DNA from: Gavia stellata
Taxonomy: Eukaryota > Chordata > Aves > Gaviiformes > Gaviidae
Assembly (NCBI RefSeq): GCF_030936135.1
Contig: NC_082597.1
Span: 76,614,495-76,678,494 of the forward strand
Direction of reading: 5' to 3'
DNA length: 64,000 nt
The position numbers were made by a program, and so were the translations under genes. Within the stretch, counting starts at the first letter, position 1, and the number at the start of each line of letters is the position of its first letter. Below are positions 1 through 64,000 of the stretch, piece by piece. The notes under the pieces were generated by a model, which saw only the letters and a program-made list of their open reading frames with translations, did not search any database and was not told where the DNA came from.

Positions 1-3000
1 TGTCAATCCTGCAGAGGTCAACTTTTCATTCAAACTCCTTGAAAACTTAACTTTATCTCAAAATATTTTAGAAGTAATACAGAAGTAAAAAGAGAAATAA
101 AGTGAACAAATGCAAAAACCGTTTCGATGTAGATTTAAATGTGAATAGCAAAACTTAATAACTCATATGCAGATTAAGACTAAACAATAACTTCCTAAAT
201 AGTATAAACATTTACATTGCCTTCCGTGAGAAGACCACAAGATAAAAATCAATCAGTTTTTCAATTCTCATTTGAAGTTTAAATATGCAGGCGTTCAAGG
301 CCAAACAATTTTGATTTTGATGAATTCAATTTCAATGTAGAAGATAATTTCAGAAGACACTAGTGGATGTCAAGAAGATTAGAAAGTAGCAACCTGGTCT
401 CCTTTGCTATGCTATAAGCCTTAAAAATATTTTCCCCATCAAAACTGAATTAATCCTTAATTAAAATTGAAAAGAGAACTCTATTTAGATGAGAACTTTA
501 TTATAAAATTATGACAATTTACGCAGCCCAGCTGGGAGAATTATTCCAGCCTTTTGCTAGGAAAGTCATACCTTGAATAAAATTTTGGTACTGAGTAAAT
601 AAAATGTTATTTCTTATACTATGTAAGTTTTACATCTTAAAAATCAGGTCACATTCATGGGATTGAAAAAGACAGCAAAAAAAGACAGAAAGAAACAGCA
701 TACAGCCTAATGCCTCATCCAATCACTTTCTTTTTTTAAAACCCTAAGGACACAATATCCCTTCTAGAGGGAAGTTTCATAAACATCTTATAAAATACTG
801 TAACCCTTTTTTGTTTGTTTTTTGTTTTTAAAGTAACCAGTGGAGACAGATTTCTTTCATCACAGTTCATCTAGTCTTCACTTTACGAGCTCTAGTCACA
901 CTGATGGAATTTTCTTCACAATACATCATTTTAAGGTAAATGCTGAAGAAAGAAGGGAACTGAGCAACAGTCTAAAAAGGGCTTCTCTGTACTTATGTCT
1001 ATTCAGGGACAGCAACTGCCACTGAAAACGCCACTAGAAAGACAGATAACATGGACTTAATGCTGCTGCTCTCGCACTGATCGTTGCTGTTTCAAAATTA
1101 AAATTTCAGCACCAGCTTCACTACTTCAAAGCTGGATTTTGAAGTGAAGTGTGAAGTCAGTCTAAGCGGTTCCTGCCACTTCCCTTCCTGGTCAATCCTC
1201 TTGTTCCTTTGCTTGGGGCACAGTCCACTGAGAAAAGTTTCTGCAAGGCCATACTCTCAACTATCTCATTAAAATATGTCAGGTTAAAAATTACAATCCC
1301 CAGCTACTCCCAAAACAGGAAGTTCATTTGTTCATTTTTTGTTTAAAACACAAATCATTTTGCTGCTCTGCTGGTGAAGACAGCTTCATAGTCACAAAAA
1401 GGGAATGATAAATACCAACATGGGAACAGCAGAAACTTCAAAAATATGAGGATCTTTAGCTAGGCTGGCAAGCAAAAGGAGCAACACTACAAGGTGAAAC
1501 CAGCGTACTGAAATTCCTCTTGCAATGGAAGGTAAACTCTAGCCAACCACAGAGATGTCTTGAGTAGGCTCCACAACCACGCTAAGAGCCACGAGTCTCT
1601 TCCCAAGTTAAAATGTTTTTTGTAATGACAGGTGGTTTTAGATTAAAGTTCTCATCCACTTCAAATTTAGTAGCTTGTAAAATACAAACTGAAGCATATC
1701 AGAAAGACTCTGACTAATTTCATCTTTCCCAGACAGGTGGATATGGCAATGTTGAGAAGTTTAGTACCAAAGATTGCACCAGATTTTTGGCAGGACGTTA
1801 GAAGCTAATAGCACTTAATGTACGAAATTATTGTTTTTCAGAATTGACTTCTATTTCCAGGACACATTTCCCATTTAGGCAAAAAATTATAAACATTCAT
1901 CAGTCAAGTATTCTCAGTTGATCAAGGTACCACGTGCAGCAGCATTTGACCTCGTTATGTAAGAGTTATTCCTTCATCCCAAGATTAAAAAAAAGCATAC
2001 GAAAAATAACAGAGTGAGAAAAAAAATCAGTATTTAGCAAAAAAAATCAAGTGAACTGTGAATTCTCTTCTGTTACAAACTACTACAGCAGAAACCTGCA
2101 AGTAGCTTGATTCTCAGAAACATGTGCAGTGCCTCAAACTTCCCTCCCCTCCTGCAGGTCAGGCAGACTGTACCTGCAACCACGTGCTACAGATCTCATG
2201 AGAAAGTGGGAGTATATAATAATAGCGATGTTGCAGTACACATGGGAAATAAATTCAGTCAGTACACATGGGAAACAAATTCAGTAATGCCACCCAGCCC
2301 AAGCCACAGGGAAGCTTTGAGTTCCCATGAAACCAGGATTCGGAATGACAGTAATCGTTTTCTTTGACAGACAGAATAAATGAAAGCCAAGCTATCAGTG
2401 CACTCTCTGTATCTCAAACAAAGCTCTGTTCCAGTCCAAATTCCTTTTCATCAAAACTCTTCTGATAACTTTCTGACTAGCTCATTGACTTAAAAAGTCA
2501 ACACTAAAAATATCTTCAGGTGTGACTTCACACCTGAAAAGCCAAGATTTCTATCTCATGCTTTTGAGGTAAGTTTATCCAAGGGAAATCTGGACTTTTC
2601 ACCTTTCGTGGCTTTGGCCCTCTTCCCACAACTTCCCAACTTCTGATAGCAGGATCCACCCCTGAAAGGATCATGACTTCCTCTGAAAACCTGGCTGAGC
2701 AGCCTGGGAGGTACAGAACAGCTTCTATTTTTAACGGAGAGAAGCTGAGGCAGCTCAGGTGCTGTCAGGACTACACCATTTAAACACCTTTCCTCCTGTA
2801 ACACATTAGAGTACGTAAATCCAATAACAGGAATCAGTATCAACATAGTTCTGGCAACTATGCTGAATGCTACTGACCATGAAAAAACTGCCTGCTTTGT
2901 CTGACAGCATGACTTCTGTCTCGCAGCCAATCTAGTAGTGCAGAGTTTAGGAATTACTGCTGAGGTACTCCACGACACGAGACACACGTGACAGAAACGA

Positions 3001-3228
3001 CGAGTTTGGTCATTTCTAAAGCAGCATTCTCCATTCTAACTTGCGTGGAAACAAGCTGCTGGCAGAACTGCAGAACTCAGTTATACTAGGCAAGGAGCAT
3101 TTATAAAGAAGTCTTCTCCTTAAAATATAAGTATTCCCCCTGCTGCAGCACTGCCGAAGATTTAAGAACCTATAAACATTTCACAGTATCCATGGAGAGG
3201 TCATGCTCAGCACTGTACATGCACTTAC
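1..3228 (-). other. CYB5R3: CYB5R3 intron 2 (partial, runs off the left edge)
   Basis: This AT-rich stretch follows the donor of CYB5R3 exon 2 on the minus strand. I looked for the next exon, which in the family continues with the SHDTRRFRF-type FAD-domain segment, and found nothing like it, so exon 3 and later probably lie left of base 1. Open frames here, such as minus 2556-2987, show no family features. One tandem duplication is listed separately. Confidence 0.6.
2234..2285. repeat. 26-bp tandem duplication
   Basis: Two adjacent 26-bp units (2234-2259 and 2260-2285), both starting CAGTACACATGGGAAA, differ at one base. They lie inside CYB5R3 intron 2. No function is evident. Confidence 0.9.
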
Positions 3229-3360
3229 CTCCTTATCAATCAGCCTCAATGCATACTTCACTTCAGGATCCTTCAGAGTAATCGCAGGATGCGGATTCTT
3301 GAAAAGCCTCAGGATGGTGGTGTAGATTAGCCATATTGGGTATGTCACAACCCGACCCAA
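3229..3360 (-). CDS. CYB5R3: CYB5R3 coding exon 2
   Basis: This 132-bp exon (44 codons, phase 0 at both ends) encodes the membrane anchor and the first strand of the FAD domain. The acceptor reads TATTGCTGCAG before TTGGGT and the donor is GAG followed by GTAAGT. The open frame extends upstream into the intron (to about 3462), but those residues are not part of the protein. Confidence 0.93.
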
Positions 3361-6300
3361 CTGCAGCAATACAGAAAGAGTGTTAGACACGTGTGCATAA
3401 CAAGAGAAAGTTATTCTGGTGCGAAGGAATGTGGTAGTATGGCATGACAATCTAACCACCAAAAAGCCCGTGTTGCTTTGTACTAATATGAGCAGGAAGA
3501 GGAAGCATTAAAAAAACACCAGTCAGTGTAACACACTTTTGCTCTTGCTTTATGAACACCTGGCGTTACTCCTATGTTGAGGCACTTGGCATATTGGCAG
3601 AGGGTTGCCAAACCTGGCCGCTCAACAGAAGTGAGGATGCCACAGCTCCCTGTCCCCAGGTCCAACCATTAACAAGGCTGAGCATGTATGTCCAGCAGGC
3701 ACGCACACGGACCCACATACAGAACACATGCCCACGTGGCTGGCCACACTGATCAACACAGACAGATACTCCCACAAACAGCACCGATGGCCTCATCCTG
3801 TTCCCCTCCCTGACCGATCAGGATGAAGGTCCATTAGTGGGAAGTACATATACACACATGCGTATAAGGTGGATCCACAAGTAGCTGGCTTAGTCTTCGG
3901 AGCAGCTGTCCCCAGACTCCAGTCTCCCCAGTTGCTGACATCTGGACATACAAGCCACTGTTGCACAGACCCCTTCAGACACCATTGCATAGGCTGTGGA
4001 CCCCCAAGTAATTTGAGATCTCACACTTGACCACAGACCCCACTCTCTAGCAGCTGGCCAGGACCCCCCAGCCCCTCCCGCAGTGGTCTCACCTTCAGAG
4101 ATGTACACACACCTGGCTCCCAGGCCACCTCACCTACTTGCTGGCTAGTCCATCTTGATCTTTGCTAGGCACCACACACTCGTGCTGGGTGCTGGCACCA
4201 CAGACACACAGGCCCTCCGACCTGCGGTCTGGCTCCAGGCACTAGCACTTACACCTCCACACAGACAGGTGCATGCAAAACAGCATCCCTTCCCTGGGAA
4301 AGCAGCTATGGAATTTAACCAGGACACGGGACAGACTGCAATGACTGGTTGCAGGATGCAGCCAGACAAAGGTACAGAGCAGGCCTGTTTACGCAGGGTC
4401 AGCCTTTTTTATCCCTTTATCCTTTTATTTTCCCCACATTTGTTCCTCCCTGAATGGCCTCGATCCCTGCCTTTGGTTCCTCCCCTAAACATCCCACAAC
4501 CCCCAAATGCTCTTCCCCTTCATCCCGTGCCCCCACAGCCTGCAAGGGGAGCCAGCCTCCCACTGACACATGCAGATGGGCACCACCCCTGGCCCGCAGG
4601 GCAATGGCTCCCCCAGACAGCTCTGGGAACCGTTGGGGTCATTTCTCCGAGTGGGTTATTAGGACTCCCCTGCCTGACAGTACCTCTGTGCTCCTTTGTG
4701 TGCAAATGTATGGAGATAAGCCTTCATGAGTTGGCTGCTCTCCTGTGATGGGCCTGACAGTAGCCAGGTCAGGGTATCACCCAGGTTACCCATCCACCAT
4801 TGTGCCTCTCTGCTCCTTGGTGCACCCAGGTGCAGACAGGTTCCTCAACCACGTCACCTAACGCGCACCACTGCTTTGGGCCTTTTATATCACAGTGCTT
4901 GGAGGCAGACGGAGACATGGTCATGTAGCCTGCTGCAGGAATGAGCCGCTGCAACTATAGCTGCGTGGACAAGAAGGAAGGAAGATGTCACCTCCCCGGC
5001 CCAGTGCCATACACCCTGGGCACTGGTGGGTCTACAGGGCTGAAGATGGGTCACCTGCAGGCTACTGCCAGGCCCATGCTCAGCTAGAGGCCTGTGCCAT
5101 CATTTCTAGTGCCTGGTGCCAGGGACAGTCCTGTTCCTATGGGGTTAGATAAGCTCTACAACAGCCAACAAAGTCACCTGCATAGGTAGACTTGGTCCTA
5201 ACTTAGGACAGGACAATAAACTGAACAACTACTTATAAAAATCCTCTCCAACTCTGTAATTTGTTATTCAATGCTTTAACAGAGGAGAGGGAAAAAACAT
5301 GACCATAGCAGAAAAAAAGCAAATACTAAGATTCTTAGATTGCATTCAATGCACCAACTACCTGGTTAGTTTTCACTTTCATTTTCTGTTAAAGGGATCC
5401 AACTAGTCTTTCAGAAGCACATTTCTGCGAGTGTGGCAGTTCTCAGGAGGCTATACAAAAACATCCTACATTATTATTACTAAAACTGTGGCAAGTGTAA
5501 AATAAAAAAAAGAAGGGGCCAGCATAAACTCTCTCTTCCTAAAATGCTGCTGTACAGGTTTAAAATATATCAACACTGGGTATAGCTTGAAGGCACACCA
5601 CACCATACACACTGCATTTTTCACTTTTATTTGAAAATACTGAAATAGCTCCACACAGGTTGTTTCTGAAGAAGCTGAAGTTTACAGGAATGTTATTCCT
5701 TATTCCTGCAGATCTACCAGATTACTGCAGCTCCATGAAGAACTTTTGTTACCAACACACAAAAAGAGGGGGGAAGGAGTAGAGTTATTTAAGAAAATGA
5801 CAGAGCAACAAGTGAATGAGACCTGGTGAAGATAGCAGAGACCTGGTGGAGATGGCAACCTGAATCTGTAGCAGATGATGATTCAAATAAGATATTAATA
5901 TGTTAAAATAAACTAGTTTCATTCACAGATGTGGCTATCTAAAATGGACCAAAACAAAGTGCAGCTGTGGTCTAGCAAAATTGCAGTTGAAAATGGGAAT
6001 TAAAAAAACTTAGGCTCAGTCCCAACTCCAATACCAATGTATGTCAGTAGCAGATGATCAGGAAGGCAGGAGGAGAGTGGAGTTCAAAATACCATCCCTG
6101 CAAGTCAGCTTCTCCACCTGTATGCAGAGATAAATGTTTTCTCCCATCTTCGCAAATCATTTTTGGGTTATCAGATGTCAAATGAAAACTACCACAGCTG
6201 TTCAATAAATGAGATTAATACACTCTTTCCCCAAATGCGAATAATCAACACTTTTTGAAGTAATGCACCAGATCTGAGTCTATTGGAACAGAATACAGTT

Positions 6301-7991
6301 TAATTTTGACAAACACTTTTAACACAGTGTTAGCCTCACGGAAGGCTATTTGTTATTCATGGTCAATTAGTGCAAAAGCCTCACGGGATTTAGCCTGGAA
6401 AGAAAGAGCACACCCACTAATTCAGATAGCTATTTTAGTTCCTTACTCAGAAGGTATCAGCTGGTAGGCAGAAAAAAAGAGGAAGAACTGAAGGCTGAAT
6501 GATTACAAGAAATTATCCTTGCTAAGAAATACATTCTGAGGGTTAAAAGTGATCTATATATTCTTACCGCAGAGTATTGTCAAGACATTAATGAAGATAA
6601 CAGCACTGCAACCATGGAAGCTGCATCAGATCTACAGCAGCAGAGGGAGCGACTGGCTGACCATAAGGCCACAAATCACTAAATGAAGACCTGGTGACTC
6701 ATAGTTTCCAGTTGCACAAATCTTTGTTAACAGAGCTCACAAAATAAGTAACTGAGCAGGAATTTTTATTAATGGAAACAGACCTTCATAGGATAACAAA
6801 AGAGGCCACAAAAAGCCGAAAAGCCATTGCATGGAGATTGCCAGCCCTTTCCACTAGGGCGTGGTGAGCAAAACACAGTTAAACGTGTAAGCTTATGGCA
6901 GGACACTCCATCGCCAAACTGCCCTACAATCACACAAACCAAAGGCTTCTTTGGCAAGAAAAGACTTGCACCCTCAGCTCCAATCCCCCCTCCCTCATTC
7001 AAACCCTATTTTTAAGTGATCTTAGTTAAACATTCTTCTCATCTGTTTCAGAAAACGATGAGAGGATTAAGAGACAGGCATTTCTTCACTTCTGCAGTTT
7101 TAGCATCTGCCTCATCCTCTTCTGTTCAAGTAACCTAATAAGCAGCTGTACCCAAACTAGTATATGTTGCATCCACCTCCGTCCTGCTCCTCTCACAAAA
7201 CCAAAGCCAGAAATGTTTGAGCAGGTGCATCAGAGGAAAGAAACGATGTGCCAGGCAGCTGCTAAAAGAGGGTAACGATGCATGCTACACATAATAGCAC
7301 TGCAAACCCACCGCTCAGCAGACATGATGCCGAAAGAGCTCTCCGCTGCAACAGCAGCTGCCAGGCGAGTGGTTTTAAAAGCCATCAGCACAGACGTTGA
7401 AAAACTATTCAAGGAACTGAGAGAAGAAAAATGCAGACACCGTGGCAGCCAACACAGGCACCATTATCCCACAGAACAGAGCCGTGGGTGCCCACGCTGG
7501 CACACACCCCCCTGCCCACGCCCGCCACGAGAAGGTCCCAGAGCTACCGCACTGCTGTGGGGGGATGCAGGCGGCTCCCAACACAGGCACCCCCGTTTGC
7601 CCTCCCGAGTGATGGGTACATGGCAAGGGAGGCAGCAGGGGCCTCGAGCACCCTGTGACACCACCCAACGGCCTCCGCTCTGCCCAGGCACCCAGAGACA
7701 GCCCGCGCCGGGGCCGCTGGGACTGGCGGAGCGGCCGCGCCCGAGGCGCAGCGGACCACCGCGCCTCTCCCCTCGCCCGCGGCCTGGCCTCGGGGCCTCA
7801 GCTCGGGGCCTCAGCTCGCCCAGGGCCGTGTCGGGAGAAGCAGGGGAGGGGCAGAAGGCAGCGCCCCGGCAGCCCAACCGCCCGCTGCCGAGAGGCGGAG
7901 GGCCTGCTTCCCGCCTCCATCCCCCCGCCCCGGGGCCCGGCCGCCCCCGCCGGGGGTCGGGCGCACTCACCGTGCTGAGCTGCGCGCCCAT
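3229..7991 (-). CDS. CYB5R3: NADH-cytochrome b5 reductase 3, 5' part (exons 1 and 2)
   Basis: The coding sequence is complement(3229..3360, 7971..7991), continuing beyond the left edge. It encodes the first 51 residues of the membrane-bound NADH-cytochrome b5 reductase, the FAD enzyme that passes electrons from NADH to cytochrome b5 on the ER and outer mitochondrial membrane. Visible parts are MGAQLST (Gly2 is the known myristoylation site in the family), a hydrophobic anchor of about 20 residues (LGRVVTYPIWLIYTTILRLF) and the start of the FAD-binding domain (PAITLKDPEVKYALRLIDKE). Exon length, phase-0 junctions and residues match the mammalian protein, whose second exon also starts LG and ends RLID(R/K)E. 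The start is the ATG at 7991 inside a CpG island. The FAD and NADH domains proper lie outside the window, so integrity of the whole gene cannot be judged. Confidence 0.93.
3570..4760 (-). mobile_element. LTR-like dispersed repeat, copy 1
   Basis: The reverse complement of this stretch aligns by eye with 36.13-37.06 kb over most of its length. Shared blocks include GGAACCAAAGGCAGGG, CTAGCAAAGATCAAG followed by GGCCTGGGAGCCAGG, CTTGTATGTCCAG followed by CAGCAACT, and GGA(A/G)CAGGATGA. Both copies have a TTAAATTCC block at a similar place that could be a polyadenylation signal. A TATAAAAG box lies further upstream on the same strand (around 4.88 kb), so the element may be longer. It sits antisense to the plus strand inside CYB5R3 intron 1. 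The family and exact ends are unknown; LTR is inferred from the signal layout. No coding capacity is seen. Confidence 0.5.
5818..5857. repeat. 20-bp tandem duplication
   Basis: Two 20-bp units starting GAGACCTGGTG differ at two positions. They lie within CYB5R3 intron 1. Confidence 0.85.
7971..7991 (-). CDS. CYB5R3: CYB5R3 coding exon 1
   Basis: Seven codons, MGAQLST, are followed directly by the donor GTGAGT. This is identical to the mammalian myristoylated N-terminus of the membrane isoform. It is too short to be found as an open frame; it is recognised by sequence identity, phase and CpG island position. Confidence 0.92.
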
Positions 7992-8104
7992 CGCTGCCCC
8001 CTGACAGAAGCGACAGCACCGCCCGCCCCGCCCCACGACGTCGGCACGGCGCCCCGCCAACCAGCTCCGCGCCGCTACCGCCCCCTGCTGGCCGCCAGCT
8101 GGTT

Positions 8105-8118
8105 CCCCCCCCCCCCCC
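8105..8118. repeat. Poly-C run (C14)
   Basis: Fourteen consecutive C residues lie in the CpG island upstream of CYB5R3. Such a run is prone to length change and to sequencing error. Confidence 0.9.
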
Positions 8119-8229
8119 GCTCCCGGCGCGGGCCCGTCCGACCCGGCCGGCGCCCGCCGAGGCCGCGGCGCGGCCGCCAGGCGGCGGCCGCTCCCCGCTG
8201 AGGCGCCCGGGGCGGTGGCCGCTGCACCC

Positions 8230-8283
8230 GGGGCCGGAGGTCGGGGCCCGGGTGGTGGGGCCGGAGGTCGGGGCCCGGGTGGT
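8230..8283. repeat. 27-bp perfect tandem duplication
   Basis: Two identical 27-bp units (8230-8256, 8257-8283) starting GGGGCCGGAGGTCGGGG lie in the CpG island. They are G-rich and could form quadruplex structure. This is probably a recent duplication. Confidence 0.9.
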
Positions 8284-8642
8284 GGGCCCCGGCGCTGGGC
8301 CCTTCGCCCGGTGAATACGCGGCGGGTCCCGCTTCCCCCTGCAGAGGTGGGGGGAAGTGGGGAGCGGGGTGGGAGAGGCGCTGCCGCCGTTGTTTCGGCT
8401 ACTGCGCCCCTGGCCGCTCGCTCTGGGGAACCGCGGCCTCCGCGTACCGGCGCCCTGAGGCGGCGCACCTCGAAATGGCCGCGGGGCGCGGCTGCCCGCA
8501 GGCGGGCTGGCAGGGCGGTACCTCCCGGTGCCTGCGCAACTCGCAGCGGGAGGCGTGGAAACCACACAAAAAACGAAATCCTGTAGTCATCGTTGCGTGT
8601 GTGCCTTCCGTGCTTCTCCCCACCAACGCAGAAGACAGGCAA

Positions 8643-11600
8643 GCCTGATTTTTATTAGTGCCACCACTTCGGGGAGCCTGCCCTTATTGTAGTATTATAC
8701 CGCATACGTTAACACCCTTTTGCCCTTTATTAACTGCACAAATAATGATGTGGGAAAGCAAGGGTAATAAAATGACAGTATCTTTTCTTCTTTAACCAGC
8801 AATCGAAGCCCCGCTATCTTTTCGCGACAAGAGGAGGATAGCTTTTGTATGTCAACACCACAATTCATTATTATAGCACATAAGCCTTAACTTCTGCTAG
8901 TACTGCTTCAGAGCCAGCACCTGCACACAACACAGAGTAAGGAGAAAGGTGCTTGGGTGTCAGGATGCCCTGCACTGGCACTTCTGAATCCTGTGAATCG
9001 ACTCCATCTCATCTAGGCCAGTGATGGCCAACAGCCTGATTGATTAATGGAGACATTTATCCAAAAAGCACAAAAACCGAGCTGTGCAACAAGAATGGAT
9101 GTTTCAGCCAGACCACCCAAAATTTTGGTGTACATCGATGTGTACAAATTAATGACTAATAAGTAAATGCATCTTTCTGTCTGTGCTAAACGTGAAACGC
9201 TTCAAAGCTCTTTAATTAATGTCTTAGCTTGCAGTAAACAGGCCTCGATGATTCCTAGGTACAGTTTCTCCTTAAAAAATCAAGGAAGGCATATGCTTGA
9301 CAGTCCTAATATTAAGATTAAAAAAAAACTAATAAAAAATTTCTTCCCTTAGGCCCTCAGCTCACATAGTGGTACTGAGCCACCTGCACCCCCAAGCACT
9401 TGCTTTCTTCCAGCCTCTGCATTTGCTGACTGTGCAGGCAGCTCATCTGGCTGTGAGAACATTCATAAGCCAGTCATGGTTTACCTAGTTAACTTGGAAA
9501 TTAGCACTGGTAAATAAAGGCAGGTTAACAGACCAACCTAAAGTTAAGCAGGTCACGTCACTGCAGTCTAGGTAAAGACATTTAGCTGCAGGAATGGAGT
9601 TACTTATTCCTGGCATTTCTATGACGAGAACATGCCTGGCTGTGTAATCCTCTTGCTTGTCTCTTTGAGGACAGCTGCTGCACCAGTAACTCCGGAGTAA
9701 GTGAAGGGATTATAACACCATTGGCTAGAGAGAAGGACTTCAGGATTGAGATGATGGGGCTTAGGAAACTGGGGAGATAACTAAGAGACAGGCTGGGCAC
9801 AGGGGCCATGGAGCTTGGTCGGAGACCATCTGTCAGGTGAGCCTCCAGTTTGAGAATTAGTGCTTAGGGAAGGGTGGAGACCCTAAAGTCCCTGCTTCCT
9901 GCTCTCAGTGAGCTCTGACCTTGCTAGGTTCCTGCTGACCAGCCTGAGCTGTATCTCCACTGCTTTTCACTGTTGGTCAGCTTGTGGAGACATGGTTGCA
10001 ATAGCCAAAGCTCCCATGAGAATGTCCAATAAACTCAGTTTCTCAGAAACTTTCCTCTTCCCTATATCCACGCACAAAAAGTGACCCAAAGGCCTGCTCT
10101 GGCTTCTCTGGGGAAAGGACTGAGCCTGCTGTAGATCCGCATGGTGTTTTTTCTAGCTGCCAGCTTTTACTCAGTCTCCCTGAGGGAGCTTGTCCAGCGC
10201 AAATGTGTCCTTCATGCATGTGTGAGCCCTGCCTGCTTTGGTCTGGAAGCCTGTAAATCACAGTGTTCTCGCTCACCCCCTCTAGATCCACCAAAGAGGT
10301 TTAAATTAACTCTGAATGAGCCCTTTCCTTCTTCAGGGAAGTTTAGGCACCTGACTAGAGGTGACAAACCAGCACTTACCCACTGGCCACCCTGGTTAGA
10401 AAAGAAAAATACTTAGGCCAGTAACACACAGAGATGCCTACATGCTTTAGAAACAGGCCTTATTCACAGGGTTTCCTTAACCCTTGACCTTGGCAAAGGT
10501 CTGCATCCAATGCTTGAGGTGGCAGTTTTTTTAGGCTGAGTGTCTTTGCAAGTCTATTGACCCATTCGTTTGGAAATGCTGTTCACGTGTGAGTGAGACA
10601 GTGCCAAATACTCTCCCTGTTCCCTTGTGCCAGAAAAGAAGACCAGAGCAGCGGGAACCTGACCTCAGCTCCTGTGCAACAAACATACACTGCCCTGTGC
10701 AATGGGTTTGACAAAGCATTGCCTGGTCTCTTCAGTGCAAAAAGCCAACCCACGGTGTGAGCAAGGCCACTCTCTGGACACTGCCTGCATTAGACCCGGG
10801 AACGGCCCAGATTCTGCACTGATCTCATTTGCCTTTCATCAGTTTCTGTTGGCAAATGCACCCTTTTACACTCTTTGGGATCCTTAATTTTTTCTTAGCT
10901 CAACAGCTAAAGCATAGGACAGAAGTTTTACAACAGATTTAAGTACATGTTTGGTTATGAAATCACTAGTGATGCTACTGATCTGACCTGTAATTTTATC
11001 AAAGATTAATTTAAATCCGCTGTCTCCAGTGATGCTGCTGCTTGTAAATGGAAATTCCCTGGGCTCCCATCTGGGCTCTTTCTGCTGATGAGAATAAAGG
11101 AGTTGCAACTTTGTTATGGACAGAATATGCCCACTGGCTTTTGTATTTTAAATGAAAGCCTAAGAAAAGACTTCCTGCATTCAGCTGATAAACACAGGCA
11201 CTGTATTTTTGTCATTTATCTTGCTTACCCAGAACTGCAATAAATACAAACAAAAAATGGTAAAGAAAAAATTCTGTTAAAATTAAGGATATTCAATTTT
11301 GAGATACATTAATTTCCCCTACCAGTGTCAGAATGAAGCTTCACTTTTAAGTGACATGCTAGCTGCATGTCTTGTCTGCCAATTTCATGTGGCAGGCATC
11401 CTCATTACCTGCAGCTTGCTTTGGCTCGAATATGATTCTTTGACAGGATACATGGACCAGAGGTGCAAAACCATTTGTATAACTGATAGCCTAATATCAA
11501 ACCATTTCGGCTTCTGTATATACATATATACAGTTTAAACCTAAAGCTATGTTTTTCAGGAATTAATTATTATGAAGAAGAAAATTTTAAAAGTATCAAT

Positions 11601-14600
11601 CAAACAAAGATAAGCTTTAAACCATCTGAAGGTTAATTTAGCCACATAATGAATGCATGCTTTCCAGGACAGGCACTGGAAGGGGTACCTGCACTTAACC
11701 AGCACCTGCAACCCCTTGCTTCCAGTGGTGCATGCAAAGTGCTGCCTTTGTAAAACATCTCCTGGTTATAATGCCTCCTAATATTTACAAGGTCGCAACT
11801 AGCAATTTCAGTTGTAAACAGAGAAGCACGCGTTTTTTTATTTTTCTTCCCCATCTACAATTTTTTTGATCCCTGATTTATTATCATCTTCCCTTCTATT
11901 GTCAAATAATAACTGTATATAGAACAGCAAGACTAGAATGGCCTGTCCATCTCAGTCAAGGCTTTCTGACTGGAAGAGCTTATTTCTGGGCGCAAAATTC
12001 ATGCAGATATCCAAAACCTGTTTAACAAATCATCCAACGTAACTCCAGAAGCAATGCCGTGACTCACGTCTGCAGCTCATACAAGGATCTCAGGTTCTTA
12101 TCTGAAAACCCAGGTGGGAGAAGGCGGAGGTTGCTGCGCGTCTCTCTGCTGTCGCCTTCTGTATTCGCTGCCATACTGATTGTCTGTGGCGATAAGGCAA
12201 AGCAGGAGCCTGGCAGAGGTGGCTCTGACTTCCTGGTCTGAGTGTGCCTGCGCTGAGAGAGGTGTGAGACTGTCCTTACGCGCCACGTCTTCTTGTGGGG
12301 ATTGGCACCTCCTGCCTCTTCCTCGCCTTCCTGTGCTGCCTGTCAGGTTGAGTGACAGTCCTCAGAGGGCAAGCGGAGTATAAGAGGGAGACAGCTCCAT
12401 GCCTTGGACTACCAGAAGGATTTCTGAGCTTCAGGTTGTATTTTCCCTGCTCAGTGTATTTGCTGTGAGAAAAACTTCTTCCTGGCATGGCTAATGGGTA
12501 AGACAAAATCATACCAATTCTTCTGTAACGCCAAGGGCAGTGGGAATGGGATATATTCATTTGGGAGACGTGTAAAAGGGAGTTATGTGAAATGCAGCAT
12601 TACAATAACCCTGCTTCCTGTTTTTATTCTGTTTTACTAACTCACCTCAGTGTAAAAAGTTGGTGAGACAACTGAATCATAAGCTGTTACAGCTAAAATA
12701 AGGTGATGCTAAGATCAGTTTTTGCTTAAAGATAGCTGATAACGTAGAGTCGGTTCTCCAAACGTCACCTGCCTGCCCAGGACCTTGGCAGTGTTTGCTG
12801 AGTAACTGCCCACTCTTATGCTTGTCCGTTGACAATGCATTTTCCTTTCCACCTACAAAACCTGTCTTACTTATCTTTTGGTATTTCAAATACTAACTTT
12901 AAACTAAGGAAAACATCACTGGACTCAAGTAAAAGACATACACGCTGGCATAAGAGGAAAATCAAGTGAATTGCTTGTATCTTCTATTAACCATACAAGC
13001 TGATGCATGCCTTTCACAACATTTGAATCAATATTTTTAAATTACTGGAAACTCCTTGTAAATGGCTGCTCATCAGGCTTTCAAAATGCTTTTCTTCTCT
13101 ATGTCAAAATTAAAGGCTTTTGAAAATTTGGATGTTGTTCAAAGGATCTCTGAACGTAAATTTACCTTAGAGAAGATGTTCAACCTTCTTTGCAGGGCTC
13201 CATGTGATCCATTTGCTATACGTGTTTTTCTTGCTTTGACACTGTTGACTTGCTCACATGATTCACCACTAACCCTTTAATTCTCTTCATGTCTTGAGTA
13301 ATTTCTGATTTATAGCAATAAAAGACTTCTTGGGGCATTGTTTTGGATAGAATGAAGGTTTCATATAAGAAAATAATTTGGAAAAACAGGCACACCATGT
13401 GAATGTTTCACTTGAAAGCTATAATAAAATGGAGATGTCATATTCCTTTGCTCTAGCTGCACTGCTGGTGCATTAGAGTTACTGTTGCAAAGAGCCTCCC
13501 CCAAAAGTTTTCTCAGCTAGTACAAGTGCAGACTAAGTGTTCCTGTTATTGTGATGGTTGATGCACGTAAGCACATCCAAGCAAGACTCCAACTGGACAA
13601 AATCCAATTGGCCAGACTTCTTGCACCGAAATAATTTATTCTATGTGAAAGTACAAATCTAACAACTGAGAGATTTCACCATAGGGAAGGGATTGAGAAT
13701 TAATGATAAAAATCTCTGGTTTGAGTCATACTTGCAATCATATTGAAAATGAGAGTAAATAACACAATACTCTTTTTCAGGAAAACCTCACCTAAACTCT
13801 GTGTGTCATAAATTTGCATGAAGGTGTTGGGCTTCTCTTTGAAGTTGTCTCACCTCATATGTGTAAGCTAAGTTTATAGACCTTTTTTAAAGAAATACTG
13901 TCCAGAAAGGTTTTTTTACAAGATGACTATGTAAGTTGCTAAACAAGTTCTTTGCTTTGGCAGGGATATAGTTTTCTTTATTCTAATCTTCAGTTACAAT
14001 GTGTACAGGTGCTCAGCACTGTTTGGAAACTAAAGGGACAACAAAAAGGAAAGGAAAAGTCCATGGCAATATTGTGGTAACACCCAGTGGAGAAAAAGGA
14101 AAGAAAAGGCTTTTATTTTATAAAATTAAATGACTTCAGAGTTTTGGGACACATTTTCTGAATGCAGGAATACATTTAGTTCAAGTATATTTATTAAATA
14201 AATATGATGATTGAAGTCTGTAGGTACGCTCTTGCTGTAACCCTCTCCTGAGTAGACACCTTGAGCTTGCCTCCATGAGCTCATGCGATATTCTGTAACT
14301 TTTCTAGAGGAGCAAAGATCAAACAGAGCCCTACAGTCCTTTATAAACACAGGACAAATCTGTCAAGAGCAGACCAAGAATGAGCAGTAGGTATTGAAGG
14401 GATGACAGATTTCCTGCATAGGTGACTTCTACCAAAATACATACATACTAAAATATATGTATGTAAAATACAATATATATGGAAAAAAAAAATTTAAAAA
14501 ACCAACCTGACATCCCCCTAATATTTCACATACCTTGGATGTTCAATGGATAGCAGACTTCTATCCACCACTGGTAGTTACTTCCAAAGTAAAAACTGTG

Positions 14601-17218
14601 TTAAACATAATATGGCAGTACTCAAACAGATGGGATAAGCTGATGCAGAGGAGTAGACAGCAGGAGGGTCCAAAACCCAGGAGAAAAGTGATTCACTAAA
14701 ATTAGGTCAGTCCAAGGTTATCATGAATGTAGACGGCACTTGAAGTTTGAAAAACATCTCTGGTACTGTTCTGTGAATTTGAAATCTTGGGATTTCAGCT
14801 GAGCTGGTGAGATGAACAATTTTCTGCTCAGTGTTGCTTTGTAAGCTCTTTTGAGAAGGAGTTGCTCTTCTTAAGACTCTGGAAAGAATATGGAGGTACG
14901 GCTGAAAATAAATAAAATAAAATTTGCTGTTGGTGGCTTCTGTGATAGGCCATGAGGCTAACTCCCTGGGAAGTTGAGCAGGTGCCTCATTTGGGCTGCA
15001 CAGCCAGTATTCATAATGTGATGCCACAAGCCACACTTCTGCTGTGTAAGCAGAGCCTGCGGTTTGGGCAAGGGCTGAATATAGGTCCTCTGTGACAGCT
15101 TCCTTCTACTCCACTATAAGATCCATGCAAGGACTTGTTCCAAGCAAATTCTTCCTTCATATTAGTGTTTAACCCTAGCAACAAACATATCCTTTGGCTC
15201 CCATATACTAGAACTTTTAGTCCTTTTCCTTCTTTCAGGTATTGACACCTATTCAAACCCAGGTCAAAATCCAAGTGATCTTGTAGATTTCCCATCAACA
15301 ATGATCTCGAAGTATCACAGAGCCTGGGCAAAAATAGACTGTCAGTGCCTCTACCGTGGCTGAAGTGGGTGATGGCTCAGATTCCCAGCTGCAGGCAGAC
15401 TGAGGTGTGGCAGCCAAAGTAGTTACAGTTCTCTGCCCTGCCCTTCTGTAGGAGGTTGCTTTCCCCACTCTAAATGAGTATAATATGAGTATCATACGTG
15501 TTCTTTATGCTCCTCAGCTGCTGCAGCGTATCCTCTGATGCATTAATGTAAACTGGCTGCTTTTGGCTCTTAACTCAGGGATATGAATTCCTTTGGGCAA
15601 CGAGCTCTCAAGGAGTTAAGCGCAGGTTGCTTATGCTTTGCAGGATTTTAATCTTAGGCTGTATAAGCTCCATCCCACAGTTACACAGACATTCTGGAGG
15701 AAAAGGATTGCTCAATAATATGAAAAAAAGTCCCAGTTCTGCACGCAGTTTGCTACTTTCTGTTTCCTTCAATACGGACCTTAGACCAGCAGCTTCTGAG
15801 CCAGCCACAAAGTGCAGTCCAGGACAGGAGAAGGCACATAAAATCTTGCTGTACTGCTTCTAGACTAATCTCCCACTATTTAATTAATACCCTCTTTTCT
15901 GCTATGACTTCTATTCCCTCCCTGCCAGCAATGGGGCAGGTGCCTACCTGGCTCACTTTTTGCTCTTCCCAGCTCTCAAGCTGCCTCACATCAAGGCTGC
16001 CACGTCAGAAAACTGTTTGTGACCTTACCACAGTATTTGTTTGCTCTTTCTGCTAGACAGTGTGCAATTTGCCGCTGGCTGGAGGTTGCAGTTATCTCCA
16101 TCCTGGCCAGAACAGAAGGAGATGACGTAACAGTAATCAGTTAGGAGGTTCAGAGTTGGGTTTGAAAGTGCCTTGGTTCAGTCTGGGAGAACCAGCTGTT
16201 CAAATCATGGCAAGTTGCCCAAATGGCTGTTTGAAAGAAATGCCCATTCTTGCCAAATTTCTGCAGTTTTTTACTTTTCTTGAGAACATCTGCTTTGGAG
16301 GAGAAATTCAAAATTATCAAGCAGTTCTTCTCTGGGCTTCGATGCAGGTGCTGGTTTGTAACTGATTAATTCAACCATCAGTCATTTAAAGATTGATCCA
16401 CTTTTTCTTCTCCACTCTGTTCTTCTACTTGATCTTGTATGTTAGCGTGGACATAATGCCCTTGAAACTGGAGCTACCTTTGAGTGGTTCATCACAATAA
16501 CAACCCTTCCTAAATCTTGTTGATAGATGGATGGTAGACTTCTGAAAACTATACATTACTATGCAGGACAAAATTCCATTAAAATGAGGAAAGGACCAGC
16601 CTGGGTAGGTTTGTATGTGCATCAGAGATTAGTGCATGAGACAATTTTATTGTATGCAGACCCCGTGTTTAGAGTCTTAGTCATCCTTCATCACGCTAAC
16701 TTTATGTTAGGATAACCATGCATATTGGGGAAGGAAGGCATGTCTAGTGTCAAGTCTTGCAGGGAAAAAGGTAGGAAGAGTTGTATATAAGATTGTTGCT
16801 AGAAAAGCATCATTTTTCTAGGGAATTCTTTGCTTCTTGTTTTATTGTGTAGTGTTGCTGCACACTAATAACAATCTCCTGCTTGCCTCTGGTTTGTACA
16901 TAGACTCCTCCTGAATGAAACACCATCATCATTTTTATTTCAGTGCATGGAAAACCACAGGAAGGCTTATTAACAAGAACTTTGGTAAAATATACTCTAA
17001 AATAACCTTAGGGAAGGCTCAAGTTTCCTTACAGGTTACCTGCATTCTTTAGATATGAACATGAACTGTAAGCTCTATGGTTTTTAGAGCAGCACTGGCA
17101 GGAAGGTGTGGGGAGAAGAGAAAGCTCTCCTGATGACAAGCTGGTATCCAGAACAGAGTGACAGGAGAAGAGTCTAGAAATGACTTGCAGAAATAACAGC
17201 ATGTGTCTTTTTTAACAT
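8643..17218. other. Intergenic region, no gene recognised
   Basis: The span lies between the CYB5R3 promoter and the first recognised EndoU-like exon. Open frames are short, and none has a recognisable domain or convincing splice context. It may hold an unseen noncoding or very short first exon of the EndoU-like gene. A GC-enriched patch at 12.1-12.4 kb with TATAAG (12379) is the only weak promoter-like spot. No CR1 copy was recognised here. Confidence 0.6.
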
Positions 17219-20200
17219 ATGTATTTCTCTGGAATTTTTGACAGGAAGTCCTTAAATCATGAACTTTCTAAACTTTTCAATGAGATGTGGGATATGGATG
17301 TTAACCGCCTTACGCCTGGGAAAGACTACACAATTGATTTGCAGGTAAGCAATTGCTAAGTCACATGAGGATTAAGGCCAGTATGGTACTGTAGGAAAAG
17401 GTGTCTGCAAAACTGCCTTTTGCTAGAAGAGTTGCCTATGCTTCGTCATTTCCACTAATGGCATGGACAGGTCTTCCTAAGAATCACTAAGGAGAGGGAA
17501 CAGTACAGAGAACACATTAATGGTCCACACTACCTGGACGTTGGTTACAAGTGGAGTCTCTCAGGTGTCTGTCTTGGGTCCTGTAACATTTAATATCTTT
17601 ATCAGTGGCCTGGAGGAGGAGATCGAGTGCAACGCTTCCAATTTTGCAGATGACAGCAAACTGTGGTGATGAAGTTGTTATGTTCAAGTGCTTCTCTTCA
17701 GCTGGACCTAGGCTGGAGTAATAGGCTAAGGAAGGCACATCATGAAATTCAACAAGGACAAATGCAACCAGAACAGGATGCCCAGAGCAGCTGTGAAATC
17801 TCCATCTCTGGAGGTCTTCAAAACACAAGAAGATCACACCCTGAGCAATATGGTCTGAATTCAGTGCTGACCGTACTTTGAGCAGGACTAGGGATGTCCT
17901 GAGGTCCCCTCCACCCTCCACCCCTGGATGTTTCTGGGTGTATATGACTGCTTGTGTGTATGGTCTGGGTGACTTGCAGCAAGAGAGAGGGGAAGATAGG
18001 TCCCAAGTCATTCTTGGGGGAATAAGGGAGGAATTTGAGGAATTCCTGGGTCTCTCCTGGAGAGTGTGGAGTAGCACAGAGGTGTGGGTGAGGAGGGTTT
18101 CAGGGTTGTTGCTACCAGTCCAGGGAACTGTGAGGGAGGAGCGGGTATCAAATTTGATGAGCAGCCATTTCACTCCTTGCCAGCTCAGTGTAGTGCAAAC
18201 GTGACCATGTGTTTTGGCCACAAATTGCAGCAGGCCCCTGAATATTCAGTATCCAGTTTTGTACTCACACAAGTGCTCAAACACTATTTCAACATTGCTT
18301 CATATAAGATACAATTTTCTGTTGCTGATAAACTTGAAAAAGGGGTACCTACCTCAGGCCAAAATGCGTGTGGGGAAAACTTCTCCCATATGGTTTCTCC
18401 ATTTCTCAGAACAAGGCTCTAGTTACCCCTTGCCCATGTTAACAAACTGCTATCATCTCTTTCCTTGAGAATGCCCTTTTAGGAACAGAAACTTGAAAAT
18501 TGTCAAGAAAGCCTCCAAGAAAGTCCATTTTAAATGTGCTTATTGGTAACATTGATTTAAATGCCCTTAAACGTGGCCAACCAGAAGTCTTTGAAAACTT
18601 CAGAACACCAGGATGCACCAGTCCAAAACTGGTGGAGCTGCACAGAACTATCTCAGCTTCTCCCTGGCACTGGGACGATGGCTGGGGATGTGGTCATGAA
18701 GTCAGAAAGAGAAAACAAAGGCTGAGCCTGAGGGAGCCTACTCAGGAGTTGGATTGCTTAAGCGTTATCACGAAGGAGAGGAGAATTAGACTGGCTAGCT
18801 TGGGGAGCAGGGACTCAGGAGAGAAACAATCCCTCTGCTGCACTGCATAGCCTCATAAACTATATGCAGTGGGTCTGTGGGTTACAAATGAACAGAGAAG
18901 GAAGGTGCGCAAATCTCCTTTTTATTAATTTGTGGTGGGAGGGAGCCTTGGTTCTACATTACTTCTTTTTATCATTTGTGATGTATATAGCATAGTAGCA
19001 CAGCTGGTTACTGATCAGAACTGAGCTATTGCATAGGTCATCACAATCATGTCTGAAAATGAGTCAACAGAGACATTTCAGGCTCTTACAGTGTCGAAGA
19101 TTATGTCTTTTCTCTTTATGCTGGCAGTTCTTCTGTAATGTCTTCTCTTGTTTCATAGGAAGATCATTCCTAACAAAGAATCCTGATAGCATTATGGGTT
19201 TTGTTTTGGTTATTATAAAGGCAGGCACTGTCTCCTCTAAGGACATCTTACTTCGTTCATTGTTTTACTCTGGTGTTTCTCCTAGGGAAAAGCAGGTGCC
19301 GCACAGCAAGGTGACAGTGCTGTCCAGGACAGTGCAGTCAGACACTTGTTTCACAACGTAAATGAAGAACGCCTGAAGAGCATAAAAACTTTTGCAAGTG
19401 AGACCTGTTCTTTTGTTAATGGTGGAAATGACATGAAGGATCCATGTTGGTTTTTACGTGTTTGCCTAAAATATAACATCATGTATAATTTGGATGGTGG
19501 TGAGGATCATCAGGCCACATGTCATTTGAAGGTAGTTTCTACATTTGCATGGAGGTTACCTGCAGCCTCAGGAAGAACATCCTTTTATGTCTTAGCCAAA
19601 ATCTGTCCTCTGTGGTTTTTCCAATACAAAATTAAATGGATGAGACCCTTGTCATTGTTTTGATGTTATTCCATGTATTGAAAAAGATGCCAAAGTCATT
19701 CTTTCCTCCCTTGCTCACAGCTTCTAGCCCCTTCAGATAGCACTAGGTCCATGGCTACTTCTTGCATTTTTGTTGGGGGCTATACTTCAAGCATATGTAT
19801 GAATGTATGTTTCCTTGCCTGATTTTTCTTTTCCACGGATAGAGTTACATAAGCTGGTCGAACAGCCAACATAATGGGGAGCACCGTTTTTCTCTGTTCC
19901 CCCCACTCCTCTCTGAGCCACACAATCCTGTGTCTTGTGAGGGCAGCTCTGGTACTCACTGAACCCTACACTGAGTCCCCCTCAGCTCACTAACCTGGCA
20001 GGAAAGGACTTGAGGTTTTGACCTCAAGTATTTTTCTGTCAGTTTGGTGTGCTGAATCAGCCGCATGGGTCCACTGAGTGTCAGACCACGAGTAGATGAA
20101 GTGATGTGAGGGAGAAGGTGGCAAAAGGCCTGCAAAGGAGAAAAAGAACCCATCCACTCAGCAGCCATGTGCTCAAGCTCACGCCACCTCATGTAGGTTT

Positions 20201-22356
20201 ATGCTGTATTATTCCTCTACTGAAGTAATGCCCACAAAACCTTCTGCCAGCATAGCTCAAGTTCATAAGCCTATGTCTGTAATTTTGGTGGTCAGATATG
20301 ATTTGTTTTGGTAGAAGGTCATTATTGCTTCAGCACTTGGTTCCATAAGGAAGCTCAGTAGTGAGCTGTTTATCTTAAAAAGTACAGTGGTGGTCTGGCC
20401 TTGAGTCACCTCTAAAGCTACACCAAACAGTGTACCTGAGAATGAAATTTGACATAGAAAGGAATGTCTTTCTATAAGGGCTGTCAAGGCATATTCTATG
20501 GCATCATTTTATGATGGCAGTATCTAATGACTGGATCACAGGTAGAATTAGGCATATGGCCCATTCATCAGGATGAGCATGCTGAAAGTTTCCCTTTTTC
20601 TCCAGCCTTTATTTCCTTATTGGACAACTATGAGACATCAACTGGTGTAGCAGAAGTAGTGACTCCAGAAGAAATAGTTGAAAACAATTGTTTTCTTGAT
20701 GCTATCTTAGCGACAGAAGTCATGAAAGTGAGTAACACAGATCTTTTTCAGTTGCTGAAAACACTGAATTAAAAAGTAAACTGTATATATATCTTGGTTT
20801 TCCATCCTTCAGCTAGCTCATGAATATCTGCTTAAAAAAAACCTAGCAAAGCCAAACCTTGCCGATTTCAAATATCAGCTGTATGACATCTGGTTCCAGC
20901 TCTATGCCAGGAAACAAGGAGACAGGTATGTTTAATGGATAGGGCCTCTGATAATCTCTACACTATTCTGACTCAGGTAAATATAAGCCCAAGTGCCATC
21001 TGTTACACACAGAACTGGAAGACAACATGAGAATATGGCCTGTATCAGGCATTCATTGCTCCCACACAGATCGTGTTTAAAGACTTACTGATCAGATAAT
21101 AACAGTATTGACCCTTGGGGTACACCACTGGTGAACTGCATCCAGCTGCCCTTTGTGTCCCTAATCACAGGCCTTCAACCACAGACATTCATCCACTTTT
21201 CTAATCTGTACTTAATCATTTTGTCTATGAGGCTGTTATGGGAGACAGTGTCAGAAGCCTTGCTAAAATCTGGGTAAGCAGCAGTGATGCATCTGTGGCA
21301 TTTACTAGCAACCCTCATCATCAAATACAAATTCAGACTTCATGGCTAGATTTCATTGCAAGTTTTGTGCAAAGTAAGAAAGAAAACCCAACAAATCCAG
21401 ACAAATAAAAAAACTGCTCACAAATCAACTTAAGCAAGCTTGTGCATCCTCCCTTTTACCTTTGCCAATTTGAACTATTTAAACACATAAAAGACCTATA
21501 TATTATTCTTTGGTTTATTACAGACCTGATTCTTGCGGTTTTGAACACGTTTTTGTTGGAGAAACAAGGCGTGGTAAGCAGATATTAGGTTTGCACAACT
21601 GGGTGCAATTTTACCTTCAGGAAAAGCGCAACCAAATTGACTACAAGGGATATGTCGCTCGGAAGAACAAAACCAGGGTAAGATCAAGCAGGGTGCCTTT
21701 GCAAGTAAGACAAATAGATCCAGAGGTAAAAGCTGTGGTAATGAATTAAGGCACAACGATGCAATCATAGGCTCAACTGCTTTGAACCTAATTTGCCCAG
21801 GTGTATATAAGCAGAAGAAATACTAGCATGCCCTCAAGTCTAGCTTCTTTTTTTGCAAAAACTATTTTAAAAAGTAGTGCTGCTGTTTACAGAATCGCAA
21901 CACTGCTGAAGCTTAATTGAGATAAATGATCACGTATGCTCCAGAAGACAGGGAAGAGGCTGTACTCCACCTGTAGCACCCTGGCACAGCAAGGTTGACT
22001 GAATCTTGCAATGCCCTGAAAAATCTGCAGTTGCAAATTGTATCTGTCTGGTCACAGCTGTGTTGGAGATTATTCTGTTGTTTTGTTTATGCTTTCAGCC
22101 TGACAAAGATGACCAAGTTTTGAGCATCCAGTTCAGCTGGAAGGGCTCAGTCAAGCCAATTGGAAGCACCTTTATTGGTGTCAGCCCGGAGTTCGAATTT
22201 GCCCTTTACACTGTCATTTTCCTGCTGGCTGAGGAAAGTGTCACACGTGAAACAGTGAAGATAGAGGAATATGAGCTACAGATGGTTGTTTGCCGCCATG
22301 GTCACCACATTGGAACAGCATATCCAGTACTCCTCAGCACCAGTAGTGAAGACTAG
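17219..22356 (+). CDS. EndoU-family uridylate-specific endoribonuclease (XendoU-like)
   Basis: Six exons join in phase: 17245-17344, 19286-19397, 20606-20727, 20813-20925, 21524-21677 and 22099-22356, giving 285 residues plus stop. EndoU enzymes cleave RNA at uridylates, leaving 2',3'-cyclic phosphate ends, usually with Mn2+. Family landmarks run in order: LNHELSKLFNEMWDMDVNRL, the TFISLLDNYE block, GFEHVFVGE with a catalytic His, LHNWVQFYLQEKR with the second His exactly 16 residues later as in Xenopus XendoU (H162/H178), FSWKG with the likely catalytic Lys, and the SPEFEFALYT and HIGTAYPVLLST ends. The length is close to XendoU (about 290 aa), so only a few N-terminal residues are missing. 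Either a short unseen first exon supplies them, or translation starts at an in-frame ATG at 17219, 26 bp before the first acceptor (about 294 aa). No somatomedin-B domains, which mammalian ENDOU has, were found. Frame, splice sites and active site are intact. Confidence 0.9.
17245..17344 (+). CDS. EndoU-like exon A
   Basis: This 100-bp exon has acceptor TTTTTGACAG and donor GTAAGC. It encodes KSLNHELSKLF through GKDYTIDLQ. The first base completes a codon from upstream. An in-frame ATG at 17219 reads MYFSGIFDR into this exon and is a possible unspliced start, although its context is weak and it lies in a pyrimidine-rich acceptor tract. Confidence 0.88.
17345..19285 (+). other. EndoU-like intron A-B
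   Basis: The intron runs from GTAAGC to CTCCTAG. It contains an internally deleted CR1 fragment at about 17.53-17.92 kb. The remaining open frames show nothing recognisable. Confidence 0.8.
17529..17915 (+). mobile_element. CR1 LINE fragment, internally deleted
   Basis: The left half reads like the CR1 reverse-transcriptase end region (GTCTTGGGTCCTGT, AATATCTTTATCAGTGGCCTGG, GCAGATGACAGCAAACTG). It then jumps to the CR1 3' region (GATGCCCAGAGCAGCTGTG, TCTCCATCTCTGGAGGTCTT, TTTGAGCAGGACTAGG, CTGAGGTCCC). The span between is shorter than in a full CR1, so part is deleted. It is old and without coding capacity. Confidence 0.8.
19286..19397 (+). CDS. EndoU-like exon B
   Basis: This 112-bp exon starts after CTCCTAG in phase 0 and ends before GTGAGA leaving one base. 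It encodes GKAGAAQQGDSAVQDSAVRH and then LFHNVNEERLKSIKTFA, matching the GKAG...LF..V.EE.LKS.KTFAT segment of the family. The stop-free frame upstream is intronic. Confidence 0.92.
19398..20605 (+). other. EndoU-like intron B-C
   Basis: A 1.2-kb intron with GTGAGA donor and TTTTTCTCCAG acceptor. No repeat or other gene was recognised. Confidence 0.8.
20606..20727 (+). CDS. EndoU-like exon C
   Basis: This 122-bp exon encodes (T)FISLLDNYETSTGVAEVV and TPEEIVENNCFLDAILATEVMK, one of the most conserved EndoU blocks. The donor is GTGAGT and the exon ends in phase 0. Only 85 bp of intron separates it from exon D. Confidence 0.94.
20813..20925 (+). CDS. EndoU-like exon D
   Basis: This 113-bp exon follows TCCATCCTTCAG. 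It encodes LAHEYLLKKNLAKPNLADFK and YQLYDIWFQLYARKQGD and ends after two bases of an Arg codon before GTATGT. It matches the FK.QLY.IWF.LY segment of XendoU and ENDOU. Confidence 0.93.
20926..21523 (+). other. EndoU-like intron D-E
   Basis: A 0.6-kb intron (GTATGT to TTTATTACAG) containing an antisense CR1 remnant at about 21.1-21.3 kb. Confidence 0.8.
21095..21295 (-). mobile_element. CR1 LINE fragment (antisense)
   Basis: On the plus strand it shows antisense CR1 phrases: GACCCTTGGGGTACACCACTG, TCCCTAATCACAGGCCTTCA, ATGAGGCTGTTATGGGAGAC and AGTGTCAGAAGCCTTGCTAAA. This is an old reverse-transcriptase-region fragment within the intron. Confidence 0.8.
21524..21677 (+). CDS. EndoU-like exon E (catalytic histidines)
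   Basis: This 154-bp exon encodes (R)PDSCGFEHVFVGETRRG, KQILGLHNWVQFYLQEKR and NQIDYKGYVARKNKTR. It carries both catalytic His residues and the two acidic residues flanking the first one (E-H-x4-E). The donor is GTAAGA in phase 0. The sequence is closer to XendoU than to human ENDOU. Confidence 0.95.
21678..22098 (+). other. EndoU-like intron E-F
   Basis: A 0.42-kb intron from GTAAGA to TGCTTTCAG. Nothing else is recognised in it. Confidence 0.85.
22099..22356 (+). CDS. EndoU-like exon F (last coding exon)
   Basis: The 86 codons including the TAG stop encode PDKDDQVLSIQFSWKGSVKP, IGSTFIGVSPEFEFALYT and the end HIGTAYPVLLSTSSED. The Lys in SWKG is the likely third catalytic residue by family position. 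An ATG at 22006 in the preceding intron is open into this exon but is not part of the gene. Confidence 0.95.
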   Translation, partial: PDKDDQVLSIQFSWKGSVKPIGSTFIGVSPEFEFALYTVIFLLAEESVTRETVKIEEYELQMVVCRHGHHIGTAYPVLLSTSSED

Positions 22357-22570
22357 TAGTTAGAGTGATCAGGCAACATTTCTTTTTTTTGGGTGGGGGG
22401 CGGGGACAGGACATGGGACTGGACAGCAGAGTAAGTTGATGTGTTGTTTTATACAACTAATTTCGAGTAAAAATTGATGACTCACTCGCTTTTGGTCTGC
22501 AATGGAGTGTTTAATCAATAGTGTGCTGTGGCTCAGTGTCTGACAAACCTTGAAACACACTGCCGCTCAT

Positions 22571-22576
22571 ATTAAA
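22571..22576 (+). terminator. Polyadenylation signal of the EndoU-like gene
   Basis: ATTAAA lies 215 nt after the stop codon. A second ATTAAA occurs about 90 bp further on. Confidence 0.5.
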
Positions 22577-23641
22577 GGCTGGATCAAACTTATATCAGCC
22601 TTTCTTTGTGCATGGTAACACTGTACTTTTCAGGAGATAATGAAATTTAGGAAAAGGCAGTATTAAAATTGATACACATATTTCTCTTATTTGTTAGCTA
22701 CTGCGTATCTGAAAGAGCAATAACCCCACATTGCTTACATTCTGCCTTCCAGACAGGAACTTTGATTCGGCAACAGCAGAACCACAGTATGTTTTTTTCT
22801 CCTTTCCTCATTTCATAAGAGGATAATTTCAAATGCATTTTTACAATTACAGTGCCCTGGACACACAGGAAACACATTCAGATGTGAAAATGGTCATCAG
22901 ATCAACAGCAGGTTGCATTGGCTCCGCCCAGGTTTGCTAGAAGCTACAGTAGGCTTTCTCTCACCTAACTTTAACAGTCTGCGGTATAGGCACCTGTGTT
23001 CCCATTACAGGCAGTGATGCCTGCAGTCACTTACCTGTTTGTGTAATCTGCATGAGGGTTAGATGAATGACCCTGCATAATCCATTGACTAGATCCCCAG
23101 TGACAATAATAAGATGTCATTGGGGACACTGGTCCTAGTCCTGGACCTGGTCACTGCTCCTTCGGCTGATGTGGACATGTCTGCCCCTGTTCTTCCAAAA
23201 TGCGTTCAGTACTCCAATGAAAGGAAGGTAATGCTTTTCCTTCTCATACCAATGCAGAAACAGGCAGATGCTGAGACCCTCTGAGAGTGTGACAAGGACT
23301 GGTTAGATACTCGCATGCCACAAGAATTTCTCCAACAAAGCAAGGATCTTTACTCACACTGGTATAAGAACTGCTTTTGGCTATTTGTTTTCCTGAAGAG
23401 GACCAGAAAAGTTGGCCTATTGCTGTGGAATGTAAAACAGTAAACCAGATCATTTGAAATAAAGTACCTTTGGAAAGCAAGAAAAACTTTACACTGAGCC
23501 GAGCAGGGTTTTGAAATATTTCCCATTTCTTAAAGCAACGTTCATATACTCCCCATGTACTTCACCAGCCATAAGAATCTTTACCACCCGGGAATTTGGT
23601 CCTAAGCTCCTCTAAATCGTGTCCTATAGCACTGGCTGGCA

Positions 23642-23647
23642 TTTATT
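23642..23647 (-). terminator. Candidate polyadenylation signal of A4GALT copy 1
   Basis: AATAAA on the minus strand lies about 365 nt beyond the copy-1 stop codon. It is the nearest canonical hexamer noticed on that side. Confidence 0.4.
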
Positions 23648-24009
23648 TACATACTTAGAAACATTACAGAGAACAAGTCAAGGGTTCCTACAGCTGTTGA
23701 AACTACACGAGAGGCGTTTCAGGCCTGATACAATTGAGAGAACAGCAACAGAGGAGCCAATAGGCACCAATGAACAAGTTCACCCTTCCCTGCAGCATCA
23801 AGGGCTACTTGAAGGACAACAAAAGAGTCCCAGGTCAGGTTCTGCTGTGTATTTGAAGCATGGAGGATCTGAGGCAGATATCGGAAATGGTACAAATTCA
23901 CTGAGATGTCACACCTGCTCCATGGGCTAGAAACCAACTCTGTGGAAGGTGAAAGGCACTCAAGTTTCCTTCAGGCTGGGGAACTTCCCTGCAGCCAAGG
24001 GCCCACAGG

Positions 24010-25092
24010 TCACATTACAGGCCTTGACTGCTCTTCAGAGTCCTTCTTCATCTTTGCATATGTAGCAGGACAGAACTGAGAATGCAGCTGAGCCAGCAAA
24101 GCCTGGGATGTGATCTCTAGCCTTGTCCCGTGGCTCAGTTTGTTCCATACGTGCACTGCATAGGTGTTCTTAAGGAGCTTGTGAAGTTCCAAGGAGCTGA
24201 TTGCTTCAAATAACTTCTTCCAGTCCTCCCAGCGAATAGGATAAAAGGCTTCTGGGGAAAGAGCATGCACCCCTTTGCAGCTCATGTTGTTCTGGATATT
24301 ACTGATGGAGCACCACTTCTTGAAGACACGCGTTAGGAGTCCTGGGCCCTGGTGCGCCCAGATCCAGCCATTGTAGTTCTCCACAAAGTCTTTCATGCAA
24401 AGCTCCATGAACTCATGGTTGGATTTGAAGGACAGAAAGGCCCCGTTCAGTACACCCTGAGACTGGATACCAAGGGCATTGGTGAGGTTCTTCAAGTTCC
24501 TAAGCACAATGAAGTCTGTGTCCAGGTAGATGCCACCGAATTTCCACATGATGGCAATTCTGCAGGCGTCAGACAGGACAGGTAAGAAATAAGGTTCCTT
24601 CTGGTGCTCAGACTGCAAGTACCACTTTGCCAGAGGTGTTCCAGAGAAAAGCTCTGGCAAGTCCAGGGGACGGATTTCCACGTTGGGGAAGCAGCTCAGC
24701 AACGAGAAGCCCCAGTGGTTGGGTAACGAAGTGTTACAGTTTGCCAAGCCTTTCATGAGCACCACAACCCTTGTCCCAGGGTGCGTCCTGGCCGCTGACT
24801 CCACAGAGCATGTGAACAGGTAACTTGGGTTAGTTCGCTCCGAGGTCTCCACAAAAAACACATCCCCTGGGGCAGGAGGGGGCCCACTGGCAGTGGGACG
24901 GGGAAGGCAAGGCAAAAACTGAGCACACCTGCTTTGTGTAGGCAAGCTGTAGAGCTGGTCTTCAGCATCCTCCCCAGTTCTCGAGTACAACATGACAGTG
25001 GCAAAGAACACAAATGAAATGGTGAGGATAAACAGAGCCTTGAGCCTGTGGCTCAGCACCACTGTGGTCAGTTCTGGCAGGCGGTTGGACAT
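24010..25092 (-). CDS. A4GALT: Alpha-1,4-galactosyltransferase, divergent tandem copy 1
   Basis: A single coding exon of 360 residues; human A4GALT has 353. It is a Golgi type II GT32 enzyme that adds galactose in alpha-1,4 linkage to terminal galactose (Gb3 and P1-type glycans). A short cytosolic tail is followed by one hydrophobic segment (about residues 18-36), a Pro-rich stem and the catalytic domain with the DTD motif at 191-193 within FGGIYLDTDFIVL. Conserved sequons are N120 (NTS) and N202 (NLT), with an extra one at N269 (NMS). The start at 25092 follows a splice acceptor (CTCCCCTTCAG, exon from 25147) and aligns with the human start; the open frame further upstream is intron. Compared with copy 2 it changes TQSKYVL to IQSQGVL just after the DXD motif and GHQGPQLL to AHQGPGLL. 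No breaks are seen. It may have altered specificity or be a weaker enzyme; activity is not provable from sequence. Confidence 0.9.
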   Translation of the reverse strand: MSNRLPELTTVVLSHRLKALFILTISFVFFATVMLYSRTGEDAEDQLYSLPTQSRCAQFLPCLPRPTASGPPPAPGDVFFVETSERTNPSYLFTCSVESAARTHPGTRVVVLMKGLANCNTSLPNHWGFSLLSCFPNVEIRPLDLPELFSGTPLAKWYLQSEHQKEPYFLPVLSDACRIAIMWKFGGIYLDTDFIVLRNLKNLTNALGIQSQGVLNGAFLSFKSNHEFMELCMKDFVENYNGWIWAHQGPGLLTRVFKKWCSISNIQNNMSCKGVHALSPEAFYPIRWEDWKKLFEAISSLELHKLLKNTYAVHVWNKLSHGTRLEITSQALLAQLHSQFCPATYAKMKKDSEEQSRPVM

Positions 25093-25147
25093 CCTGGGCA
25101 GTCTCGCTCCCGTCAGAGCCTGCTCTCTCAAGAAAACCCGTCGTGAT
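25093..25147 (-). other. A4GALT: 5' UTR end and splice acceptor of A4GALT copy 1
   Basis: On the minus strand TTTCCTCCCCTTCAG precedes ATCACGACGG at 25147, a strong acceptor. Both copies have the same acceptor and a UTR of about 55 bases before the ATG, so each coding exon is spliced to upstream noncoding sequence, as in mammals. Confidence 0.75.
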
Positions 25148-25900
25148 CTGAAGGGGAGGAAAGAAGAAAAAGACACTGACAGGCAAGGCAGCAGACCACG
25201 AGCCTTGGGACAGTGCCACGGCAGAAAAGAACTCTCCTTCCTTCACCTCAGGGCAGCATGCTTAAATTATGCCTTTTGGTCACTTCTGAAACAGTCTCCT
25301 GGCTTCTCTCTATTGTCACAGGGCCTTCAGGTCCCACATCAGAAACTACTGCCCATCTGTGGATCCCTCTCTTTCAAACACAAAATAAGGACAAGTCTCT
25401 CCTTTCTGTATATGACAAACCAAGACTGATCCTCAGTTCTGTCCTTGTATATTGTCCATGTAAGTTCTGCTTGCCACTTGGAAGGATGTACAATATTTGA
25501 CACACAAATGGCATACCTTCATGATGGTGCACAACAAACTCTGGGAATAGTATTAGAGACTTTATCTACCATCTTCTAGAATTTCAGGTTATTCTGGACA
25601 TGAGACATATATGCCAAAAACCCCAGGACGAGGAAATAGGAATGCTCCTTATGAATATTCCTGGAGCTCTGTCAATAGACATTGTGTGGAACTGCTGCCC
25701 TGATTAAAGTTTTTTCTCATGATGAGAGGTTTTTCCCCAACACACAACCTGTCCTTCCCCAAAACCAAACACAGTATTAAAACACCAGTGCTGTCATCAG
25801 TTCCTATCAAGAGGCCTCAGTCTCCCAGGCTGTTGAACCAGCAGTTGCTGCCTTTTGAAATCAACCACCCGCCCCTACAGAAAACCTGGCTCATTTTTCA
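25148..25900 (-). other. Duplicated flank upstream of A4GALT copy 1
   Basis: The segment is homologous to 35543-35755 and then 37085-37520 upstream of copy 2. Shared blocks include AACTCTCCTTC, ACAAACCAAGACTGA, TGCTTGCCACTTG and CCTTCCCCAAAAC. It shows that the duplication unit included intron sequence beyond the coding exon, and it marks where a 1.3-kb insertion interrupts the copy-2 side. Confidence 0.7.
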
Positions 25901-26374
25901 TGGCACTGTAGCATAGCAGAATGGATGGATAGTGGGAGGGGAATTGATACAAAGCAGCTTTGGAGGCAGATGCAGACAATAAGGACAAGAACTGCCTGGG
26001 TGAAGAGAGTTTCAAAGCTGCTTCCCAACGCTGCTCCCCTGCCAAAACCTGACTTCTACCTCCGCTGGTAGATGATGCTGCCTAATCCAGCTGTCACCAA
26101 CCCAGGATGCAAAGGCTGTGCTGGCTGTGATCTGCTTAGCTCTGCTGGTGGATATGCAATCCCGCCTTCACCCTACCCTTACTTGCTCTCTTCCTCCTGC
26201 AAAAGGGAGGGATGGAGAGGAAGAGATTATTAACAAGGCAGCAACAAAAAGAGAAGTCATTTTAGCTACATTCTCGGAATTAGCATGAGCATTTCTGCCC
26301 TTGCCTCCCCTTAAAGTGAAGAACAGCAGAACCAGCACCTCTTGGGCCCACCACTGGGGCCCCAAAGGTCAATG

Positions 26375-26690
26375 CACAAAAGCACGTGAAGAAGCAGCGA
26401 GGAGGATTGTGGCTTTTAGGACGAGAGGAAATGGCCTCAAGTTGTGCCAGGGGAGGTTTAGATTGGATATTAGGAAAAATTTATTCACCGAAAGAGTTGT
26501 CAAGCATTGGAGCAGACTGCCCAGGGAAGTGGTTGAGTCACCATCCCTGGAGGTATTTAAAAGACGTGTAGATGTGGCAGTTAGGGACATGGTTTAGTGG
26601 TAGGCTTGGCAGTGTTAGGTTTACAGTTGGACTCGATTAGCTTCAAGGTCTTTTCCAACCTAAATGATTCTGAGATTCCTCCTGCCTCCC
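26375..26690 (+). mobile_element. CR1 LINE 3' end
   Basis: This has the typical avian CR1 3' region: GGTTTAGATTGGATATTAGG, AGACTGCCCAGGGAAGTGG, CCATCCCTGGAGGTATTTAA and GGTCTTTTCCAACCTAAATG, ending in ATGATTCTGAGATTC (the short CR1 terminal repeat). It is 5'-truncated, as most copies are. Confidence 0.93.
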
Positions 26691-28346
26691 TCTGCTCCAT
26701 CTCCAAACCCAAATCCCCATGCTCCAGAACAGACAGCTTCAGGAAACAGCAAAAGCTTTAATCAAACAGATGTAACCAAATAGACAGGGAACAGGACAGA
26801 GAACCTAGCTGGCACAATGCCATTGGCCCTTCACCCCTGGTTGCTGCAACTGGGTCACATACTAAACTCTCCACGTAGCCAAAAAATGACTTGTCAGCCA
26901 CACTAGGAGGTTTCCAAATGCAAGAGCAGGGAGCCACCACTCTCAGCTAGGCACCGGGGCTTTGGGGGCAGAGGAGAGGCAGCCGATACACAAATCATCA
27001 GCTCTGGATTCCCAGAACGTTTTCTTCTCCTGCAGAGAAATGCCAGCATGTGCTGTGGGTATTACATGCAGCGAAAAAAACCCACTCTGCTTTTTACAAA
27101 TCTATTTCCCCCTCCATCGATACCACAGCCTGTTGAAGCCTGTAAATCATTTTTAGCTTGGTAAACTGTAGAAGAGAAAGCAGGTACAGGCTTGAGGGGA
27201 CAGAGCCTTTGCTGTAGAGAAGGCAGGAAAGCGCAGCTCTAATCTAACAGTAAGCGAGCTTCAAGGTTACATGCATATTTTTAGTAAGAGGAGAAACTTC
27301 TACTACAATCACACTTCTATATATTTAGAAATACATTTCTGCTTTTGTAGCGGATAAGAGGACATTCTAGATGCTGCATTAGCCAGTCCATTTATTTCAC
27401 AAAACAAAACACAGGAAATATGCCTCTCTACCTTCCTCTGAAATTGCAAGTCCCGTTGCACAGAAACTGCAAATACTACTCACCTATCCCTGCTTTCAGG
27501 ACACCACAGAAGTCACTGCCCAGCTGGACAAGATTTTCAAGAGGTTAGTGTCTCTGAGTGTGCCTATAACTCTATGGTCTGGCACTTCCTTATCTTGAAA
27601 AGAAATGGTGAAAGATGGAGTCTGAACACATGGAGAAAACAAGCAGATCAAGGAGGATGTGACATCATACGTTCAGCTAATACAGTGGCTGAAAGAAGGG
27701 TCATGCAGCTGTGCTGTGAAGAACTCATCTAATTAGAAATTAATCAGAAAAAAAAAAACCAAAATAAGAAGGAAACTGAAACCCCATTATCGCTACACTT
27801 TAAGCTTTATACTGTGGCAGGAAACTGGTTGCTGTTTTGTTTTCTACTCCTTTGCTAAGAATTCCCAGTGCTCATGTTGCTTGAGTGGCTGCCATGAGAA
27901 CCGAGCTGAGAGTTTCATAGAGCTGCCTCCTCCCACCCCAAGACTTCAGTTCTGAATGCTCTTAGGACTGCTACTTCATTGAATGGCTTTGCCAAATTCA
28001 GGTGTCCCTCATTTTATAATAGAGTTCCCCCTTGTCCCTGTGCTCGATGGCAGCTGACCTTCCCTTACAGAAGACATGTTGATGTGTTCATAAAATACCA
28101 CCTTTATCCACACAGCCACTAAGTCTAGGGTTTAGTGCAGTTTCTACTTGGTTGCCTGCAACAAATGTCAGGCCTATTGCTCTGTAGCTTCCCAGACTCC
28201 AGAACCCCTCCCCAAATCCCTCCAAGCATTGCAGCACCACAGATGGACTCATAAGATGCCAACACTGGGGAAGCTCTTTGGAAAGAACCTTAGGCTATTC
28301 CCAGCCCTTTCATCGATGGAGCTCTCCAGGCCTCAGATCAGGCCCC
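26691..28346. other. Intergenic, nothing recognised
   Basis: The sequence between the two CR1 copies has an A12 run near 27.75 kb and short open frames without recognisable features. Confidence 0.6.
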
Positions 28347-29790
28347 ACCTAGTCACAGAATCACAGAGGGGCTGGGGTTGGAAGGCACCTCTGGAGATCA
28401 TTTGTGCAACCCCTCTGCTCAAAGCAGAGTCACCTTGAGCAGGTTGCTCAGGACCGCGTCCTCTTGGCTTTTGAACTTGCCCGAGGACAGAGACTCCACA
28501 ACCTCTCTGGGCAACCTGTTCCAGTGTTTCACCACCATTTCTTTCATTCTAACTTCCCGTATTTCAATTTGTGCCCATTGGGTCTCATCCTGTCACTGGA
28601 TTCCACAGAGAAGAGTCTGGCTTGTCTTCCTTACCCCACCCATCTCCAATCAGGTATTTATACACTTTGACAAGACACCCCTCGAGCCCGCTCTTCTCCA
28701 AGAAAAATGATCAGAGCTCTCTCAGCCTCTCTTTGTACGGCGCATGCTCCAGTCCCTTTCTCATCTTAGTGGCCCTTCGCTGGACTTGCTCCAGTATGTC
28801 CATGTCTCGCCTCTACTGGAGAGCCCAGAACCAGCACTCCAGATGTGTCTCACCAGTGCTGAGTAGTGGGGAAAGATTGCTTCCCTTGGCCTTGCAGGCA
28901 ATGCTGTACATAATGCAGCCCAGCAGGCTGTTGGCTGCCTTTGCCACAAGGGCACACTGCTGGCTCCTGGTCAACTTCTTGTCCACAGGTGCATGGAGTT
29001 TTCTCTCACCAGTTGCATCTCTCTTTGTTGAACTTCATGAGATTCCTGTTGGCTCGTTTCTCCACCTTGTTTAGGTCGCTCTGAGAGGCAGCTCAACCAC
29101 CTTATTTATCAAACACTCCTCCCAGTTTTGCATCATCTGCAAACTTCTCAAGGTTGCATTCCATCCCATCATCATCAAGGTCATTAATAAAGACATTAAA
29201 GAGCACTGGCCCCAGCACAGATCCCTGGAGTGTACTACTAGTTACTGGCCTCAGCTGGACTTTGTGTCACTAATCACAATCCTTCAAGTCCAGAAGTTCA
29301 GTCAGTTTTCAAATCCACCTCGCTGTGTTTACCTAGTCCACATTTCATCAATATGTCTACAAGGCTGTTATGGAGACTGTGTCTCCATACATACTAAAGT
29401 CGCAATAAACAATATCCAATGCTCTTCCCCTGTCCACTGAGCTCGTCATTTCATCATAGAAGGCTATCAGTTTAGCCAGGCATGATTTCCCCTTTGTAAA
29501 TCCATTCCGGCTACTCCTAATCACCTTCTTGTCCTTAATATCTTTGCTGATGACTTCCAGAAGGATTTGCTCCATTACCTTCCCAGGGGTCAAGGTGACA
29601 CTGTCTGGCCTGTAGTGCCCTGGATCCTCTTCCTTGCACTTCCTGAAGACAGGCAAGATAGGAGTGACTTTTGCTTCATTCCACTTCCCCAGGTCTCTAC
29701 GACCTTTCAAGCATAACAAAGAGTGGTCTCACAATGACATCAGCCAGCTCCCGCAGCACTCACAGATGCATCCCATCAGATCCCATCATC
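28347..29790 (-). mobile_element. CR1 LINE, about 1.4 kb with degraded reverse transcriptase
   Basis: Read on the minus strand this is the 3' part of CR1. It starts on the plus strand with AGTCACAGAATCACAGAGGG, GGCTGGGGTTGGAAGGCACC, ACCTCTGGAGATCAT and CCACAACCTCTCTGGGCAAC, and ends with CTCACAATGACATCAGCCAG and GGATGCATCCCATCAGATCC-like phrases. A 120-codon open frame (29357-29719) shows reverse-transcriptase text such as WNEAKVTPILPVF, EDPGHYRPDS, GKVMEQILLEVISKDIKD, NGFTKGKSC and LIAFYDEMTSSVDRGRALD. Stops and frameshifts elsewhere show it is dead. Confidence 0.94.
29357..29719 (-). pseudogene. CR1 reverse transcriptase fragment
   Basis: An open remnant of CR1 ORF2 within the element above. 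The YRPDS, GKVMEQ and NGFTKGKSC motifs identify the reverse-transcriptase domain. The flanks are out of frame or interrupted, so no functional protein is expected. Confidence 0.9.
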
Positions 29791-32700
29791 TGTCTGTTCA
29801 TTCAGTCCTGACATGTATTCCACGGACATGGTGATGCGCAAGAGACTGTGGCTTGCATCCCCCACAAGGAGGGATTACAGTGTAGAGGAACATTCCCAAG
29901 TTCCTCTTACCTGTAGCCAGATGCAGAAATTAATTTTGGTTTGCTTCAGACTGATCTCTGAACTCCCTTTCAATCTCTCATCTTCTACTGACCTTCCGCC
30001 TCTCTAGCAGGCTTCCTGTTCCTTCTGCAGTTGGGAAAAAAACCTCACAACATTGGTAGCTTTAATATCTTTTGTTAATTGTTTTTCAAACAACGTTTTC
30101 TATAGCCTAATGGTGTTTTCATATTTAACTTGCCAGACTTCATGCGCCTACCTGATTTTCCCCCGGACATAGATTCCACTTTGTACTTTCTTACCTCTCG
30201 TACCTCTACCAACATACTGAGCCATGGAAGCTGCTATTTGGCTCCATCATCATATACAAATTTAAAGGTCAAGATCTCAGCTTGAGCTGTAATGGCAGAG
30301 TGCAGCTGAAGTGACTTCCTCCTGTAGTTTTCTCTTCTGGACTATGCCCATTCATCTGAGTTCCAGGCATGGTTACAATAAAGGTACCAAAGAGACCACA
30401 AGCCAAGCGCACATAGGGAATGGTCACAAATACTTGAGAGAGATGAACCTGAAGTACATAAGAAAGAGCAGAGTGCCAGTGTTCACAAATGGCATGTCCA
30501 AACAGAGCATGTGGAGAGCTTTGTTTTGCCTCTTCTCTCCTGCTGAGGACAAACCAGCCCTAGGCAGACCTCAGCTCCCAACATGGATATGATTAAGGCA
30601 GGTAACTGCACTTTCCCCCAGGAAGGGCTCTCAACCTGCTTTGCACCACAGCCTTCCTGGACTACACATTTTGGGGGGAGGGAGAAGAAACAGGGAGGAG
30701 AAGAAGAGGGGAAAAAAGAGCCCTATGGAACATTACTACTTCCTGCACATCCTAGATGCCCCCCAACACAAGAGCTCCTGGCATAGGAGCACTCCCAGCC
30801 AGCACAGAGAATATAATCATTATTCAGTTTCTTCCAAGGAGGCCAGGTCCAGGATTACCTTACTGATCCTTCCTTACTCCTCTTCTGTTGCACTGTCCAA
30901 TTCTGCATCTCCAACACACCCACCCACCCCACCCCCCCGGCTTCTCTCATTGATGTACTACACACCTGGGTACCAGCAAACCGTCATGAGCTCAAGGACA
31001 AAGGAGACAGGGCAAGAAACAGCTAGTGCCTTCTCACCACTTCCCACCATCCTTGACTGCCTATCAGCAATGAAGAAAGCACAGGCAACTATTTTACATC
31101 TCAAGGGAAAACTGTTTCCCTGGCTCTTGAGTCAAGGAGTCACAATAAAACTCCTCTGCACACAGTCCCCACCAGTCCTTTTACAGCCTCTCAAAATGTT
31201 TCCCTGGACTCCAGGGTCTTTAGATCAGGCTCTGAAAGGCTGGTGGGAAAATGAATGGCTGCAGCACAAGCTTTCCACTTTTAGGTCTACAAGAGCACAG
31301 ACACAGTCGCTACTATAGGAGGCTGTAGCCCATCACCCAGGGAAAAAGCAACACAATTTCTCATGGAGTGTCCTATTCCATAACATCCAGACTTTCCGAG
31401 TGAGACTAAAATGCCTTAGTTCAGATAGATCGCAGGTCATGAATGATAGGGCGATACCTGTTTGGATTAGGAATCAGTACCACACACTGTGCTTGCCTCT
31501 GTTCCCTCCACCCAAGTCCCAAAGATGGTACGTAGCCATGGTCCACAGAGCCTTCTTTCCACAGGTGCTTATGCTCAATTTGTCTCATGTTCATTCCACA
31601 CCCCTAATTTTAGTGAGTCACTTCAGGACACAACTTTAAAATGCTTTTCTGCATAATAGCTAACAGATTGCTCAGACCTATCATCAATGCCTCACAGAAC
31701 AACATAGAACATCTTGGCAGAGAGAATTAAGAGTAAGAACTGTATTTATTTTTCTTTCAGAAGACAAAGGGAAAAAGGCCAAAGGCTGCTTTGGTTTGAT
31801 CCTCTCCTTATCAAACCTCAGAACACTGACTCTACAGGGGAAAAAAAACAAAGAAAAACAGCAACAAAAAACCCACTCCACTTATCCAAAAAGGCACTTT
31901 CCTAGAATAAGCAGTGGTATATCAAGCCAGATATTCATTGCAGTGGGTCCCAAACACTCCCATAATCAGTTCATGGTATTGCCACAGTACAGTCCCCTGT
32001 TATGCCTTTATGATCACCAACCACCATTTTACCATCTCTGGTAGGGGTTCCTAGCTCACTAAGATTTCTTTTGGTTAGCCCAGAGGGCCCAAAACAGAAG
32101 GAACCAGTAGAAGGAGAAACCATGCCTCACTGAGCACACACTAGGCCAGCACTGACAATTTTGCAGCTGCTTCTAAAGAAAGCAGTGAAAAAAACCCACA
32201 GAGTAGTGACAGTGAGAGTAGGGAGTGAAAACAGCATCCATTTATACCACTTAGCTTATTGAAGAATGCTTATACAGTCAGAAAGATCTGTTGTTTCCCC
32301 ACAAAGTCTTTGTGCTTAAAGATGTTCAGTGTTGGGAGAGCTGCAGACATTCAAAATCCTGAATGCCTCCAGGATATACCATGAAGCTGGGCAGAACAAA
32401 GGGGCAACACTACATACATACATGCATGTGGTGCCAGCCACTGGAAGGGTGCTTTCAGCACCTTCTTCACTCCAGAGTAGCTACTTGTGCACAGACCTCA
32501 CACCCTGCCCAACTCACAGGCAGGTAGCTTTCAAACAAAGCAGCACTGGCTTCAGATCAACACCAGACAGCGCAGCATTAAAAAAAAAAAAGTCCGCACC
32601 CTCCTTAAGCTCCTATGGCCAGGTTCCCTGAGGGACATGGAACTGCTTTGTAAAAGTGATGGGCATTTTTATCATCAAAGAACAGACAAATAAACCTGAG

Positions 32701-34414
32701 ACAAGAGAGAAATATTGCATGCACAGTCTTTTACGATTTTGACCATTGCCTTGGCTAAACTGAGTGAACCTCACATTGCTTATGGTTGACCTGGGAAACA
32801 GAAGAGGCCTCAGACAACCGTAGATATAGAAATCATTTGAGTCACACTCAGAGGACTTGCAGGAAGCACCACATGAAAGAGTTGTCACTTTGGGGCCAGG
32901 TGACACTGAAGATCTGACTGACTCATGGTCATCAAAGGGGCCATTGGACCACCCCACTGCTGTTCCTAGGTGTAAGAAGAGGAGGCACACTGGAGGCAGA
33001 AAAGATTTTACAGTGAGATCATAATCTCTTAGTAGTGTAGGAGAGGGGATGGCCAATGCTCTGCTCATCTGCATTAAGCCTATTGTAGTGCCAAGCTCAT
33101 GTGCCTCAGTGATCCCCTTCAGAGTGTGGTGGGGACTAGATATAACGATGCTGATGGTCTCAACCTTATTCTTGTTTCTCACTGCTCTTTCTCCATTATT
33201 TTCTGACAAGAACTGTAAGAGCATCAATACGTCCTTTTGGCCATCAAGGCAAGGGACGAGTTTTCTCCCACAGTTTCCCCAACAAACTTGCTTCTGTGGT
33301 GGGAACCCTCAAAGGCACAACAGCACCTTGCAAGAGATATGTTAACTTTCCCCACTGCAATTCAGGAAGATGCTCAGGGAGAAGAGTAAAGCTTTCCTGG
33401 ACAGTGAATTGCAGGAGTACTGCAGGCTACTTGAAGAGGTCCACCATAAATGACCCATAAATGGACTTGAATTTAGACAGTACAGGTTCATTACCAAGCT
33501 CTCTGTAACCTTGGAAATACTTGGAAATATCATGCCTTTCCTTTAGGATCCATCCAAGTGCTGAAAGATCTGGTGCATCTTAGACACAGTTATGGACATT
33601 TGGTCACAGAGACAAACACAGTATAAAAGATAGTTCAGCTCTTCCTGTGTCAGGTGCATTTCAGGTGTGATTTGGATGAGCTGTCCTGCTCATAGCAGGG
33701 TGTTAATTTGCCACTACTACAAAATAAAACATTGTTGCGCAAGAGCTCCTTCTAAATGATGAGCTGGCCTCAGATCCTCATGTTCTGATTTGCACCAAAT
33801 TTCCACGCTTTTAGATCTATGGCGTCAAACAGATACTGCAGCATCCTGCTCCCTGCTCAAACCAGACATGAGAAAGTCTCCTCCACCAAAAAGAAAAAGA
33901 AGTTGCTTTAGCCCTTTCTTTCTTCTCTGTTTTCCTCTACATTTTTCTCAGGACACCTCCTCTACCACATCCTTAACTTCCTCCTCAGTTCCTGTTCTTT
34001 GCTCTCCCATCCTTTCATCGCTTTGAGGACCGCACTTCAGAAGTCCTGAGAATCAGGCTATGAGATATGCATTTCCACAAAGGCCTCTTCTTTCAGCCAT
34101 AGAAAGGGGCCTTACTCTTCTGAAAGGCTGATGGAGGCTGCCACAAGTGGCCCTGCACTTGCTCCCCTCCTGAGATTTCTCTACCTGACCAAGCAGAGGA
34201 GAAGAAGGGTCCTGCAGAGAAGCAAAATGTTGCTGGTAGGCAGTTAAAGTCAAGACAAAGAGCTGCACAGACACCAGCTGAAGCTACAGGCTCCACCTAC
34301 ACCCCACAAACAGCTTTTATCCTCAGTTCCCACCACCTCACTTCAAAAGAAGGTTCATTTGTGATGGAACAGCTGGAGAGTTTAGCGTCCCAGGCAACAT
34401 CTCTGACGCTTGAG
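29791..34414. other. Intergenic region between the A4GALT copies
   Basis: No gene was recognised. Two longish open frames exist: plus 30641-31318 (225 codons) and minus 32613-33227 (204 codons, listed separately). A CACCCACCC-type low-complexity patch lies near 30.92 kb. The boundary of the A4GALT duplication on this side is close to the copy-2 stop codon, since the 3' flanks of the two copies do not obviously match. Confidence 0.55.
32613..33227 (-). other. Unexplained 204-codon open frame
   Basis: The frame is open from ATG to stop. It contains a hydrophobic stretch (PPVCLLFLHLGTAVGW) followed by a Cys-rich patch (SCGASCKSSECDSNDFYIYGC). No family was recognised. It could be chance, or a remnant of a degraded mobile element. 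No splice or promoter evidence supports it as a gene, so it is not called a CDS. Confidence 0.2.
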
Positions 34415-35488
34415 TCACTGCTGTTCGTAGTCCTTCTTCATGATATCGTACGTGGCAGGGCAGAAGTGAGAATGCAGCTGAGCCAGCAAAGCCTGGGATG
34501 TGATCTCTAGCCTTGTCCCTTGGCTCTTCTTGTTCCATACATGCACTGCATAGGTGTTATTAAAGAGGTGGTGAAGTTCTGAGGAGCTGACCACTTCAAA
34601 GTATTTCTTCCAGTCCTGCCACCGAATGGGATAAAAAGCCTCACGGGGCAGAGCACTCACTCCTTTGCAGCTCGTACTGCTCCGAAGACTCCTGATGGAG
34701 CACCACTTCTTGAAGACACGTGTTAGGAGCTGTGGGCCCTGGTGCCCCCAGATCCAGCTGTTGTAGTTCTCCACAAAGTCTTTCATGCAAAGCTCCATGA
34801 ACTTGTGTTTGGGCTTAAAGGACAGAAAGGCCCCGTTCAGTACATACTTGGACTGGGTACCAAGCACATTGGTGAGGTTCTTCAAGTTCTTAAGCACAAT
34901 GAAGTCTGTGTCCAGGTAGATGCCACCGAATTTCCACATGATGGCAATTCTGCAGGCGTCAGACAGGACAGGTAAGAAATAAGGCTCCCAGCGCTGCTGA
35001 GCCTGCAAGTACCACTTTGCCAGAGGTGTTCCAGAGAAAAGCTCTGGCAAGTCCAGGGGACGGATTTCCACGTTGGGGAAGCAGCTCAGCAACGAGAAGC
35101 CCCAGTGGTTGGGTAACGAGGCGTTACCGTTTGCCAAGCCTTTCATGAGCACCACGACCCTTGTCCCAGGGTGCGTCCTGGCCGCTGACTCCACAGAGCA
35201 TGTGAACAGGTAACTTGGGTTAGTTCGCTCCGAGGTCTCCACAAAAAACACATCCCCTGGGGCAGGAGGGGGCCCACTGGCAGTGGGACGGGGAGGAGAA
35301 GGCACAGAGTGAGCACAGCGGATTTCAACAGGCAAGCTGTAGACCTGGGCCCTGCCCTTAGAGTCTTCCGTGATTCTCCAGTACAACACGATGGAAGCAA
35401 ATGACATGAACTTAAAGGTGAGGATAAACAGAGCCCTGAGCTTGTGGCTCAGCACCACCCTGGTCAGTTTTAGCAGGCAGCTGGGCAT
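34415..35488 (-). CDS. A4GALT: Alpha-1,4-galactosyltransferase (Gb3/P1 synthase), copy 2
   Basis: A single coding exon of 357 residues (human 353). It is a Golgi type II membrane enzyme that transfers galactose from UDP-Gal in alpha-1,4 linkage to terminal beta-galactose. It has one hydrophobic segment at about residues 18-37, a Pro-rich stem, DTD at 193-195, sequons N122 (NAS) and N204 (NLT) at the human N121 and N203 positions, and Q212 at the human Q211 position that governs acceptor range. The GHQGPQLLTRVFKKW block is unchanged from human, so this copy looks orthodox and functional. The ATG at 35488 aligns with the start of copy 1 and has A at -3. Two in-frame ATGs in the same exon (35509 and 35497) could add 7 or 3 residues. 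The exon starts at 35542 after CTCCCCTTCAG. Confidence 0.95.
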   Translation of the reverse strand: MPSCLLKLTRVVLSHKLRALFILTFKFMSFASIVLYWRITEDSKGRAQVYSLPVEIRCAHSVPSPPRPTASGPPPAPGDVFFVETSERTNPSYLFTCSVESAARTHPGTRVVVLMKGLANGNASLPNHWGFSLLSCFPNVEIRPLDLPELFSGTPLAKWYLQAQQRWEPYFLPVLSDACRIAIMWKFGGIYLDTDFIVLKNLKNLTNVLGTQSKYVLNGAFLSFKPKHKFMELCMKDFVENYNSWIWGHQGPQLLTRVFKKWCSIRSLRSSTSCKGVSALPREAFYPIRWQDWKKYFEVVSSSELHHLFNNTYAVHVWNKKSQGTRLEITSQALLAQLHSHFCPATYDIMKKDYEQQ

Positions 35489-35542
35489 CCTGAGCATTCT
35501 TGCTCCCATCAGAGCCTGCTCTTCCAAGACAACCGTTGTGAT
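35489..35542 (-). other. A4GALT: 5' UTR end and splice acceptor of A4GALT copy 2
   Basis: This is homologous to 25093-25147. The acceptor CCTCCCCTTCAG precedes ATCACAACGG at 35542. It carries two in-frame ATGs that copy 1 lacks or has mutated. Confidence 0.75.
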
Positions 35543-35766
35543 CTGAAGGGGAGGAAAGAAGAAAAAGACATTGACAGGGAAGGCAACAGACCATGAGTCT
35601 CAGGACAGTACTATGGCAGAGCTGCATGCTGAACTCTCCTTCATGCCGGCATGCTTGAATTATGCATTTAGGTCATCTTTAAAAAAGCACCCTGGCTTCT
35701 CCACGCTGCCACAGTGCCCACAGGGCCCCATCAAAAACCACAGTCCATGTTCAAGTTGTGAGGTTA

Positions 35767-37057
35767 TGTGACGAAGCTCATCTGCACACCCACAAAAAGC
35801 TCAGAGAGAGACAATAGCAGGAGGGGGACCTCAAATATACCCTGCCAGGCTACTCCCAGGCCCATCAGCCCATCAAAGGCCCATCTGCCCAAGCCCAGAG
35901 GAGCACAGGAGCACAATGGCAGGCGGGATCCCAGATCAAGGACTCGGGAGGAACCAGCACCTTGTCTGGGCCCCTCCCAGGGCTGTCCCAGTGTTCAGGC
36001 ATGAAACCCATCACCACAGTCACCAGAAGCAGCTCTCCAGATCACCTTTCGGGCTAAGGGGGTCAGTGCCTAGGGGTGGGACATATTATAAGGTGCAGGA
36101 GAAGAACAGTTTGGAATCACACAGGACTTACGAGATACTTAGCAAAGGAACCAAAGGCAGGGCAAGGGAGGGGCTTAGGTGATTTTGCGAGGAACAAGAG
36201 TGGGAAAATAGAGATGTAAGGGAATAACAAGGGCCAGACATAGGTAAATAGCTTGCTGGTCAGTATGCTTGTCTGGCTGTGCCCTGCGCCGGGATCAGCG
36301 CAATGTCTCTTGTCATCTTATTAAATTCCTTTCTGATGCTTTCCTGGGTGAGGGCTTTCAATTCTGTGTGCGTATCGAGGTGTGAATGCAGCAACTGGGG
36401 TCAGACCACGGGTCAGAGGGCCGATGTGTGCCAGCAACTGGAGTGAGTGTGGGTGTGCAAGTGTGCAACGGCTAGCAAAGATCAAGTGGACCAGCCTGTG
36501 AGTATGCAAAGTGGCCTGGGAGCCAGGAGCATGAGTGGGTCCCTAAGGGTCAGCTCTGGGTGTGAAAGCACCTGTATGTCTCCAAGGGAGAGAGTACAGG
36601 AGGGTCGGCTATGGGACATGGAAAGTCCTGGCCAGCTGTGTGTGTGTGTTTGACGGTTTGTACCAGCAACTGGAGTAGGACTGGAGCCTTGGGGACTTGT
36701 ATGTCCAGGTGCCAGCAACTAGTGAGACTGGGATCCAGGGGCAGCTACTGGGCTGAATGTCTAAGCCCAGCTGCTGGAGGGATCCGCCTTGTACATACAT
36801 CTACGTATACTCTCACTTGTGGACTTCCATCCTGTCCAGCCAGAGAGGGGAGCAGGATGAAGCTGTTAGTGCTGCCTATGTTCATGTGGGTGCTCTGAGT
36901 GTCTGCCTGTGATCTGTACGGCCAGCCATGTATATGTACATATATACACGTAGTGTAAACGTATGCTTTGTGTGCGTGTGCCTGCTGAATACATCTTCAG
37001 CCTCACTACTGTCTGGACATGGAGCAGCAGCAGTCTCACCTCTCTCAGGCTGTTGCA
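35767..37057 (+). mobile_element. LTR-like dispersed repeat, copy 2 (insertion upstream of A4GALT copy 2)
   Basis: The about 1.3-kb segment interrupts sequence that is continuous upstream of A4GALT copy 1, so it is an insertion. It contains TATTATAAGG (36084), ATTAAA (36320) and a GT-rich right half, and it probably ends in CA at 37057. Ends are approximate; no clear target-site duplication was found. The right 0.9 kb is shared with the element in CYB5R3 intron 1. Four versions of CAGCAACT(G/A) recur at about 36387, 36432, 36663 and 36711. No protein is encoded. The LTR identity is inferred from the TATA and poly(A) layout. Confidence 0.5.
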
Positions 37058-37084
37058 TCTGGTATGATATATCGTCCTTTAGCA

Positions 37085-37520
37085 AAAATTACTCTCCTTC
37101 AAAAACAAAATAGGGTCAAATCGCCCCCTTTGTTTATCACAAACCAAGACTGACCCTTACTCCCCTGGATGCATACTGTGCTTGCCACTTGTAAGGAAAT
37201 ACAGCACTTACTCCATTTTATCTTCATCAGTCCATTATTTTCAAATCAGACATGTACAGGAAGAATCCTAGATACTAGGATTTTAGATTCTCTTTTGTCG
37301 TCCAGTTTGCTGCTACTACACTAATGATCCTGACACCTGACAGTGAGTGGGACAGCTGCTTCTGAGGTGTTTCACTTCCCCAGAGAATAACCACCTGCCA
37401 GCCTTCCCCAAAACTGAGAACTCATCTAAAACCCCGGTGCTATCATCTGTTTCTGTCAAGAGGTCTCAGCTCCCAGAATCACAGAATGGTACTTGTTTCC
37501 CTTCCATTTATTCCTCGATA
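37085..37520 (-). other. Duplicated flank upstream of A4GALT copy 2 (distal part)
   Basis: This resumes the homology with the copy-1 flank after the insertion. AAACCAAGACTGA, GCTTGCCACTTG, CCTTCCCCAAAAC and TCAAGAGG(C/T)CTCAG are shared with 25.37-25.83 kb. Confidence 0.7.
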
Positions 37521-39404
37521 ACTACCCTGTGTGCTGTATTTGCTACAAAGCTCTGCAACATGGTAGTATTTACTGTTTCCTTCATACGGCACCTCTGTTC
37601 TTGACCATGCTCTTAATTTTATATTTAAGCCTCTAGACTTAAAGTACTTAACCCCTTCCTTCACTGAAAAAGATCATATTTTTCCCTTCTTTCACCATTT
37701 AAAACCACACTTTGTGAAAGAGAATTGAACATTACGACTGTTAAGCCTTTAGTACAGCAGTCATCTTTAAAAGACACACTCTCCTCTTTTCCCACCTATT
37801 CTACCCACAGAGCCAGACCTTCTCTAGCAGTACGCTCAAGTGTAGGGGGACACCTATATACCCTCCTGTCAGGCAGTTGAGCTGGGATACATAGTGCTAT
37901 TTCTGCTTTTACAAGCCTGGTGCGACTGTCCTGGCCAGCCCCCAAGTTTAGATCCCTGAAGTCCAAAGCATAGATTTAACTGTAAAGAGGTATGTTGCAG
38001 CAGATGAGAGAGTGGAGCTGAGTTTATCTCCCAGAAAGTCCAACAGTTTTTCACAGTCTGAAATAAGGTGTGTCAATGCACACAGTTTAATTGAAGGGCA
38101 CGGTCATCAATATGCCAATCCCTTCCTCAAAGCCTGCAGAGTCAAAGTGGCTCTTAAGTGTGCCAGGCTCTTAATAAAGAAAAAAAACAGTAAGGTTTCA
38201 TGAGGAATATACTCTTTAAAGAAAAAAAAAATTCTCTGAAAGATGCAAAACATTTTAGTGTCTTCTCTGCTTTAATCCATTTCCCTTTTGGTGTAAGTCT
38301 GCATAATTTAAAAGAAATAAAATCAATACAATCCAACAGTAAAAACAGAAGTTTTGTGAGACAAATCAAAAATGTGCAGAATGTAATAGAGAACTACATT
38401 ATGCCTGCTACAGATAGCTATGGGTCAGCTTAATAACAGAACAGAATTTTCCATTTCAGATTAATCATTCTTCAGTTGAAAAGAAGAAAAATCTCAGTGG
38501 AGATTTTCTATCTCTCAATTTTTTTCCTCCATTTGAACAAAAGCTTTATCATCCTATGATTTTTCAACACATCTTCAGTCTCTCAGAGAGACTGCTTTGG
38601 AGCATTTCTATTCTACCTGTAGACAATGACACATCATCTGGCTGGTAGCACCGGGCACTGGCACGCCTGAGAATGGCCACATCACAGTGAGCTGCCCTTC
38701 CCTGCCGTACCCTCTGCTTTCTTCAGACTCTAACAGGGTAACACACCCTTTCTTTCCATATAGTTGCACGAAATGGCAAGACCCTGCCATCTTCCCTCCC
38801 TCTGTTCTTTCACTTTTCTATCGCTCCACTTGTGGTTGGAAGGAAGAAGAGTGAGGGAGTGAGATTTTCTTTAACCACATTACACCTGGAGTACACAGTA
38901 TAGTTACTGCTAGGCTAGTAGTACTGCACCAGCAAACAGTTTGGGGATGGGGGTAAAGAGATGGCTATGCAACTCCACCCTGCAGAAACAGCACATCAGT
39001 GGCAAAAGTTTACTCCAGCTCTGCCCCACAATGAATCTTTTCCAGCCTGAATATAAGGGTTTGCAAATAAAACTGCATCTGTTCTATAGCTTTTGCCTAC
39101 AACTTGTTCAAAGATCACCACTTGTGAACATCTGCAACTGGCTGGTGCTGGCCCTTCTCTAGAAAACTGTACTCGGGAAAATGCCAAAGTGCCGACACAG
39201 CAACACAGGGGTATGCCAGTCTCACACATGGAGAGAGGAAACTCTACCCAGATTATGTCCACACGGGGTTTGTACTGCTTGGCCATGTCATTGCTAAACC
39301 ACTTTACATCCCAGCATAAGGAGTATACTGCCATAGGCAAAACATTCTTGACTTGTGGAATTTCACTTAATTTATTACAAATTAACATAAACTTTTAATT
39401 AATG
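37521..39404. other. Upstream/intronic region, nothing recognised
   Basis: Probably intron of A4GALT if the 48-kb CpG island is its promoter. There is an A-rich patch near 38.2 kb. No coding feature was recognised. Confidence 0.55.
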
Positions 39405-40405
39405 ATTCAGGTACTGGGGGCAGGGGGAGACACACGACACGACGGACTACCAACCAACAATTAAACACGTTGGGAAACATCTTTCCCCCCCCATCCCCAG
39501 GCTCATCTTCAGTCCAACACGTCTCCTCCTCCCTTCCTAGTCTCAACTTCCCTTGTTTTCACTGTGGGTTACACTCAGTCTGTCCCAATTCCTTCGGTGA
39601 GGCAAGAGGAGACAAAGGAGGTTGTGGGTCAGTCCTTAACAGTTTCTTTTGGCTGCTTCTTGCATCTCACTTTTCCCCCACTGCTCCTTGCTTCTTACTG
39701 CTCCTCTGCTCCAGCATGGGTCCTCCACAGCCTGCAGTCCCCTGGTGTGTACCTGCCCTGGCACAGGTTCGCCATGGGCCACAGTCCCTCAGTGGTGTCC
39801 CTGCCCCAGCATGGGTCACAGCCCCTCAAGGGTACCTCCTCCAGCACAGAACACCTCCTTCCAAGAGAGCATCTCCAGCCATGCACCCAACAATGTCCCC
39901 TTCCACACGTCTCCTCCACTTCTTCCTCCCTTTACTCCAGATGTGTCTCTTCACATATCTCCTCGCATCTCCTTTTGCATGTCCTCATCTCCTCTCATAT
40001 CTCCTCCTGTGTCTCCTTTTAGTTGCCCTCACACATGTCCTTTTGTCCCTCCTGCCACATGTCACCTTTTCATGTCCTTTTTTGTGACTCCTCATGTCTC
40101 CTTTTCTGCATCCTCAGATCTCTCCTCCCATGTTGTCCTCATGTGTGCCCTTTTGTGTCTCCTCTCATGTCCCCTTTCTGCAAGTCCTGTCCCTAGCAGC
40201 TCCCGCCCTTTCTTGAACAGGTTCGAGCAGAGGCCCCGTGTGCTGCTCTGACCGGTTGCAGTTTTGGTGTGCAATGGGCTGGTTTCGCCTGTTTTGGAGC
40301 TGGCAGCTCATGACCCCTTTCCACACAGGTCACCCCTGCAGCCCCCAGCTCCCCACACCCTGCCAGTTATGCCTGATACAGAGTACCTTGTAATGTTTAA
40401 ATACA
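39405..40405. mobile_element. Avian ERV/LTR-like repeat with pyrimidine-rich array
   Basis: The segment matches my recollection of a common bird ERV-type repeat: a CAGGGGGAGACACACGACAC start, the CAATTCCTTCGGTGAGGCAA block, repeated CAGCATGGGTC(C/A) units followed by CTCCACAGCCTGCAG or ACAGCCCCTCA, and a right end with TTTGGAGCTGGCAGCT and TCACCCCTGCAGCCCC. The middle (about 39.89-40.19 kb) is a degenerate array of TCCTCATGTCTCCTTTTG-like units. Open frames of about 150-205 codons on the plus strand come from this stop-poor pyrimidine tract and are not genes. Orientation was not determined. Confidence 0.6.
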
Positions 40406-43348
40406 GAGAAGTCCCTAGCTTTTTTTTTTTCCCCCCTGTAAGGGTGAAATCTGGATTTGGATGTTGCATTACCAACTAGTGAACAGTTCTGCATTACCTA
40501 GTGCAAACAAAAGCGGTTATAAAACCCATTAGGTAGTCCAGGTTACCGACTTCCTGAACAACTCATGTATTTATTGACCTTTGCGGTAACATCTGCTTCC
40601 AAAAGTTCCCTGTATAAGCCTTTAGAAAAGTTTGTTTAGAAACAAACAAAGAAAATGAGTGAGCATAAGTGACACGACATCATTTACCTACTTCCAATGC
40701 AAAGGGCTTGCCAACAATTTACTGATGGCTTCACGTTCCAGAGAACTCATTTTATGATTTGCTCAAGCCTGTCAACAGCATACCCTAAACGTCTCCTTAG
40801 CACATGCTAAATGACTCTCTACCAGTTAAGCAGGAAGGTAAGGACATCCCAGCACTGCCACCCCATCTGTACGTCCTTCTCCAGAAAGCAAGGCTTTGTG
40901 TTGCAGCTAAAACAACCTAAGGAGAAATTTCCAACAAAAGGGGGATTCTCTCAGGTATCCGAGGCAGAAAATTCTGCCTACAAAATAAATACGAAGCTTT
41001 TTTGATGGTTTAGCTCCCACAGAACAGCTCGACTGAAGCACAAGTCTTGGGAAAACTGAGGGAAGGTGGTTAAGAGAGCACTATCACCCCCTTAACACTT
41101 CTCCCTTACGAGCAGTGGGGAGACAGCAATGTCCCTGTTTGATTTCTTTTAAAGATACTCAGCAGCTGAACAGGACAGAAATATCTCAGGCAGTAAATAG
41201 GTGCAGCAGATTACAACAGCTGTTCCAGCAACAACAGTGAAAGCACCAGGGAAACCACAGGCTCCTCCATGGCAGTGCAAACACCTCTAGGGCTAGAGCA
41301 AAAGCTCCATTTCTTCCTAGCATGTCTGCTGAAGTCTTCTCTGAACCTACAAGATGGTTGATGGCGATATACCACTGAAGTCCCATCTAGCAATTTCAAT
41401 TGATGAAACAAAACAAAAGGAAATGACCACAGGCAAAGAAATGACTGCCACACCAATGCAAACACGCACCTGCGTTTGCTTAAAATTCACTCATGTTTTT
41501 ACTTTAAAAGGTGCTTTGTGACTAAAATGCAAAGCAAACACTAATAAGCTCTGAGCAAGGGAGCTTCCTGACCCTGTCAGAAAGAGGCACTTTAAGACTT
41601 TGCTGGGACAATGCAGAGATGATTGAGAGGCAAACAGGTCCCACAGCAGTGACAGTAAAGAGCCAAGTCCTCCCTCACGGAAACCAGGCTGCATTTTTCC
41701 CTGGGGCAGGGGACAGATCTGTTGAGTTCATTTACTGTGATGCACACACCAAGGAATAAACCTGTTTGTTCTTTTGAAGTACCTTTAGTATAGTACTTTC
41801 TGTGCAGGATGGTGTGCCGCACCCCAGCATCAATCACAACATCCATCCCACGAAATGGCCTTCACTTGCTGCCAGATACCTCCTTCTATTTGAGCCCCGA
41901 TGGTTAGTTAACCATGGCTGAAGCAATATGCTGTTGGCTCAGCAAGGCACAGAGCACGCCATTCAAGAGTTTCCACGTGGCAGACAGGGCTGCAATTCAC
42001 TGAAGGAGGTATAATAGAAGTTTAGAGCATTTCTACATGGGTCAGGTAAAGTGCTTGTTTCAAATGCTTTGTTAAGTAAGATCCCTAATACTGAGTCCAG
42101 GATGTTTTCACAGATTAACATTAGAAAAGATCCAAAGTCTTCTTGCTGCTGCTTCATGGAGAAGGTCAAATCCATAATTCCATTTCTCTCTGATGACAGA
42201 TTTTAGCCCTTGCTTTTTTTTTTTTCTCAGAAAGCCATGACAAGTTTTTTGGGCAGTGCACCTTTTCCTCTAAAAGCTGCCAGAAACATAATTCACAAGA
42301 AAACACACAAAATCTTAAAATCTCAAACTAGTATCAAAGAAGAATTGTCAAGGTAGACTTTTAAGTAACATTTGGTGCACCAAAATTAAATATATTAAGC
42401 TTGAATCTAGAGCTAAGGGAATTTAGAATAACCAGTGGGTGTAATTCCCATCAAACACATTTGGTGTTAAGGCACCCTTAAGTATAATTTAAAAAAAAAA
42501 AAAAAAGCTGCTGAAAGTTTACATAAATCAGTTCCCAGTTACTGTGTTTCAGAGCAGCTACAGATAACGCATTTCCTTCCTTTCAAGCACAATGGAAAAT
42601 TAAAGCTTGCAAAGCTTTCATCAAGAACAAATTAGGAAAAAAACCAGATCTACAGACTATGCGAATTGTCAAAGCAAAGTGTACAGTGTCTTTCAGTCCA
42701 AAGACCATACACAACACTGCTCTGCACGGTCCCTTCTGCTTTTATCCCTGCGCTCTTTCAGGTTTAGCACATTTGCCAAGAACAGCAAGCAGGAAGTCAC
42801 TATGTGCCGTGGAGAGTTATGGTCAAGAGCAGCCTCCAGAAATACTTGGAATAGGCAGCCCGCAGCAGAAAGGCGGACGAAGGACTCGCGTTTGGAGCTG
42901 TGCTTTTTGGTTCTGCCCCCGTGCTACAGATTATATGGAAGCGGATGCAGGTCAGTTTGTATGAAGCCATTCACACGATCACAGCCTAAGGGGAAACACG
43001 GTGGCCTTTCCAAAGAGTACACCAGGTACCATAGTTAACATATTTAAAATGCCTTGACCTTTTACACAACCTGAATCTAAGTTAAAGCTTCCTGCTTATT
43101 AAGGCTTCCCCCAATACTAATACTGTACATATGAAACACCAAGGGATAATGCATTTGATTCTGTTCACTTCTCCATGATAATATGCTATTTTCACTTAGT
43201 TCAACCAGGGCGTATCAGGATCATACGTAACCTCCCTGAACGCACTCGTTTTAAAATTCAACGCTGTTCACGCTCCACATGGCATTCACACAGAGAATTT
43301 AGCTACCTGATCTAGAGCAGAGATTTCTAATATTGAAATCACGACTGC
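40406..43348. other. No gene recognised
   Basis: AT-rich sequence with T11 and A16 runs near 42.21 and 42.49 kb. No exon with family resemblance was found. Confidence 0.55.
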
Positions 43349-43398
43349 CTGCTCAAATAAACACAGGGCTGAACTGCTCAAACAAATACAGGGCTGAA
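43349..43398. repeat. 25-bp tandem duplication
   Basis: Two 25-bp units starting CTGCTCAAA and ending ACAGGGCTGAA, with two differences. Confidence 0.88.
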
Positions 43399-43429
43399 GG
43401 GGAAGGGGCATTTCGGACTTGCAGCTTCC

Positions 43430-46400
43430 CCAAAGCCTTCCAGGCAGCTCGGCAGGTGTGAGCAGCGCCTCTGCGGCGAGGCCACCACGGTGTGGGGCGG
43501 GAGGGCCCACTGGTGAGTATCTGCTCCTCACCCCCCCACACGCCTTGCCCGCTCCGGCACACCTCAGGTCATCCAAAAAGCCCCAGGAAGCTTCATTTTC
43601 TTTCTAACTTTACGAAAAGCTGTTGCTAGTCTTTAGACTCTTTATTGAAATACAAGACTCCGCCTGTCCTTGCAAGGATCTCAGATGATCTCGAGTATTT
43701 CTTAGTGACGCTTCAAAAGCACAAGTAAAACGCTACAGCCTGGTGTCTTCCTGAGATTTCTATGCCTATTTCATGAATAAAGTGTTAAGATTTACTTGCA
43801 CCTGACAGACACAACAGCAGAACATACTGCAAAGCCCCAGCACCAGGTATTGTACAGCTGGCCAGCGCTCCCAGCTGCAGAGCACAGCACCCCAGCGATG
43901 TGGGAGCTGTAACCAACCTGCCTCCCAACTCAAAAAGTCCTGTGGTAATTCGAAGGACACCCCTCATTTTCTTTTTTTGAACCTCCATCCCTCCTTCATG
44001 GTGGGCCATAGCCCCTTCACTTCCTCATCGCAGGTGCACCATCCCACACGTTGCTCTGTTCCACACCTTCCTCCCCGCTCTGCCATGGCCCTTGAGCCCA
44101 GCACAGGAGACACCGGGAACAGCAGCTATGGAGGACGGCTTCAGGAATCAGAGATGGCAACAGCAAGCATCACCAACCCAGAAACCTTGAGCTGTGAGGC
44201 AGGACAGAAGATGGAACTGCTGAACAGAGCAGACAGCACTGTACGAGGCAGATGGGTTGCAGGTAGGGAACTGGGAAGGAGCTGAGAAACGTGGAGAGGG
44301 CTTTTAAGCTGAGGCTCTTGCCCCTGACATTGCAGCCATGCCTGCGTCTGGCCCCGTACCCCATTGATCCCGACCCTGCCCCATGGACTGACCCCCAGCC
44401 TGGCCACAGAGCTGCCTCACCCCTGTGGCCAGACCTCATGTGGGGCTCCTGGCTGAGCCCGCTGCACCCCAGGGCTGCCCCATTCAGCTCACAGGGGCTG
44501 GCATGGGTCGGGGAGGGCCTGCCTGGCCCCCTCATTCCCCAGCAACCGCCGTGCCTCCCCAGTGTACTGGGGTAACACCATAGAGCATCAGGGTGCTGGG
44601 CTCCACTGCGCCGAACCAAGGTGCCTGGGGGGTGGAGTGGTGACGGGTTTCATCCTGGTGGGAGCACCAAGCGATGCAACGAGTGCAGCAGAGCGAGGAA
44701 AGATGCCAGGGACACTGCCAGGCACAAAAGGGAGCAGAAGGATTTATGGACAGACCTGGGTAGAGAAAGGCTGCCAAAATCAGGAACCCAGCTACAGTGC
44801 ATAGTCAGAACGGTATCTCCTTCCCCCCAAAATAGTACACGAGTATCTTATTCAGCACCCTGTCAAGAAAAGTTTCCCAACACTTGTTTTTACAGCTTAG
44901 CATTTGGGTCTTCTTTAACTGAAAGGAGCAGGTTTTGCACCTCACAGCTTTTAGCTTTCAAGAAATAGACCACACAAACCCTTCATCAATATTGAAAAGA
45001 AAAGAGAAGGCACAATTTGGCTGTGGAAAGCTGCTGGAAAGGACAAACAGACAAAAGGGACAGGTGCTAGCAGTAGATCAGCTAGCAAACTGGTAACAGC
45101 TCTTTGCCACCAACAGCTTCCAAATAGTAGTTTCCTATTACTGCGTGTTTGCAGAAAGCCATGCACACTCATTGTATAAAAGGGCTGGAAACTCTGTATA
45201 AAATTTAAGTCCAAACACTATTTTAACCCTCACAGCTCAAGCAAATACTGGCACGTGGCTAGAAAAGGAGCAGCTCTTTGGAAGGACGAGCACATACAGG
45301 AGACTGCAAGAATACGGAAGTCAGAACAATGCCTGCTCAGGAAGCGAGCAAATCCTGTTAATCATCAGTATTAGTGCTGCCTACAAGCTTATGCAAGGGC
45401 TTCACAGCAGACCCTGCAAAACAGAGAGAAGGCACTGGAGATACTGTCCTCTTCCACAGCGAGGTCAGTCATACATGACTGGGCATTCAGCAGCATTAAC
45501 AAGTGAAGAGTCAGAGCCTATCAGAGCATACTAATGATTAAAAAACCTCAAGCCTAATAGGCCAGTGTATAGTGATTTTTCCTTTCCCTAATCTGGACAA
45601 TGCTTTCTTTCTCTGTTTTTAAAATCCAGAGACATGCTGGAGAGGAAAGATGGTCCAACAGCAGACCATTACACATGGATTCAAGGATTTCTATTTAACT
45701 TGCTGCTCTGGAACAGGTTTCTTACAGGCCAAGAAGTATGTCACTTACTTAAAACTAAAGCATAAAATCTCACCTCCACCTTGAAATCATGGTGAAGTAG
45801 ATGTCTAATTTTCTCCAAGGATCTCAGGGGACTGTTTTTCTGTCTCTAACACAACTTTCCTTCCGTGAACATGGAAGAATTACTTTCCTCCCTCGACGGA
45901 GCCACTGCAAGGCTGAACATACTCGAGATCGGGAGATATTAACCCATGTGTCTTGCACAGATGGGAGGTTTTGCACAATTATACAAAACATACAATGAGA
46001 ACATTTTCCTTTTTATCTGAAAAACCTAAAGATTAACAAGATTGTATTTAATCTTTCGCTCGCAGAGGAGCGGTTGGTTCACAATGCCGTAATCCTCATT
46101 TAAACTGTTGGGCAGAGTTCCCAGCCCCAGTTTAAGATAACTGTAAAAGCCAGTAGAGACAAGCAAAGAAATGAGTTACGAGCAAAGAAGCAAGTTGGTA
46201 ACATGTCACCTGTTTCCCAGTGAAAGCACCACCCAAAATAAGATTCGTGAATGTGTTCTGGAATCTGAATGACCCAGTAATGTAAGGGGTTTTACGTGTT
46301 CGTTTGGGCGGGAGTGCCTGTGGAAAAAAAAAACCAAGCCCCGGTGAGAGCAGAGAATGACATCTGAAAACCAGAAGACACAGTCCAAGCTTTTAACAAG

Positions 46401-47940
46401 CATGGGAAGCGCAACCCTTTAGGGAGCTAAGTGACAGTACAGCTGTGCTGATTTACTGAGGGGCTGCCAGTAAAGACAAGAAGGGTGTCCCCAATCTCTC
46501 CTGCCATCACATACTGGAATGTGATCCAAACCACAACAGCACTGATGGCAACACATATCCAACGCTATACACGGCTCATCTGGTCTCCCCTCTATATATG
46601 GAACAGGCACATCTGCATGGTTTTATATGGTAATTGCCCTGGCAAACAGCTGCTTGTCTTTATGCTAATGACCAAACAAATGCAATGGAAGTAAGATGGA
46701 AGTAGAATTACTCATAAGTACCTCATGCCAAAGTATCCGCTGATGACATGACAAAACCAAGACCATGGCTAATTGTTGCTAAAGCAAGTGGCCCCACTCC
46801 CTTCCTCCTCAGGCTCTTCCCTGACACTCCTCTGACCCTGCTTTGACTACCCCTGAAAGCTAAAGCACCAAAAAGCCCGCTCTGCTGAAGGATTTGATTT
46901 TCTTACTGGTTTAGCTCCCAGAACTGGTTTTGCTCTACCGCAGGGTGAGACAGGCACAAACATTGTCACAGAAAGAGATGCAAGAACAGGCAGCCAGGAG
47001 GCTGCAGCCTTTTAGTACCACCAAACCTAGCTCCGTGGTAATGCCAAATTGCACACTGAGGCCTTCACAGTCCAGAACTACTGAACTTGGCCCCGTGATA
47101 CCCCTGATCAGGAAAATCTTTATTAGAGCCACTGTCCGAAGGAGACAGCTAATGCCTTGAGCACGAGCGGAAATCCTGTGAGAAGGAAAACTTGGGGCGT
47201 AGCTACCAGCTGCTACCTGAACTCACATCTAAAACTAATTCATGGCAGGCAGATTGCTATTCACCCCGTATCACATCCTCCGGCCCTCAAGGATGACTGC
47301 CATTTTTGCGTTACCAAACGAGGGGCACGCAAACAAGAGAAGGGCCTTCACATACGGCTTCCTAGTCGGTGCTTCCACAGATGCTGCCGGAATTGCCGCA
47401 AGAACCAAAAAAGGGGAATTTGAGTTCTCCGAGATTTGCTCCTCTGACTTCCACGGCAACAAAAACCATGAGTAATAGTGCAAAACCATCGGAGCTCAGC
47501 AGAAGCTAGAGAGGGTTTCTTCAGGGTTAAGAAACATCCAGCCTATTCTGAGCAACTTCTCATGCACTAGGAAACAACATGTTAGTTTAGCTGGGTAGTT
47601 CATTCACAGCCAAAGCTTCTAAATTCGCCATCTTTCAGCAGCATTACTAGTTTTAGGTTACTACAGTTACAAGAGTTAGGTATTTTCTTACGCCTCTTTT
47701 GCACAGGCTTTTCTTCCCCCTCTCGCCACAGCAAGCATTTCTACAGCTCTATTGCGATTCTCCATCTTTCTTCCTCAGACCTTATCCCTGCTCAGACCCC
47801 GACGTTCTGCAGGGCACGTCCGCCTGGGAATATGATAGCCAACTGCACTCTCCCCTGTCACCAGTTCTGCTGTCTTTCCACCCTCTCACCCAAGCCAGCC
47901 TGTCACCGCTGGCAGAGAGGAGCTGCACATTTCTCCATCC
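43430..47940. other. No gene recognised; GC-rich patches
   Basis: A small CpG-enriched patch lies at 43.43-43.57 kb and a GC-rich, repeat-like stretch at 44.0-44.75 kb. The rest is ordinary. Open frames on both strands around 44.1-44.8 kb overlap one another and look compositional. Confidence 0.5.
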
Positions 47941-48360
47941 CATCTGACCCTTTCCTCTTCATCCTCCCACCACGCTGCTGCCATTCACCTGGATCCACAG
48001 CTTCAGCATTCGAGTAGTCCTTCTCAGGTGGGATGGAGCCCCCTCCGCCCGCAGCACACGCGGACACTGTACACGCAGCTCCCTTCCCCGTGGCTGCTAT
48101 ACGCAGCCGCACCCTCGCCAGCTCCCTCCGACAGCGATGCCTGCACAGCAGAAACCCTCTCAAAGCTGTGTAGGGATCCGAGGGAAGCTCCCCTTCACAA
48201 CCCGCAGCCGAAATGCCTTCCCACCACCGGGAGGGACACCCCCCTGCCCGCCTGGACCGCAGGAACCGCCATCTGCAGAGCTCCCACCGGGCAGGGCAGT
48301 GGCACGGAGCCAGCTCAGAGCCGCCCGGGGGTCCCGGCTGAGGGCGGCCGTGCGCGGCCG

Positions 48361-48400
48361 CCCCCCCCCGCCCTGGCAGCCCCCCCCCCGCCCTGGCAGC
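48361..48400. repeat. 20-bp perfect tandem duplication with C9 runs
   Basis: Two identical 20-bp units, CCCCCCCCCGCCCTGGCAGC, lie in the CpG island. Confidence 0.95.
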
Positions 48401-48724
48401 CCTCCCGGCCGCTGCGCCCGACGAGGCGAGCGGAGCCGCCGTCCCGCGAGCAGTCGGCTCCAACCCACACCTAAGGGCTGCCCACAGGGCGGCTGCTGGC
48501 CGGCACCGCGGTGGACGGGGACGCGCTGCGCTCATGGAAAATCTCCCCGTGGAAAAATACACCTTTCCCCGAGCGGCGACGGAGGACGAAGCCACCCAGC
48601 CCCGCCTGACGAGCAACCGAGGCCCGCGTCCCCCTCGCCCCGGCTGCACCCGGGCGCCGTCGCGGGGCTGCGCCGCCCGCCCCGCAGCTCCGGCCGCGGC
48701 CCCCGGCCCCGCGCCCCGCCTCAC

Positions 48725-48790
48725 CTCCCGGGCCGCCGCTCTGCGCCCGCCGCGAAGCGCCGCTCCCTCCCGCAGCCCCGGGCATCACCG
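48725..48790 (-). other. Candidate noncoding first exon with donor
   Basis: On the minus strand the segment ends GGCCCGGGAG before GTGAGGCGGGG, a good donor. The 5' limit is unknown. It could splice to the acceptors at 35542 and 25147. Inference only. Confidence 0.3.
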
Positions 48791-48871
48791 ACGGCGCCCG
48801 CCCTCCCCCGCCGCCCCCCGCCGGTCCCGCCTCCGGACGGGCCCCGGCCGCCCTCTCCCAGGGGCCGCCCC

Positions 48872-48901
48872 GTCGGGTCGGGTCGGGTCGGGTCGGGTCG
48901 G
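48872..48901. repeat. (GTCGG)6 pentanucleotide microsatellite
   Basis: Six perfect GTCGG units, each with one CpG, lie in the CpG island. Likely length-variable. Confidence 0.95.
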
Positions 48902-49330
48902 TCCAGCCAGAGCCGCCGGGGAAACGGAGCCGTTACTCGCCAGAGCCGCCCCCGCGCCCCGGGGCGGGCGGCATCGCCCCCCCCGCCCCCGACGGCACCG
49001 AGGAACGGCTCCTCCCTGGGCAAGGGGGGGTGGATTGGGGTTTCTTAATTCGGAATATACCATTTCAAATTGCCGTAAGGCTTTTTTTCCCTCGCGCTCT
49101 CCTCCCCACCTCCAGGAATTGCTCCTCTACCCCGGGGCCGGTAATCTGAGCCACGCTGTTCACCGCAATTTTACCTGTGGTCACGCTATGACGCGTGAAG
49201 CGGAGCGCAAGTCACGGTGCGTGTCGGCGCTTGGTAGCGCATCGCCCGCGGCCGGTGGGGCGGCAGCGGGGACGGCTGGTGGGGGATTAACCCGACCCTC
49301 ACGGCCCGAGGGGCTGGGGAACGACGGGCA

Positions 49331-49654
49331 GGAGGAGCAGGCGAGGATGGGCGCTTCCTACATCGTTTGACGCCAAGGGAGACGATTACAAGGCTAACAC
49401 GGAATCAACGGTGATGTGAGACCGAACAGTTTAGTTAAAAAAAAAAAAATCAGCCCGCAGATGAGCTGCTTACATGTTGCAAAGCAAGTTTCGTATCTAC
49501 CCTCAGGAAGGAAGAAGTTTTGCCTAAATTAATCCTGGCAAATTATTGCTTAACAAGTTCTTAATGAGCGTGAATAAAGAAGGGAAATTTGGGCTTTCAT
49601 CTAGAAAAGAACCTTTGACTGCAAGGCGGTTAGGGGGTGGAGTAAACTGTGTGG
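49331..49654. other. Downstream edge of CpG island, nothing recognised
   Basis: AT-rich sequence with an A-run near 49.44 kb. Confidence 0.5.
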
Positions 49655-49800
49655 GAAGATCACCAGAGATTTTGGGAAGCAGGTTAGACGATAATCAGGA
49701 ATGGTTCAGATGGATGTAATCCTACCTGGAGCAGGGGTTGGACACGAGCTCTTTTGAGATGCCTTCCAGCCCTGTTTTTTACAATTCCCATGATACAGCA
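49655..49800 (+). mobile_element. Old CR1-like 3' fragment
   Basis: It contains AGGTTAGACGATAATCAGGA, TAATCCTACCTGGAGCAGGG, GTTGGACACGAGCTC and GATGCCTTCCAGCCC, the pattern of an older CR1 3' end. Confidence 0.6.
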
Positions 49801-50079
49801 TGTTATTTATGTGTTACAAAACAGTGTACCCGTGAGGAACATTTCCAGAAAAGAAATTTTGACATTTGCTTTAAACAAGAAACATCTTTTCCCCACAATT
49901 AAGTAATCGGAAACTGCTCCCCTCCCTGAAATAATGTTAAACTATTTCTTTTATAAGAATAGGCCTTAATCAAATTTGAAGGTAAAATGGATTTCAAGAT
50001 ATTTTTGTCTGCCCCGCTGAGCAGAATTTAGATTAATCAGGCAAAGTTGCCACCGAAGGTGTCGACGCTCACCCTCCTT

Positions 50080-50140
50080 GGAGCAAGGCATCAGGCCAGA
50101 TGACTTCCTGAGATCCCTTCCCACCTCAGTTTTTCCACAT
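50080..50140 (+). mobile_element. Short CR1-like 3' remnant
   Basis: AGGCCAGATGACTTCCTGAG followed by ATCCCTTCCCACCTCAG resembles the CR1 3' end. It is short, so the call is tentative. Confidence 0.4.
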
Positions 50141-53100
50141 TTCTGAGCTGCACAAGCAGCACCCTCAGCAGCCCATGGCACTGAGCCCAGGGATGCTGCT
50201 CTTTGCCTGGTCCCTGGGTGAAAGCAGGCATCGGATGCCGGGGAAGGCAAGATGGGGTTTGTGAACTCGGGCGTGTTGAGGGCCAAACAGCTACATCATG
50301 AGAGCTCGTAGGGCGAGCACAGTATCTGCAGCACTGCCACGCACAAGCACCCTGTGAAATGGTAACAGCAGTGGGGAAGGAGGACCTGAAGCCCGGCGAT
50401 CTCTCCAGAAGGTTGCCAGATCCAGGATTTAGCTCCATGGGGCTGCTACAGCAGAGATGGTAAAGTCTTAGTCTCTGGGTATGGAGACGTACCTAAACAG
50501 CAGAATTTGGATCACACGCATGCCTCTGGGCCATTTTATCATTAGCTTCTGGACTGTCAGCTTACAGCCCCGTGTAAACTGCCACTGGCTTGGATTTGCC
50601 TTAAAGCGCTAATGTGCAAGTGGCACAGCTGCCTGCGTGCTCGAAGGAGGCAATAACCTGGCGAGTACCCCAAGGATGCTAGCCAGCCCTGCTTGCAAAT
50701 CCGAGCCGGGGTACGCTAGGTCTCGGGGAGACGAGACAGGCTGCGGGAGGCAAATGACCTACCCCCAGCTGCTGTAAAGAGCATAGCACCATGCACGTCA
50801 TCCTCCAAAGCACCTGGCAGAACAAGGGCAGCATCACCTGCAAGCTAATTTCACAGCTGCAAATCACCTGAATAAACAGTTTTTCAGTGCTTTCAGCCTG
50901 GTTTTGATCTGATGAGCAATTTCCTACCTTGTCTGTCAGCCAGTGAGGTGGCTTTGGTTTGAACTGGGAGAGGAGAGCAGCTGGGGAGGGTTGCTATGAT
51001 GCTACAGGTGGCTTCATCCTCATCCCTGTTTCAACATAAGCCAGTGAGCTGCTGGCCGGGGCTGAGTCCTGCTGCTGGGAAGGTCTGTGCGTCAGCCACC
51101 GAGGTGCAGGTGCTGGAAAGGGCTTACACAAAAATTATTCCTGTGAAAGAGGTGTAATCACAGCACTGGTCTCTGCCTGGGAAATAAGTAAATGGCTTAC
51201 CAAAGGTGGGGAGGGAGAAGGGTGTGGCATGGCTGGCACTTAGCGATTAGATTATAATGTCCCACGTCGGGAGCGAGGTGAGAGAAGGAGGTGGAGGAGG
51301 GAGGACGTACATCCGTTCACGGCGGCAGAAGAGGCACATGCTTTGGGTCGCCTGCATGCAGCACAGGGGGAAAGAAGGCAGCCAGTGGGGTCATTAAGCT
51401 CTTGCAGTATCAGTCTCCCAGATATTATACATGTTTTACTGCTGTTATACGTACCTTTTCCTTGATGGACAGACTGTAGCCTAGATGTTCATGGAGCTGA
51501 AAGGCCCAAAGCGGTAAATGGGCATAACTGAGGGCACGATCTTGCCCTTGGGGCTGTTCTTCCCTGCCCGAGGGCTGCCTCCTGCAGGTACCAGGGACAT
51601 CTGGTGCAGCACTGCTCCCTCCTTTCTGTCCAGCAGCTCCTCGCGGGGTCACATTGAGGGGCGGCTCATCCCGGGGCGTTGTGGACGGTGACTTGGTGGC
51701 CAGGCTGAAAGACGTCCACATCTGCTCTCCTTCCTCCCACTTTTCAACCTCAGCTGTTGGCTTTGCTCCTGCTGTCTCTTCTGGCTTTGGTTTTAAACAA
51801 ACCAGAAGTATCCCCTCTCTTCAGAACAGCACAACAAATCCTCTCATGATGCGGCCACCAGCGCTTGTCTGGTCTTCTCCTGATAGGAGCCAGATTGCAG
51901 ACTGAGACCCTTAAACCACCTGCCTTTATTGTGCTACGGTGCCAAAGGGATGGTATTCCTGATCAGTCATAATGCAATCGAAATTGGAGCACATTCCCAT
52001 TGCCAGGTTTTCTTGATCAAACTTCTGTGAGAGGAAAGAAGAAGAAAAAAATAAAGTGAATGGTTTTGCTAGTAGACACTCGCCCCTTGAAATGAAGTCA
52101 CTGAGCTGCCACTAAGAGACTTTTCTTTTAAATGAAGTTGGCAGATATGGATAAATCCTTTTAGAAGCATTAGCTTGTTAGGATGGTATCATATTTGTCA
52201 ATCCGTATTCACCAACGAGGGATGCACTCTGATAAATTTTGCCAATTGAGTCAAGTGTGATGATAAGCATCATGTCCAGAGAGTGGATTAGAAATGAAGA
52301 TGCGATAAGAGGGAAATTGGAACAGCGTGGTATCTTCAGACAGAAGGCAGGATGGCTGCTACATAATTTAAACCCAAAGGGAGGTGTGCTACTGCAAGCG
52401 TAAGAGCCTTCAGCTGGACGAAAGGCCAGGAGCCGTCTGCTTTGCACAAAAACGGGCCAAGGGCGTCTCTGCTTCAGCTTTCTGCCTGGCCAAGCTCACT
52501 CAGGACAGGAATCAGTGAGGGCGACCCCCTTGTATCTATAGCTGGCTGCAGGAAGATCTAGAAACGTGTGCGTGCATGGAAATCAAGGACATTTCTCCAT
52601 CTCTGTAGGAGCCTGAGATTGCAAAATGTTTCCTTGGCCCAAGTCCAAAGTAAAAGAGTGTTGAATTAATAATCGCCACCAAATTAGGTTGGGTCGTATT
52701 TAAAAGTTTTGTGCTGATTGTATCAAATAATTTTAATTTCTATTGTATTTAAATAACTCAAAATTCAAATAATGTTTCCAAAGGAATAATTGTTTTGAGG
52801 TGGAGGGAAAATGTTTGCTCAGAATGTCTCAAATTTGGAAAATTTTTTGCCAACCTTCATTTCCCTGCATCACGTTTGCTTTTAATTTTGATATTCACTA
52901 AAATTCACTCCTTCCTGCCAGAAGGCCAGTTTGAAAGAAATGTCAGAAAAACCAAAATAATTGAAAAATCCCAAATTGACTCCACTGATCATAGCAATGA
53001 TTTTCTAAGACAAATTTCATAGCTAATAATAAGGGTCCACATCTGTAAAGCTGTGTAATGCTGACAGAGTCCCTGGAGTCAGTAAGAATTGCCAGTCCCC

Positions 53101-56100
53101 CTGAATCAGGTGGTTCTGACTTGGGCACTGAGATTAAGTTACAAACACCCACTGTTTGCCTTGCACCTCTCCTTGCGTTTCCATATATTTGTTAATGTTT
53201 ATCGCTTATCAGATTAATATTACCATCCAAGGGCATAGCACGGAGTTTTCCTGACCTAAGGAAAGCAGTTGCAGCATTTCCCAGCTCTAGTGCAGCACAC
53301 AACAAAATACTCATTTTTCACAGCTTAACCTACCGTGGGGTGTAGATATAATTAACATGGTGAGGACAGCCCTAAAAACAACTGACCATTGTGTTCCTAC
53401 ACGAATAAAGGTCATTAATAAAGTCCTGTGTTACTCTTTTGTTCAACGTGGTCTTTAAGGATAGTTGTTGAGTTAAATATTACACTTTAAATGTGAATTA
53501 CTCTTTACTCTGAGGCTATTTGGAAGTAAAATACATTTATAGTCTTAAACGTAGGCGGATGCAGAAGGTCCATTTTCATTTTTGAAGTAGATGTACCATT
53601 TTGATAAGAAACCTGTAGAGGTTTGAAAGTAGCGTGTGACTGACTGAGATTTCTGAGCCACCAAAGCTAACTTGCGAAACAGGCAGAAAGGCTCAAGTAG
53701 GGGGATAGGCGTGGACACATTCCCGCCCGTCACCCAGCTCACAGAAATATTGTGTAACAAAGAGGGTTTTCCCACTTCTTTGTGTGTTGCAAAGCGTTTG
53801 ACATTTGTCTAGGCTAATTCCAGAGGAGCTGTCTGGTTTTCCTGTTGGCAGTATCCCTCCTTGGTCCCACCTCTGTCCCTGCCGGTCCGGCCGGTGAGAG
53901 CTCCAGGTTCCTGAGCATGAGGCCAGAGCCTGAGTCTAAAGGATTAGCAGGTGCTTAAGCACTGACCTAGCCATGTGCTAGAGGTGCTGTATAAGACAAA
54001 AACCCCACAACACCTACACAAACCAGAAATTACCCAGCCCCCAGTAAAATCTATCCAGCTCCAGGATGGGGCACAACAGCAGCGTTAGCAGACCCACTGA
54101 AATGCCAGGGAAAAACATGGTCATGGAAGATTTTCACTCCCCCTGAGACAAACAATGCCAACACATCGCACTTATCAAGTTTGAAGCAAGTATTTAACCA
54201 GTGAAATAGAGTCCTTTTGTTCGCACACAGAACTGCTGATGTTTATTGCGATTTTCCTGGTCTCCAGCAGGCCACGGGTAGCTGATGTTGATTAGGTAAC
54301 GTTTTCTGCAACTCATCCTCTTCTTGAAGTTTCATGGTCTTTCAACAACCCCAATGTCTTTCCTGGGCATTGTGTTAGGCTTAATTTTGTTTGGTTTGAA
54401 TTTGAAAAGTAGAATTGGTAGCACATGCATACTATTTGCTGTTTCCTCTAATCATTCATCCTAGCCACCGGTGAATTGATAAGGAAGGAGGAGCTGGCGT
54501 GAAAACCGGAGTGGTTTTCCACAGCAGCCATGGAGTCGGCAAACACAGCAGGACCGCGCTGCTCTTACTCCTGACCAGCAGGTAACTCTTGTATTCACTA
54601 GCAACAGCAGGCAGGTCTGCCTTAAGCCCTTGGTACGACAACAAAGAGAGAAGGAAAAATATCATTGCTTACAATGGCAGGGGAGAATTAGGAATTAATC
54701 ACACCGCTGTGACTGCAGGGCTCCTGGCACGGCGGGCTCCCAGCCCTGGGAAGACAGGCACTCCCTGCCTTGGGAAAACGTTTTCCTGGATTAAGAGCCC
54801 AGAGCAGGCACAGCCTCAGGGACGGCTTAGGAGACTCTTGCACATCAGACGTCCCCCGCACTGTGAAGCTGTGGTTGGTGCAAAGAAGTCATGCCCACGC
54901 TTCCCCCAAAGCTGCTGCTGCTGCTCAGGGCTCACCCACCGCTCACCCACCCAGCTCGCTTGGAGGGCTGCGGCAGGCGGGGGAGCCTCAATAAGCATTG
55001 CAAATTTTTGCTTTCCCTGGCTTCAGAGCAAAAATAACAGCCAATCTACAGCTGGTTAACTAAAATAAAACAAACCCAAAATAAAACGAAGCTAAAAACA
55101 GCAGAGCTGCGCACAGTGGTTAGTGGTTTGGGGACGGTCAGCTGGAGAGGCCATGCTTGCGTGTGTCACGAGCAGGTGAAGTTCGAAGGACCTTTCCCAG
55201 GCTGTGATTCCCATCTCCAAGGGGAGAGTAGAAACCCCTACCCTCCCCAGGTTTTCCTCAAGAGCATCTAAGGCGGCAAGTGCCAGGATCGCCAGGAGCC
55301 ACAACTCTAATTTTGGCTCTGATGCAACACGACCCTGGGAGCAGTGGCAGTAGGGACTCCCCTGCAATAAATCAGCACTGACAGCTGAGATCTCCACCCA
55401 GAGCCATCATTTGCTGAGGGCACGGCCCCTGTGCCAGCCTCTTCCCAGCCCCTTTTACTCCGGGAGTCAAGGCACAGGTCCTAAAAAAGGCAGCTTTGCC
55501 TTTTTCCAAAGCCAATGAGGACAGCAGGCAGCTGCAGCCCAGCCAGGCTGGCCTCTCCTGGTGCATCCTTCCTGTGCCCTCCCTGCACCTTAAGGGTTTT
55601 CGGGACCCCTTTTAACCAGAAAGACCGCAGACACCAGGGAAAGCCTCTTCTGTGCTTTATACCCCTTCTGCTCTGTTCAACTCCAAGCCCAACACTGTGG
55701 CCAGGCAGTGCTCCTGCCTGGGTGCCAGCATCCCCACAACATCCCTGTTCCCACAGCTGGAGATGGCCCTGCCAGCCTCCCTGGGAGGGAGCGCCGTCCA
55801 AAAACCCTGGTGCTGCTGCCACACCGGTAGCGATGAGAGCACTGGGATAAGCAACGGCACAAAGACCAGCGGAGAAGCGATGGTTTGCCAACAGCCGGTG
55901 CACGGTCCGGGTGCTGCCCGCAGCAGTGCCTGCCCTCCCGTACACATCACCTGCTCTGGGCCCCTTCGTTTGCCATGCAGGGAGGAGCAGACCCCCGGGA
56001 AGCAGCTCCCGAAAGAGCAGTGTATTAAAGCAAACAGGAGCTGACCTGGGGGAGTCTCTTGACATGCCAGGCTGTGAACCGCGACAGCTCAGAAGGGCTT

Positions 56101-58894
56101 CTCAATATGCACGTTGGCTGTCCCTGAGGTGGGTGCCGGCATGTCAGGCACAGGAGCCAGTGCCATTAGCCATCACAGCCAGAGCTGCCTTTTTGTGCCC
56201 TTACACACTACAGTAATACCTAAAAATAACCATCGAGACCCCTCCTGCCCTCCTGGGACTTTGAGGATACCTAAAATCATTTCAGGTGTATGGACATCTT
56301 TGGTTCCCACCTAGTAGCTTCCTAATTTTGGATGCTGAGGATTTCTCTTAGATGCCAATGGCTCTGCGTACTGGATGTCAGAACAAGGTTTGCATCCTGG
56401 CTGGAAGCCTAGAGATGGGAGCTCAGCCACTGGAGGGACTTACTCAGCACCGGAGGGTGCTTGTTTCAAGCTATTGTCTCACCTCCTGTTTTTTTTCCCA
56501 GTAACTCAACCAATCAATAGATTATTACAGTAAAAAAATACGTGTTTGGATTTGCACAAAATATTTGGATATCCTGCCAGGCCAGGGTTTGGCCTGTGTG
56601 CTGCGTTTAGTGCCCTGAGTTCCTGCAGTCAGCACAAAGCTACTGCACACCTGCATGATGCATCTGGCTATTTCGGCTTGCTCCCCTCTGCTCCAGATCC
56701 CACATCTCCTCACCGCTCCAACAGGCTGTCCCTCCTCCGCAGGGTAACATCCACAGGAGCCTACCCACGGAGCTGATCTGGTTGCTCCGAGCTCTTTCTG
56801 AGTGACCGGCCAGCAGCAGGCAGCCGTACCCCACGGACCCCTGCAGCACCCCTCAGCAGCACCCCTGCCTGCCCCGCAGGTACACCAGGCACCCTGGGCA
56901 GGGACAGGACATCTCGTGGATCCATCACCCCGTGAAGCACGCGGTTCCTATCTGGGATGCTCCCGCTCAGCCCTTCCCGTGGCACCCCGCTCTCTGGCCC
57001 TGGTTCTCGCCCCCCGGCCCAGCAGCTTCACGGCATTCCTGGGTGATCCTGCCTGTCCAGCCACAGGAGGCAGATTGCTTCATCTGAACAACTTAATGGC
57101 AGCTAATGATGGCACGGTCCGCTGGCGCTGCCTGGTCAGGATGCTCCTTCCAAAGGGCTTGAAAAAATATAGGGCGTTTTGAACTGCAATGGTAACTTTT
57201 AAATGCCTGCCTTGAATAGCTCTTAGTCTTGAAGCAAGTTTAAGAAATTAGAACAAAACCAAAGCCCATAATAAGGAACAGCAGCAAAGTTTTCAGATTC
57301 TTATATCTCAACCACCCCCCCCACCCGCCCCACCCCTTAAAAGAAAAGCATTTTTCTGAAGAAAAATGAAGAAAAAGGTCGGAAGCAAAATGGCAGGAGA
57401 AAGGCCACCGACCCCAGTCTGCCTGACAGTTTTTTCACAGTATGTGGATTTCAAGGGGTGTTGGGTCTTAGTCGGGGTATTGCACCACATGTCAAAGTGT
57501 GGCGAACAGGCTCTGTCCTGAGAGCAGGGATGGACGTGAAATTATTTTAAAGTCCCTTGTGAAATGATGTGCGGGTTTGCAAGTTGCATTTTCTTCCCTT
57601 TTCTAATGATGCCAGGGGATCGCCTCGCCCACGAACATGAGACCATCTGGAAAATGTCATCCAGCACGTTATTCCCTGTGCCAGAGGGATATTTATAGAT
57701 AAAGTAAATCATGTTGTCATGATCGAAACAAATAAGGAAAGGCCCCAAGAGAATGGAGTGCCTCTGCCCCTGACTCTGTGCATGACTTTGCCTGATGAGG
57801 GGGTGCCGGTGCCTGGTGGCCCCCCATGCCCACGGGGTGCCATCACCCCCCAGAAGCTGGCTGTCCCCACCACACCGTGGAGGACGGGTGCAGGACCAGC
57901 CAGACACGTGTGCCGAGCTACAGAGCAGGGGTGGCACCTGCAAGACAGTGCACGCTAAGGCATCCCTGTTTTGTGAGCAAGCCGTGGCATGAAGCCTGCC
58001 CTGGTCCGAAAGGCAAGCGAGACCTCAGCTCCCCTGCCTCTCACCCCCCGCCACGTCCGAAACAGGCTGAAATACCTCACCAGCTCAGGCGCAGCCCCAC
58101 TGCCGTGTGTGATCGGCACAGCTACATGTTGCGATGGTGGCTGCCAGCGGTTCCCGCACACCACCACCACACCGCGCTTCCTCTCTGTCAGCAATAAGCG
58201 TGCCAGTGACAGAAACCCAGAGGCTTCACTTGGGTCTTCACCCATCCTCCAAACCCCTGCTTTGATACAGCAAACTGAGCAACTGAACGTTTTCACCTCA
58301 AAAGCCAGTCAGTTTTGAAGAGCAGACAGGAGTGCTCTAACCGGTCCCTCCAGCAGACGTGCCCTCCCGCAGCGGGACTCCCCCAAAGCCCCTTGCCCAA
58401 ATTCGCTCTACGTCATCTGTCTTTGCGTCAGCTGGGATGGCCAACCGTGCAGCCACAAAACCGTGTACGGCTCAAAGGTTTGTATATTTTGGACAGAAAA
58501 TAAGGTAATTTCAAAGGAGTTTCTCACAACAAGTGACGCCCTTCCCCTCAGCTGAGCAATTCGGAGTATTAAACATTTGAACATAACCCACTTAACAACA
58601 TACTGCCTTTGCCTTCTGGAAAGTACAATCCATTGAGCTCAGGCCAGGTCTCATTCGAAACTTCCTAAATTTACTCATGGAAAATTAAATATTTGCTTTA
58701 GATAGGCAGATATTTGCACATAATGAAACCAAAATGGTTTCAGGCTCCCATTTGTAAAACTAATCGGTATCATTCGCTTTGCAGCGCTACCTAGGGTAGC
58801 TCCATGATGCAATGTTATGGTCATGGAAATGAAATGAAGAGCATATGACTGACCTACCACAGCTCAGGTCTGTCTTCCCAAATGCCTCTGGCTG
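50141..58894. other. Gene-free stretch
   Basis: No exon of a known gene was recognised. GC rises in 54.5-57.2 kb, giving overlapping open frames on both strands (for example minus 55481-56065, 194 codons) with no family features. An alternating C/A-rich patch with C runs lies near 57.31 kb. ARFGAP3 exons, expected next by synteny, were not found. Confidence 0.5.
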
Positions 58895-59540
58895 GGGATC
58901 ACCAAGTCCGGCAGTGAGCGCTTGCAGCCCAGAAAGCCAACCGTATCCTGGGCTGCATCAAAAGCAGCGTGACCAGCAGGTCGAGGGAGGTGAGTCTCAC
59001 CCCCAACTCCGCTCTGGTGAAACCCCACCTGGAGTACTGCGTCCAGCTCTGGGGCCCCCAACATGAGAAGGACGTGGACCTGTGGGAGTGAGTCTGAGGA
59101 GGGCCACGAAGACGATCAGAAGGCTGGAACACCTCTCCTATGAAGACAGACTGGGAGAGTTGGGGTTGTTCAGCCTGGAGAAGAGAAGGAGAGACCTATT
59201 GCTGCCTTTCAGTACTTAAAAGGGGCTTATAAGAAAGATGGGGACAAACTTTTAGCAGGGCCTGTTGCAATAGGACAAGGGGTAATGGCTTTAAGCTGAA
59301 AGAGGGTAGATTTAGATTAGATATTCAGAAGAAATTCTTCACCATGAGGGTGGTGAGGCACTGGAACAGGCTGCCCAGGGAAGTTGTGGATGCCCCAACC
59401 CTGGAAGTGTTCAAGGCCAGGTTGGATGGGGCTTTGAGCAACCTGGTCTAGTGGAAGGTGTCCCTGCCCATGGCAGGGGGGTTGGGACTAGATGATCTTT
59501 AAGGTCCCTTCCAACCCAAACCTTTCTATGATTCTATGAA
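58895..59540 (+). mobile_element. CR1 LINE 3' part, about 0.65 kb
   Basis: Typical sequence: CATCAAAAGCAGCGTGACCA, CACCTGGAGTACTGCGTCCA, GCTCTGGGGCCCCCAACA, TTCAGCCTGGAGAAGAGAAG, GGCACTGGAACAGGCTGCCC, AGGTTGGATGGGGCTTTGAG and AAGGTCCCTTCCAACCCAAA, ending TTCTATGATTCTATGA. It is the least diverged CR1 in the window. It is 5'-truncated and noncoding. Confidence 0.96.
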
Positions 59541-62500
59541 GTGTCTGTTTTATCCTGTATTTCCTTCTCACTAAAGGTTTATCTCATCATTTCCAGGAGC
59601 ATAGGAAATCATGTTGCAAGACAGCCCGATTTGGCCAACTGGCCCTGTGCTGGAGGGAGGGCAGCATTGGTTTTTGGGGGGGTTTCCCCAGGGAAAGCTG
59701 GGCGGCAGTACCAAGCTGGCAGCACAGCCCACACACAGGCGGTGGCGGGGCCATCAGTGCCAGGGTGCCCCAGTGAGTGGCCTTAACCGTGGAAAAACTA
59801 GCAGAAAAATAAGTTGCTCTTAAAAAGTGACTTACCTCTGTAGAGGTTGTACCTGAACCCCGCCCAAATCAACTGTAAAAAACCCCAAATGTCCGCTCTG
59901 TACCTGAGAGCCGCTTATGCCCAGCACAGCACCGCTTCCTTTGCTGTCCCGGCATCTGCAGCAAATGCGGGGCAGCTCCAGCGGCACATGGCACCACAGC
60001 CCCGCTCCCCCCCGCAGGACCCCCAGGCGCCTTATGCAGCCAGCGACGAGCCACAAGCAATTAAGCGCTCGCATCTGTTTCAGAGTAGGGACACCCCTAT
60101 GTGAGGAGGTTGAAAAGAGCAAAAGCTGCTGAGAGGTAGCGGCGAGGCTGAGTGCTGCCGACAAGAAGCGTCCTCTGCAGCCCTTGCCGCGAAGGCCAAG
60201 GAAGTGGGTGGGAAGGGGGTTCCCCAGGGACGTTCTGGGGGAGAGGTGTGCCGACAGGTTACAGCCACACACAAACACCTGGAGGTCACTGCAGCAAGCC
60301 GGGACCTGACGACCCAAACGGCTGAGATGGTGCGGGGAACTGCAACACGCCGCCGTCACCACCCTGGTGGGACCGAGGCGTCCCAGCAAACCGCCAGCGA
60401 GCACAGCCCCAGGGAGGTTCATATTAAATGGCAGCGGGAGTGGAAACCGTGGCACTCGAGTGGCACAGCTGCCCCCCGGCCCGAGGCACGGCGCGTCCAC
60501 CGGCAGTGAAGCACGGGTGGCCCCAGGTCAGGTCACCCTCAGCTCCCAGCCTGGAGGGGTGGCAGGGAGGTTTTAGGTCAAACCCCTCCAAGTCCTGGGG
60601 AAAATGAAGGGAGGAGAGAAAACAGAGTAATTTGGCAAAGGAACCAAGGGGTACTCCAGCTAAACAGGGCTCGCATTGAACAGGTAGCCAGATCGAGGTG
60701 AAACCTATCCATCTCTCCACAAAAACGTAGGCGTCTTATTTCCAAGACATGCAAACCAGGAATACCTGGTTTTACGTGAAAATATCAACATAACGTTTTG
60801 AGTGTTTGATGAAGAAAAGATGGTCCTTGGGATGTGGCACTTTGCAAACTACAGAGAAACAGTGACGAGCCCCGTGCTGGGCGGGGGGACGTTACCCATC
60901 CCTTCAGTGGACAGCAATTTCCCTCAGCCTGGTTTGGGGGAAGCTGCTGCCTTACCAGATGAGTCCTGCTGAGTTTTGCTCCTTTCTGCATCCGTGTACT
61001 GCACGCACCTTCTATGCAAAGTCCCAGCAGTTCCAGTTATCAAGAGAAGGAAACAGAAGGCTGCAGCTGCAGCAAAAGGCTTTGTAGCAATATTTTAAAA
61101 CCTGAAAAAGCCCACCTGGAATTAAAAGAGCAAGCCATTTCATACAAGGCAGTATAGTGCTGTTGTACTCATCCCGGCAGACTTGCAATTAACCCAACAA
61201 GCCCATGAACCTTCCCAAGCACGCTCCCGAAAATCAAGCACGTGCAAAAACTGCCTCAGCAGATCCTGCCTGTCACTGACCACCAATTTTTGGAGCGGGG
61301 CAGGCCCCTGAGAGCCTCCTGCCCATTCCAGCAGCCCAAGCCACAGCATTTGCTCCCCACAGACCGCCCAGCCCTGGAGGTAGGTGCCTCCGTGGCCATG
61401 GGTGGGGGCACGCAGCCGCTCCGACTGTACCTGGCTCCAGGGACCCTTCCCCTGCGGGCACCCAAGCTTGTGCACAGCTTTCTCATCCCGTGCTGCTTTG
61501 GCCATGCCACCGCCTTTTGCCCAGATGCACTCAAAAACCCCCATCCCACCCTTGGTGGAGGTGTCACCCACCTCATGGCATGCAGACACAGCTCTGTACA
61601 CCGTGGGCAGATTCCACCAAAAATCAAACCAGGTGCCACCGATGAACATCCATTACAGGACACCCTTTTGCTGTTGGGACGAGCCACGGTGGCCATGTCT
61701 CTGCAATGAGCGGTCGGGGCCGTAGGGCCAGAGCTGCTCATCCTCTGATGAAAGAGATGAAAGATGACCTGGAGACCCTCACGCCAGGAAGATGACGACA
61801 AAGCTTAAAATTGCCCTCCATCCGGCCACCTTGCTGATGGGGAAAAAGAAGGAAAAAAGGAAAAACCCAACCAGGCACCTGCTGTATCAGCGGCCGGTTG
61901 CTCCCTCTCACCTCTCTTTGTCACCTGGGACCCCCTGGGGCGGAGGGGCTCTGCGCATGCAGCTCTCCTGGTGACAGCCATTGCAGAAGGGGGAGCATTT
62001 TCTTTTAAAATTAATTTTTAGTGAAAATTTAGATTTTGCATAATGTTAATACTCACGTGACAGGAATCTCACTCAAGATACTGTACTGGATGTTTTTGTT
62101 GTGTAGCTTCATTATATTCCCCTAGTCTGAAGTTCTTAAGCATTAGTTTTGTTGTCAAAAATGAGGCCTTGAAAAAAAGGTTTAGGAAGTGACATTATTG
62201 TCAACTAACATACTCTTGTAAGTTAGCTTTTTATGACTTTCCACTCTCCAAATACCCTGCTGAATTTTCTGGCGATTAAAATATAATACAGACAAAAGGC
62301 CTTAGGGGCCAACCGTGGGCAACGCATGGAAAGGCTGCGGGTGCTGGAACTGGAGCCGGAGCTGGAGCAACCCTTCCAGGTCCAGGTGTGGCGAGCTCGT
62401 TACATCCACAGCACTACCAGCTCACCTGGGCAGACTGCAGACACCACTTGGCCTGACCTGAGAACAAACAGAAACTGCGAACGCTGTTGACGGGTGCAAA

Positions 62501-62853
62501 TACAGGCTGGCTTTAACGTGCCGGGGCATACAGGTGTGCGCACGCAGACCAGCCGCATCTCGGTGCAGGGACACGATGCTGTTATCGTGGCTCCTGCCAA
62601 GGCCACGGACCCGCTCAGGCACCCGACCTTGTGCCAGCCCTGGGTCTAGATGGAGAGATGGGATTTTATTTATCTCCTTCGGAGGGAATTGCTAAATTGG
62701 TGGCTCAGTGCCATGGGAAGCATCCATGGGCAGGGGGATCTCCAGTTAGCCCAGCTGCTCCGGCCAGGGAAAACCAGACCTGCTCTCACCAGTGTGCCTG
62801 TGGGGCTGCCTGCCCAGGCACCCCCTGCTACTCACAGCTTAGCATCACGCCCT

Positions 62854-62873
62854 TCCTCCTCCTCCTCCTCCTC
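62854..62873. repeat. (TCC)n microsatellite
   Basis: A run of about six to seven TCC/CTC units. Confidence 0.85.
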
Positions 62874-63329
62874 ATCCTGGCTCTGCTGCTTCGCCCGCAG
62901 CAGCCCCGCTGCTGCAGACGTGGGACAGAAGCTGACCCCACTGTCGGTTGCTGAGTGCATGGCTGAGGCATCCCAATTATTTCTTTTCTCCCCCACCCAT
63001 CTTTGAGGCTCCTTTTTAATTAAGAAAAAGATGTTTTGGAACAGGGTGTGGGTTTCCATCCTGACTCAGGCAGGCAGGAATCGAGCATGGGGGCCCAGTC
63101 TGGACGTCTTTTAGGTACATCTCCATGTTTCTACATGGGGATACTGGGCTTTCCCCCTGCCGTGCATGGGGGGTTACAGCCTCCCCTCCACCCCGCGCAT
63201 CCCCAGCGAGGGGATCTCTCCTCTCCTGTACCAGTGGAGGAGGAAGACTGGAAGCAATTTGGGAAACGGGCTGTAACTTACCCTGCACACATCATAGTGC
63301 GGGAGAGGCCAGGAAAAAAAAGCAACAAC

Positions 63330-63349
63330 AAAAAAAAAAAAAAAAAAAA
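63330..63349. repeat. Poly-A run (A20)
   Basis: Twenty A residues are preceded by AGCAACAAC and followed by CCCCACC. It may be the tail of a retroposed sequence, but no source gene was recognised to its left. Confidence 0.85.
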
Positions 63350-64000
63350 CCCCACCAAACCCAGAAGCAGCTTTTTCCAACACAAAGTACAGATTTGATG
63401 CCAACAAAACATTTTGTGGATTCCAGACTGTTCATGCCAAAAAAGCAAATGGGGAAATAAAAGGAAAGAGTCTGAGAAAAGATAATTTCTTCCTGGAGTT
63501 TTTGCTCAGTCTTTTTTGGTTTTCATTTAAGTGCATTTAAAATGTCCTTCAACTGAAAGGTCTTGGACTTGAAAGAAAGCATCGCCTCCAAGGTTGAACA
63601 AGGTATTTAGTTTGATCCAAAACATTTTATTTACTTGTTGGTTTTCACCTGATACTTTTTAGTTGCTTTGAGTCAGAACAAAACTTTCCTCTTCATTTTT
63701 TCAAAAACTAATTAAAAAAAGAGAATTATTCACATAGCTCTGTATACACGGCTCTGCACGATGGACCCACCGGTCTCCACAAGAGCCTGTACTCACTCAT
63801 ATTTATTAGCATTTACATCATGGCTTTGATGCTTCCCAAAAACGATGCACCATTTTGCTTGAAATTCTGTAAGGTTTCAGAAAACTCTTCCTCCCTTCCC
63901 TCGGTATTTCTGGTATTAAGTCTGCCACAGGGGAGGCTGCAGCTGGAGTCACACCACCTGTACGTGCCCTCTCACTTGGGATGGGCTTTCCCTATAGCCT

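Follow-up and report, generated by a model that had tools for sequence, protein, structure and literature searches.

Two A4GALT genes lie in tandem in a 64,000-nucleotide stretch of the Gavia stellata (loon) genome, contig NC_082597.1 (hereafter the window). They are nearly identical across the middle of the coding sequence, which holds the catalytic core, and differ much more at both ends. A first-pass annotation, made from the letters alone, read this as recent gene conversion. Have the two copies exchanged sequence, has the core been held by constraint, or have the copies been merged in the assembly; and, if they exchanged sequence, does one event in the loon suffice?

The tandem pair and its surroundings

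The genes and the putative splice acceptors ahead of them are as follows.

24010..25092, minus strand: A4GALT copy A, the duplicate (Neoaves type), 360 aa, single coding exon (ORF, PF04488 and PF04572)
34415..35494, minus strand: A4GALT copy B, the conserved ortholog, 359 aa from the ATG at 35494 or 357 aa from the ATG at 35488 (ORF, Pfam)
25143..25175, minus strand: 33-bp identical run, a pyrimidine tract plus AG ahead of the coding exon, putative 3' splice site of copy A (from the motif)
35538..35570, minus strand: putative splice acceptor of copy B, partner of 25143..25175 (from the motif)

Both copies carry PF04572 and PF04488 (160.7/164.3 and 64.3/66.9 bits, against curated cut-offs of 22.3 and 23), and the DXD motif, here D191-T-D193, is invariant in 51 aligned sequences. 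Relatives were the best 120 of 331 and the best 120 of 393 matches, representatives of 90% clusters, which gave a pool of 132 relatives plus the two proteins from the window. Copy A and P0001, an incomplete A4GALT protein of Gavia stellata, show 99% identity, residues 74 and 276 being the sole differences over the overlap; against 55 non-passerine bird proteins (P0002-P0056) among the best 120 of 331 matches, copy A shows 78-89%. Its identity to the B proteins of barn owl (Tyto), harpy eagle (Harpia) and cormorant (Phalacrocorax) is 75%. Among the matches listed, copy B is 92% identical to A4GALT of these same three birds and 80% identical to that of turtle, and is therefore taken as the conserved ortholog. 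The A copies form a clade with support of 100 in a protein tree of the N- and C-terminal parts (N+C), and copy A is assigned to a duplicate that is present in many non-passerine Neoaves; the Galloanserae among the matches listed (Cygnus, Tympanuchus, Meleagris) are B-type. A fold model of copy A has a mean pLDDT of 70.3 and places a helix at residues 5-42, the region of a possible membrane anchor, with a mean pLDDT of 49-78 over residues 1-40.

The copies lie head-to-tail on the minus strand about 10 kb apart, copy B being the upstream one. Homology between them runs over 24027-25356 and 34417-35748 at 85.2% identity, and further pieces match at 25367-25433 and 25753-25828 (37092-37157 and 37402-37476 in copy B). 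Because the duplicated unit takes in the putative 3' splice site and intron, the pair probably arose by tandem duplication at the DNA level and not as a retrocopy. Comparison of the 64-kb window with itself revealed no third A4GALT copy.

The remaining window sequence is described here for completeness. Between the matched intron pieces, copy B has about 1.3 kb (35749-37091) that is absent from copy A; parts of it (36146-36527 and 36696-36874) recur inverted at 3779-4481 with 65-73% identity, and the extra DNA looks like an inserted dispersed repeat. The stretches 26417-26678, 28353-28536 and 59271-59539 are 69-71% alike and probably form one repeat family. At 7276-8651 and 47586-49370, clusters of long ORFs overlap on both strands and are accompanied by tandem repeats rich in G+C (8122-8302, 48361-48406 and 48872-48901); both regions look like CpG-island-type stretches. 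The five ORFs tested from these stretches had no Pfam match, nor did a Pfam scan of 10 window ORFs besides A4GALT give any, and an Rfam scan of the window gave no match at the gathering threshold.

The homogenised block and its divergent island

The features of the block, and of a second identical run, are listed below.

24477..24904, minus strand: putatively converted tract of copy A, residues 64 to about 205, with the DTD motif at 191-193 (two-rate segmentation and dS)
34867..35294, minus strand: partner of the tract in copy B (alignment to the copy A tract)
24595..24612, minus strand: divergent island within the tract, 18 bp with 8 mismatches, covering SEHQK (residues 161-165) and a silent difference in codon 166
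34985..35002, minus strand: the island in copy B, AQQRW (alignment to the copy A island)
24077..24129, minus strand: second identical run of 53 bp in copy A, a possible small B-to-A tract (B-type H337 in copy A)
34467..34519, minus strand: partner of the 53-bp run in copy B (identity to 24077..24129)

The first-pass annotation had matched 24501-24594 to 34891-34984 without a difference and 24613-24904 to 35003-35294 with four mismatches, and our recount reproduces both figures exactly (94 of 94 bases identical; 4 mismatches in 292). It had also called the N-terminus about half identical and the C-terminal part clearly different: the first 63 residues are 52.4% identical, and residues 198-360 are 77.2% identical, against 94.8% in the block (residues 64-197). 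Silent sites, which it had taken to be equal inside the block, are near-equal but not exactly so, with 3.5 synonymous differences in 96.5 sites, compared with 12.5 in 44.5 upstream and 27.5 in 96.2 downstream. The corresponding dS values are 0.352 upstream, 0.037 in 24501-24904 and 0.360 downstream. Synonymous divergence along the gene, which it had set as a check, is thus anything but uniform, and the tenfold fall within the block upholds its argument that protein constraint alone is insufficient.

When codons were permuted, none of 20,000 permutations attained the observed score of the synonymous-poor segment; a longest-run test on silent sites in its simple form gave P 0.013. In a nucleotide alignment of 1326 columns the best two-rate segment is 24477-24904, with 13 mismatches in 428 columns against 176 in 898 outside (likelihood ratio 81.0). 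A GENECONV-like permutation test on the pair, a check that had likewise been proposed, returned a fragment at P ≤ 0.0005, the floor for 2000 shuffles, at each of four penalties. A hallmark of interlocus gene conversion is present: a tract of low dS with abrupt edges, sharp at the 5' side, where 138 identical bases run from 24904 and a strongly divergent stretch precedes them, and gradual at the 3' side. The 5' end is the cleanest part of the loon tract: over the 27 residues 64-90 the loon copies show no difference, and Tyto, auks, cormorants and rails show 4 to 9. The CpG observed/expected ratio is 0.35 and 0.46 in the block against 0.20-0.31 in the flanks; since this is only slightly raised, we make no claim of a hotspot.

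The block is interrupted by an island that the first-pass annotation had overlooked. Of the 12 mismatches in 24501-24904, eight fall in 24595-24612, the 18 bp between its two matched parts (P about 7e-9 under random spread, for an interval chosen post hoc); seven of the eight alter residues 161-165 and one is silent, in codon 166. SEHQK or PEHQK is found in 29 of the 56 A-type sequences among the matches listed, loon A counted, which argues that the loon kept an old A-type motif while both sides of it were homogenised, and did not invent it. Among the same matches K165 occurs in 35 of 56 A sequences (34 of 55 without loon A) and W165 in 17 of 56, and all 10 B sequences have W165.

In within-lineage A-B pairs from five lineages, 12 of 55 island residues (156-166) differ versus 7 of 345 flank residues (121-155 and 167-200), a ratio of 10.8 (Fisher P 3.5e-7). 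Control ratios are 1.6 for B orthologs (53/495 versus 210/3105), 1.8 for reptiles, 1.3 and 2.3 for A-A pairs that share K165 or W165, respectively, and 3.0 for all A-A pairs; eight same-species pairs of A or passerine copies give 5.1 (33/88 versus 41/552). The A-B excess comes from loon and cormorants, with five differences each (barn owl 1, rails 1, auks 0), and the mousebird has AQQRW in both copies. Judged from these sequences, the island is apart in two of six lineages; in the other four it was either exchanged or altered. In other copy pairs the island differs at 5 of 11 residues (Ammospiza caudacuta, Ammospiza maritima, Patagioenas, the Colius A copies), 6 of 11 (Menura, two Vidua species), 4 of 11 (Pluvialis), 3 of 11 (Columba guinea) or none of 11 (Lonchura, Balearica).

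We looked to A- and B-type residues for the direction of transfer in the main loon tract, and none was assignable. At its 5' edge, loon B has P66, a mostly A-type residue, which hints at transfer from A to B. In the 53-bp run, loon A has the B-type H337, shared by one of the 55 other A sequences among the matches listed (Leptosomus), and transfer there was possibly from B to A. Residue 74 is A in both loon copies, S in P0001 and A in none of the 74 other non-passerine sequences among the matches listed; the exchange that it hints at, later than a split from G. stellata, was not adopted, being drawn from a single site and from the supposition that the window belongs to another loon species.

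Probable recurrence across bird lineages

The silent-site tests concern the loon pair, and other birds were compared as proteins. Across 16 A and 12 B sequences (three of the latter, Bubo, Guaruba and Bucco, have mixed C parts), mean A-A, B-B and A-B identities are 65.2, 77.5 and 48.8% in the N part and 83.0, 86.7 and 75.7% in the C part. In residues 64-197 they are 85.0, 86.8 and 85.1%: the orthology signal is gone from the block. Sites diagnostic of A or B number 21 in residues 1-63, three in 64-205 and 27 in 206-360.

Six lineages with both copies were compared: Gavia, Tyto, auks, cormorants, mousebird and rails, the auk, cormorant and rail pairs each drawn from two species or genera. Typical owls (the Bubo sequence is a B/A chimera), parrots (Guaruba is labelled low quality) and pigeons (an Alopecoenas chimera) were left out. 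An earlier matching analysis covered nine lineages and permuted seven, its C region giving 2/5040 with the Bubo chimera in the set. In residues 64-205 without the island, within-lineage A-B identity is 92.8%, compared with 86.4% for cross-lineage A-B, 85.7% for A-A and 87.4% for B-B pairs, and the true A-B matching ranks first among 720 (first among 120 once the loon is removed). In residues 91-205, again without the island, the own A-B pair beats all A-A and B-B ortholog pairs that its lineage forms within this set of six in five of the six lineages; the exception is the mousebird, whose pair (86.1%) is no nearer than orthologs. Residues 64-90 follow suit (79.6% within, 66.7% across, true matching best of 720). 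Residues 206-360 show a small within-lineage excess (75.4 versus 73.7%; 2/720 matchings), so exchange was not confined to the block, and in residues 1-63 of the six lineages the excess is absent (103/720 matchings).

The N+C and block trees were built from 47 protein sequences, several of the partner proteins coming from short, possibly chimeric contigs. The block rejects a single clade of A copies (AU p 0.006 without and 0.035 with the island), and N+C rejects one that joins loon A and B (p 7e-7). In the block tree without the island the A copies of Tyto, cormorant, rail and auk each pair with their own B, at supports of 85-94, none of them starred. The quick search had left the loon copies apart, and imposing a loon A+B clade raises the block likelihood by 15.0 without the island; in the quick block tree with the island, loon A sits among the A copies, unpaired with loon B. 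By these protein trees, the history of the tract is in conflict with that of the flanks. "Recent", as the first-pass annotation had it, holds for the loon tract, and its reading fits the dS drop, the sharp 5' edge and the tree conflict. It is incomplete as a single event: the same core is homogenised within the barn owl, auk, cormorant and rail lineages too, which makes the loon event look like one of a series.

Mixed copies are found as well. The Bubo scandiacus and Alopecoenas proteins are outright B-type at the N-terminus and A-type at the C-terminus. In Uria B, several states at 206-246 are A-type, and Bucco has A-type states near its C-terminal end (the Bubo, Alopecoenas, Uria and Bucco sequences are P0057, P0066, P0067 and P0071). 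Among the matches listed, all 44 passerine-like sequences (41 with a passerine name) have more B-type than A-type states in residues 1-63 (of 21 sites, 9 or more are B and no more than 3 are A) and the reverse in 291-360 (7 or more A, no more than 2 B); residues 206-290 are mixed (17 either way, 10 ties). Passerines nest within Neoaves. In trees of 48 sequences, 13 of these 44 included, the N region places passerines outside the A clade (A alone 100; support of 64 for the alternative placement as sister to A) and the C region places them with A (99.6). Because B-type states are also ancestral, we infer, rather than observe, that passerine proteins are a B-type N-terminus fused to an A-type C-terminus. 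As B lies ahead of A in the direction of the genes, an intragenic unequal crossover would give just this order.

Explanations, acceptor choice and known systems

We favour recurrent interlocus gene conversion of the donor-site core, the loon tract included, as the account of this pattern, with a probability of about 0.88. An old A/B duplication, common to many Neoaves, would have been followed by repeated ectopic recombination between the copies, transferring the central part of the coding exon, which spans residues ~64-205 and contains the DXD donor-sugar site, and leaving the flanks without reciprocal change; conversion is preferred here to a double crossover, and the exchanges would have been independent in several lineages. 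The latest loon tract, 24477-24904, is young (dS 0.037 versus 0.35 outside). The Golgi-anchor/stem part and the C-terminal domain are still paralog-specific, as is the island at 161-165 in loon and cormorants. Selection for different acceptors (glycoprotein versus glycolipid, as in pigeon) perhaps keeps flanks and island apart.

Strong constraint on the protein and silent sites of the catalytic core, with no exchange, would agree with the DXD motif, with the many invariant residues of the block and with the likeness of the paralogs there in the birds compared. However, the block is no better conserved among orthologs than the C part is (B-B 86.8 versus 86.7%; for the turtle Trachemys against loon B, the block gives 81.3% and C 87.1%), about 27 synonymous differences would be expected at the outside rate where 3.5 are seen (P about 1e-9 for four or fewer in 96), and constraint cannot bring an A copy nearer to its own lineage's B than to the A copies of others; we consider it highly improbable.

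Short tracts of high identity between tandem copies are the typical place for assembly collapse; reads of both copies would have been collapsed or cross-mapped in the block, an outcome that the first-pass annotation had named as fatal to its reading. Yet 12 differences persist in the block, eight of them clustered in its middle; P0001, on a separate contig of 39,921 bases, has the same copy A block except at residue 74; and cormorants, with two sequences on contigs of about 219 Mb, show the same pattern. Judged from assembled sequence, an artefact is as improbable as constraint. Slightly less credible still is the idea that every lineage recently duplicated part of the gene, the core, on its own: this would likewise yield within-lineage similarity, but each loon copy has its two flanks, in matching order, the flanks show the old A/B split with support of 100, and the window holds no additional copy.

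If recurrent conversion is the cause, it may keep a common donor-site core working, with the segments that select acceptors or Golgi partners remaining distinct between the copies. In human A4GALT, D192 belongs to the DXD motif, Q211 is an acceptor-specificity residue and Q211E broadens the acceptors; the crystal structure is still to be solved (excerpted text of PMC11546571). We matched loon to human numbering by the DTD motif (human D192 to loon D191), which places the equivalent of Q211 at loon residue 210, just past the converted tract. Both loon copies have Q210, and residues 206, 209, 212 and 213 differ between them. As a separate observation, eight of the 56 A-type sequences among the matches listed (P0004, P0005, P0008, P0020, P0027, P0032, P0034 and P0042) have E at 210, the same substitution as human Q211E. 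In effect, evolution has marked out where the two enzymes remain distinct, and the segments spared from homogenisation are candidate determinants of acceptor choice, a matter still unsettled for human A4GALT (excerpted text of PMC11546571). The core will mislead phylogenies and ortholog assignments of avian A4GALT that rest on whole sequences, and this affects the account of the bird enzyme responsible for Gal-alpha-1,4-Gal on glycoproteins.

More speculatively, and with the odds somewhat against it, the locus may be a long-lived exchange system. The donor-sugar core would be continually shared across Neoaves, and the N-terminus, the island at 161-165, residues 206-213 near the human Q211 equivalent and the C-terminal domain would be a minimal acceptor-determining set held apart by selection; the passerine fusion of B-type N- to A-type C-terminus would stem from exchange or unequal crossover.

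Interlocus gene conversion is a known process. A case in avian A4GALT was not found in the literature searched, by title or start of abstract and with subscription papers mostly uncovered. Two of the closest known systems are themselves A4GALT genes. Pigeon A4GALT P and M, and A4GALT1/A4GALT2, are, like the loon pair, Neoavian paralogs, one acting mostly on glycoproteins and the other on glycoproteins and glycolipids; unlike the loon pair, P and M are 93% identical at the nucleotide level (excerpted text of PMC8466213). The terms "gene conversion", "duplication" and "tandem" are absent from the main text of that paper. Both Columba guinea sequences (P0048 and P0053) look A-type, and pigeon P and M may both be A copies. 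The zebra finch has three complete, near-identical A4GALT copies, in tandem as in the loon (excerpted text of PMC4377847). The songbird genes were interpreted there as an expansion, and "gene conversion", "chimer" and "fusion" are absent from the main text; the passerine proteins in our analysis, in contrast, appear to join B-type N-termini to A-type C-termini. Outside birds, GOT1p1 and GOT1p2 of Tigriopus californicus keep islands of divergence despite ongoing gene conversion between the paralogs, as in the loon, albeit in another gene and phylum and across populations rather than bird orders (excerpted text of PMC3728101).
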